Shown in pieces: positions 1 to 40,227 of a DNA stretch of 40,227 nucleotides; position 1 is the stretch's first letter; each line of letters starts with the position of its first letter. The notes beneath the pieces were generated by a model. That model saw only the letters and a program-made list of their open reading frames with translations. It did not search any database and was not told the origin of the DNA. A program made the translations under genes and the position numbers. Source of the stretch: a virus; the IMG/VR virus record IMGVR_UViG_3300025889_015384, positions 1-40,227 of that record; one strand, given 5' to 3'.

Positions 1-276
1 AACGCAGTGCCTGCAGGAATTTCAAATTCAAATCATGGATCTGCTAATACACCAAATGGAGATAATTTTAAAGGTGTTGAAGGAGATACATTTACAAATG
101 GTTCTGGAGCACCTCAACGAATTAAACAATCGATTGACCGAATTATATTACCTTTAGGAAGACGATTACCAAAAGGCACAAGTATAGGATTTAAATTAAC
201 ACCCCCTATAGGAACACAAAGTGCTCAAGCACTAGTAGTAACTCATTGGTGGTATGATAATGATACTGGAAATTAA
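1..276 (+). CDS. C-terminal part of a tandem virion-type paralogue (5' end outside window)
   Basis: The reading frame is open from the first base, so the gene begins upstream; the GTG at base 7 is probably just an internal valine. About 91 residues are visible. The end of the protein (LPKGTSIGFKLTPPIG) resembles the C-terminal blocks of the next three genes (IPKGSSLAVTYTPNG, FPKGSSLLLTVTPPT, LEKGSSVGVSITPPAG), so it is the first visible member of a tandem paralogous set. The blocks look like beta strands. The position upstream of tail genes suggests a virion surface or fibre protein, but no named family is recognised. Confidence 0.7.
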   Translation, partial: NAVPAGISNSNHGSANTPNGDNFKGVEGDTFTNGSGAPQRIKQSIDRIILPLGRRLPKGTSIGFKLTPPIGTQSAQALVVTHWWYDNDTGN

Positions 277-279
277 GAT

Positions 280-882
280 ATGGCAACAACAATACAAGAC
301 GGAACCGGAGAAGGATGGTCATTAAAGATAGACTCAGAAGGTAGATTATATAATCAAGCAGTTAGTGATACTGCAATTGAATATGCTGCTCAAGAGGGTC
401 GTGCTTTTAACCTCAACACACTATTTCTCCCTATCAGTAGCTCAGGTGAGAATGCTTTATTATATGTAAAAAATAATGAAGATGAAGATCTAGTTGTGGC
501 TGCTTGGTTTATAGGAACTGACTTTGCATCAGGATCTGCAACTAGACAAGGAATAGCAGCTGTATATGTTAATCCAACCGGAGGAACACTTATAGCATCA
601 GCTAGCGTAGTAACACCAGTTAACAGACGATTAGGTAGTGCTGAAACACTAGATGCTTTGATATATAAAGGAGGCGATGGCTATACAATTACAGGCCAAT
701 TGGCTGATCCAGTATTGTATCAAACACAAGGATCTTCAGCAAGAGCATTTGGTACAGTGTACATAACTATTCCTAAAGGATCATCCCTTGCAGTAACATA
801 TACACCAAATGGGGCAGAGCCGTTAGAAGTATACACTGGCTTCCAAGTATACAAACAAGATGCACAAAAACGAGAAAGCTAA
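280..882 (+). CDS. Tandem paralogue 2, putative virion surface/fibre protein
   Basis: This 200-residue protein has no signal peptide or membrane segment. It starts with an IQDGTGEGWSLKIDSEGRL block (residues 5-23) shared in pattern (DGTG-x4-K/V-I/V-D-x3-RL) with the two genes downstream, then a middle segment with LLYVKNNEDEDLVV, and a C-terminal IPKGSSLAVTYTP block. The predicted character is beta-rich and hydrophilic, as in phage decoration or fibre proteins. It begins 3 bases after the previous stop. The function is inferred only from context and paralogy. Confidence 0.75.
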   Translation: MATTIQDGTGEGWSLKIDSEGRLYNQAVSDTAIEYAAQEGRAFNLNTLFLPISSSGENALLYVKNNEDEDLVVAAWFIGTDFASGSATRQGIAAVYVNPTGGTLIASASVVTPVNRRLGSAETLDALIYKGGDGYTITGQLADPVLYQTQGSSARAFGTVYITIPKGSSLAVTYTPNGAEPLEVYTGFQVYKQDAQKRES

Positions 883-894
883 AAGGTTTAAGAT

Positions 895-1482
895 ATGGGA
901 TTTGAAATAAAAGACGGAACTGGTACTAGCTTTAAAGCAAAAATAGATGATACAAATAGACTCGATGTTCGAGGTGTTGTGGAAGAAGGACGTGTTGAAG
1001 GAGCAGCAAAAGGAGAAACTTATATTATAGGCTCTCCTATATTAACTCAAACTGGAGCAACTGAAAATGGATTATTGTATTTTCAATTTGATGAAGATTC
1101 AGAGTTTTATGCAACAACGTTTTCAGCTCAAGCTAGATTCACAACTAATGGTGATTTTAATAATTTCCTTATTCAAGCATATAGAGATATACCACCCTCA
1201 TCTTTAACAGGAACATGGGTTGATTTTACACCATTAAACACAAATTTTGGAAGTAGTAACGAATTAGCTGGAACCTTTAAATATGGCTCTCCAGCTGGTG
1301 CAACTGGTTTTACTGGCACTCCTATAATTCAATTACCTTTCCCAATAAACACTTTTAATCAAGTTAACACTGCATTAATTTTCCCAAAAGGATCATCATT
1401 ATTATTGACAGTAACACCCCCAACTAACAACACAGTAATGCCAGTAAACTTTAATATCACAGTATCAAAATTAAAATTATAA
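895..1482 (+). CDS. Tandem paralogue 3, putative virion surface/fibre protein
   Basis: This 195-residue protein has the same three blocks as its neighbours: IKDGTGTSFKAKIDDTNRL near the N terminus, LLYFQFDEDSEFYATTF in the middle and FPKGSSLLLTVTPPT near the C terminus. The start codon follows an AAAAGG stretch about 9 bases upstream, a plausible ribosome binding site. Divergence from its paralogues is large outside these blocks, so the duplication is old or the genes are under diversifying selection. No enzymatic motif is seen. A virion surface role is likely but unproven. Confidence 0.75.
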   Translation: MGFEIKDGTGTSFKAKIDDTNRLDVRGVVEEGRVEGAAKGETYIIGSPILTQTGATENGLLYFQFDEDSEFYATTFSAQARFTTNGDFNNFLIQAYRDIPPSSLTGTWVDFTPLNTNFGSSNELAGTFKYGSPAGATGFTGTPIIQLPFPINTFNQVNTALIFPKGSSLLLTVTPPTNNTVMPVNFNITVSKLKL

Positions 1483-1489
1483 GGAAATT

Positions 1490-2071
1490 ATGGGATTCAA
1501 TATAGAAGACGGAACAGGAAAAGGATATACAGTTGGGGTAAGCTCTGATAATAGATTATTAGCTTCTTCAATTAGTGAAACCATTTTTCAGTATAGTGCT
1601 GAAGAAGGAGATGCTTACTTTTTAGGCACACCTTTAATAACTCTAACAACTGCTGGAGAAAATGCAGTATTCTTTTTAGAAAATAATGAAGATGATACAA
1701 TAATTCTAGAAAACTTTTTTACTACCGCTACTACGGCATCTGGAGGTAGCCCAAATATGTATGGGATAAATTTCTATAAAAACCCAACAGCGATGTCTGT
1801 TGCAACAGCATCTGTAGCACTTAATCAGAATTTTGGATCTTCCAACACATTAGATGCAACTTTACAATATGGAGCCTCAGGATCTGCATTTACAGGTGGA
1901 ACACTTGCAGCTACATTATATGTACCTGTAGGACAATTTAATGAAATTCCTGCAAACCTAGTATTAGAAAAAGGTTCATCTGTCGGTGTATCTATTACTC
2001 CACCAGCAGGAAACACTTCAATGCCAGTACAATTTGGAGCAAGATCAATAATATATAGAGAATTATATTAA
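1490..2071 (+). CDS. Tandem paralogue 4, putative virion surface/fibre protein
   Basis: This 193-residue protein opens with IEDGTGKGYTVGVSSDNRL, contains VFFLENNEDDTIIL around the middle, and ends in a LEKGSSVGVSITPPAG block followed by PVQFGARSIIY. An AAGGAAATT stretch immediately before the ATG fits a Shine-Dalgarno site. Its stop codon overlaps the next start by one base (TAATG), so the two are probably translationally coupled. It belongs to the same tandem family as the three genes before it. Confidence 0.75.
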   Translation: MGFNIEDGTGKGYTVGVSSDNRLLASSISETIFQYSAEEGDAYFLGTPLITLTTAGENAVFFLENNEDDTIILENFFTTATTASGGSPNMYGINFYKNPTAMSVATASVALNQNFGSSNTLDATLQYGASGSAFTGGTLAATLYVPVGQFNEIPANLVLEKGSSVGVSITPPAGNTSMPVQFGARSIIYRELY

Positions 2072-2739
2072 TGTCAAGTAAAACTAGAATAGTAGATGAT
2101 AATAAGCAGGCTCTAATTGAGGATGGCGGATATATCCGTGTACAACCAGCACCTTTTCCACCTCAAGATGATAGAGATAAGCAGTTAATATTTCGTCAAT
2201 TTCTTACTTTAAATGGAGACGGAACAACTACTGATATGTTAGTGGATGGTTCTACTACTCCTCAAATATTTTCAATTGATGGTATTGCAAGAGCAGATAT
2301 TTACATTACTTCACTATCTTTTATTATAGCAGGAGATGGTATTGTATTAGGAGATGATTTTGCAGGTAGTGGAGCTGCTTTAACAAATGGAATGCGTTTG
2401 TATTATGAAGATAATAATGGTGAAGTAAATATAGGTACCTCTTTAACAACCAACTTTGATTTTATACGATTATGTCAAGGTAATCCTGCATTTGCAGATC
2501 CAACAGCCGGCCCATTTATCGCGCCTGCTATTCAAGGAGCGTCTGGTAAAGGTGTCTCCCCCGCAAATGGTATTCTTCCTGTACTAGATTTTCAGAAAAT
2601 ATTTGGATTCCAATACGGATTAAAAATTGCAAAAGGAACTAACAACAGATTAGTACTAGAGATTAATGACAACCTAACAACTGGATTAGGTGCAAATGCA
2701 GCATTTAACATCATTGCATATGGTTTTGAATTAAAATAA
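2071..2739 (+). CDS. Putative virion protein of unknown family
   Basis: This 222-residue protein begins with a segment reminiscent of the preceding family (RIVDDNKQALIEDGGYIRV) but lacks the DGTG and KGSS blocks. The rest is beta-rich, Gly/Asn/Asp-rich sequence (for example FSIDGIARADIYITSLSF and KGTNNRLVLEINDNL), typical of phage structural proteins. It overlaps the previous gene by one base and the SET-domain gene after it by one base, so it belongs to the same transcription unit. No catalytic motif or transmembrane segment is seen. Confidence 0.65.
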   Translation: MSSKTRIVDDNKQALIEDGGYIRVQPAPFPPQDDRDKQLIFRQFLTLNGDGTTTDMLVDGSTTPQIFSIDGIARADIYITSLSFIIAGDGIVLGDDFAGSGAALTNGMRLYYEDNNGEVNIGTSLTTNFDFIRLCQGNPAFADPTAGPFIAPAIQGASGKGVSPANGILPVLDFQKIFGFQYGLKIAKGTNNRLVLEINDNLTTGLGANAAFNIIAYGFELK

Positions 2740-3143
2740 TGTATTACCCTCCAACTAAAATATATGTGAAACCCGTAGAGGGTAAAGGTTTAGGAGTATT
2801 TGCACGAGAAGTAATTGCAGAAGGAGAAACCATAGAAATATGTCCTTTAATATCCTTAGGTAAAAACCCAGGCAATAAAACTCTAGATCCATTTTTCAAT
2901 TATCGATTTGGATATCCAAGAGAGGGAGCACATAACGGTAATCAAGATTTTGTAGTAGCTTGGGGATATGGCTCACTCTACAACCACTCACATTCTCCTA
3001 ATACAGATTGGATAGATCACCCTACAGAAAAAGCATTTCAGTTTGTTGCTATACGTGATATTAATGCCGAAGAAGAGCTATGTATAAATTATGGAGGTGA
3101 GCCATATTGGAAACATGGCCGGCAAGATATAAAAATAATTTGA
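2739..3143 (+). CDS. SET-domain protein (putative protein-lysine methyltransferase)
   Basis: This 134-residue protein is almost only a SET domain. GKGLGVFA (residues 15-22) is the N-terminal SET glycine motif, YNHSHSPN (81-88) matches the NHxxxPN S-adenosylmethionine-binding motif, and EELCINYGG (about 112-120) matches the C-terminal ELxxxYG motif with the catalytic tyrosine. SET proteins transfer methyl groups from SAM to lysine side chains. There is no post-SET cysteine cluster and no targeting domain. It overlaps the upstream virion-type gene by one base (TAATG), suggesting action on a virion or host protein made at the same time. The substrate is unknown. Confidence 0.85.
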   Translation: MYYPPTKIYVKPVEGKGLGVFAREVIAEGETIEICPLISLGKNPGNKTLDPFFNYRFGYPREGAHNGNQDFVVAWGYGSLYNHSHSPNTDWIDHPTEKAFQFVAIRDINAEEELCINYGGEPYWKHGRQDIKII

Positions 3144-3163
3144 TAATCAATCATATTTCCTTA

Positions 3164-3171
3164 TATTTATA
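3164..3171 (+). promoter_or_regulatory. TATTTATA motif ahead of the first T9SS-type gene
   Basis: TATTTATA stands 14 bases before the ATG of the next gene. It is one of several copies placed ahead of tail and neighbouring genes. Here it is also the loop region of an imperfect hairpin (TTCCTTATAT paired with ATATAAAGGAA) that would cover the AAAGGA ribosome binding site of the gene at 3186. The promoter role is inferred from recurrence only. Confidence 0.4.
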
Positions 3172-3185
3172 TATAAAGGAATATT

Positions 3186-4247
3186 ATGAAACAATTATTT
3201 TTAAGTTTATGGTTATTGGTTTCATTAAATATTTACGCACAAACAGAAACATTAGTCACATATGATAATGTAGAAGATTATGAATGGGGTGGATTTTGGT
3301 GGTCAGGCTTTGATGCTGGATATTTTACTAATGCCTCAGTATCAGGAAACACCAGTGCCGCATTATTAGGTTGGTCCAATGGTAATTCTGGGATAGAAGA
3401 TGATATATATTATCTACCAAATGTAACTGGGTTAGACCCATTTAAAGAACACGTGTTCAGATTTAGATTAGGGTCATATAGATTCACAGGAGGAAACACA
3501 GCTGGCGTAGATTCTCCAGATTTCGTTCAAGTTTATTTAAGTACCGATGGTGAATTGTCGTATACATCGGAAATAAGAATTAGAGGATATGGTAATGCTT
3601 ATTGGGATTACAACACAAACGCAGTGGCTTCTAAAATGGCGGATGGAACTCTTACAGAATTCCAACCATTGGCGGGAGGTAACAGAACTAATACAGGCGA
3701 CGGATATTCTGTAGTAGAATTATACATCCCAATGGGTGTAACACAAGTTGCTATTGATATCTATGCTCGAGTAAATGCATCTGGTGAAGAATGGTGGATA
3801 GATGATATGGGTCTTTCTGAAATAGATTATGGCACTCTGCCAGTTGAATTAACTTCTTTTACTGGCGAGAATGTTGGCAGAGACAATTATTTAACATGGA
3901 TAACAGAATCTGAAATAAATTGTGATTACTATGTAGTAGAAAGAAGTATAGATGGTAAAAATTGGGATATGGTTTCTACAACCAGCGGAATGGGTACAAC
4001 TAATGACATAACAGAATATGAAATTGTAGATAGAACTTATTTACCTGTAATCAATTATTATCGTTTAACACAATTTGATTTTAATGGAGAATCAGAAACA
4101 TTCAATATCATAAGTATTAATAATAATATTGATAGAAATAAACCTGTAAAAATTGTAAACCAAATTGGACAATTGGTATCAGAAAATACTAAAGGTCTTG
4201 TATTTGAGATTTATGATGATGGTTCTATTGTAAAAAAATATAAATAA
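3186..4247 (+). CDS. Secreted beta-sandwich protein with T9SS-associated C-terminal module
   Basis: This 353-residue protein starts with a clear Sec signal peptide (residues 1-18, hydrophobic LFLSLWLLVSLNIYA, cleavage before Q19). Residues about 20-215 are a Trp/Gly/Asn-rich beta domain. From residue 219 (PVELTSFTGE) there is a fibronectin-like module with VERSIDGKNWDMV, and the tail KIVNQIGQLVSENTKG then FEIYDDGSIVKKY resembles the short C-terminal segment of Bacteroidota proteins exported by the type IX secretion system. A signal peptide is not expected on a tail fibre assembled in the cytoplasm, so the product is probably exported to the surface of the infected cell. An AAAGGA site lies 7 bases before the ATG. 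Confidence 0.8.
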   Translation: MKQLFLSLWLLVSLNIYAQTETLVTYDNVEDYEWGGFWWSGFDAGYFTNASVSGNTSAALLGWSNGNSGIEDDIYYLPNVTGLDPFKEHVFRFRLGSYRFTGGNTAGVDSPDFVQVYLSTDGELSYTSEIRIRGYGNAYWDYNTNAVASKMADGTLTEFQPLAGGNRTNTGDGYSVVELYIPMGVTQVAIDIYARVNASGEEWWIDDMGLSEIDYGTLPVELTSFTGENVGRDNYLTWITESEINCDYYVVERSIDGKNWDMVSTTSGMGTTNDITEYEIVDRTYLPVINYYRLTQFDFNGESETFNIISINNNIDRNKPVKIVNQIGQLVSENTKGLVFEIYDDGSIVKKYK

Positions 4248-4250
4248 TTA

Positions 4251-4305
4251 AACTCAGCCGGCCCATGGCAAGATGGGGGTTTCGTGAAGATTCTTCAATT
4301 GAGTT
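4251..4305 (+). other. Possible structured RNA: three-way junction in the gap between the two T9SS-type genes
   Basis: The 75-base gap holds AACTCA (4251-4256) pairing with TGAGTT (4300-4305), enclosing two hairpins: CCCAT/ATGGG (4262-4266 with 4273-4277, lengthened by GCC/GGT across a two-base bulge) and TGAAG/CTTCA (4285-4289 with 4293-4297). It is much more GC-rich than its surroundings. There is no T-run, so it is not a normal terminator. I could not match it to a known riboswitch or ribozyme. Confidence 0.4.
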
Positions 4306-4322
4306 AATAACATACAATTATT

Positions 4323-5447
4323 ATGAAGAATTTATTTATCCTATTAATTTTTATACCTGTTATTTGTTTTTCACAAACATTAACTGTTAATAACAATCAA
4401 ACTTATATAACTTCCGGAAATGCAAGTTATTCTGATATCACATTAAATAATAATTCACTCTTACATGTAGTTAATCCCGATTCCATTTATTGTTCGGGAA
4501 ATGTAAGTTCTAGTAATGGAATAGGTATAACGATTGACGACGGTGGTATACTCCATATTGTCGGGACTTTATCAGGTAATAATAATATCCAATTAAATGT
4601 ATCAGGTAAGATAACTATAGGGTCTATAGATATTAACAATAATGGAATCCTAACTATATTAGGAAATGGTGAAGTATCTATTCTAGGAGATCTAACGGCA
4701 GAAAATGGTACGAATATTGAAATAGATTTTGATGGTACCTTAAGTGTTGGTGGCAATGTGATAATAGATGAAGCAACTTCTTCAGTTAATGTAAATGGAT
4801 CTTTTAATATAGATGGGTCTTATAATGGCCCCGCTTTTACAGGAGCCGGCACGGTAACCGAAAATGATATTTTGATTTATCCTAACACACTACCCGTAGA
4901 ATTTTTAGGAATGTCAATAAATTGTGAAAATGGAGGATATAATACAGTAACTTGGGAAACTGCTTCAGAAACTAATTCAGATTATTTTATATTAGAAAGA
5001 AGTCGAGATGGTATCCATTGGCTAGAAATAGCAGAAATGAAAGCTAAAGGAAATTCGACAAATGAATCACGATATACATTTTATGATCTAAAAGCAGGTC
5101 GTTATTTTGAAGGATATTATCAACTTACACAAATTGATTATGATGGAATGTTTGAAATATTTGATCCTATTACTGTACAATGTAAAACAGATGAGAAATA
5201 TGAAATCATGGCATATCCAAATCCAACCGAAGATAAAGTGTTAATCACTATAAATTCTTTAAAGGAATCACAAGTACAATTGAGCCTAATCACTCTTACT
5301 GGCCAATCATTAAAAACACAAACTATTACTTTAGATCGAGGTATTAATTCGTTTCCATATGATTTATCAGAATATAACAAAGGAATGTATATAATAAATG
5401 TTGTTGATACTGATATAATTCAAAATATTTCCATTACAAAAAAATAA
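4323..5447 (+). CDS. Secreted protein with type A T9SS sorting domain
   Basis: This 374-residue protein has a signal peptide (residues 1-17, FILLIFIPVICFS, cleavage before Q18), then an Asn/Ile/Gly-rich repetitive region (about 20-185) with the look of a right-handed beta helix. A fibronectin-like module begins at PVEFLGM (about 191) and includes LERSRDGIHWLEI. Residues 298-374 form a type A T9SS sorting domain: YPNPTEDKVLI at its start, GQSLKTQTI in the middle and KGMYIINVVD near the end. In Bacteroidota this domain directs cargo through the outer membrane and is normally cleaved off. It is paralogous in architecture to the gene before it. It may be a host-derived surface protein. Confidence 0.85.
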   Translation: MKNLFILLIFIPVICFSQTLTVNNNQTYITSGNASYSDITLNNNSLLHVVNPDSIYCSGNVSSSNGIGITIDDGGILHIVGTLSGNNNIQLNVSGKITIGSIDINNNGILTILGNGEVSILGDLTAENGTNIEIDFDGTLSVGGNVIIDEATSSVNVNGSFNIDGSYNGPAFTGAGTVTENDILIYPNTLPVEFLGMSINCENGGYNTVTWETASETNSDYFILERSRDGIHWLEIAEMKAKGNSTNESRYTFYDLKAGRYFEGYYQLTQIDYDGMFEIFDPITVQCKTDEKYEIMAYPNPTEDKVLITINSLKESQVQLSLITLTGQSLKTQTITLDRGINSFPYDLSEYNKGMYIINVVDTDIIQNISITKK

Positions 5448-5450
5448 TAT

Positions 5451-5642
5451 ATGAAAAAAGAAGTTTTAGTTCGGTTTGCGAATGAATCATATCATTCCAC
5501 AGTTATACTAGTTGATCCTGCAAATTTTAAAGATGCTGTGATATTTCCCCGAGAAGTATTTGTAACCATTGACGGCGTTCGAGTTGCAATGCTTCGTGAA
5601 GAATATGAAAATGCGATACAAGATTTGGATATAGCAGAATAA
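5451..5642 (+). CDS. Small conserved-looking protein of unknown function
   Basis: This 63-residue soluble protein (VLVRFANESYHSTVILVDP near the start, PREVFVTIDGVRVAMLREEY in the middle) starts 3 bases after the previous stop. Alternating hydrophobic residues suggest a small beta-sheet fold. There is no signal peptide, membrane span or catalytic motif. It sits between the T9SS-type genes and the sheath gene. The function is not recognised. Confidence 0.6.
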   Translation: MKKEVLVRFANESYHSTVILVDPANFKDAVIFPREVFVTIDGVRVAMLREEYENAIQDLDIAE

Positions 5643-5665
5643 GTTCTTATTATAATAATAAAACA

Positions 5666-5938
5666 ATGGCAACTAGAAAACTAGACAAAACTGATTTAGA
5701 ACAACTCACTGAATTACAAGATTCATATCAACGTGTAACAGCTCAAATAGCTAATTGCACTATAGATGAAGAGTTATTATCCGAGCAAATTGAAACGGTT
5801 CAAAAAGAAAAACGATTTCAACTGCAGCAGTTCAAAGATCTCCAACAACAAGAATCCAATTTAATTTCCTCCCTCAAAGAAAAATACGGAGATGGCGAAA
5901 TAAATTTAGCTGAAGGCATATTTATATCTCAAGACTAA
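5666..5938 (+). CDS. Small coiled-coil protein, tail-module neighbour
   Basis: This 90-residue protein is mostly a predicted coiled coil (residues about 8-72, Gln/Glu/Leu heptads such as LQDSYQRVTAQIANCTIDEE), ending in KEKYGDGEINLAEGIFI. Small coiled-coil proteins ending in a KYG-G-I-(D/N)L-x2-G pattern are, as I recall, common next to structural genes in marine T4-like phages. It lies just before the sheath gene. A chaperone or minor virion role is possible; nothing in the sequence decides. Confidence 0.6.
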   Translation: MATRKLDKTDLEQLTELQDSYQRVTAQIANCTIDEELLSEQIETVQKEKRFQLQQFKDLQQQESNLISSLKEKYGDGEINLAEGIFISQD

Positions 5939-5959
5939 CTGTTAGAGCTTTTAATAACA

Positions 5960-5967
5960 TATTTATA
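5960..5967 (+). promoter_or_regulatory. TATTTATA motif ahead of the tail sheath gene
   Basis: TATTTATA in the 65-base gap, 36 bases before the sheath ATG, is followed by an AAGGAAAG ribosome binding site. It is a candidate late-promoter element by recurrence ahead of tail genes. Confidence 0.45.
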
Positions 5968-6003
5968 TAATATAATCACAATAAAATTAAGGAAAGAAGT
6001 TAA

Positions 6004-8478
6004 ATGGCAGAAAGAATAGTAACGCCTGGCGTCTATACAAGAGAAATAGACCAGTCGTTTTTACCTCTAGCAATTCAAGAAATTGGAGCAGCAATTGTCG
6101 GGTCTACTGTAAAAGGTCCGGCTCTTATTCCTACTACGGTTTCTTCGTATGCAGAATTTGAAAGAATATTTGGATCATTCACAGATGAATCATATGTACC
6201 ATATGTAGTACAAGATTATTTACGTGGAGGAGCTCCGAATATCACAGTAACCCGTTTATTATATGAAGATGGATATGATTTAGAAAATGGCGTAATTGCA
6301 ATCACATCAACATCAGCATCTACCGCAGTTGTAACACATCTATTACATCCGACGCAACCAGTAAACGTTGCTGCAGATTTATTAATAGACTCTTCATTAG
6401 CAGATGACGTGTCAGGATCTTTTGCAATATCAATAACAGGTTCATATTCAGACAATTTAAATACAGACGTACCTGGATTTACTAACTTTACATTATACCC
6501 TACACCAAATACTCCGGTATCCGCATCAGTTGTAGCAGGCGATAATGATTATTTAAGCAAAGTATTTGGAAAGACTCCTAAATCAAGTGAATATCCAGTA
6601 TATGTGCAATATGAAAATAATAACGCCGTAGGAATATTTGACAACCTCGGAGATGTAGCTGTTACTGCAGAAGTATTAGCAGGATATGATTTTGCTCAAG
6701 ATTATTCTACTGCTGCAACACCATGGATTACATCACAGAAAATTGGTAGCTCAGTTATTAACTTGTTAAAATTTCATACCATATCACACGGTACTGCAGT
6801 TAATTATGAAACAAAAATTGGTATCCGTAACATTCGATTAGCTTCAGAAGTAGCAGATCCTAATGGATATGGAACATTTACAGTTGAAGTGCGTCGTGTA
6901 AATTCATCTAATATTCCGCCACAATATCAATCAGTATATAATAGTAATGATACAGATTTGAATCCGGAAATTGTTGAAACATATCAAAATGTAAACTTAG
7001 ATCCAGATTCTCCAAGATATGTAGCTCGAGTAATTGGTGATCAATATCAAACATTGGATGCAGACGGAAACATCGTTATTAACGGAGATTATGAAAATGC
7101 ATCTAAATATGTTAGAGTACAGGTTGCAGAATCAGTTGAAAATAAAAGTGCCGATAAAACATTGGTACCGTTTGGATTCCGAGCATTGCTATCGCCAATA
7201 CCTAACACATCTGCAGGAAACAATTTAGCTGCAGCTACTTATAGAACATCACAAACTGTTGGTGGTTCATTCAATTCAAGTAACACACATGGATTTGATT
7301 TTACGGCGGAGCCTAATTTAGTATATTTAGCACCTACTCCAGCAACTGGAGCTACAACAGGAAGTAACACTGATTTCTATTTAGGTGACGTATCACAAAG
7401 TGCCAACGCCGGATTCCCGAATACAACTAATGCATATAGTGGTTCATTGCAAGCAGCTTTAACAGGTGGAACATTTACTAGCAATGTAGCATTAGCAACA
7501 CGTAACTTTATTATGCCAATGCAAGGTGGTTTTGATGGAGCTCGTCCTAACTTGCCTAAGTTTTCTGGAGGAAATATCAAAGATAATAATACATTTGGAT
7601 TTGACTGCCGCGGAGCATCTACCACAGGTACATTATCATATAAAAAAGCATTTGCTCTTCTTAGCAACACTGATTATTATGATATGAACATGTTGTTAAC
7701 ACCTGGTATCATTCATAATTTGCATAGCAACGTTAGTAATGCTGCAAGACAATTGGCTGAACAAAGAGAAGATACGTTCTATGTTTTAGATTTAGTTGCA
7801 CTAGAAGATAGTATTTCTACGGTAATATCTGAAGCAAACAATATCGATTCTAGTTATACTGCTGCATATTATCCATGGTGTAAAATTCAAGATCCTAGAA
7901 ACGGTCGTCCAACATGGGTACCTGCATCTGTAGTGATGCCTGGTGTAATAGCATTCAATGACGCTAATGCAGCTCCATGGTATGCCCCTGCAGGCTTGAA
8001 TAGAGGTGGTTTAACCACGGTTCAAAAAACATATAAGAATTTGAGCCCAACTCAAAAAGGAGATTTGTATGAAGCACGTATCAACCCAATAGCGAACTTC
8101 CCAAACCTAGGAATTGCAGTATGGGGTCAAAAAACACTTCAAGCCCGACCAAGTGCATTGGATCGTGTAAATGTGAGACGTTTGCTTATTGCAGTTAAGA
8201 AGTTTATTGCTTCATCAACGCAATTCTTAGTATTCGAACAAAACACAGATGCAACCAGAAACAAATTCTTGAACATTGTTAATCCATATTTAGAACAAGT
8301 TAAAAATGAACAAGGATTATTTGCATTCCGAGTGAAAATGGATGCTGAAAATAATACTCCGGATTTAATAGATCAAAATATTTTATACGGACAAATATTT
8401 TTACAACCAACTCGAACCGCAGAATTTATTATTCTAGATTTCAATATTCAACCAACAGGAGCTTCTTTCCCTGAATAG
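6004..8478 (+). CDS. 18: Tail sheath protein (T4 gp18-like)
   Basis: This 824-residue protein forms the contractile sheath. The N terminus TPGVYTREIDQS (about 7-18) followed by IGAAIVGSTVKGPALIPTTV is the usual T4-type sheath opening. The C terminus (about 690-824, YLEQVKNEQGLFAFRVKMD, then QIFLQPTRTAEFIILDF) is the conserved interlocking domain. It is longer than T4 gp18 (659 residues), the extra lying in the central exposed domains. Its partners are the tube protein next door and the baseplate proteins downstream. AAGGAAAG stands upstream of the ATG, and a strong hairpin-plus-T-run follows the gene. Confidence 0.95.
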   Translation: MAERIVTPGVYTREIDQSFLPLAIQEIGAAIVGSTVKGPALIPTTVSSYAEFERIFGSFTDESYVPYVVQDYLRGGAPNITVTRLLYEDGYDLENGVIAITSTSASTAVVTHLLHPTQPVNVAADLLIDSSLADDVSGSFAISITGSYSDNLNTDVPGFTNFTLYPTPNTPVSASVVAGDNDYLSKVFGKTPKSSEYPVYVQYENNNAVGIFDNLGDVAVTAEVLAGYDFAQDYSTAATPWITSQKIGSSVINLLKFHTISHGTAVNYETKIGIRNIRLASEVADPNGYGTFTVEVRRVNSSNIPPQYQSVYNSNDTDLNPEIVETYQNVNLDPDSPRYVARVIGDQYQTLDADGNIVINGDYENASKYVRVQVAESVENKSADKTLVPFGFRALLSPIPNTSAGNNLAAATYRTSQTVGGSFNSSNTHGFDFTAEPNLVYLAPTPATGATTGSNTDFYLGDVSQSANAGFPNTTNAYSGSLQAALTGGTFTSNVALATRNFIMPMQGGFDGARPNLPKFSGGNIKDNNTFGFDCRGASTTGTLSYKKAFALLSNTDYYDMNMLLTPGIIHNLHSNVSNAARQLAEQREDTFYVLDLVALEDSISTVISEANNIDSSYTAAYYPWCKIQDPRNGRPTWVPASVVMPGVIAFNDANAAPWYAPAGLNRGGLTTVQKTYKNLSPTQKGDLYEARINPIANFPNLGIAVWGQKTLQARPSALDRVNVRRLLIAVKKFIASSTQFLVFEQNTDATRNKFLNIVNPYLEQVKNEQGLFAFRVKMDAENNTPDLIDQNILYGQIFLQPTRTAEFIILDFNIQPTGASFPE

Positions 8479-8499
8479 AATAATAAAATAAATAAAAAC

Positions 8500-8527
8500 A
8501 AGGCAGGGTTTTGGCTCTGCCTTTTTT
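8500..8527 (+). terminator. Rho-independent terminator after the sheath gene
   Basis: AAGGCAGGG (8500-8508) pairs with CTCTGCCTT (8515-8523) with one G-T pair, around a TTTTGG loop, and runs into six T residues (8522-8527). It separates the sheath gene from the tube gene, allowing different expression of these abundant proteins. Confidence 0.85.
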
Positions 8528-8538
8528 ACTGTACTGTA

Positions 8539-8546
8539 TATTTATA
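8539..8546 (+). promoter_or_regulatory. TATTTATA motif ahead of the tail tube gene
   Basis: TATTTATA lies directly after the sheath terminator and 20 bases before the tube ATG, as expected if the tube gene has its own promoter. The assignment rests on recurrence and position. Confidence 0.5.
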
Positions 8547-8566
8547 TAAAAAGAAGAAATATATTT

Positions 8567-9097
8567 ATGGCATTACAACAAATTTTACCAGGAATCAGCC
8601 AATTGGATTTATATGGAAATGCGTTCCGTTGGGAACCGAAGTATTCAAATCGGTTTATCATGTATATTGAAGATGTTCCATCATACTTGGTTAAAGCTAC
8701 ATCACGTCCTAGTTTAACCAACGGAGAGATAAAAACAGAACATATCAATGTCGATCGTAAGTTAAAAGGAAAAACAAGATGGCAAGATATAACTATTAAA
8801 TTATATGATCCAATTGTGCCGTCTGGCGCAGAAGCTGTTATGACATGGGTACGTTTACATCATGAATCATTAACTGGTCGTGATGGATATTCCACTGATT
8901 ACAAAAAAGATATTGATTTTTATAGTTTATCACCAACCGGAGAAAAGATTGAATATTGGAAATTAGTAGGAGCTTTCATTGCCGATAGTAATTTCGGAGA
9001 GATGGATTGGGGAACTGAGCAAGCAGTTGAAATTGGACTGACAATTAAATATGATTACGCGGTATTAGATTTTAGTTCTGATGCCCCTGGTGCATAA
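8567..9097 (+). CDS. 19: Tail tube protein (T4 gp19-like)
   Basis: This 176-residue protein has the size and pattern of T4 gp19 (163 residues). The N-terminal part contains NRFIMYIEDVPSYLVKATSRP, as in tube proteins that begin with an amphipathic strand and a P-x-L-V-K element. The C-terminal part GEKIEYWKLVGAFIADSNFG then EIGLTIKYDYAVL is the conserved outer-barrel region. Subunits stack as hexamers inside the sheath. It is flanked by a terminator on each side, consistent with separate high-level expression. Confidence 0.95.
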   Translation: MALQQILPGISQLDLYGNAFRWEPKYSNRFIMYIEDVPSYLVKATSRPSLTNGEIKTEHINVDRKLKGKTRWQDITIKLYDPIVPSGAEAVMTWVRLHHESLTGRDGYSTDYKKDIDFYSLSPTGEKIEYWKLVGAFIADSNFGEMDWGTEQAVEIGLTIKYDYAVLDFSSDAPGA

Positions 9098-9112
9098 TAA
9101 ATGATAATTTTG

Positions 9113-9140
9113 AATGGGAGTAATAATTGCTCCCATTTTT
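9113..9140 (+). terminator. Rho-independent terminator after the tube gene
   Basis: AATGGGAG (9113-9120) pairs perfectly with CTCCCATT (9130-9137) around a 9-base loop and ends in a T-run. Confidence 0.85.
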
Positions 9141-9151
9141 ACTGTTTTGAA

Positions 9152-9159
9152 TATTTATA
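9152..9159 (+). promoter_or_regulatory. TATTTATA motif ahead of the gp26-like gene
   Basis: TATTTATA follows the tube terminator directly and lies 34 bases before the next ATG. It is the second case of terminator followed by this motif. Confidence 0.5.
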
Positions 9160-9193
9160 TTAAATAAGTTATTAATCAGTTAATTGGAATAAA

Positions 9194-9958
9194 ATGAAAG
9201 TTACAAATAAATTATCAGACCAACATCTTAAAGATTTAGCAATACAACAATACGAGAAAAAGAAGAGTTCTCGTATACCAACTGAAATTATAGACCTGGT
9301 TACTGAAGGCAAGGTATATCCAGAATCACATCCATTACGGTCAGGTGTAATCGAAATGAGATACATGACTGCATATGATGAAGATATCCTGACAACGCCC
9401 TCGTATATAACAAAAGGCATTGCATTAGATAAACTATTAGAATCTTTAATAATAACCGACGTAGATTTAGATGATATATCATTAGCCGATCAGAACGGTT
9501 TAATTATAGCCGCTCGTATTTTAAGTTACGGGAAAATGTATCCAGTTAGTGTGATAACACCGGAACAAACTAAAATAGAAACGGAAATCGATCTGTCGCA
9601 ATTAACTACGATTCCATTAGAATTAATACCAGACGAAAATGGAGAATTTGATTACACTGTAAACGATTCAACGAAAATTAAATTTCGTTTCCCTAGGAAA
9701 ACAGATAAACTAGATAAGACATCAGATTTATTAAACGCATTAATCACACAAGTTAATGATAGCAGAAATGCAAATGATATATCTGAATTTATACGTTACG
9801 ACTTTCGAGCTGCCGATTCAAAAAAGTTTCAAACATATGTAACAACTAAAAGTGCGAGATTAGATCTATCAGCTGATATCGAATACACAACCAAGGAGGG
9901 TAAGCAGGAGACCTTCCGTGCCGGGTTTCAACTTGGGGCAGACCTTTTTTGGTTTTAA
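9194..9958 (+). CDS. 26: gp26-like baseplate hub/tail assembly protein
   Basis: This 254-residue protein carries the T4 gp26-type baseplate-family signature: SSRIPTEIIDLVTEGKVYPE (about 26-45), SHPLRSGVIEMRYMTAYDEDIL, then KGIALDKLLESLI and DVDLDDISLADQNGLIIAARI. It lies between the tube gene and the tape measure gene, the place where tail assembly chaperones sit in many phages. Its last 13 codons overlap the following reading frame, in a locally GC-rich stretch. The in-frame product ends in LGADLFWF and stop. See the overlap entry for possible frameshifting. Confidence 0.85.
   Translation: MKVTNKLSDQHLKDLAIQQYEKKKSSRIPTEIIDLVTEGKVYPESHPLRSGVIEMRYMTAYDEDILTTPSYITKGIALDKLLESLIITDVDLDDISLADQNGLIIAARILSYGKMYPVSVITPEQTKIETEIDLSQLTTIPLELIPDENGEFDYTVNDSTKIKFRFPRKTDKLDKTSDLLNALITQVNDSRNANDISEFIRYDFRAADSKKFQTYVTTKSARLDLSADIEYTTKEGKQETFRAGFQLGADLFWF
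9906..9958 (+). other. Overlap with candidate +1 frameshift site or internal start
   Basis: The upstream frame ends CTT TTT TGG TTT TAA. A +1 shift at TTT-TAA would join ...LGADLFWF to KPEHRGVLHENLWNLL of the next frame. Alternatively AGGAG (9906-9910) stands 7 bases before a GTG (9918) that opens the second frame. An AAGGAGGG also lies at 9892-9899. The sequence cannot decide between a fused and a separate product. Confidence 0.5.
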
Positions 9959-10169
9959 ACCTGAACACCGCGGAGTTCTTCATGAAAATTTATGGAACTT
10001 GTTATGGTGGGGAGAAGGCCGATGGGATTGGGATACGTTGTACAATTTGCATATTCCATTGAGAACTTTTTGGTTTCGTAAAATGAATGAAATCTTAGAA
10101 ATTAAGAATGCGCCAAAAAATACCCCAACGAAATCTAGTAAACCTAAGATCGATAAACCTCCGTTCTAG
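9918..10169 (+). CDS. 51: gp51-like tail assembly partner in the overlapping frame
   Basis: This 83-residue reading frame begins at a GTG inside the gp26-like gene and has no ATG near its 5' end. The conserved-looking core is KPEHRGVLHENLWNLLWWGEG then WDWDTLYNLHIPLRTFWFRKM (residues about 14-56), the pattern I associate with the T4 gp51-type partner of gp26. The last 25 residues are Lys/Pro-rich. It may be made from the GTG (good AGGAG spacing) or as a +1 frameshift extension of the upstream gene, by analogy with tail chaperone pairs such as lambda gpG/gpGT. The next gene is the tape measure, fitting that analogy. Confidence 0.7.
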   Translation: MPGFNLGQTFFGFKPEHRGVLHENLWNLLWWGEGRWDWDTLYNLHIPLRTFWFRKMNEILEIKNAPKNTPTKSSKPKIDKPPF

Positions 10170-10170
10170 A

Positions 10171-10178
10171 TATTTATA
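10171..10178 (+). promoter_or_regulatory. TATTTATA motif ahead of the tape measure gene
   Basis: TATTTATAATAAA starts 2 bases after the preceding stop, 17 bases before the tape measure ATG. It is a candidate late promoter element. Confidence 0.45.
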
Positions 10179-10195
10179 ATAAAGATTGGTATTTC

Positions 10196-11860
10196 ATGCA
10201 CTCACCTGAAACTAACTTGTTGCAATATAAATTAAAACGATTGCCCCGGCATGGACGACAATCGCCTCCCAATTTTCAAGATTTCATCGATGGTTTAAAA
10301 AACTTAGGAGAAGGCGCAAAAGCCGTTGTTCAAGAACGGGCTTTCCAAACATTAGCAGATCTAGTTCAAGATGTAACGGATCAAATAACTATATTAGAAC
10401 AACGAAATCGCGGTCTACAAACTTCACTTCGATTAAACATTGAAAATGCTGCAAAACTAGGTGAACAGATTGACAAGTTATCTGGATCATATGGAATCAG
10501 TAGTAAATTATTACGAGACTACGTAGGCAGTTTAAATTCGGTAGTTAAAGGAAATGCAAACTACTTAACAGGATTAAAAGATGCAGGAGCCGAAGGCAAA
10601 AAATTCAATGAAGTAATTCTGAAGCAATACGATCGTAATCGATTATTATTAGGATTAACAGAAGAACAAGCAAATGCATACACTAAGTTTCTAGCAGTTC
10701 AAGGTGCAACTGCAGAAGAAACGGAAAAGTATAATGATGCATTAGCAGCCGTAGCAAGCCAAATTGAAGCAACTACAAACCAAACTGGAGTATATGCTGA
10801 TATATTAACACAGATTGCAGAAGCTGGTCCTACTATTCAAACAGCATATGCAGGAGCGGCTGAGGAATTAGCAAGAGCTGCGACAAAAGCTAATCGATTA
10901 GGCGTTACATTTAAAGATTTAGTTTCAATCAGTAATAAATTTTTAGATATCGAAAGTAGCATAAGCAATGAATTAGAATTGCAATTATTAGGTGGTAAAA
11001 AGATCAATTCTGAAAAGTTTCGAGAAGCAGCTGTCAATCAAGACCTAGAATCGATGGCAGAAGCTCTTACTGAAATAATTGAACAGCAAGGCGAGGAAGT
11101 TATTAAAAATAGATTTCAACGCGAAGCATTAGCAGCCACACTAGGTATTGAAGAAGATAAACTGATGGGAATCTATCAGACTCTGCAAGCAAATGAACGC
11201 GTAACTGGTCAAACAGCTGAAGATCTAGCATCTCAATTAGATAAACTAGAACCTGGCACTGCTACTACTGCGGAACAAGCAGCACAATCAGGTAGTATAT
11301 TAGGAACCAAAGAAAAACAACAAAGAGATGCAGATTTAGCGTATACTGCAGATGTCTTAAGGTTATTTAACGATCAAGCTAAATCAATCAGCGACTTATC
11401 AGGCGAGCTTATTAAGGCTCAGAAGACCTCACTTGAATTCACCGGAGACTTCACTGATTCAGTTAAACAGTTAACTGGAAATGATGGAGTATTAGCTTTG
11501 TTAGGTGGTGGGATAGCAGCTAATTCATTAAATGATTTAGTTAAATCTATCAAAGACGGCAAACTTAACATCGACCAAGCAGCAATTGAGGGAACGTACG
11601 TTACAGTCACAGGAGCCAATACTAAAGACACCGGCGATGCATTCTTCCCATCCGGAGGAGGCAATGTGATATGGAGTCCTAAAGAAAATGCTATATTCAA
11701 AACTTCAGCTAATGATGAAATTGCAGTTGCCCCCGGTATCAGCAACATGATGTCTGGAGGAGGATCCGCTCCAAACATTAATGTGGTTATACAAGGAGCA
11801 GGATTAGATGAATTGATATCTCGTATAGATATTCGAAAAGGAGAACGAATTAATGGATAA
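10196..11860 (+). CDS. 29: Tail tape measure protein (T4 gp29-like)
   Basis: This 554-residue protein is mostly alpha-helical and rich in Ala, Gln, Glu and Leu, with long coiled-coil stretches (about 50-130 and 180-300), as expected of a tape measure. T4 gp29 has 590 residues. It follows the chaperone pair, the usual genome position. The C-terminal part (about 440-554) is Gly/Asn-rich and ends NINVVIQGAG then IDIRKGERING, like the exposed end of other tape measures. The N terminus holds LKRLPRHG, a motif shared with the next gene. By residue count the tail should be a little shorter than T4's. It overlaps the next gene by 8 bases. Confidence 0.75.
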   Translation: MHSPETNLLQYKLKRLPRHGRQSPPNFQDFIDGLKNLGEGAKAVVQERAFQTLADLVQDVTDQITILEQRNRGLQTSLRLNIENAAKLGEQIDKLSGSYGISSKLLRDYVGSLNSVVKGNANYLTGLKDAGAEGKKFNEVILKQYDRNRLLLGLTEEQANAYTKFLAVQGATAEETEKYNDALAAVASQIEATTNQTGVYADILTQIAEAGPTIQTAYAGAAEELARAATKANRLGVTFKDLVSISNKFLDIESSISNELELQLLGGKKINSEKFREAAVNQDLESMAEALTEIIEQQGEEVIKNRFQREALAATLGIEEDKLMGIYQTLQANERVTGQTAEDLASQLDKLEPGTATTAEQAAQSGSILGTKEKQQRDADLAYTADVLRLFNDQAKSISDLSGELIKAQKTSLEFTGDFTDSVKQLTGNDGVLALLGGGIAANSLNDLVKSIKDGKLNIDQAAIEGTYVTVTGANTKDTGDAFFPSGGGNVIWSPKENAIFKTSANDEIAVAPGISNMMSGGGSAPNINVVIQGAGLDELISRIDIRKGERING

Positions 11861-13466
11861 TATATCACGCATATTAAAACGATTACCTAGGCACAGTCAA
11901 CCTATAAAACCATCTGCAGGACAAGTTGGAGACGGTAATTACAGTACTGGTATAGGAATGATTGGAGAGGGAGCTGGAATAGATCGTCCTTCTAAACCTA
12001 CGGCTAATCAGGTAACCGATAGCAGTTTTAGCAATACCATCGATGTATTTGGAACTCCAACACAAACATCTCAGATACTAGGAGGCGGAGCTAATATTTC
12101 ACTTTCGCGAGAAACTGTATTATCTGCAGATTCTAACACAACGGATGCAGCTCAAAGTTTCGCTCAACAAGCCAGTACACAATTGGCAATAGGAGCGGTA
12201 GGGTTACTAGGAAATCCATTAGCTAATTCAGTAACTTCGGGTGTAATTAATGCAGTCTCAAACACCAAACCAACTGCAATATATTCATTAACGTCATATA
12301 AACTTTTAAAAGATTATCCAAACTCGGGAGCTCAATTTTCAAAATATCGAGATTTCCGATGGTTAAACGGTTTCGGAAAAGGTAGACCGAGACTAGATGG
12401 TACATCTGCTACATTGAATCAAGGCATATCACCGAACCCTAGAACAATAGCATACGCAGCATCAAACTTAATTCCAGGCGGTGCATATAGCATTTTTAAT
12501 CGTGAAACATTGTATGGGTGGGGAGATCATGGATCACCAACTGCTCTAAGAAACGATTTCACTGCACGTACACAAGTATCTACTCGATGGGAAAAAGGAC
12601 TAGATGGCAATCCTGGAAAATGGAAACAAGATCCGGCCGGAATTCCGTTTGTGTTCCGCGGAGATAAAATTAATGTTGTAGATTATAGTAAACGAACATT
12701 AGCTAATGCGTACAAATGGAAGCCAGATCCATTAATTGATTTAGATATTGAATCTGATTTATTAAATGAATTCGATCAAACACAAGATTTCATAAAATTT
12801 TATTTTACTGGACCAAAACTAGGCGCCAATAGTGATGAAACAGACGACATCATCGTATTCCGTGCTACAATTAGCAGTTTCTCCGATTCATTCACAGGAG
12901 GATGGGAATCAAAACGAATGATAGGAAGAGCCGATCCTTCTTATATCTATACTGGGTATGATAGAAGCATAACATTTTCTTTTGATGTAAATGTAACAAG
13001 CAGAGATGAAATGAAACCCATATGGAGAAAACTAAATGCTCTTGCATCATATACCGCGCCAGAATATGTAGATAATGCTGCATTAAAAGGTCCATGGATG
13101 AGATTCACGATGGGAGATGTCTTTGTGCAACAACCTATAATTTTAACATCGGTACAATACACTTTGCAAGCGGCTGATACTACTTGGGAAATTAATATAG
13201 AAAACGATCCAACAATGATGCAAGCGCCAAAGTCTGTAAGTGTAACTATATCTGCACATATAATCACTGACACATTACCGCAGAAAAATGGTCGTATGTA
13301 TTCATTAGCAAAACGATTCGAGGGAGTTGGTTCTAAGTATGAAAACCAAGCTATTGAAGGATCTGATAACTGGTTAAGTGGATTTAAAGACAACGTAAAA
13401 GCAATCGACGCTGCTGAAAAATCACGTATTTCGGACTTAAACTCATCTACTACAACCAGCAATTAA
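11853..13466 (+). CDS. Baseplate/tail-tube cap protein (gp48/gp54-like)
   Basis: This 537-residue protein has a low-complexity N-terminal third (LKRLPRHSQ at 8-16, then Gly/Ser/Asn-rich) and a conserved C-terminal two thirds: DFIKFYFTGPKLG, FRATISSFSDSFTGGWESK, IGRADPSYIYTGYDRSITF, then WMRFTMGDVF and ATWEI-type strands. This order is typical of tube-initiating baseplate proteins in marine T4-like phages. It lies directly after the tape measure, with an 8-base overlap. It may also correspond to another hub-adjacent baseplate protein; the exact T4 gene number is uncertain. Confidence 0.7.
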   Translation: MDNISRILKRLPRHSQPIKPSAGQVGDGNYSTGIGMIGEGAGIDRPSKPTANQVTDSSFSNTIDVFGTPTQTSQILGGGANISLSRETVLSADSNTTDAAQSFAQQASTQLAIGAVGLLGNPLANSVTSGVINAVSNTKPTAIYSLTSYKLLKDYPNSGAQFSKYRDFRWLNGFGKGRPRLDGTSATLNQGISPNPRTIAYAASNLIPGGAYSIFNRETLYGWGDHGSPTALRNDFTARTQVSTRWEKGLDGNPGKWKQDPAGIPFVFRGDKINVVDYSKRTLANAYKWKPDPLIDLDIESDLLNEFDQTQDFIKFYFTGPKLGANSDETDDIIVFRATISSFSDSFTGGWESKRMIGRADPSYIYTGYDRSITFSFDVNVTSRDEMKPIWRKLNALASYTAPEYVDNAALKGPWMRFTMGDVFVQQPIILTSVQYTLQAADTTWEINIENDPTMMQAPKSVSVTISAHIITDTLPQKNGRMYSLAKRFEGVGSKYENQAIEGSDNWLSGFKDNVKAIDAAEKSRISDLNSSTTTSN

Positions 13467-13478
13467 AAAACAAAACAA

Positions 13479-13778
13479 ATGAACAGATATATATCATCAA
13501 ATATCATCCGCGATCAAGACAAACAGAGATATCTGTCTACAACGATAATTCCACAAATTGAAATATCGCCTGAAGATGTATACATACAAATTACAACTAC
13601 TGAACGATTAGATCTATTGGCGCAGAAGTTTTATGACGATGTAACAGCTTGGCCAATTATTGCAGTTGCTAACGGATTAGGAAAAGGAACGATGCTAGTA
13701 AAGCCCGGCACGGTATTAAGAATTCCAGCTCAACAAACATTTACGGACATAATATCAAATAAAAATATTAATCGATGA
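13479..13778 (+). CDS. LysM-type baseplate protein (gp53/gpX-like)
   Basis: This 99-residue protein has a LysM-like segment: TTERLDLLAQKFYDDVTAWP (about 42-61), then IIAVANGLGKGT and PGTVLRIPA. Small LysM proteins occur in the baseplates of contractile phages (P2 gpX; the C-terminal part of T4 gp53), where they connect hub and wedge. It has no signal peptide and no hydrolase residues, so it is structural rather than lytic. It overlaps the hub gene by 4 bases (ATGA). Confidence 0.75.
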   Translation: MNRYISSNIIRDQDKQRYLSTTIIPQIEISPEDVYIQITTTERLDLLAQKFYDDVTAWPIIAVANGLGKGTMLVKPGTVLRIPAQQTFTDIISNKNINR

Positions 13779-15856
13779 GTGATTTATTTTATTCACAAGT
13801 AAATAAACAGTTACAGGAAGAACTACAAGCAAGAGGTTTAGCTGGCGTTAGACGAAATACTAAAGATTTAAGTGCCACACTAGAACCTATTGCTAATGTA
13901 ACACTGACGGCATATACAGGAGATGATCCATTCCCAGGAACTGAAATACTAGATGCTAAATTAGGAGGAGATATAGTTCGAGGAAAAGATTATTTGCCAG
14001 CTGGATTTTTATCTGATTCCGAAAACACACAAAATGTTTTAAGAACGAAACCATTTATTACCAATGTGTCAATTGATATAAAAGATCAGACACGAGGATA
14101 TATAAACAAAGGAACTGTAAAATTATATATTCCGGATCCGACAAGAGACTTGGATTTAATCGAAGATACATATTGTAAACCCGGCCGCACAGTTTTAATA
14201 CAACTAATTCAGCCTGAATCTGCAGTATTAACTACTAATAAATTAAACGAATCCGATCTAGTAGATTATTCAACATTATTAGAGTTATATCCAAATACGA
14301 ATGAAGATCAACTTAGAAAATTAAATCAAGTTACATTTAATGGAAAGATTAGTACATTCTCATATTCATATAATACTGATGGAAGTGTTGAAGTATCATT
14401 CGACGTTCTGGGTACGACAGGTACATATATCAATGTTTCTACGTATATTTCAGAAAATATATCTGAAAAAGAGAATGATGAAGAAAAAGATAGAGAGTCA
14501 AAAGAAACGAACACGGTTAGCAACTTTTATTATACAATATTAAGAGATGTTAATCAGAGAATTTTATCTGAATTAAATGAAGAACCCGTTGATAATCCAG
14601 AATCAACAGTTTTACCTAGAAAGCCAATTGAGATTCAATATGATCCAGATCGACAAGATTTAAATATTTTATACGGTCCAATGTATAATTCTGGCAATAA
14701 CAATGCTACACAAACATATGATACATTTATATCAGTTGGGTTGTTTATTGATTATGTTAATCGATTTATTCTTCCAAAAATTCGTTCGATTAATTCAGAC
14801 ACGGATTCTACAGCTAACATTCCTCAAATTATATGCAGTGATGAATTTTGTAAAAGTATCTATTATTCCGAACTAGTATCCGCTGCTCCACTGCGTGTTT
14901 TATTATGGCCTGGCCAAACTAATAGTGGAAACTTTAATGTGTATGGTGAAGGAAATCAGCAAAAAATAGTATATGACACAGTAACTCCGGTAACTGCAGG
15001 AATTGTAGATGAATTAAAAACACCTTCGCCTGATGGCAACACTGAAATTAGTAAGGGTAAAATTATGCGCCCGGCTAGAATATACATCAATATCGAATTA
15101 ATTCAAGAATATCTAGATAAACAATCTAAAGAGAAGAAAGATGTTACTATTCAATCTCTACTTAACATGTTATCTGATGAAATAGAAAAAAATACCGGGT
15201 ATGCATTTCGATTAAAATTAACACAGCACCCAGAACGATCTGATATATTATTGTATTATGATACAAATTTCTATGATCCGAGCACAGCAATACAAGAATT
15301 TTTCGTGCCAGTATTCGCAAAGAACGGAGGATCTACAATTGTATCTGATATTCAGATAACCACCAAAGTACCTGATTCTATCAAACAACTTATATACGGA
15401 TTACAAGCTGGAAAAACTACGACACAGAAACTTGCATTATCTAGTGCATATATATATGCTCCACCAGAAGTACAAACAAAACTACGAGAAGAACATAAAA
15501 AAAATCATGAAGATGCTATAACTTCATTAAACACCGCAAAACAAAATGTAGCAAAACAGACAGATTCTGAAACTACATATGAAACATTGCGTAGTGCGCT
15601 TAGCAAGTATATTACATATTATAGTCCAGATTTGGTAGATTCTCTAAACAATACAAAACCTGTATATCCATTAGAAATATCATTTACTATTGATGGTGTT
15701 AACGGATTTAAATATGGGGATGTTTTGAATATTCAAGGAATTCCTACCAAGTACAGTCAAAGTTTTGTATTCATGATTACCGGCGTATCACATACGGTAG
15801 ACGAAACAGGAAAATGGTCAACTACGATTAGTTTATTAGCACGGGTAAGATTGTAA
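13775..15856 (+). CDS. Baseplate hub protein (gp27/gpD-like)
   Basis: This 693-residue protein has features of hub proteins: PFITNVSIDIKDQTRGYIN (about 88-106), VKLYIPDPTRDLDLIEDTY, KPGRTVLIQLIQPES, and FNGKISTFSYSYNTDGSVEV. The C-terminal section (about 625-693) contains LEISFTIDGVNGFKYGDVL and a final VSHTVDETGKWSTTISLLAR, the typical last strand of gpD/gp27 hub barrels. A charged linker rich in Glu and Lys lies at about 225-245. It occupies the hub position after the LysM gene. I see no lysozyme domain of the gp5 kind. Confidence 0.7.
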   Translation: MSDLFYSQVNKQLQEELQARGLAGVRRNTKDLSATLEPIANVTLTAYTGDDPFPGTEILDAKLGGDIVRGKDYLPAGFLSDSENTQNVLRTKPFITNVSIDIKDQTRGYINKGTVKLYIPDPTRDLDLIEDTYCKPGRTVLIQLIQPESAVLTTNKLNESDLVDYSTLLELYPNTNEDQLRKLNQVTFNGKISTFSYSYNTDGSVEVSFDVLGTTGTYINVSTYISENISEKENDEEKDRESKETNTVSNFYYTILRDVNQRILSELNEEPVDNPESTVLPRKPIEIQYDPDRQDLNILYGPMYNSGNNNATQTYDTFISVGLFIDYVNRFILPKIRSINSDTDSTANIPQIICSDEFCKSIYYSELVSAAPLRVLLWPGQTNSGNFNVYGEGNQQKIVYDTVTPVTAGIVDELKTPSPDGNTEISKGKIMRPARIYINIELIQEYLDKQSKEKKDVTIQSLLNMLSDEIEKNTGYAFRLKLTQHPERSDILLYYDTNFYDPSTAIQEFFVPVFAKNGGSTIVSDIQITTKVPDSIKQLIYGLQAGKTTTQKLALSSAYIYAPPEVQTKLREEHKKNHEDAITSLNTAKQNVAKQTDSETTYETLRSALSKYITYYSPDLVDSLNNTKPVYPLEISFTIDGVNGFKYGDVLNIQGIPTKYSQSFVFMITGVSHTVDETGKWSTTISLLARVRL

Positions 15857-16464
15857 TGAGAAAAAAGATATATTATAGCAATTCAGAAATCACGGAAAAT
15901 TTATATACTCCGGGACAACAATGGATGACTGAAGATTCGGTTGAATATATAGGTTTATATCATTCCTATTCTACAGGTGAAGTATATACCGAAGAAAAAT
16001 GGAAACCGAACCAATCAAAAAAACTTTTAAAATTTGAACCGCAGATAACAAATAATATTTTATATCGAAACAATAAACCTAGGTTAAAAACGAAATTCAT
16101 TTCTCCAGTACCTTATTTTATTAGCATAACAACTGCAGACATACAAAATAAATTTGTCACCCGATATTTCTTACAAAAAACCAATCAACCACAAGTTATA
16201 GAAATAGATAAGCGTCAATTTGATTTCTGGACTGAAAATAAAATTGACCAAGCAATTTATAATGGTGTTGCAATTAAATGGAAAATTACCGGTAATGCAA
16301 ATACCATAACAGTTAATTCAGTAAAACAAATAGGTGTTATTGAATTTAATTCGGAACAAATTCGGTTAGCTAAAAAGAAATTGTCAGGAATTGAAACAAA
16401 ATTAACAAATCCGTTAGAATTATACGTTGACACAACTATAATAGTTCCACCTGCCATTAACTAG
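15856..16464 (+). CDS. Conserved baseplate-associated virion protein
   Basis: This 202-residue protein contains IYYSNSEITENLYTPGQQWM, then YIGLYHSYSTGEVYTEEKW, FISITTADIQNKFVTRYFLQ and WKITGNANT. I recall this set of motifs from structural genes of marine T4-like phages, next to hub genes, but know no established T4 gene number for it. It starts on the last base of the hub gene stop (TAATG). It is the last gene of the tail module and is followed by a sigma70-like promoter. Confidence 0.65.
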   Translation: MRKKIYYSNSEITENLYTPGQQWMTEDSVEYIGLYHSYSTGEVYTEEKWKPNQSKKLLKFEPQITNNILYRNNKPRLKTKFISPVPYFISITTADIQNKFVTRYFLQKTNQPQVIEIDKRQFDFWTENKIDQAIYNGVAIKWKITGNANTITVNSVKQIGVIEFNSEQIRLAKKKLSGIETKLTNPLELYVDTTIIVPPAIN

Positions 16465-16465
16465 G

Positions 16466-16494
16466 TTGGATATTCCAAATATTATCATTATTAT
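16466..16494 (+). promoter_or_regulatory. Sigma70-like promoter ahead of the family A polymerase gene
   Basis: TTGGAT (16466-16471), a 17-base spacer and TATTAT (16489-16494) lie in the 38-base gap. The -35 lies in a near-palindrome, TTGGATATTCCAA. It marks the switch from late tail genes to DNA-metabolism genes. Confidence 0.6.
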
Positions 16495-16502
16495 ATAAAT
16501 GT

Positions 16503-17825
16503 ATGATAATTGATAGTATAGAAGAACTAGACTCGTTATTCGAGTACATGCAGAATCGTCGCTGTTTGCTAGTTCCTATATTATCAGATCATAATGCACC
16601 AGCATCGCAAAATAAAATTGCATGTATTTACGTGTATACAGAAGATGATGTAGAAAGACTCGTTCCATTCTATCATACTGAACAACTAAGGGGCTTTGCC
16701 GAACAGATACCACGCTTTCTGCAATTAGATGACATCTTTATCCACGATAAAAAGATCTGGCTGCAATTGGGTGGTAATAATCAAACTTATGATGTAAAAA
16801 CGTTGTGGTGGCATACTTACCATGAACCGTATGACGAAACACATTATTATACTACTGCACATAACTACTATTGGCGCAGGCATATCAATCTGCAACATGT
16901 TAACAGCATAGTTCCTATTATGCAGCATTTAGCCATGTGTCAGAAAATCCGGCAGTATGCTTGGCCGATGATACAGAATGCCAAACTCACAGAATCATAT
17001 TTAACATTCAATTCATTATATCCAAAAACATTTGCACAAATTGAATCCGCTGGGTTGCAAGTAAACGAACTGTTCGCAACACCTAATCTGGTTTATGATG
17101 GTCGTGTTTATTCACAATACAATTATCATACATCAACAGGCCGACCTTCCAATGCCAGAGGCGGTTTCAATTTTGCTGCAATGAACAAAGAAGATGGTAC
17201 CCGTGCTGCATTTTGTAGTCGCCATGCAAAAGGAGCATTAGTGGAGATGGACTTTGACAGTTATCACGTTAGACTGATTGCTAAACTGATAGGTTACAAT
17301 CTCCCAACCACATCAGTTCATGATTATCTAGGACGATTTTATTTTGATACTGACAATCTAACTGCAGAACAACGAGAACAAAGCAAAAGCATAACATTCA
17401 GATTGTTGTATGGAGGTATTGATGCAGAATTTTTAACTATTCCATTTTTCCGGCAAGTAAACGCATTTGTCAATGACATATGGCAGCAATGGAAAACTAA
17501 AAAATACATACGAACAGCAATAGACAAACGAGTAATATCACAAGAACAATTCCCGGATATGAATCGTTTCAAACTGTTTAATTACTATTTGCAGTCATTA
17601 GAGACAGAATTTTCGGTTAGAAAACTAGCACAGATACTAAACCGTTTACAAGACAAACAAACCCGTTTAACGTTATACACATATGATTCAGTTTTATTTG
17701 ATGTAGATATGTCAGAAGCCAAACAATTGATACCAGAATTACGAGAAGTGTTGCAACAAGGTAATTTCCCGGTGAAATGTAAGGTGGGAGATATTTATAG
17801 TAAATTAACTGAATTCTCGTTATGA
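16503..17825 (+). CDS. Stripped-down family A DNA polymerase (palm/fingers only)
   Basis: This 440-residue protein has the polymerase motifs of the Pol I family but no 3'-5' exonuclease domain. TGRPSNARGGFNF (about 212-224) matches the TGR motif. Motif A is ALVEMDFDSYHVRLIA with the metal-binding D250. The O-helix is REQSKSITFRLLYGG with R291, K295, F299 and Y303 in the expected spacing. Motif C is LYTYDSVLFDV with D395. The usual motif A glutamate (steric gate) is His here, and the motif C HDE is YDS. The phage also encodes a family B polymerase, so this is a second, probably specialised enzyme. It overlaps a nuclease gene by 4 bases. Confidence 0.8.
   Translation: MIIDSIEELDSLFEYMQNRRCLLVPILSDHNAPASQNKIACIYVYTEDDVERLVPFYHTEQLRGFAEQIPRFLQLDDIFIHDKKIWLQLGGNNQTYDVKTLWWHTYHEPYDETHYYTTAHNYYWRRHINLQHVNSIVPIMQHLAMCQKIRQYAWPMIQNAKLTESYLTFNSLYPKTFAQIESAGLQVNELFATPNLVYDGRVYSQYNYHTSTGRPSNARGGFNFAAMNKEDGTRAAFCSRHAKGALVEMDFDSYHVRLIAKLIGYNLPTTSVHDYLGRFYFDTDNLTAEQREQSKSITFRLLYGGIDAEFLTIPFFRQVNAFVNDIWQQWKTKKYIRTAIDKRVISQEQFPDMNRFKLFNYYLQSLETEFSVRKLAQILNRLQDKQTRLTLYTYDSVLFDVDMSEAKQLIPELREVLQQGNFPVKCKVGDIYSKLTEFSL
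17792..17799 (+). promoter_or_regulatory. TATTTATA motif inside the polymerase 3' end, ahead of the nuclease gene
   Basis: TATTTATAGTAAA, similar to the motif ahead of tail genes, lies 22 bases before the next ATG but inside the coding region. Chance occurrence in AT-rich coding sequence is a real possibility. Confidence 0.25.
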
Positions 17826-18700
17826 CGATACAAAAAATACTTACTGAGTGGACTTACCGTCTGCCAAAAGGATATCCCGTTGAAGTAAAAGATTATGATG
17901 TGCTTCGGGAGATACTGGATGAAATGACAGATTTACCTGCAGCACAAAAAGAAAATGTTGTTCGACAAGCACAAGGATTGTCTGCTAATATAGTAACCGA
18001 AGAATCAGCTGTCGACGATTTAGCTGATTTATTTAGTTCAATTGGAGGATTACCAAAAACAGGACAATTTGAAATATTAGCAAAATATACAGCTGATCAT
18101 TATCAGGCAGAGTTAGGTAATATTTATAAATTATTTCCAAACGGAATTAACATAATTGATAACTATACTGATTATGTAACTCCAGGAGAATATAAACAAG
18201 GCGAAGATAAAGAAGTTGCAATTGTTAATTGGGCCGAAGAAAATGGTGTTCCAGGAAGACATATACCTGGTAGTACTGGAAAAGGTATAGATATTTATCT
18301 TGATGGAAAACCAATTGAAGTCAAATCATCAAATAGTAAAATTAATACAATGCTTCAAACATCATTTTTTAAAAATGATCCCGGGAAATTTTACATTTTT
18401 GCAATATCACAAGGCTCGAAATCATTAAAATTATTAATAGTATCATCACAAATTTTGTATAGATTATCATTAGGCGAAGATATATTTAATCAATTGAATT
18501 CTGCGAAAGAATCTGATAAATTAATGCAACAAATAGAATCAGGATTACAGTCTGTTGATTTTGCATCACAAATTACATCTGCGATTGTTACCGGCGAAGC
18601 TCCTGAAGGAGTAACAAAATCATTTTATATAGGTAAGAATATAAAAATACGGTTTTTAGTATTCATTGAGCCTACTGGATTATTTGATAAGGATTATTAA
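17822..18700 (+). CDS. PD-(D/E)XK nuclease-fold protein
   Basis: In this 292-residue protein the core KGIDIYLDGKPIEVKSSNSK has D157 and the E166-V-K168 triad of PD-(D/E)XK nucleases, preceded by a helix (EVAIVNWAEENG) and a Gly-rich approach (PGRHIPGSTG). The N terminus (ILTEWTYRLPKGYPVEVKDY) is a separate segment with a short helical region. Such proteins act as restriction-like, repair or recombination nucleases; the substrate cannot be told. It is translationally coupled to the family A polymerase (ATGA overlap), which favours a shared DNA-processing job. The N-terminal ILTE also resembles phage head-targeting propeptides, which is speculative. Confidence 0.7.
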   Translation: MTIQKILTEWTYRLPKGYPVEVKDYDVLREILDEMTDLPAAQKENVVRQAQGLSANIVTEESAVDDLADLFSSIGGLPKTGQFEILAKYTADHYQAELGNIYKLFPNGINIIDNYTDYVTPGEYKQGEDKEVAIVNWAEENGVPGRHIPGSTGKGIDIYLDGKPIEVKSSNSKINTMLQTSFFKNDPGKFYIFAISQGSKSLKLLIVSSQILYRLSLGEDIFNQLNSAKESDKLMQQIESGLQSVDFASQITSAIVTGEAPEGVTKSFYIGKNIKIRFLVFIEPTGLFDKDY

Positions 18701-18701
18701 A

Positions 18702-19088
18702 TTGAAAACACAATTACTTTGCACATTCGCACACCGGTCAGACGTCAACATAATATCAGAATACATTAAAACAAGTTTCGAGATACCAGAACGCCGAATA
18801 TTCATATTTGAAAATGCAGATGACGTTAACAAATTGTATTGCACATACAACATACAACCTACCAGAATCAAAGCCATCAACACCATAAGTGTGCATCGCA
18901 AAAAAGAAACCAATACCTTGTATACGGTTAATGCACTCAATGAAATAATACAACGAATAAACAACGGAGTGTTAGACAAAACATATCAACTAGAATGGCA
19001 TAATTACAGAAATTCATTGCTGCTAACAGATGATAGTTCTGGATACCGTATCATCGAGTTAAACATGTATAAAAAAGTAACTTGGTAG
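18702..19088 (+). CDS. Conserved-looking protein of unknown function
   Basis: The best start is the TTG at 18702, one base after the previous stop, with AAGGA upstream; no ATG lies near the 5' end. The 128-residue product holds HRSDVNIISEYIKTSFEI, then ISVHRKKETNTLYTVNALNE (about 72-91) and ITRI-poor, basic sequence ending LNMYKKVTW. The HRKKETNTLYTVNALN block looks like a nucleic-acid-binding or regulatory motif; I considered a RegA-like role because of position just before gp32, but there is no convincing match. Confidence 0.6.
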   Translation: MKTQLLCTFAHRSDVNIISEYIKTSFEIPERRIFIFENADDVNKLYCTYNIQPTRIKAINTISVHRKKETNTLYTVNALNEIIQRINNGVLDKTYQLEWHNYRNSLLLTDDSSGYRIIELNMYKKVTW

Positions 19089-19089
19089 A

Positions 19090-19097
19090 TATTTATA
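19090..19097 (+). promoter_or_regulatory. TATTTATA motif upstream of gp32
   Basis: TATTTATATTAAA starts next to the stop of the preceding gene, 105 bases before the gp32 ATG. It could be a late promoter giving gp32 a second, later transcript, alongside the sigma70-like promoter at 19120. Confidence 0.35.
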
Positions 19098-19119
19098 TTA
19101 AATAAACTTAACAAATTAT

Positions 19120-19148
19120 TTGGAATTAAAGAATTAACTATATATTAT
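19120..19148 (+). promoter_or_regulatory. Sigma70-like promoter of gp32
   Basis: TTGGAA (19120-19125), a 17-base spacer and TATTAT (19143-19148) give a leader of roughly 45-50 bases before the gp32 start. Confidence 0.6.
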
Positions 19149-19175
19149 ATAATTAATAAGCAATAAACCCTAGTA

Positions 19176-19203
19176 TTAACAATTAAAAATTTAACAATTA
19201 AAA
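19176..19203 (+). promoter_or_regulatory. Candidate gp32 autogenous translational operator (two 13-base repeats)
   Basis: TTAACAATTAAAA occurs at 19176-19188 and again at 19191-19203, the second copy ending on the A of the start codon. The stretch is AU-rich and unstructured. T4 gp32 represses its own translation by binding an unstructured AU-rich leader next to its start, so this is the expected place and composition. Confidence 0.5.
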
Positions 19204-19976
19204 TGAGTTTAAATTTAGATGCCATCAAGGCAAAGCTTAATCAGTTGAACAACACTGATAACAAAAAACAAAACCTGTGGAAGCCTGAAGCAGGTAAGAC
19301 CCGAGTTAGAATTGTGCCATACGTGCACCGCAAAGAAAATCCTTTCTTAGAAATGTATTTCCATTACGACATTGGTAAAAGATCCATGTTGTCTCCGGTA
19401 TCATTTGGTAACGCAGATCCTATTGTAGAATTTGCAGACAAACTAAAAAGCACTGGTGACAAAGAAGATTGGTTAGCAGGTCGTAAGATTGAACCTAAAA
19501 TGAGAACTTATGTTCCTGTAGTAGTTCGCGGTAAAGAATCTGAAGGAGTTAAGTTTTGGGGGTTCGGTAAAACAATTTACACTGAATTGTTAGCAATCAT
19601 CTCAGATCCAGATTATGGTGACATTACAGATTTGATGTCAGGTCGTGATATTGATGTAGAATTCACGCCAGCAGAAGGTCCAGGTCAATATCCAAAAACA
19701 GCTATTCGTGTTAAGCCTAACACAACTCCGGCTACTGAGGATAAAGACGTAGCTCAAAAAATCATGTCTCAACCAAAGATCACAGACATCTTTCCGGAGC
19801 CTACTTATGAAGAATTAGAATCAGCTCTTAAAGAGTGGATGAATCCAGACAATGCAGACGCAGACGTAGAATCTGCTCCGGCAACTGATTCTAAACAAGT
19901 TGAAACTGCATCTAACACTACCACTGAAAAGAAAACAGATGTAGCCGATGCATTCAATGATTTATTCAATAATTAA
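19203..19976 (+). CDS. 32: Single-stranded DNA-binding protein (T4 gp32-like)
   Basis: This 257-residue protein coats ssDNA during replication and recombination. The N terminus (DAIKAKLNQLNN) is the basic cooperativity region, the core includes RVRIVPYVHRKENPF, YVPVVVRGKESEGVKFWGFG and DYGDITDLMSGRDIDVEF, and the C-terminal 50 residues are acidic, ending DVADAFNDLFNN. The protein has no cysteine at all, so the zinc ligands of T4 gp32 are missing. It is shorter than T4 gp32 (301 residues). It is followed 13 bases later by UvsX, its recombination partner. Confidence 0.95.
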   Translation: MSLNLDAIKAKLNQLNNTDNKKQNLWKPEAGKTRVRIVPYVHRKENPFLEMYFHYDIGKRSMLSPVSFGNADPIVEFADKLKSTGDKEDWLAGRKIEPKMRTYVPVVVRGKESEGVKFWGFGKTIYTELLAIISDPDYGDITDLMSGRDIDVEFTPAEGPGQYPKTAIRVKPNTTPATEDKDVAQKIMSQPKITDIFPEPTYEELESALKEWMNPDNADADVESAPATDSKQVETASNTTTEKKTDVADAFNDLFNN

Positions 19977-19989
19977 TTGAAATCATAAC

Positions 19990-21144
19990 ATGGCAAAGAA
20001 AACAAAAACAAAGGACGAACTGACCGATGACTTAGCAGTAGCGTTGGCTGACAGCATCAACAAGCAGTTTAAAGGGCAGAACTACAAGACTGCATTCTTT
20101 TTAGCTGGCGATGACGATGCTCCAACCAATGTGCACGAATGGATTAGTTCCGGGTGTTCTATGTTGGATTTGGCTATATCAAACAGACCTAAAGGAGGTT
20201 TCCCGGTAGGTCGTATAACGGAAATAACTGGATTAGAAGCTTCTGGTAAATCTTTATTGGCAGCACACACATTAGCAGAAACACAGAAAAAAGGTGGCTT
20301 AGCAGTTTATATTGATACTGAGTCAGCAACTAGTTCTGAGTTCTTAACGGCTATTGGTGTTGACATCAAAAAGATGCTTTATGTTCCATTAGAAACTATA
20401 GAAGAAATATTTGAAACAATTGAAACTATAGTTGAAAATGTTCGTAAATCAGACAAAGACAGATTGGTTACAATTGTGGTAGACTCAGTAATGGGTGCAT
20501 CAACGAAAATTGAAATGTCAGCTGAATATGACAAAGACGGTTATGCAACAAGTAAATCTATTATTCTTTCAAAAGCAATGCGAAAGGTTACCAATTGGAT
20601 AGCACGAGAAAGAATATGTTTGATATTTACCAATCAGCTCAGAACTAAACTCGGAGTATCATTCGGAGATCCATGGACAACATCAGGAGGTAAAGCAATA
20701 CCATTTCATGCATCAGTTAGACTGAGATTAAAATCAATCGGGCAGATCAAAGTGAAAGATTCTGTTGTTGGTATCAAGACTCGAGTAACGGTAGTTAAAA
20801 ACAGAATGGGGCCACCCTTAAGATCAATTGATTATGACATATATTTCGAATCTGGAATTGACAACTATGGAGGATGGCTAACAATTATGAAAGACTTCAA
20901 AATGGTCACTCAGGCAGGTGCTTGGTATACTTATGAGGATATCGACACAGATACTGGCGAAGTGCTAGATGAAGTTAAATTTCAATCAAAAGATTTCATG
21001 GACAAAGTGTTATCAAACCCAGAAATGCAACAACGCTTATACGACAGAATTTGTGAAGCATACATATTCAAGTATCAAGCAGGTGTTGATGGAGGTATTG
21101 ATGATGTAGTTATAGACGATGAAATGGTTAACGAAGAAGGCTAA
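19990..21144 (+). CDS. uvsX: UvsX RecA-like recombinase
   Basis: This 384-residue protein forms filaments on ssDNA and performs ATP-dependent strand exchange. The Walker A motif is GLEASGKS (about 81-88), preceded by PVGRITEITG; Walker B is VTIVVDSV (about 160-167). LIFTNQLRTKLG and GGKAIPFHASVRLRL match the RecA/UvsX loop regions. The length is close to T4 UvsX (391). The stop overlaps the start of the Rnh gene by one base. Confidence 0.95.
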   Translation: MAKKTKTKDELTDDLAVALADSINKQFKGQNYKTAFFLAGDDDAPTNVHEWISSGCSMLDLAISNRPKGGFPVGRITEITGLEASGKSLLAAHTLAETQKKGGLAVYIDTESATSSEFLTAIGVDIKKMLYVPLETIEEIFETIETIVENVRKSDKDRLVTIVVDSVMGASTKIEMSAEYDKDGYATSKSIILSKAMRKVTNWIARERICLIFTNQLRTKLGVSFGDPWTTSGGKAIPFHASVRLRLKSIGQIKVKDSVVGIKTRVTVVKNRMGPPLRSIDYDIYFESGIDNYGGWLTIMKDFKMVTQAGAWYTYEDIDTDTGEVLDEVKFQSKDFMDKVLSNPEMQQRLYDRICEAYIFKYQAGVDGGIDDVVIDDEMVNEEG

Positions 21145-22208
21145 TGCAGAATAAATTTCAGCGCCTATTCAATGAGTTACAGAAAGAAAAGGAATTAGGT
21201 CCGTCGGAGGTTAATGATAACATATTGATCTTCGACGGCCTAAATACTTTTATCAGAGCTTTCGGAGCTACACCTGCAACTAATGAAGATGGTGAACATA
21301 TCGGAGGAATCACAGGATTCTTGTTTTCTATAGGCAAAGTAGTAAGAGATCTAAAACCTAGCAGATGCATTATTGTGTTTGATGGCAGAGGCGGATCTAA
21401 ACGCAGAAAAACTATTTATAAAGATTACAAAGCTAACAGAGCTAACAAGACAAGACTGCGTAGACACGATCATCAAACGTTTGCTAGCATAGAAGACGAA
21501 CAAGAAGCAATGCGACATCAGTTTAGTCGGTTGGTTTCATATTTAGATTGTTTGCCGGTTACATTTCTAGCTATCGATGGTATCGAAGCAGATGACACAA
21601 TAACGTATATTGCAGATTATTATAAAGATATTGCTAAACGAATGACTATCGTGAGCACGGATAGAGATTTCTATCAGCTCGTATCAGAACAAATACAGGT
21701 GTGGAGTCCTATCAAAAAGCGCTTATACACCACCGAAACGGTTCTTGACGAATTTGGGGTTCACCCGAATAACTATGTTCTATATCGTTCGTTTACAGGA
21801 GATAAGAGCGACAATATTCCTGGCGTATCTGGTATAGGTCCAAAGACATTGCAAAAACTAATACCGGAGTTATCCGATGCCACAGAATTCACCCTGGATG
21901 ATTTGGTTGAAAAATCTGAGACGTTGTTAACAGAAAATAAAAAATATCAAAAGATTCTGGACAGTCATGACATTCTAGACAAGAATATACGTTTAATGAA
22001 TCTGAAATTGTTAGACATATCTGCAACACACGCTTCATCCATCAGAAACATTGTGGATTCTCCAATTCCAGGATTAAACAAACCAGAATTTCGCAGATTG
22101 TTTATGGAAGATAAAATGTGGACTACCATGAAGAATCTTCCTGATTGGTTGAACAATACCTGGCTATCTTTATATGCCTTCGCTCAACAAACACATGATT
22201 CCAAATAA
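21144..22208 (+). CDS. rnh: 5'-3' exonuclease/flap nuclease (T4 Rnh-like)
   Basis: This 354-residue enzyme removes RNA primers and 5' flaps. Metal-binding acidic motifs are in place: ILIFDGLNTF (about 27-36), IVFDGRGGSKRR (about 74-85), GIEADDTITY (about 145-154) and STDRDFYQL (about 170-178), followed by the helix-hairpin-helix GDKSDNIPGVSGIGPKT. It is slightly longer than T4 Rnh (305). It is coupled to UvsX at its start and overlaps a glycosyltransferase gene by 14 bases at its end. Confidence 0.9.
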   Translation: MQNKFQRLFNELQKEKELGPSEVNDNILIFDGLNTFIRAFGATPATNEDGEHIGGITGFLFSIGKVVRDLKPSRCIIVFDGRGGSKRRKTIYKDYKANRANKTRLRRHDHQTFASIEDEQEAMRHQFSRLVSYLDCLPVTFLAIDGIEADDTITYIADYYKDIAKRMTIVSTDRDFYQLVSEQIQVWSPIKKRLYTTETVLDEFGVHPNNYVLYRSFTGDKSDNIPGVSGIGPKTLQKLIPELSDATEFTLDDLVEKSETLLTENKKYQKILDSHDILDKNIRLMNLKLLDISATHASSIRNIVDSPIPGLNKPEFRRLFMEDKMWTTMKNLPDWLNNTWLSLYAFAQQTHDSK

Positions 22209-22854
22209 GATTAACTACATATGGCAAGGACCTTCTGCAATTGATAGAAAATACTTAGATAATGTCAATGAATGTTCCAGACTGAATCCTAGTTACCAAA
22301 TACATATATGGAAAGAATCTGATTGCGATAGTTTAATTGACAAATATACACAACGAGAAACATATGAAACATTATCAGGAATAAAAAGATATAATTTTAT
22401 TAAATATCTGATCATGCACGATCAAGGTGGAATATACACTGATTTTGATATTAAATGGAAAACATCATTTGATTTTTTAATGAATTTACCACATCGGTAT
22501 TCTGGGAGTAAATGGCCGGAGAATGTTGATTATAACTCTGATGCTAATTTATATTTTCCGTGTTATATCAAACAAGATGTTATACTTGCAGACGATCCGT
22601 TTTTTATATGTGCTCCAGGAATTATGTTAGAATGTTTAGAATTTTGTCATACGCGTAACGATTATAAGATAGATATTGAACTTTTTTATAAAACTGGTGT
22701 TAAGCGTATACATGAATCTGAACCATATGGTCCATACGGATTAACAGATTGGCTACAACAAAACAATATTCAATTCAATTTGTTCTTTTCAGAAGAAGTT
22801 ATAGAACGAAAATCATTATATGCTGAGCATGAAAATGAACAGCGTTGGAGATAA
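22195..22854 (+). CDS. GT32-type glycosyltransferase (DXD)
   Basis: The start is taken at 22195 (MIPNKINYIWQGP), the usual opening of GT32 sugar transferases, rather than the in-frame ATG 21 bases upstream. The 219-residue protein has the nucleotide-sugar-binding core IKRYNFIKYLIMHDQGG then IYTDFDIKW, with the DXD metal motif (DFD). There is no transmembrane anchor. It interrupts the replication gene order between Rnh and the helicase. The acceptor may be DNA, protein or a surface glycan; nothing in the sequence decides. It overlaps Rnh by 14 bases, looking like an inserted cargo gene. Confidence 0.8.
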   Translation: MIPNKINYIWQGPSAIDRKYLDNVNECSRLNPSYQIHIWKESDCDSLIDKYTQRETYETLSGIKRYNFIKYLIMHDQGGIYTDFDIKWKTSFDFLMNLPHRYSGSKWPENVDYNSDANLYFPCYIKQDVILADDPFFICAPGIMLECLEFCHTRNDYKIDIELFYKTGVKRIHESEPYGPYGLTDWLQQNNIQFNLFFSEEVIERKSLYAEHENEQRWR

Positions 22855-22863
22855 ATAAAAAAT

Positions 22864-23364
22864 ATGAAAATACTTATAAATCAAAAAGAAATAGATCAAC
22901 TTGTTCGGTCTGTTGCAAAACAGATACAGCAAGAATGGGATGCTAACACTGATAAAGTGTTTATATGTTTACTCAACGGCGGATACATGTTTTTTTCAGA
23001 TCTTGTTAAGCTGTTACCTGACAACATTGAATGTGATTTTATGCGTGTTAAATCATATCACAATAAAAAGCAAGGAGATATACAAATTACCAAAGATTTA
23101 GAAACTCCTATCAAAGGCAAAGATGTATACATTGTGGATGATATTTACGACAGCGGCAACACGGTAACGGCTGTCATTGAATACTTGAATGTTAAACATC
23201 CTAATTCAATTAACATTGTAACATTGATCACACGAGAATCTTCTCCGATACCAACAGTTTCTAGTTACCATGGCAAAACCATCGGCGAAGAATGGTTGGT
23301 TGGTTACGGAATGGACAACAGCAAAGGATACATGAGAAATAATCCGAATATTTATGCAATTTAA
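22864..23364 (+). CDS. Purine-type phosphoribosyltransferase (HPRT-like)
   Basis: This 166-residue protein has the PRPP-binding signature VYIVDDIYDSGNTV (about 88-101) and the usual early CLLNGGYMFFSDLV loop (about 38-51). The fold and length match hypoxanthine-guanine phosphoribosyltransferases, which join a purine base to PRPP. In a phage that makes modified guanines it could recycle guanine released by base exchange, or protect the pool from modified bases; both are inference. It starts 9 bases after the glycosyltransferase. Confidence 0.8.
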   Translation: MKILINQKEIDQLVRSVAKQIQQEWDANTDKVFICLLNGGYMFFSDLVKLLPDNIECDFMRVKSYHNKKQGDIQITKDLETPIKGKDVYIVDDIYDSGNTVTAVIEYLNVKHPNSINIVTLITRESSPIPTVSSYHGKTIGEEWLVGYGMDNSKGYMRNNPNIYAI

Positions 23365-23365
23365 T

Positions 23366-23394
23366 TTGGTTATAAATATAAATTTTAATATCAT
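23366..23394 (+). promoter_or_regulatory. Sigma70-like promoter ahead of the helicase gene
   Basis: TTGGTT (23366-23371), a 17-base spacer and TATCAT (23389-23394) stand just before the helicase ATG. This is a weaker match than the others. A TATAAATA octamer (23371-23378) falls in the spacer. Confidence 0.4.
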
Positions 23395-23400
23395 ATTAAT

Positions 23401-24756
23401 ATGACCGATAAATTAAATGAATACGGAAAGACATTTCAAATAAAAGCAATCGCTGCAATGTTTGTGGATAGATCATTCTTGCAGCAGATTGCTGATATAA
23501 TTAGACCAGAATATTTTGAATCTGAATCTAATATATGGATACTAGAAATAGTGTTAAAACACTTTGCAGAATATAAATCACCTCCAACAAAAGATGTATT
23601 AAAAGTTAAGATAACTGATATATCTGATGATGTATTGAAGACTGCTATATTAGAGCAACTCAAAGACATATTTCGTTACATGGAGTCGAGCGATTTGGAC
23701 TTCGTTAAAAATGAAATACTTAAATTTTGCAAGAATCAAGAAATTAAACATGCAATTCAAGAATCAGTTCAACTGCTTCAGAACGGAAACTATGACGCAA
23801 TAAAGACAAAGATTGATTCGGCAATGAAAGCTGGAGCAGATACTGATATCGGACATGAATATAAAAAATCAGTTGCTAGCAGATATGACGAAGCAGCAAG
23901 ACACACCGTTACAACCGGGTGGGATGTAATCGATGATTTAATGGACGGAGGATTAGCTCCAGGAGAATTAGGTGTTGTAATGGCTCCTGCAGGTATTGGT
24001 AAATCATGGCTTCTTATTAATATAGGAGCAAACGCAGTTCGGCAAGGTAAAAATGTTATTCATTACACATTAGAGCTCAACCAAGACTATGTAGGTCAAC
24101 GTTATGATTCAGTGATTACTGGAATTGGTGCACAGAATCTAAAACATCATATCGGTGAGATTGAAAGCAAAATGGAATCATTGCAAGGAGAATTGGTTAT
24201 CAAATACTATCCGACTAAATCAACCGGAGTAATGGGACTAAAAGCACATATAGAAAAAAGCATTATGCTTGGAGCTAAACCAGATCTAGTTGTAGTTGAT
24301 TATGCTGACTTATTAAAAGTTAATAGCAAAAAGGATAAGCATGAAGCACTAGAAGATTTATATGAAGATTTACGAGGTATGGCTGGCGAATATCAAATAC
24401 CAGTATGGACTGCATCGCAAGCAGGTCGTTCTGCACTTGAAGAGGATATCATTGAAGCTGACAAAATTGCATCTTCATATGGTAAGGTGATGGTTGCAGA
24501 TTTCTTGATGTCATTATCCAGAAAAGTAGAAGACAAACTTTCTGGCACTGGTAGAGGACATGTTATTAAAAACAGATTTGGACCTGATGGTATCACATTG
24601 CCTAGCAAGATCAACACTAACAATGGTCAATTCCAATTTTTTGAACCACAAACTACACAAGGAAAACAAACTACACAGCAAATGAAAACCGGGGAGACAC
24701 TTGTGAAAAAAAATCTGGCACAAAAGTTTAAAGATCTGGGAGGATCATTGGGGTAA
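23401..24756 (+). CDS. 41: Replicative DNA helicase (T4 gp41/DnaB-like)
   Basis: This 451-residue hexameric 5'-3' helicase has an N-terminal helical domain (about 1-130) and a RecA-like C-terminal domain: PGELGVVMAPAGIGKSWLL with Walker A GIGKS (about 199-203), LVVVDYADLL (Walker B, about 296-305), VWTASQAGRSALE and ADFLMSLSRK. The length is close to T4 gp41 (475). The C terminus is Gln/Thr-rich then GGSLG. It is followed by a terminator-like hairpin. Confidence 0.93.
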   Translation: MTDKLNEYGKTFQIKAIAAMFVDRSFLQQIADIIRPEYFESESNIWILEIVLKHFAEYKSPPTKDVLKVKITDISDDVLKTAILEQLKDIFRYMESSDLDFVKNEILKFCKNQEIKHAIQESVQLLQNGNYDAIKTKIDSAMKAGADTDIGHEYKKSVASRYDEAARHTVTTGWDVIDDLMDGGLAPGELGVVMAPAGIGKSWLLINIGANAVRQGKNVIHYTLELNQDYVGQRYDSVITGIGAQNLKHHIGEIESKMESLQGELVIKYYPTKSTGVMGLKAHIEKSIMLGAKPDLVVVDYADLLKVNSKKDKHEALEDLYEDLRGMAGEYQIPVWTASQAGRSALEEDIIEADKIASSYGKVMVADFLMSLSRKVEDKLSGTGRGHVIKNRFGPDGITLPSKINTNNGQFQFFEPQTTQGKQTTQQMKTGETLVKKNLAQKFKDLGGSLG

Positions 24757-24761
24757 CTGTA

Positions 24762-24769
24762 TATTTATA
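24762..24769 (+). promoter_or_regulatory. TATTTATA motif between helicase and ribonucleotide reductase
   Basis: TATTTATAATAAA lies in the 85-base gap, but a terminator-like hairpin (24777-24807) stands between it and the next ATG, so a simple promoter role is less certain here. Confidence 0.3.
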
Positions 24770-24776
24770 ATAAATT

Positions 24777-24807
24777 AAAGGAACGGGTTTAGCTCGATCC
24801 TTTTTTT
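24777..24807 (+). terminator. Terminator or attenuator ahead of the ribonucleotide reductase gene
   Basis: AAAGGA (24777-24782) pairs with TCCTTT (24798-24803), with an inner CGGG/CTCG stem (one G-T pair), followed by T residues to 24807. The AAAGGA sequence recurs just before the reductase ATG as its ribosome binding site. Confidence 0.75.
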
Positions 24808-24841
24808 ATCTATAAACATTTTAAAATTAATAAAGGAAAAC

Positions 24842-26698
24842 ATGGAAATTTCAAACAAAATTCTTTCAGACATTACAGTGTATATGAAATATGCAAAGTA
24901 TTTGCCTGAATTAAGTCGCAGGGAAACATGGGACGAACTAGTTACTCGTAACAAAAACATGCACATCAAAAAGTATCCGCAGTTAACAGACGAAATTGAG
25001 TCAGCGTATAAATTTGTGTATGATAAAAAAGTGCTCCCATCAATGCGAAGTTTACAGTTTGGAGGTAAGCCTATTGAAATTTCACCTAATCGAATTTACA
25101 ATTGTGCGTATCTTCCTATTGATGATTACCGGGCGTTTGGCGAAACCATGTTTTTATTATTGGGTGGAACAGGTGTAGGATACTCAGTTCAAAGACATCA
25201 TGTAGAAAAATTGCCAGAAATCAGAAAGCCGAATCAAAAAAGAACACGCAGATTTTTAATTGCAGATTCAATTGAAGGATGGGCTGATGCGGTAAAAGCA
25301 TTAACAAAAAGCTATTTTACTGGTGGATCTAAACTTAAATTCGATTTCTCAGACATTCGTCCAAAAGGAGCAAGATTAATTACTTCCGGAGGTAAAGCAC
25401 CAGGACCTCAACCTTTAAAGGAATGTTTGATCAAAGTTCAAGGAATTTTAGATTCAAAAGAAGATGGTGAAAAATTACAACCAATTGAAGTGCATGACAT
25501 TGTGTGTCATATTGCAGACGCAGTTTTAGCCGGCGGTATTCGACGAGCAGCTTTAATCTCGCTATTCTCAGCAGACGATGAAGAAATGATTGCATGCAAA
25601 TCAGGTGCATGGTGGGAAACAAACCCACAACGAGGTCGAGCTAATAACTCTGCAGCATTGATGCGTCACAAATTAACAAAAGACTTTTTCTTGGATTTGT
25701 GGAAACGTGTTGAATTGTCTGGAGCTGGTGAGCCTGGTATCTATCTAACAAATGATAAAGATTGGGGAACTAACCCTTGCTGTGAAATTGCACTAAGACC
25801 ATTCCAATTCTGTAACTTATGTGAAGTAAATGCATCGGATATTGAATCGCAAGATGATTTTGAATCTAGAGTGCGCGCAGCTGCATTTATAGGTACCTTA
25901 CAAGCAGGATATACAGAATTTCATTATCTGAGACCAGTATGGCAAAGAACCACTGAAAAGGATGCTTTAATTGGTGTATCCATGACAGGAATTGGCTCTG
26001 GTACAGTTTTAGGATATGACATGAAAGCTGCAGCTGCTGTTGTAAAAACTGAAAATGAGCGAGTTGCAAAATTGTTAGGAATCAATGAGTCAGCAAGAAC
26101 AACCACAGTAAAACCTGCGGGAACAACGTCATTAGCATTAGGAACAAGTTCTGGAATTCATGCTTGGCACAATGATTATTATATCAGACGAGTTCGTGTT
26201 GGTAAGAATGAAGCAATATACACATACTTGGCAGAAAATCATCCTGCACTGGTAGAAGATGAGTATTTCAGACCACACGATACTGCAGTAATATCAATTC
26301 CACAAAAAGCACCAGCTGGAGCAATCATGAGAACCGAATCTCCATTCCAACTTCTAGACCGAATCAAGAAAGTGCATTTGGAGTGGGTGAAGCCAGGACA
26401 CCGAACCGGAAATAACACACACAATGTTTCTGCGACTGTATCTTTAAAAGAAGATGAATGGGAATTGGCAGGAGAATGGATGTGGGAAAACAGAGAGCAT
26501 TACAATGGGTTGTCAGTTCTACCTTATGATGGAGGTAGTTACACTCAAGCTCCATTTGAGGATTGTACGGAAGAAACTTACAATGAAATGATGAAATCAT
26601 TAACGGATATTGATTTAACGAAAGTCGTTGAATTAGATGATAATACGGATCTATCAGGCGAGTTAGCTTGTGCTGGTGGTGCGTGTGAAATAAAATAA
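24842..26698 (+). CDS. nrdJ: Class II (B12-dependent) ribonucleotide reductase, monomeric type
   Basis: This 618-residue enzyme reduces ribonucleotides to deoxyribonucleotides using adenosylcobalamin. VLPSMRSLQFGGKPIE (about 63-78), RIYNCAYLPIDDYRAFGE and LLLGGTGVGYSVQ match the monomeric triphosphate reductase type. The active-site segment NPCCEIALRPFQFCNLCEVN (about 311-330) holds the thiyl cysteine and NPCxE glutamate. The C terminus CAGGACEIK has the shuttle cysteine pair reduced by thioredoxin. A phage thioredoxin is encoded at 30364. An AAAGGA site precedes the ATG. There is no class I small subunit in the window. Confidence 0.93.
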   Translation: MEISNKILSDITVYMKYAKYLPELSRRETWDELVTRNKNMHIKKYPQLTDEIESAYKFVYDKKVLPSMRSLQFGGKPIEISPNRIYNCAYLPIDDYRAFGETMFLLLGGTGVGYSVQRHHVEKLPEIRKPNQKRTRRFLIADSIEGWADAVKALTKSYFTGGSKLKFDFSDIRPKGARLITSGGKAPGPQPLKECLIKVQGILDSKEDGEKLQPIEVHDIVCHIADAVLAGGIRRAALISLFSADDEEMIACKSGAWWETNPQRGRANNSAALMRHKLTKDFFLDLWKRVELSGAGEPGIYLTNDKDWGTNPCCEIALRPFQFCNLCEVNASDIESQDDFESRVRAAAFIGTLQAGYTEFHYLRPVWQRTTEKDALIGVSMTGIGSGTVLGYDMKAAAAVVKTENERVAKLLGINESARTTTVKPAGTTSLALGTSSGIHAWHNDYYIRRVRVGKNEAIYTYLAENHPALVEDEYFRPHDTAVISIPQKAPAGAIMRTESPFQLLDRIKKVHLEWVKPGHRTGNNTHNVSATVSLKEDEWELAGEWMWENREHYNGLSVLPYDGGSYTQAPFEDCTEETYNEMMKSLTDIDLTKVVELDDNTDLSGELACAGGACEIK

Positions 26699-26723
26699 TT
26701 ATTAACCAAAAACAGAAGTAACC

Positions 26724-26891
26724 ATGAACAAACAAGAGTTATTTGAATCGATGTCAGAGTATTGGAATGAGTTTACAGCCCAACATCATGGCACAACGAA
26801 AAAGTCACAACAATCAGCCCGTAAAGCTATTGGTGAACTTAAAAAGCTAGTTACAGAATATAGAAAAGCATCTGTAGAAGAAAGCAAGTAA
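26724..26891 (+). CDS. Bacteroidota-type histone H1-like DNA-binding protein
   Basis: This 55-residue lysine-rich protein, MNKQELFESMSEYWNEF... then SARKAIGELKKLVTEYRKAS and VEESK, matches the small H1-like proteins of Bacteroidota, which have an acidic N-terminal helix and a basic RARK-x-LxEIxKLxKEFRK-x-S helix. It would bind or compact DNA. The stop codon is followed directly by the next ATG. It is evidence for host lineage and possibly for host chromatin or phage DNA packing functions. Confidence 0.7.
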   Translation: MNKQELFESMSEYWNEFTAQHHGTTKKSQQSARKAIGELKKLVTEYRKASVEESK

Positions 26892-27113
26892 ATGATAAGA
26901 AATTTGGGAACAGATTGGATTTATCAACAGTACGTGAGGGAGTTTGGAAACAAGCTCCTTCCTACTGATTTTTATTATGATGAACTAGGTCGCAGAGTGA
27001 TGACTGAAACATATCATATACGTAGAGGAACATGTTGCGGTAATGGTTGTAAACATTGTCCGTATGAACCTGCACATGAAAAGGGAAATACTACGTTGAA
27101 AGATATTTATTAA
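26892..27113 (+). CDS. Small CCGNGC-HCPY cysteine protein (DUF5522-like)
   Basis: This 73-residue protein has TETYHIRRGTCCGNGCKHCPYE (C48, C49, C53, C56 approximately), a four-cysteine metal-binding pattern found in short Bacteroidota proteins annotated as DUF5522. The biochemical role of that family is unknown. It begins directly after the H1-like gene stop. Its last codons (LKDIY) fall within the 38-bp repeat that recurs after the next gene. Confidence 0.7.
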   Translation: MIRNLGTDWIYQQYVREFGNKLLPTDFYYDELGRRVMTETYHIRRGTCCGNGCKHCPYEPAHEKGNTTLKDIY

Positions 27114-27126
27114 TATGATACGATTA
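27089..27126 (+). repeat. 38-bp direct repeat, left copy
   Basis: The repeat starts TACTACGTTGAAAGATATTT and ends ATGATACGATTA. It covers the end of the cysteine-protein gene and the first four codons (M-I-R-L) of the GNAT gene. The right copy (27494-27531) is identical over all 38 bases. Confidence 0.95.
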
Positions 27127-27492
27127 CAAGATATATTATTCGACGACAATTCTAATATTTCGTTTGCTATAAAAACAACAAACAATGTAGACTATGTAAT
27201 ATATGCAAAAGTTAACAACAATATCGTAGGAGAATTGCATTTTATTAAAAGCAAATTTAAGCCAGTACTAAAAGGAACATCTGTTTCTGTAGATCCTAAT
27301 TATCAACGAAAAGGTATTGCATCAGCAATGTATGAGTTTGCAGAAAAAGAATTAGGTTTAAAATTTATAAAAAGTGATGATGCTTTAACTGCTGACGGCA
27401 AACTACTTTGGAATAATCCTAATCGAAAATTTGGAATTACAACAAAATATGATTTTACTGGTATAGATACGCCAGGTGATCCTACAATGTAA
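27115..27492 (+). CDS. GNAT-family acetyltransferase
   Basis: This 125-residue protein has the acetyl-CoA-binding motif SVDPNYQRKGIASAMYEFA (about 58-76) of GNAT enzymes, followed by KELGLKF and LWNNPNRKFG. The substrate is unknown. The N terminus MIRLQDILFDD resembles N-terminal head-targeting segments of phage internal proteins. The gene lies exactly between two identical 38-bp repeats, so one recombination event would delete it and join the next gene to the same leader. Confidence 0.75.
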   Translation: MIRLQDILFDDNSNISFAIKTTNNVDYVIYAKVNNNIVGELHFIKSKFKPVLKGTSVSVDPNYQRKGIASAMYEFAEKELGLKFIKSDDALTADGKLLWNNPNRKFGITTKYDFTGIDTPGDPTM

Positions 27493-27493
27493 T

Positions 27494-27531
27494 TACTACG
27501 TTGAAAGATATTTATTAATATGATACGATTA
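27494..27531 (+). repeat. 38-bp direct repeat, right copy
   Basis: This copy is identical to 27089-27126. Here the LKDIY-stop portion is no longer part of a gene, so the copy was created by duplication; it supplies the leader and the M-I-R-L codons of the next gene. Confidence 0.95.
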
Positions 27532-27936
27532 AAATCATTACTCGAAAATAATTATTATCCAAGCTTAGTATATCATTTCACAACAGCTCCGGGCCTAGTA
27601 GGCATCATAAATTCCAATAAATTAAAATCCGCAATGGGTAAATACGTGTCTTTTACAGACGATGAAAATTTATGGGCTTTTCAAGAATTTGAATCTGGCG
27701 ATGAAATTGGAGTTAGATTAGAATTTGGTAGTGATGATTTACCTCCATTATCACCTTATATATACCAAGGAGCACCAGGCGAAACATTTGAACATGAACA
27801 AGAATGGGTTTCAAAGTCTGGAGATATAATGAATATCGAAAATATCATAGTAGATATTACAGCACTCGAGTTTACAAAAACATATTTACGAGAAAATTTA
27901 CCAGGACATATATTTTCGTGGATTAAGTTTATATAA
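27520..27936 (+). CDS. ADP-ribosyltransferase-like phage protein
   Basis: In this 138-residue protein VYHFTTAPGLVGIINSNKL (about 17-35), YVSFTDDENLW (about 42-52) and FEHEQEWVS (about 91-99) form an H...YxSxT...E series like the ART/DarT/KptA fold, followed by IMNIENIIVDI. Similar phage proteins have HyT...iSfTRd...EaEEr patterns. Function is unproven: NAD-dependent modification of host or DNA, or a degraded relative. The N terminus MIRLKSLLENN again resembles a head-targeting propeptide, and T4 packages the ART Alt in its head. Confidence 0.55.
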   Translation: MIRLKSLLENNYYPSLVYHFTTAPGLVGIINSNKLKSAMGKYVSFTDDENLWAFQEFESGDEIGVRLEFGSDDLPPLSPYIYQGAPGETFEHEQEWVSKSGDIMNIENIIVDITALEFTKTYLRENLPGHIFSWIKFI

Positions 27937-27940
27937 AAAC

Positions 27941-27969
27941 TTTGAATTCAAAATAATTTATCTTATTAT
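27941..27969 (+). promoter_or_regulatory. Sigma70-like promoter of the FolE-QueD-QueE operon
   Basis: TTTGAA (27941-27946), a 17-base spacer and TATTAT (27964-27969) lie in the gap before FolE. The -35 sits in a perfect palindrome TTTGAATTCAAA. Confidence 0.6.
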
Positions 27970-27994
27970 AAAGATAATAAATAGAACAAGTTAT

Positions 27995-28702
27995 ATGACA
28001 GATACTCAAAGAAAAAATCTAGAATTAGTACAGGCTGGTTTTGCGAACGGCATCTCGAGACATTTAGCAAACAAACAGGCAATGCACGGGCCAAATGCTC
28101 GGTTAACTGACGAAGAAAAACAAGAAATTATTGATGACGCAGCATTTCATTATGCAAAGTTTTTAATAGCATTAGGCGTAGACTTCCGAGAAGATCCTAA
28201 TTCTGCCGATACTCCACGTCGTGTAGCAAAAGCATATGTAAATGATTTATGGCGTGGACGATATGAGCCAATGTCAGATATCACTTCATTTCCGAGCGAT
28301 GGTTATGACGGAATTGTTTTCGAAGGAGGTATTCCATTAACATCGATGTGTAGTCATCATCATCAAACTATTGGCGGACTCGTGCATATTGCATATATTC
28401 CAGAAGAAAATGGTAATGTAGTTGGACTAAGTAAATTGAATCGTGTAGTTGAACATTTTGGAAGGCGAGGTGCTATTCAAGAACAATTAACTGTCGCAAT
28501 TCATCATGCAGTTAATGAACTTATTACGGATAACAAAGGAGTTGCTGTGATGATTGAAGCTACCCACAATTGCGTGTCATGTCGTGGTGTTAAGCATCAA
28601 GGAGCATCGATGAAAACTGCGAAACTATCCGGAGCATTTTTAGATGATGGCAACGCTCGATCAGAATTTTATCAATTTATAAAAGGTTATACAAATGTCT
28701 AA
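27995..28702 (+). CDS. folE: GTP cyclohydrolase I
   Basis: This 235-residue enzyme converts GTP to dihydroneopterin triphosphate, the first step toward 7-deazaguanines and pterins. MCSHHHQTIGG (about 118-128) gives the zinc Cys119 and His122 region, VGLSKLNRVVEHFGRR is the conserved helix, and HNCVSCRGVKHQGA (about 191-204) gives the second zinc cysteine. The length is close to bacterial FolE. It heads a tight operon with queD, an unknown gene and queE, overlapping queD by 8 bases, which points to deazaguanine rather than folate synthesis. Confidence 0.95.
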   Translation: MTDTQRKNLELVQAGFANGISRHLANKQAMHGPNARLTDEEKQEIIDDAAFHYAKFLIALGVDFREDPNSADTPRRVAKAYVNDLWRGRYEPMSDITSFPSDGYDGIVFEGGIPLTSMCSHHHQTIGGLVHIAYIPEENGNVVGLSKLNRVVEHFGRRGAIQEQLTVAIHHAVNELITDNKGVAVMIEATHNCVSCRGVKHQGASMKTAKLSGAFLDDGNARSEFYQFIKGYTNV

Positions 28703-29162
28703 ATTTCAATCAACAAAACTATTTGATGGATTCAGCACAGTGTTTCGTCAATGGCAAGCAGAAGGAACACATTGTAGGTTTTTGCATGGTTATGCAATAG
28801 AATTCAAAGTTACATTCGAAGGCGAATTAGATCATCGCAATTGGGTATGGGACTTCGGCGGAATGAAAAGAGCTAACACGAAGATTGATGGAATGTCTGC
28901 TAAAGAGTGGATGGACTATATGTTCGATCACACAGTTGTACTAGCAAAGGACGATCCGGAAAAGATATTCTTCGAAAACTTAGATGCAAAAGGAGCTATT
29001 CAATTACGATTAATGGATGGACCGGTAGGTGCCGAAAGGTTTGCTGAGTTTATATATAACAAGCTCAATAAGTTTGTGCAAGAAGAGACAGATGGTAGAG
29101 TGAGAGTTGCACAAGTAGAGTTTTTTGAGAACAGAAAAAATACAGCAATTTATGAAGAATAA
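28695..29162 (+). CDS. queD: QueD-like 6-carboxytetrahydropterin synthase (altered zinc ligands)
   Basis: This 155-residue T-fold protein would convert dihydroneopterin triphosphate to 6-carboxytetrahydropterin. HCRFLHGYAIEF (about 26-37) is the QueD C-xx-LHGH motif with the last His changed to Tyr, and the first zinc His (F-S-x-x-H) is Phe in FSTVFRQW. NWVWDFGGMKR and FDHTVVL keep the other conserved positions. I recall this variant in other phages, so it may be functional with a modified metal site. It overlaps folE by 8 bases. Confidence 0.85.
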   Translation: MSKFQSTKLFDGFSTVFRQWQAEGTHCRFLHGYAIEFKVTFEGELDHRNWVWDFGGMKRANTKIDGMSAKEWMDYMFDHTVVLAKDDPEKIFFENLDAKGAIQLRLMDGPVGAERFAEFIYNKLNKFVQEETDGRVRVAQVEFFENRKNTAIYEE

Positions 29163-29526
29163 TGAATCATTCATGTCCTTGTATGAGCATCGTGGCAATG
29201 CATCAAAACAATCTGGACTAGGACGACAAGTATTTAATGCAGCAAAAGAACAAGGTGTTGAAATCGTATACAGAGAACTACCACTCGAACTGCATCGAGA
29301 TGAATATAAAGGTGTGGCAACCTATCCGAAAGCTTTTCTAGATGAATATTTTGGAATTGTTACTGATACAGAACATCAACAGACATTGCAATCCCTCATA
29401 GAAATCAAAGAAAAAATAAAAGATTTGACATTGCAAATGGATGATATTATAAATAAATTAGGAATCAATGATACCAATAGTTATGAGCGAAATGATGAAT
29501 CAGAAGAAGACGACCTCCCATTCTAA
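29152..29526 (+). CDS. Unknown protein with an SSB-like acidic C-terminal tip
   Basis: The start at 29152 overlaps queD by 11 bases; a TTG 27 bases upstream is possible. The 124-residue protein has a conserved-looking domain (FMSLYEHRGNASKQSGLGR, then YPKAFLDEYF), a coiled coil (about 75-105) and the ending ESEEDDLPF, nearly the DDDIPF tip by which bacterial SSB recruits repair and replication proteins. It could compete for SSB partners or be recruited like SSB. The role is unknown. Confidence 0.65.
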   Translation: MKNNESFMSLYEHRGNASKQSGLGRQVFNAAKEQGVEIVYRELPLELHRDEYKGVATYPKAFLDEYFGIVTDTEHQQTLQSLIEIKEKIKDLTLQMDDIINKLGINDTNSYERNDESEEDDLPF

Positions 29527-30298
29527 AATAAAAAAATTAGAAGATTATGATAAAGTATTACCAGTAGTAGAAGTATATCCGTGTGTGCAATCAGAAGGTA
29601 GTCGACAAGGTAAACCTACCATTGCAATCAGAACGACCGGCTGCACACACAGATGTTTCTTTGGTGAAGGAGGTTGGTGTGACTCATGGTACACTTCAAT
29701 TCATCCAGATAAAGGAACATTTACATTCAATGACATTATTCGAATGTACGATGATCATCCTTATATCAAAGAAATGATGTTAACAGGCGGATCTCCTACA
29801 ATGCATGCATCTCTGGTTAACGAGCTAGTTAATTTTGCATCAACTCGAGGTATCGTGGTAACAATTGAAACAGAAGGCAGTCACTTTATTGAAACAGATT
29901 TGCCTATAGATTTAATTTCGTTGTCTCCTAAATTTTCCAATTCGGTACCGAAACTAGGAGAACTAACACCTGCAGGCAAAACTACGGATCAACGAATGAT
30001 TGATCAACACAATAAATTTAGGTTGAATCATGAAGCAATCAAGCAGACACTTAAATATCATTATGATTATCATTATAAACCTGTTTGGGATGGCACTGAA
30101 TATAATTTAGAGGAAATAGAAGAATTCAGAGTGTTACACAATATTCCAAAATCGAAAACTTGGATTATGCCAGCTGGAGATAACAGAGAAGAATTAATCA
30201 AGATGTATCCTAAAACAATTGAAATGTGCACCAAGCACGGATATAATTTTACAGGAAGAGAACATATCATTGCATACAATACGGAGAGAGGAGTATAA
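29468..30298 (+). CDS. queE: QueE-like 7-carboxy-7-deazaguanine synthase (radical SAM)
   Basis: This 276-residue enzyme makes 7-carboxy-7-deazaguanine from carboxytetrahydropterin. VYPCVQSEGSRQGKPTIAIR then TTGCTHRCFFGEGGWCDSWY shows the radical SAM cluster as CX3CX7C, a variant of the usual CX3CX2C with an insertion. MLTGGSPTMH is the SAM-binding GGEP-like motif, and VVTIETEGSHF and LSLSPKFSNS follow. The start is taken at 29468 (AGGA 4 bases upstream), overlapping the previous gene by 59 bases; ATGs at 29483 and 29492 are alternatives. Confidence 0.9.
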   Translation: MIPIVMSEMMNQKKTTSHSKIKKLEDYDKVLPVVEVYPCVQSEGSRQGKPTIAIRTTGCTHRCFFGEGGWCDSWYTSIHPDKGTFTFNDIIRMYDDHPYIKEMMLTGGSPTMHASLVNELVNFASTRGIVVTIETEGSHFIETDLPIDLISLSPKFSNSVPKLGELTPAGKTTDQRMIDQHNKFRLNHEAIKQTLKYHYDYHYKPVWDGTEYNLEEIEEFRVLHNIPKSKTWIMPAGDNREELIKMYPKTIEMCTKHGYNFTGREHIIAYNTERGV

Positions 30299-30328
30299 TT
30301 ATATATGGAATACACGGTTACTACTACA

Positions 30329-30357
30329 TTTGGAGATATTAACATAAATTATATAAT
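30329..30357 (+). promoter_or_regulatory. Sigma70-like promoter ahead of thioredoxin
   Basis: TTTGGA (30329-30334), a 17-base spacer and a perfect TATAAT (30352-30357) end 6 bases before the thioredoxin ATG. If this is the start signal, the transcript leader is very short. Confidence 0.6.
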
Positions 30358-30363
30358 TACACG

Positions 30364-30612
30364 ATGAAACAATTCTTATACTTTAGTGCAACATGGTGTG
30401 GACCATGCAAACAATATAAATCAACTCTTTTACAATTAGGACCAGACATCAACATTAAACATTACGATGTTAATCAGTATCCGCAAGAAACTGAACGATA
30501 TGCAATAAAAAATGTTCCGACAATGATTCTGGAAGTAAATGGGCAAGAAAAAGTCAGAATGGTTGGAGTAAAATCAGCTTCCGAATTAACAGAAATATAC
30601 AATAAGTATTAA
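30364..30612 (+). CDS. Thioredoxin/glutaredoxin-like reductant
   Basis: This 82-residue protein with the redox site ATWCGPCKQY (C12, C15) and the cis-proline NVPTMILE. It is shorter than standard thioredoxin, closer to T4 NrdC. It probably reduces the C-terminal cysteines of the class II ribonucleotide reductase encoded at 24842. It starts a unit with the co-chaperonin. Confidence 0.9.
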   Translation: MKQFLYFSATWCGPCKQYKSTLLQLGPDINIKHYDVNQYPQETERYAIKNVPTMILEVNGQEKVRMVGVKSASELTEIYNKY

Positions 30613-30628
30613 TATAAACAAAAAGGTT

Positions 30629-30928
30629 ATGAATATGAAACCATATGGTGATTTAGTTCTACTAAAAGAACGAGAACAAGTTAAAAAATCTAGCACAATT
30701 ATTATGTTACCTGGTGCTGATGGAGATTATGTATACGCAGATGTAGTCAAAGTAGGTCCTGGATTATACACTCATAACGGGGTGAAGATTCCAATGACAG
30801 TTCAACCAGGCGACACTGTTATGCTTCACAAAAGCAATGCTGGTGATCAGAAAAAAGTTATGCTCGAAGAAGTAGAGTATTTGTTGATCAGAGAATCCGA
30901 AGTGCTAATGATTTCTGAACCTGCATAG
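30629..30928 (+). CDS. GroES-like co-chaperonin (functional counterpart of T4 gp31)
   Basis: This 99-residue protein has the GroES plan: MKPYGDLVLLKERE at the start, a mobile-loop region SSTIIMLPG (about 21-29), YADVVKVGPGLYTHNG, GDTVMLHKSNAG and EEVEYLLIRESEVLMI at the end. Co-chaperonins cap GroEL; phage versions such as T4 gp31 help fold the capsid protein. An AAAAGG site precedes the start. MNM allows two starts six bases apart. Confidence 0.88.
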   Translation: MNMKPYGDLVLLKEREQVKKSSTIIMLPGADGDYVYADVVKVGPGLYTHNGVKIPMTVQPGDTVMLHKSNAGDQKKVMLEEVEYLLIRESEVLMISEPA

Positions 30929-30929
30929 A

Positions 30930-31169
30930 ATGTGGATAGAAATATTAGGATGGGTTAGCACGGTATTAGTACTGATAGGATTCGTTTTTAATTCCTGCCA
31001 GAGACTAATACCTGCAATTACAACATGGATAATCGGAGACATAGGTTGGATTACGTATGATATTTTCATACATAATTATAGTCATATGTTTCTTAGTTTT
31101 ATAATCATAGCAATCAACATATACGGAATATATAATGTATCAAAACATCGCATACCACAAAAAGACTAA
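30930..31169 (+). CDS. Small three-helix membrane protein
   Basis: This 79-residue protein has three hydrophobic spans (about 3-20 ILGWVSTVLVLIGFVF, 26-47 LIPAITTWIIGDIGWITYDI and 51-70 SHMFLSFIIIAINIYGIY) with GDIGW in the middle, recalling PQ-loop/PnuC-like small transporters or YgjV-type proteins. The function in phage is unknown. It overlaps the polymerase gene by 35 bases. Confidence 0.65.
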   Translation: MWIEILGWVSTVLVLIGFVFNSCQRLIPAITTWIIGDIGWITYDIFIHNYSHMFLSFIIIAINIYGIYNVSKHRIPQKD

Positions 31170-33660
31170 CACGATTCACTTATGGGATGATGAAGTTGGC
31201 TACAAAAAGATCAACTTTAAACCCTACGGATATTTACCAGACTCGAATGGACAATATAAATCATTGGATGGTACAACTCTAAAACGTGTTAATTCAAACA
31301 TAAAAAATGACCCGTCATCATATGAGTCGGATCTAAATGAAGAGGTGCGAACACTGATTGATTTGTATTATGAATCTGATTTAGCATCAAAGGATCATCG
31401 AGAATTATTTTTTGATATTGAAACTGCAAAAGATGAAAACGGATATTCTACTCCAGACGACGTTCGAACTGAAATAAATGCAATTGCATATTATGATAAG
31501 CATAACAAAGATCGACGAGTATTGCTGTTAGATACCCACAAGGTGTTAGGTAGTGCTGCATATCAAGGCGATGGATATGAAATTGAAGTGTTTGATACAG
31601 AACATGCATTGCTAACAAGATTTTTAAACATATGGAATACCATGGCTCCAACCATAGTAACAGGATGGAACAGTGACGGATATGATATTCCATATCTTGT
31701 TAATCGATGCAAAAAGATTTTAGGCAAACAATCAATTGAAGCATTGTCCCCGGTGGGCATTGTGGAATGGAATAAAAATAAAGGTCAATACAAAATATTC
31801 GGAGTATCTAGTTTAGACTATATTAAATTGTATAAAAACTTTACTTATACAGAACTACCTAATTATCGTTTAGACACTGTTGCTAAAACTGAATTAGGTC
31901 GAGGTAAAGTTGAATATGATGGCGACTTAGATGCATTGTTCCGAGAAGACATTCACAAGTTTGCATGGTATAACATGACTGACGTTGATCTAGTTGCAGA
32001 CCTAGATGAAAAACTCCAGCTGTTGAACTTGGCACGAACCATATGTCATAAAGGACACGTTCCATATGAAGATGTGTATTATGCAAGCAAATATCTAGAC
32101 GGTGCTGCTATTGTAGATCTAAAAAGAAATGGATATGTCGCACCTAACAAACAATTCAGATTCATAGAAGAAGAAACACAAGCAGATGCATTAGCAGGAG
32201 CATATGTTATGCCACCGGTACCTGGACTATACAAATGGATATATGACTTGGACTTAACTTCACTGTATCCTAGCATCATCATGAGTTTGAACATATCACC
32301 GGAAACTAAAGTAGGAGTAGTTCAAAATTGGAATCAAGAACAGCTTTTAAGCAAAGAAGCATTTGATGTTACGGTTAGTGATGGCAACACCACAATTGAT
32401 GTAAAAGACTTTAAGCGCTGGTTGCAAGAAACAGAATCCACAGTAGCCAGCAATGGTGCTATATATTCCACCAAGAAAAAAGGATTCTTACCGGCTATTC
32501 TAGAAAAATGGTTTGATGAACGAGTAAAGTTTAAGAATCAGCGAGATGAATATGAAGTAGGATCTGAGCAATACAAGTTTTATGATGCAATGCAGCTCAC
32601 ACAGAAAGTGTTGCTTAATTCATTTTACGGAGTATTAGGACTCAAAACATTCCGGTTTCATGATCTTGACAATGCAGGTGCTATCACAGCAACCGGACAG
32701 AGTGTAATTAAATTTTCTGCAAAATGTATAAACCGATACTATGAACGAGAAACAGGTCGAGATCATTTTATTAATGCAACCGGTAAAAGAGCAGAATATG
32801 CATTTTATACTGACACAGATTCGACATTTTGCTCTTCACTACCACTCATAGAAAAACGACATCCTGGATTCGATGAGACAGATGAACAGTTCATGATTGA
32901 TAAAACTAATGCAGTTGCATCTGAGATACAAAGTCATGTTAACGAAATGTATGATCAGTATGCCATAGTGTTTCATAACACTGCAACACATCGTTGGCAG
33001 ATCAAACAAGAATATGTAGCAAAGTCAGGACTATGGATAGCCAAGAAGCGTTATGCACAATGGGTAATATTCAAAGAAGGTAAACCTACGAACAAATTGG
33101 ATATAAAAGGACTAGATGTAGTTAGATCAAGTTTCCCTACGGATTTCAAAAAGATAATGTCTGACACATTGTGGATGATACTAAAACAATCGGATAAGCA
33201 AGAAACATCGGATATGATTTTAAAATTCAAAGAAAATATTCGAGAGTCTGAAGTTTTCAATGTGATGAAGAACACCGGAGTAAAAGAAATAAGCAAATAC
33301 ACAAAAGGCCGAAAACCATTTACCGGATACATATCAGGTACTCCCGCACATGTTAAATCTGCTATCAACTTCAATGACTTGTTGAAAAAATACAATATCA
33401 AAAATACTACCGCAATAACAGATGGCGAAAAGGTTAAGTGGGCGTATCTAAAAACTAATCCGTTTGGTTTTGACACCATGGCAGTACGAGGATATGAAGA
33501 CCCGATTGAGATACTGCAATTTCTAGAAATGTACATAGACCGAGACAAAATATTCGATCGAGAACTAAGAGGTAAACTAGATGATTTCTATGCAGCAATG
33601 AATTGGGGTGTATTACCACAGAACAACAACATGGGGAAATTCTTTTCATTTGGAAATTAG
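31135..33660 (+). CDS. 43: DNA polymerase, family B (T4 gp43-like)
   Basis: This 841-residue replicative polymerase with proofreading (T4 gp43: 898). Exo I is FFDIETAKD (about 92-100), Exo II TGWNSDGYDIPYL (about 176-188), Exo III YNMTDVDLV (about 279-287). Polymerase motif A is DLDLTSLYPSIIMS (about 371-384), motif B QKVLLNSFYGVLG (about 490-502), motif C YTDTDST (about 558-564). The C terminus (WGVLPQNNNMGKFFSFGN) looks like a clamp-binding tail. It works with gp45, gp44/62 and gp32 encoded in this window. Confidence 0.97.
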   Translation: MYQNIAYHKKTNTIHLWDDEVGYKKINFKPYGYLPDSNGQYKSLDGTTLKRVNSNIKNDPSSYESDLNEEVRTLIDLYYESDLASKDHRELFFDIETAKDENGYSTPDDVRTEINAIAYYDKHNKDRRVLLLDTHKVLGSAAYQGDGYEIEVFDTEHALLTRFLNIWNTMAPTIVTGWNSDGYDIPYLVNRCKKILGKQSIEALSPVGIVEWNKNKGQYKIFGVSSLDYIKLYKNFTYTELPNYRLDTVAKTELGRGKVEYDGDLDALFREDIHKFAWYNMTDVDLVADLDEKLQLLNLARTICHKGHVPYEDVYYASKYLDGAAIVDLKRNGYVAPNKQFRFIEEETQADALAGAYVMPPVPGLYKWIYDLDLTSLYPSIIMSLNISPETKVGVVQNWNQEQLLSKEAFDVTVSDGNTTIDVKDFKRWLQETESTVASNGAIYSTKKKGFLPAILEKWFDERVKFKNQRDEYEVGSEQYKFYDAMQLTQKVLLNSFYGVLGLKTFRFHDLDNAGAITATGQSVIKFSAKCINRYYERETGRDHFINATGKRAEYAFYTDTDSTFCSSLPLIEKRHPGFDETDEQFMIDKTNAVASEIQSHVNEMYDQYAIVFHNTATHRWQIKQEYVAKSGLWIAKKRYAQWVIFKEGKPTNKLDIKGLDVVRSSFPTDFKKIMSDTLWMILKQSDKQETSDMILKFKENIRESEVFNVMKNTGVKEISKYTKGRKPFTGYISGTPAHVKSAINFNDLLKKYNIKNTTAITDGEKVKWAYLKTNPFGFDTMAVRGYEDPIEILQFLEMYIDRDKIFDRELRGKLDDFYAAMNWGVLPQNNNMGKFFSFGN

Positions 33661-33678
33661 AAATCATTTTCCTATATT
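33650..33678 (+). promoter_or_regulatory. Sigma70-like promoter after gp43
   Basis: TTGGAA (33650-33655), a 17-base spacer and TATATT (33673-33678) are placed over the gp43 stop and in the following gap, driving the gene at 33693. Confidence 0.55.
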
Positions 33679-33692
33679 AAATAAAAAGTTAT

Positions 33693-34127
33693 ATGTACGG
33701 AAAACAGCAATGGCGCGGCCGAGAAGTCGAAGGTCGCTATTCTGATATCATGACATTATTTGTTCGTGAATTAGGCAATGGCATTCAGGTAAAAGATTTA
33801 AGAGAATATCCTCATTATTATTTCACTATCGAATACATGAAGAAATGTTTCGAAAATACAAAGGAAATACACACTATCAGAGAAATACTTGATACTACTA
33901 ATTGTGCGGTAACTATCGAAGCCAATACGGATACCTTAGAACGCATTCCTCCGGATCTTATTAACAGATGCCACATTATATATCGCATACAAGATAAAGC
34001 ACTACAAGTTCTTAAAGACACCGATACGTTCAGTGTAGATGCTGGTTGGTATCGAGTTCATCAAGTAACTAAGTGTAACATGATGGAAATCAGGCCATCT
34101 AACTACATGTTCGATGAAGAATTATAA
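33693..34127 (+). CDS. Unknown protein upstream of the modification cluster
   Basis: This 144-residue soluble protein has conserved-looking runs LREYPHYYFTIEYMKKCFEN (about 38-57), TTNCAVTIEANTDTLERIPP and DTFSVDAGWYRVHQVTKCNM (about 110-129). No catalytic motif or fold is recognised. It leads the unit running to the DpdA-like gene and has its own sigma70-like promoter. Confidence 0.6.
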   Translation: MYGKQQWRGREVEGRYSDIMTLFVRELGNGIQVKDLREYPHYYFTIEYMKKCFENTKEIHTIREILDTTNCAVTIEANTDTLERIPPDLINRCHIIYRIQDKALQVLKDTDTFSVDAGWYRVHQVTKCNMMEIRPSNYMFDEEL

Positions 34128-34151
34128 ACAGACAACTAACAATTTATTAAT

Positions 34152-34589
34152 ATGATAGGAATTATAGCAGGAAATTTTGACGTAATACATCCAGGATATA
34201 TTGCAATGTTCAATGAAATGAAACAGCATTGTGATCATACTTTAGTATTATTACACACAGATCCTACAATTGAACGACCAGAAAAATGTAAACCGGTATT
34301 GTCAGTTGAAGAACGGTTAGCTATATTGCATTCATTACGGCAAGTAGATGAAGTTCACACATACACCACAGAAGCAGAGTTATATGATTATTTAAAAAAT
34401 TTATCGGCTGCATTATCGTCCAGAAAAACAACTATTAAAAGGTTCTTAGGTGATGATTATAAAGGCCGAGCATTTACAGGCGATGATTTAAATATACCAA
34501 TTCATTATATAAACAGAGACCATGGTTGGTCTACCACTAAATTTAAAAAACAAATTGCAGATGAAGTATTCAATAGTAGTAACGTTTAG
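34152..34589 (+). CDS. Cytidylyltransferase-like nucleotidyltransferase
   Basis: This 145-residue protein has the nucleotidyltransferase opening IIAGNFDVIHPGYIAMF (about 4-20; HxGH varied to HPGY), SVEERLAILHSL, then KRFLGDDYKGRAF and INRDHGWSTTKFKKQI, matching the ISTT/(R)TS motif of CTP:glycerol-3-phosphate-type enzymes. It activates a phosphorylated substrate with CTP or ATP. Next to a glycosyltransferase it may make an activated donor. The last His of HxGH is Tyr, which may alter activity. It overlaps the next gene by 29 bases. Confidence 0.8.
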   Translation: MIGIIAGNFDVIHPGYIAMFNEMKQHCDHTLVLLHTDPTIERPEKCKPVLSVEERLAILHSLRQVDEVHTYTTEAELYDYLKNLSAALSSRKTTIKRFLGDDYKGRAFTGDDLNIPIHYINRDHGWSTTKFKKQIADEVFNSSNV

Positions 34590-34905
34590 CATCGAAGGAT
34601 TTCACAATTGGCCGGAGGCAGCAGAAGTATTTCCAGAAGTAGGGTTTCTGTCTGACAGACACCGACATATGTTTGGTTTTCGTTGTTATGCAAAGGTAAC
34701 TCATACGGATCGAGATGAAGAATTTATTTTAATGCAACGCAGAATCAAGCAGCAACTCAGAACTAATTTTGGCGGTAACATATTAGAGTTTGGTCGAATG
34801 AGCTGCGAGGATATAGGTGAATGGTTGTTAGAAAACAATTACAATCTGTATCGAGTAGAAGTATTTGAAGATTGGGAAAACGGTGCAATTATAGAACGAG
34901 ATTAG
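34561..34905 (+). CDS. T-fold (QueD/PTPS-like) protein, second copy type
   Basis: The start is taken at the ATG at 34561. The 114-residue protein has VTFSIEGFHNWP (about 7-18) and SDRHRHMFGF (about 31-40), which can be read as the F-x-x-H and HxH zinc ligands of the pterin-synthase fold, and VTHTDRDEEFILMQRRI, then EVFEDWENGAII. It lacks the Cys before HxH that QueD uses. I have seen such HRHxF proteins in phages without a known function. It may bind a pterin or deazaguanine intermediate. It lies between the cytidylyltransferase and the glycosyltransferase. Confidence 0.6.
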   Translation: MKYSIVVTFSIEGFHNWPEAAEVFPEVGFLSDRHRHMFGFRCYAKVTHTDRDEEFILMQRRIKQQLRTNFGGNILEFGRMSCEDIGEWLLENNYNLYRVEVFEDWENGAIIERD

Positions 34906-34906
34906 G

Positions 34907-34935
34907 TTGGATAACCCATATTATTTTCTTACAAT
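34907..34935 (+). promoter_or_regulatory. Sigma70-like promoter of the glycosyltransferase-DpdA operon
   Basis: TTGGAT (34907-34912), a 17-base spacer and TACAAT (34930-34935) fill the gap. It follows the stop codon TAG exactly as at 16464, giving the shared string TAGGTTGGATA. Confidence 0.65.
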
Positions 34936-34940
34936 AAGTT

Positions 34941-36143
34941 ATGACAAATAAAGATATTAGAACAGTATGGTATTTCGGCCTGGAACCACTCAAGGCCCGT
35001 TATACTTATCAATTATCAAAAGAGTGGATGCCAGCAACCTTTGCTCCATATGAGAAAGCTGGTAAACTTAAATTCGTTGATGTTCCAGGAGAGTTTGATC
35101 CAGATCAGCAAATCAAAGTAGGTGCAGTATTAGATGCGGTAGGCCGAGGTAAGTTTGCCATGTCGCAATGCAGCAACTTTCTGGATATGCTGAATATAGA
35201 TCAAGTTAAAGACGGAGATGTATTATTTCTTCAAGACTATTGGCATCCAGGTATTGAATCTATATTATATGCATTAGACCTATATGGTATCAATGTTAAG
35301 ATATACGCAATGCTTCATGCACAATCAGTAGATGAATATGACTTTACTTGGCCGATGCGCAGTTGGATGCGAGGCTTTGAATTAGGATTAGACAAACGAA
35401 TGACAGGAATATTTGTTGGATCTACAGTGCATCGAGATCAACTCAGAGCTGCAGGATTTGAAGCTACTATACATGTTGTTTCATTGCCGTTGCATAAACA
35501 ATTAACAGAAGCCAAACTACCAGGATACCAGAAAAATGAATGGATTAAGAAACCAGTAGTAGTTTATTCAAGCAGATTAGACAAAGAAAAGAATCCATTC
35601 TTCATGATGCAGGTAGCCGAAGAATTTTTAAATCAAAATGAAAATTGGGAATGGCACGTTACCACATCAGGTAAATCATTCAAGTCAATGCTACCAGGCG
35701 TAATAGAAGCAATGAATGAATTGGCAAACAGACAACCCAGATTCAAATTGTTAAGTAATCTGACAAAAGAACAATATTATACAGAGTTAGCAGATGCAAA
35801 GATTCAGTTTAATAGTTCACTGCAAGACTATGTTTCCTGGACAGTGTTAGAATCAACTACATTTGGTTGTGATGTAATATTTCCAGATTTCAGGTCATTT
35901 CCAGAGTTTGTACCTGCAGATAAATTATACAAACCATTTAATTTGCAGTCTGCACTATACGTTTTAAATCAGAACAGAACAAGCAATCGCACAGGAATAT
36001 ATTATAACTATCCAGATCTGGCAGACTTAGGTCGCAGAATGGAAGCATATATCATCGCAAATGATGTTACACAAGAAATCAATGTGTGGCATGAATCTGC
36101 ATATTGCGAACATTTATTAAACACACAAGGAATATATGAGTAA
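34941..36143 (+). CDS. GT-B fold glycosyltransferase, coupled to DpdA
   Basis: This 400-residue protein has an N-terminal Rossmann-like half (LFLQDYWHPGIESILY about 93-108, YAMLHAQS) and a C-terminal nucleotide-sugar half: PVVVYSSRLDKEKNPFFMM (about 205-223), FNSSLQDYVSWTVLESTTFG (about 292-311) and DFRSFPEFVP, the E-x7-E-like region of GT4-type enzymes. There is no membrane segment. It overlaps the DpdA-like gene by 8 bases (ATGAGTAA), so the two are probably made together. T4 alpha-glucosyltransferase, which acts on DNA, is also GT-B and about this length. Action on deazaguanine DNA is inference. Confidence 0.8.
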   Translation: MTNKDIRTVWYFGLEPLKARYTYQLSKEWMPATFAPYEKAGKLKFVDVPGEFDPDQQIKVGAVLDAVGRGKFAMSQCSNFLDMLNIDQVKDGDVLFLQDYWHPGIESILYALDLYGINVKIYAMLHAQSVDEYDFTWPMRSWMRGFELGLDKRMTGIFVGSTVHRDQLRAAGFEATIHVVSLPLHKQLTEAKLPGYQKNEWIKKPVVVYSSRLDKEKNPFFMMQVAEEFLNQNENWEWHVTTSGKSFKSMLPGVIEAMNELANRQPRFKLLSNLTKEQYYTELADAKIQFNSSLQDYVSWTVLESTTFGCDVIFPDFRSFPEFVPADKLYKPFNLQSALYVLNQNRTSNRTGIYYNYPDLADLGRRMEAYIIANDVTQEINVWHESAYCEHLLNTQGIYE

Positions 36144-37392
36144 GAAAGATTTTTTATACATTCCATCGTTATCTGCCGGGAGTATGGTGTCGGCATTCAA
36201 GAAAGACACCAAGTTCTCAGACGGAACCACGATGAGATTCTTTTCAGAAGAATATCCAGAAAAATGGAGACATCCGTATTTCCTGGTAACTGCAGGACAT
36301 CATTACAAGAAAATGGATTTCAGACAGCAACTAGGATTAGGAGCCGGTACATTTGTATTTGGTGACTCCGGAGGATTCCAGATTGCAACTGGTGCACTTA
36401 AGTGGGATGGTACCATCAGAGAAAAGATATTTCATTGGTTAGAAGCTAATTCAGACGTAGCAGCCAATTTAGATATACCACCGCGCGTAACATTTGAAAA
36501 TCGTTTCAATGATGCAATGGATATATCATTTGATAATTTTAAATGGTTTGAAAAGAATCAATCTGGCAAGACAAAATTCTTAAATGTAATACAAGGAACA
36601 TTTAATGAAGAATATTCTACCTGGTATCACAAGTTCAAAGATTTTGATTTTAACGGTTGGTGTATTGGTGGTCCTAAGAAGCTAGTAGATTTCATGTATG
36701 TGATTGCACTAATGCTGCAAGAGCGAGAATTTGAAAAGAATCATGTGCAATATATTCACTTACTAGGTATTTCAAAGATATCTGATTTCTTTATATTGGG
36801 AACTATCCAGCATTTACTAAACGGATTAACCGGAGGACGAGTGCAACTTATGTCAGATTCATCATCTCCAGGTCAGTATCCAGTATTTGGTACATATTTG
36901 CATTCAAGCAATTACAAGACACAGACATTCACTGAATTGTATTTTCCAAAGAATGCCGAGTATCGCAGAAAGACACACATCAAACAAGGTAAAGAAGGAA
37001 CTGTAGATATTGATAAAACTAAACATGTTGCATGTAGTATTGATTGTCCAGCATGTAAAGATTTTACCTATGAATATCTAGGAGGTCAGACTGCAACCGG
37101 CTTAGACAGATATTCACAAGAAGGTATGCCTAGAATGGTAGTTCATAATGTGCATGTATACTGCGAAATGGTTAAGGATATTAATAAATTGACTGAGCAC
37201 CATGTAGAATTACTAGAAACGGTGCTACCTAAGGACCTATATGATGTTATATTATCATTGCATGAAATGTTTGCCGATCCAGCAGCAGCAATGAAAGTGT
37301 ACTCGACATATAAAAAGACATATAAAAAGTATGGTGGTGATAGCATATCAACTACCGATGTTAACAAATTCAACGAATTCTTTAAATTTTAA
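36136..37392 (+). CDS. dpdA: DpdA-like DNA/tRNA-guanine transglycosylase
   Basis: This 418-residue TGT-superfamily enzyme exchanges guanine for a 7-deazaguanine. GDSGGFQIATG (about 76-86) is the base-binding DSGGFQ motif, NVIQGTF (about 150-156) the VQGG-like loop, WCIGGPKK (about 175-182) the GGLAVG equivalent, and QLMSDSSSPGQ (about 237-247) carries the candidate nucleophile Asp. CSIDCPAC then H about 30 residues on is the structural zinc site (CX3CX2C-H). Phage DpdA proteins act on DNA rather than tRNA. The synthesis genes folE, queD and queE lie upstream in the same window. Confidence 0.88.
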   Translation: MSKKDFLYIPSLSAGSMVSAFKKDTKFSDGTTMRFFSEEYPEKWRHPYFLVTAGHHYKKMDFRQQLGLGAGTFVFGDSGGFQIATGALKWDGTIREKIFHWLEANSDVAANLDIPPRVTFENRFNDAMDISFDNFKWFEKNQSGKTKFLNVIQGTFNEEYSTWYHKFKDFDFNGWCIGGPKKLVDFMYVIALMLQEREFEKNHVQYIHLLGISKISDFFILGTIQHLLNGLTGGRVQLMSDSSSPGQYPVFGTYLHSSNYKTQTFTELYFPKNAEYRRKTHIKQGKEGTVDIDKTKHVACSIDCPACKDFTYEYLGGQTATGLDRYSQEGMPRMVVHNVHVYCEMVKDINKLTEHHVELLETVLPKDLYDVILSLHEMFADPAAAMKVYSTYKKTYKKYGGDSISTTDVNKFNEFFKF

Positions 37393-37403
37393 ATAGGAAT
37401 AAC

Positions 37404-38111
37404 ATGCAAAAAACAAATTTATTAAATTTTATTAGCAGATACCATTTAGGCGGAAACTGCGAAGCTGTAAAGTTAAACATGGACACAACGGGTGTACATT
37501 GTGAATTGATTGATGAAGATCAAACAGTAGTTGGTAAAGTGAATTGGAAAACGACTCCGTTTGCTAATGGAGAAATTGGAATCAATCACACCGGTGGACT
37601 AGTTAAGATGCTGTCTGCAGTTGGTGATAATATTGATATCAATGTGCAAGATTCACAAGGTAAAAATTATGCAATGGAGATCAAAGAAGGATCTACTAAG
37701 TTAACATTCATGTTGGCAGACACATCGGTTATTCCTAATGTTCCTACTATCAACCAGGAACCTCCATATGAAGTAGAAATTGCAATTGATTCAGATTTTA
37801 CTAATAAATTTATCAAAGCAAAGAATGCATTACCAGATTCTAAAAACTTTGCAGTTCAAGTTAAGAACGGCGTGATAAAATTTATTATTAATTATAGCAC
37901 AATTAATTCTGATAATGTAACATTTGAAGTAGGAACAGCTACATCTGATTTAGATACAATTTGTTTCTCTGCAGATAAATTAAAAGAAGTATTAACTGCT
38001 AATAAAGGCGCAACCGGTAAAATGCATGTTTCATCACAAGGATTATCTAGAATTGAGTTCACAGATGCAGACTTCGATGCAACATATTGGTTGGTACAAT
38101 TACAAAATTAA
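37404..38111 (+). CDS. 45: Sliding clamp (T4 gp45-like)
   Basis: This 235-residue protein matches T4 gp45 (228 residues) in length and pattern: the early [11 protein letters not shown], the two-domain repeat with [19 protein letters not shown] and [19 protein letters not shown], and the end [18 protein letters not shown]. It forms a trimeric ring that tethers gp43 and also serves late transcription in T4-type phages. It lies upstream of the clamp loader genes, the T4 order. Confidence 0.9.
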
Positions 38112-38113
38112 TT

Positions 38114-38539
38114 ATGCAAGTACAAGTTATAAATAAGTCACAAAACGAATTGCCTAAATATGAAACCGGTAATTCGGCAGGGTGTGATATCAGAAGCACA
38201 ATTTACACAGAATTAAAGCCAGGTGCCAGACAATTGGTACCAACTGGATTATATGTAGCAATACCAGATGGTTATGAAATACAAGTAAGACCTAGAAGTG
38301 GTTTAGCATTAAAACATGGTATTACAGTGTTGAATACACCTGGAACTATTGACGCAGATTATCGAGGTGAAATTGGAGTTATCCTAATGAATCACAGCAA
38401 TGAAACATTCATTGTTCGCCCACAAGAACGAATTGGTCAGTTAGTATTAAATAAAGTAGAACAAATCGAATGGAGCCAAGTATCCGAATTGGATACAACA
38501 GATAGAGGTGATGGCGGATTCGGCTCAACAGGAAAATAA
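38114..38539 (+). CDS. dut: dUTPase
   Basis: This 141-residue trimeric dUTP pyrophosphatase shows all five motifs: [10 protein letters not shown] (motif 1, about 17-26), [11 protein letters not shown] (2), [17 protein letters not shown] (3), [10 protein letters not shown] (4) and [11 protein letters not shown] (5). The start at 38114 follows the clamp stop by 2 bases; a TTG upstream in frame is not needed. It removes dUTP and feeds dTMP synthesis. It overlaps the clamp loader start by one base. Confidence 0.95.
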
Positions 38540-39468
38540 TGGTAGAAACAACGAAAGAACACGATTTATGGGTAGAAGCATTTAGACCTTCTACATTAGA
38601 CGGATATATTGGAAACGAACATGTAATTGATAAAGCAAAGCTTTGGATTGAATCTGGAGAACTACCACATTTGTTATTCTACGGTCCAGCAGGAACAGGT
38701 AAGACCACATTAGCAAAGATACTAGCAAACTCAGTAGACAGTCAAATCATGTATATCAATGCATCTGATGAAAACTCAGTAGACATTGTTCGAGATAAAA
38801 TAAAAAGATTTGCCAGTAGCGTCGGATTCAATCGTTGGAAAATTATTATATTAGATGAGTTTGACTACATGACTCCGAATGCAATGGCAACATTGCGTAA
38901 CTTGATGGAGACATACAGCAAATCAGCCAGATTCATATTGACTTGCAACTATATAGAAAAGGTTATTGATCCAATTCAAAGCAGATGCCAGGTATTCTCA
39001 ATAACACCACCAAATAAAACGGATGTTGCTAAACGATTAGTAACAGTGTTAGAACAAAAAGGTATTGAGTATGATATCAAAGATGTGGCATCTATTATCA
39101 ATGCATCATATCCAGATGTTCGACGAGCAATTAACTCTGCACAAAGTCATGTAGTTAAAGGAAAACTGGTATTGGATAAAAGCAGTATAGTTCAAGCAAA
39201 CTACATGACCGAAATATTAGAGATACTGAAAAATCTGCAAGATAAAAAGTCAGCATTCACAAAGATACGGCAAATTATTGCAGATAGCAAAGTTAAAGAT
39301 TTCACTGCACTATTCACATTCTTGTATGATAACCTAGATGAGTTTGCTACAGGTCATATTGGTCCAGTTATTTTAATTATTGCAGAATCGCAATACACTG
39401 ATGTAACGGTTGTCGATAAAGAAATCAACGCAATGTCAATGTTTGTTAAATTAATAAATGAATTGTAA
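38539..39468 (+). CDS. 44: Clamp loader large subunit (T4 gp44-like)
   Basis: This 309-residue AAA+ ATPase has YGPAGTGKTTLAK (Walker A, about 48-60), IIILDEFDYM (Walker B, about 104-113), LTCNY (sensor 1) and IQSRCQVF (SRC arginine finger, about 146-153). With gp62 it opens and loads the gp45 ring. The length is close to T4 gp44 (319). It follows the dUTPase with a one-base overlap. Confidence 0.95.
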   Translation: MVETTKEHDLWVEAFRPSTLDGYIGNEHVIDKAKLWIESGELPHLLFYGPAGTGKTTLAKILANSVDSQIMYINASDENSVDIVRDKIKRFASSVGFNRWKIIILDEFDYMTPNAMATLRNLMETYSKSARFILTCNYIEKVIDPIQSRCQVFSITPPNKTDVAKRLVTVLEQKGIEYDIKDVASIINASYPDVRRAINSAQSHVVKGKLVLDKSSIVQANYMTEILEILKNLQDKKSAFTKIRQIIADSKVKDFTALFTFLYDNLDEFATGHIGPVILIIAESQYTDVTVVDKEINAMSMFVKLINEL

Positions 39469-39470
39469 TT

Positions 39471-39695
39471 ATGGGGAAAGAAATCAAAATGAATGTTAAA
39501 CCAGAAGACTTAAAAACGATAACATGCACAGAATGTGGTAGTATCTATTTTCGTCAAGTTCTAGTTATTAATAAAATATCTAAATTTATTACTGGCGATA
39601 CCAAAGATCAACTGATGCCAGTACCATCATTTCGTTGTGATGATTGTGGACATGTTCCAGAAGAGTTCCGACCAGTAAAACCAAAATCAGAGTAA
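39471..39695 (+). CDS. Small zinc-ribbon protein
   Basis: This 74-residue protein has CTECGSIYF and CDDCGHVPE, two CxxC knuckles about 33 residues apart, forming a likely zinc ribbon. Such small proteins are common among phage replication and transcription genes but have no fixed role. Starts at 39471 or 39489 are both possible. It lies between clamp loader genes and overlaps the next start by one base. Confidence 0.75.
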   Translation: MGKEIKMNVKPEDLKTITCTECGSIYFRQVLVINKISKFITGDTKDQLMPVPSFRCDDCGHVPEEFRPVKPKSE

Positions 39696-39904
39696 TGGCG
39701 ATATATCGAGACACCGTAGGCATCGTGTTTAAAACTAGTAACCGTAGCAATGCACGAACCAAAATAAAAATATTAAAAAACAAGACTCCGGATGAAATTG
39801 TAGGTAAAAAGAAAATACCTGGAATACCTGATAATGCGGTAATACTAGAAGTCGGATTTGGAGAAACACTAGTACAATCATACATAAAAAAATACAAATT
39901 ATAA
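39695..39904 (+). CDS. Small basic protein of unknown function
   Basis: This 69-residue lysine-rich protein (TVGIVFKTSNRSNARTKIKI, then KKKIPGIPDNAVILEVGFGE) begins on the last base of the previous stop (TAATG) and ends one base into the gp62 start. It may bind nucleic acid; no family is recognised. Coupling on both sides suggests it is made with the clamp loader. Confidence 0.65.
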   Translation: MAIYRDTVGIVFKTSNRSNARTKIKILKNKTPDEIVGKKKIPGIPDNAVILEVGFGETLVQSYIKKYKL

Positions 39905-40227
39905 TGGCAGAAAAGAAACCAGCAACAATTTTTGAATTTATTGACGGTGTTACTCACAAAAAGAAAGAATGGAACTCTTGGTCTGAATCTGATCAGAAAA
40001 GATTTTCTCCGTTCATTGTGAATCGTTGGCTGTCTATGAGAATGGAATTCACTGAACTAGTTAATGTGTTGCAACGATACACAATAGGTCAGATTCGTCC
40101 CTCAGAAACATATCGTTTATATCATGATTTCCTGCCAGCATCCAAGGGTTTTGCTAAATACATAAAAGGCAAAAAAGAAGATAAATACACAAAAGAACTG
40201 GTAGCACAAGTAGCTGAACATTATCAT
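39904..40227 (+). CDS. 62: Clamp loader small subunit (T4 gp62-like), 3' end outside window
   Basis: The frame is open from the ATG at 39904 to the last base (108 residues seen; T4 gp62 has 187). The protein starts MAEKKPATIFEFIDGVTHKK, with WSESDQKRFSPFIVNRWLSM (about 28-47) and YRLYHDFLPASKGFAKYIKG, matching the N-terminal region of phage gp62 proteins that lack an ATPase site. It follows gp44 after two small genes and partners with it. Confidence 0.8.
   Translation, partial: MAEKKPATIFEFIDGVTHKKKEWNSWSESDQKRFSPFIVNRWLSMRMEFTELVNVLQRYTIGQIRPSETYRLYHDFLPASKGFAKYIKGKKEDKYTKELVAQVAEHYH

Follow-up and report, generated by a model that had tools for sequence, protein, structure and literature searches.

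A GT-B glycosyltransferase linked to DpdA in viral genomes: a putative QueC-less module for sugar-decorated 7-deazaguanine DNA

The gene module analysed here shares FolE, QueD and QueE with the phage systems for dPreQ0 and dG+ (9g, nt-1), and its DNA guanine transglycosylase belongs to the same superfamily as theirs. The genome of phage nt-1 was reported to hold dPreQ0, and the DpdA2 family is defined by the nt-1 protein YP_008125322, as given in the available excerpt of PMC6884629. The T4 alpha- and beta-glucosyltransferases are likewise GT-B enzymes and the product proposed for the module would likewise be a sugar-decorated phage DNA, but T4 acts on 5-hydroxymethylcytosine, whereas the module has a different base and chemistry and a GT4-like glycosyltransferase (GT). 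Phage DNA with dCDG or 7-deazaguanine was reportedly described by Cui et al. in 2023, together with a predicted decarboxylase, DpdL, of 7-carboxy-7-deazaguanine (CDG). These systems likewise follow a QueC-less branch from CDG, and they are not known to include a sugar. The huimycin cluster of Kutzneria albida resembles the module in having FolE, QueD, QueE and a GT proposed for 7-deazaguanine, which would place N-acetylglucosamine on the 2-amino group. It differs in having QueC, in yielding a small-molecule product on the free base and in that no DpdA stands among the cluster genes listed in the available excerpt (PMC7439116).

The window was the whole stretch of viral DNA analysed (40 227 nucleotides) and its relevant genes are listed in Table 1. 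The initial annotation had described a GT-B protein of 400 residues overlapping a DpdA/TGT-type gene by 8 bases, with FolE, QueD and QueE in the same window. The first statement was confirmed by the open reading frames (the 3' end of the GT gene and the 5' end of the DpdA gene share 8 bases), Pfam and AlphaFold2, and the second by Pfam and phrog matches. The T-fold open reading frame is listed from 34522; the ATG at 34561, where aligned relatives begin, was taken as its start. No tRNA gene was found in the window, and a PADLOC search with 10 proteins at E 0.01 gave no match. The second GT of the window was matched in none of 11 genomes carrying the GT studied here, but the control search likewise gave no match anywhere.

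Table 1. Genes of the window discussed in the text
Feature	Position	Strand	Length	Basis
FolE, GTP cyclohydrolase I	27995..28702	+		PF01227 E 6.9e-45; phrog_2197
QueD, 6-carboxytetrahydropterin synthase type	28695..29162	+		PF01242 E 1.1e-14; phrog_2389; Cys and Asp-His motif present (alignment)
QueE, radical SAM, 7-carboxy-7-deazaguanine synthase type	29468..30298	+		phrog_2076 E 5.3e-48
Nucleotidyltransferase (NTase), cytidylyltransferase-like	34152..34589	+		PF01467 E 9.9e-11; phrog_7878 E 3.5e-30
T-fold protein, Cys-less QueD paralogue	34561..34905	+		phrog_17812; AlphaFold2 model
GT-B, GT4-like glycosyltransferase (GT)	34941..36143	+	400 aa	AlphaFold2 model
DpdA / TGT-type transglycosylase	36136..37392	+	418 aa	PF01702 over cut-off
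Second GT of the window	22174-22854			PF04488

The neighbourhood recurred in well over a hundred loci (the contigs being partly common to several scans), in unrelated named phages with altered gene order and on bacterial or archaeal contigs. A chance neighbourhood was ruled out by this recurrence across loci. Several hundred additional relatives of module parts were counted by scans. Conservation of the GT-DpdA pairing, a test set beforehand by the initial annotation, was strongly borne out, and it extends to two types of DpdA and to more than one gene order. In the lineage of the window, 139 loci extend 700 nt or more past GT, and 135 of these have DpdA 3' of it; the remaining four are the divergent named phages. 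When sampling started from the T-fold protein, GT was found within 6 kb in 46 of the 49 loci flanked by 4 kb or more on each side; when it started from DpdA, both T-fold protein and GT were present in 31/31 loci with adequate flank. Short-flank loci were left out of the GT-DpdA linkage count (5 of 144 GT loci and 14 of 143 DpdA loci) and of the two samplings (31/80 T-fold-first and 49/80 DpdA-first). Irrespective of flank, the best 80 loci contained GT in 68 cases in the T-fold-first sampling (same strand in 68/68), and T-fold protein in 72 and GT in 62 cases in the DpdA-first sampling; the 80 loci per scan are those nearest the query and are kin, not independent trials.

Looser arrangements were also seen. 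Thirteen distant loci (L243-L255) were examined among the best 80 of the GT scan: one of them (L250) carried GT alone and nine others had T-fold protein and GT, with neither of the profiled DpdA types present. In Phosso, DpdA was located about 170 kb away from T-fold protein and GT. In Magnetospirillum and Methylobacterium, the GT-T-fold-DpdA set adjoins a CoiA-like protein. QueE was present in each of 24 viral genomes or contigs and a strong T-fold match in 16 of them, two very weak matches (14.3 and 14.6 bits) being scored absent. GT was present in 11, all within the 16 T-fold carriers, and in 0/13 of the rest; DpdA was present in 11/11 GT carriers. Five T-fold carriers were without a GT of this family (RHph_I1_18, Ahp1, Bakedbeans, D479 and MA9V-3), and the T-fold protein therefore has some GT-independent role.

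The nucleotidyltransferase behaved differently. Its tblastn match was obtained in 50 of 146 loci, some of which are too short upstream to judge, and it was missing from 13 loci spanning FolE through the dUTPase-like gene; a place in the core of the module was ruled out by these two counts. The initial annotation had set GT behind a cytidylyltransferase and a T-fold protein: this layout stands. The T-fold protein is a constant partner of GT, and the cytidylyltransferase is not a fixed part. On co-occurrence, the T-fold protein is a more faithful partner of GT than the cytidylyltransferase, which would be an optional accessory, perhaps activating the donor sugar.

The DpdA of the window matched PF01702 (TGT) with 29.9 bits for a cut-off of 26.3; a PDB sequence search with this type of DpdA gave no match. 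The DSGG-Q motif and further conserved Asp residues were recognized: D77 and D113 were kept in 17/17 divergent rows and D241 in 16/17. The Zn-site residues C300, C304, C307 and H337 were invariant across 20 close rows. In the 17 divergent rows H337 was kept in 16 and the Cys columns in just one or two, so the three-Cys Zn site is a feature of the window lineage. The GT and T-fold pair was found both with window-type DpdA and with DpdA2 (phrog_10773), which are distant relatives of each other. The carriers of the pair with DpdA2 are ACP17, X1 and BUCT-ZZ01, which use the DpdA2 family itself, as nt-1 does (the nt-1 gene for YP_008125322 was matched at E 9.1e-213).

The T-fold protein had no match in a Pfam search, and a PDB sequence search with its profile gave a best E of only 0.34; the same search with the window QueD gave no match. 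Its AlphaFold2 model (pLDDT 94.7) had E. coli QueD as best PDB match (Z 12.7, rmsd 2.2 over 106 residues, 18% identity). Residues H15, H34, R51, E54, S81, E83, E103 and D104 were kept in 38/38 rows. In the alignment, the catalytic Cys was kept in six QueD rows, 3 or 4 residues ahead of the conserved His. At these Cys positions, with equivalence set by motif order and not by coordinates, the T-fold rows have Phe or Tyr (28/10) and Leu (38/38). No Cys occurs between positions 28 and 36 in any of the 38 rows and no Asp-His motif was seen either. The T-fold protein was ruled out as the working QueD of the pathway, as QueD is encoded by another gene and the T-fold protein lacks the catalytic Cys. 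An obligate complex with the phage QueD was also ruled out, as this QueD type occurs in pf16, which has no T-fold protein. The T-fold protein is predicted to bind and process a deazaguanine base, perhaps decarboxylating it, and could be the same enzyme as DpdL.

The identity of the base was approached through QueC. QueC was over cut-off in 8/8 genomes without the T-fold protein, in 1/16 with it and in 0/11 with GT; unlike the dPreQ0 and dG+ systems, the 11 GT carriers have T-fold protein and GT in place of a QueC over cut-off. QueC was found in 0/80 loci of the T-fold-first sampling and in 0/80 of the DpdA-first sampling. The one-sided Fisher value for T-fold protein versus QueC (1.2e-5) overstates the exclusivity, as there are several close relatives among the 24 genomes. 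Exclusivity is near, not perfect. In D479, the T-fold protein occurs together with a partial QueC match (32.8 bits), comparable to the annotated QueC of Ps15 (30.8 bits), and X1 has a QueC-like stretch under threshold and a PAPS-reductase-like protein near FolE. In Ps15, QueC is immediately upstream of DpdA2; in ACP17, GT and T-fold protein are immediately downstream of it, and the available excerpt of PMC9025141 presents these two phages as related. Since no QueC was over cut-off in the carriers, the base is probably CDG or a product made from it, and not preQ0. Hosts may supply QueC, which counts against a QueC-less reading: behind module-bearing bacterial or archaeal loci, a QueC-family match was over cut-off elsewhere in 6 of 7 whole genomes, four of these matches being full length. 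The window itself is a fragment of its genome.

The GT matched PF00534 and PF13692, both under cut-off, and the first member in an NCBIfam search reached 12.6 bits for a cut-off of 300. Its AlphaFold2 model (mean pLDDT 93.2) has the GT-B fold with two Rossmann-like domains. Against the 50 GT-B structures listed, Z ranged from 21.9 to 26.8, the highest corresponding to an rmsd of 3.3 over 337 residues. The nearest solved structures among those listed are GT4-type enzymes with many different acceptors, and a restriction to lipopolysaccharide or teichoic transferases, which would have spoken against the initial annotation, was not seen. The neighbours listed include sucrose-phosphate synthase, BshA, MshA, SenB, the teichoic enzyme TarM and tetrahydrobiopterin glucosyltransferase (Z 23.5 and 23.3, with many GT4 enzymes equal or higher). 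T4 AGT and BGT are not among the 50 matches listed, an omission that excludes nothing. Against a viral library, the GT model matched at rank 36 (E 1.5e-8) a protein of cyanophage S-TIM5 that bears the name DNA alpha-GT. R212, K217 and E304 were kept in 53/53 rows and position 296 is Glu in 28 and Asp in 25; these correspond to the Arg/Lys and EX7E motif of the donor site in GT4-type GT-B enzymes. The protein is acidic: that of the window has a pI of 5.5 and a net charge of -9, and the median pI over 53 rows is 5.5. This is not expected of a DNA-binding enzyme and counts against the reading preferred below, though DpdA is acidic too (median pI 5.9, 17 rows).

A putative QueC-less branch from CDG is considered fairly probable, on the basis of gene content, linkage, near-exclusivity with QueC, two model folds and conserved motifs. 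FolE, QueD and QueE would supply CDG, as is established for this pathway. The T-fold protein would replace QueC, binding the deazaguanine base and processing it, perhaps by decarboxylation, and DpdA, judging from its family, would swap guanine in DNA for the processed base. GT would then move a sugar from a nucleotide-sugar onto the 7-deazaguanine, most likely after insertion into DNA by analogy with T4 hydroxymethylcytosine, and the sugar would shield the DNA against nucleases. The many viruses, and the few bacteria, that carry the module thus probably hold a sugar-decorated 7-deazaguanine in their DNA. Plain 7-deazaguanine has no hydroxyl for ordinary O-glycosyl transfer, which counts against this reading. 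In a variant, the T-fold protein would decarboxylate CDG to give a nucleophilic C7, DpdA would insert the 7-deazaguanine and GT would join the sugar carbon-to-carbon at C7. That such a viral C-glycoside exists and that Magnetospirillum and Methylobacterium also use sugar-deazaguanine DNA in a cellular self-marking or restriction-type system is, taken jointly, unlikely.

The order of the last two steps may be reversed, GT acting on the free 7-deazaguanine base or on a deazaguanine nucleotide and DpdA inserting the pre-glycosylated base. The acidity of both GT and T-fold protein, the presence of a pterin-acting GT4 enzyme among the structural neighbours listed (tetrahydrobiopterin glucosyltransferase) and the glycosylation of a small-molecule 7-deazaguanine proposed for huimycin in the available excerpt of PMC7439116 favour this order. 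It is nevertheless rather unlikely: TGT-type pockets, which take small 7-substituents, would have to accommodate a sugar, and T4 DNA glycosylation is post-replicative. In cyanobacteria, a tetrahydrobiopterin glucoside is made by a GT4 enzyme acting together with FolE and a PTPS-like protein. A pterin glycoside unrelated to DNA would fit the QueD/PTPS fold of the T-fold protein, the resemblance of GT to tetrahydrobiopterin glucosyltransferases (among many similar GT4 enzymes) and the 10 distant loci with GT and no profiled DpdA. Against it, QueE, which uses up the pterin, is present in 16/16 T-fold carriers, DpdA accompanies GT in all 11 genomes and GT accompanies DpdA in all 31 adequately flanked DpdA-first loci, and the T-fold protein is without the PTPS-type catalytic Cys; this product is judged very unlikely.

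A GT merely co-transcribed with DpdA and acting on a host surface polysaccharide, a virion protein or another DNA base is distinctly unlikely. In its favour, GT4 enzymes act mostly on surface polysaccharides or small molecules, and TarM is among the neighbours listed. The thymidylate synthase family includes dCMP hydroxymethylase, and an enzyme of this family (PF00303) was found in 5/11 GT carriers, which also favours such a target. Against it, PF00303 was not found in ACP17, X1 and BUCT-ZZ01, whose records are titled complete genomes, and a T4-style acceptor is therefore unlikely there. The association moreover holds across dissimilar phages, both DpdA types, several gene orders and bacterial loci, and GT never occurred without the T-fold protein in the 24 genomes. 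That the whole module targets tRNA in a queuosine-like manner would agree with a TGT-type enzyme next to a GT, glycosylated queuosine being present in animal tRNA. This is most improbable, as the window has no tRNA gene and the GT and T-fold pair also accompanies DpdA2, whose nt-1 member goes with genomic dPreQ0 in the available excerpt of PMC6884629.

The proposal of the initial annotation that the phage may glycosylate its deazaguanine is thus supported as a possibility by the conserved linkage and the structure matches of GT. Its statement that such a hypermodification was not known to be described also held: no glycosylated DNA deazaguanine was found in the literature searched, and the available excerpts on PA5oct-like phages yielded nothing on restriction or modification of their DNA. 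Sugars on hydroxymethyl pyrimidines and deazaguanines are two separately known strategies of phage DNA, and the module would join both. Its viral loci number well over a hundred, and it is also present in isolated phages whose hosts are named and on bacterial contigs. Cultured carriers exist, such as BUCT-ZZ01 on Synechococcus elongatus PCC 7942, so that masses and gene deletions are testable now. If the reading is true, the module would represent a class of DNA hypermodification that is both large and so far uncharted, with two enzymes of new function.

The window, a 40,227-base IMG/VR virus record, comes from a T4-like phage with genes for a tail sheath, a baseplate hub, a UvsX-like recombinase, a DnaB-like helicase and a ribonucleotide reductase. 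Among the phage records listed, its DNA polymerase was closest to that of Microcystis phage Mel-JY01 (43.2%). The 8-base overlap of the GT-B glycosyltransferase (GT) and TGT/DpdA genes claimed in the initial annotation was confirmed. The 138-aa protein upstream of FolE and its GNAT neighbour carry a similar N-terminal leader (MIRL-x-x-[LI]L), which we take to be reminiscent of the leader on capsid-injected T4 internal proteins. Of 146 loci, one gave a tblastn match to the 138-aa protein; many of the set end short of that region.

Features of the window, in their order along it
Feature	Position	Strand	Remark
SET-domain protein	2739-3143		PF00856, E 3.2e-15
Second glycosyltransferase	22174-22854		PF04488 Gly_transf_sug, over cut-off
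Phosphoribosyltransferase	22864-23364		Directly after second glycosyltransferase
GNAT acetyltransferase	27115-27492		Adjoins 138-aa protein
138-aa protein	27520-27936		Weak, sub-threshold Tox-ART-HYD1 match (E 0.011)
FolE-QueD-QueE	27995-30298	+	First of the run read on the + strand
QueD	28695-29162	+	Within FolE-QueD-QueE
Cpn10-type co-chaperonin	30629-30928		Between QueE and polymerase
Polymerase		+
Unknown gene		+
Nucleotidyltransferase	34152-34589	+
T-fold gene	34561-34905	+
GT	34941-36143	+
DpdA	36136-37392	+
Sliding clamp		+	Weak match
dUTPase-like gene		+
Clamp loader		+	Named by eye from sequence

Viral contigs were scanned with GT (best 80 of 153 relatives) and with DpdA (best 80 of 280), several contigs being common to both scans. 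The resulting loci (L006-L146), the window and four named phages made up a set of 146. GT was present in 144/146. DpdA came next after GT in 135 of the 139 loci whose sequence runs on for 700 nt or more downstream, the four exceptions being the named phages, with another gene order or a different DpdA. GT lay upstream of DpdA in 128 of the 129 DpdA loci that extend 700 nt or more in the upstream direction. This shows that GT-DpdA is a stable operon within one large lineage, a stability for which shared descent alone could account.

Sampling was also started from the partner genes, and the loci obtained were mutually related and nearest to the query. A T-fold profile (ACP17 first) was run against viral contigs, and partner genes in the best 80 of at least 591 relatives were scored with our own profiles. 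In the 49 loci flanked by 4 kb or more on each side, GT was found 46 times, window-type DpdA 43 times and FolE 40 times; QueC was found by profile search in 0/49 and in 0/80 overall. GT was present in 68 of all 80 and always on the same strand as T-fold (68/68). From a DpdA profile (best 80 of at least 593 relatives), T-fold and GT were both found in all 31 loci whose flanks reached 2 kb or more upstream and 5 kb or more downstream; QueC was found in 0/80.

Distant records are stronger evidence of linkage than close relatives. The GT-DpdA pairing across phage genomes, which the initial annotation had proposed to examine, recurs with changed gene orders in distant PA5oct (DpdA, GT with a 1-base overlap, T-fold, QueE), ACP17 (QueD, FolE, DpdA2, GT with a 4-base overlap, T-fold, QueE), X1 (FolE, GT, DpdA2, T-fold, QueE) and BUCT-ZZ01 (QueE, QueD, FolE, second GT, DpdA2, T-fold, GT). 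Their GTs are 23%, 27%, 26% and 37% identical to that of the window, respectively. In Phosso, T-fold, GT, FolE and QueE are together and DpdA is about 170 kb off. The DpdA of ACP17, X1 and BUCT-ZZ01 belongs to phrog_10773, which matched YP_008125322, the nt-1 gene defining DpdA2, at E 9.1e-213. According to a passage of PMC6884629, dPreQ0 was reported in the nt-1 genome. The second GT4-like gene of BUCT-ZZ01, which lies between FolE and DpdA2 (6010-7353 of locus L002), matched PF13692 below the cut-off (E 3.4e-5) and perhaps serves a second sugar. A distant group of ten loci (L246-L255) had GT in 10/10 and FolE and T-fold in 9/10 each; DpdA of either profiled type was found in none of the ten.

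QueC and T-fold were compared in 18 named phages and six large IMG/VR contigs. QueE was found in 24/24, T-fold strongly in 16/24 and GT in 11/24, all of them T-fold carriers. QueC was over the cut-off in all eight genomes without T-fold (Peetri, pf16, nt-1, Ps15, 1.081.O, F86, D484 and 2.275.O), several of which are relatives, in 1/16 T-fold carriers (D479) and in 0/11 GT carriers, the IMG/VR contigs being possibly incomplete. The D479 match was partial (32.8 bits); since that of Ps15, in which QueC is annotated, was likewise partial (30.8 bits), D479 may be a real exception. QueC and T-fold are thus nearly mutually exclusive in this viral set. ACP17 and Ps15 are distant kin according to a passage of PMC9025141, and the flanks of their DpdA2 differ: QueC precedes it in Ps15 (FolE ... 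QueC-DpdA2-QueE ... helicase), and GT and T-fold follow it in ACP17 (FolE-x-DpdA2-GT-T-fold-QueE-primase/helicase). Because of this near exclusion between QueC and T-fold/GT, GT carriers probably exit the pathway at 7-carboxy-7-deazaguanine (CDG), unless QueC comes from the host.

The T-fold protein was modelled with a pLDDT of 94.7, and its best structural match was E. coli QueD (Foldseek E 1.7e-6; Z 12.7, rmsd 2.2 over 106 residues, 18% identity). In the 38-row alignment, H15 and H34 (38/38 each) and H36 (37/38) could be metal ligands; E103, in the region where QueD/PTPS enzymes hold pterin, is kept in 38/38. The catalytic Cys and the Asp-His motif of six aligned QueD proteins were absent from the aligned T-fold protein. 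With its QueD fold and kept residues, it may bind a guanine-like ring; lacking Cys and Asp-His, it should not make CPH4 by the usual route. Five phages carry T-fold and no GT, which fits a role of T-fold in making the base, the sugar being a further step. T-fold genes without GT lie close to FolE in L149, L151, L147, L150 and L152; L149 and L151 also have a deoxynucleotide monophosphate kinase nearby. The T-fold of L150 and L152 makes up the C-terminal portion of a longer protein, which in L152 has an endonuclease VII-like domain ahead of it. In the QueD alignment, phage QueD reads STK...HGY against His...HGH in Magnetospirillum, so that the phage proteins seem to have other residues at two of the positions where metal His usually stand.

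The GT model (pLDDT 93.2) matched GT4-type and other GT-B enzymes with Z 21.9-26.8 among the 50 matches listed. The best matches in a viral library were to an unnamed 370-aa protein and to the ACP17 GT; at rank 36 was a protein of cyanophage S-TIM5 named DNA alpha-GT. Across 53 aligned rows, R212, K217 and E304 were invariant and position 296 was always acidic. E15, R20, Y21, D99, D134 and E147, invariant in the N-terminal half, make up a candidate acceptor site. In DpdA, D77 and D113 were kept in 17/17 divergent rows.

Sites offered to a sugar are the carboxylate on CDG, and C7 and the 2-amino group on 7-deazaguanine. A CDG decarboxylase, DpdL, was reportedly predicted in phages by Cui et al. 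in 2023; the T-fold protein could be that enzyme. Thymidylate synthase-type genes, which we take to be the family of dCMP hydroxymethylase, were found in 5/11 GT carriers; searches of the ACP17, X1 and BUCT-ZZ01 genomes found none. For huimycin, the route proposed in a passage of PMC7439116 is glycosylation at the 2-amino group of a 7-deazaguanine, a proposed precedent for a GT acting on this ring.

The T-fold profile scan of bacterial and archaeal genomes gave 27 loci, many from metagenome bins possibly holding viral contigs, with GT in 23/27, DpdA of either type in 16/27 and QueC within the locus in 0/27. Unlike the phages, 6/7 whole genomes bearing the module had a QueC-family match over the cut-off somewhere, four at full length, as expected of queuosine-making cells. 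In Magnetospirillum aberrantis SpK (L331, 5170-10899; 424-kb contig), GT, T-fold, DpdA, a small ORF and a QueD2-like protein are consecutive and adjoin a CoiA-nuclease-like protein and, by eye, two-component genes. The Methylobacterium frigidaeris locus (L324, 90-4697) holds a DpdA piece near its edge, a sub-threshold match to Vut_1 (a family that includes queuosine-precursor transporters), T-fold, GT and a protein that is CoiA-like below threshold. These two loci are possibly a cellular sugar-deazaguanine system, or else prophage remnants.

No description of a glycosylated DNA deazaguanine was found in the literature searched, and papers beyond that search may hold one. A sugar on the DNA deazaguanine of these phages is a well-supported prediction, backed by gene linkage, near-exclusivity with QueC and the modelled fold.
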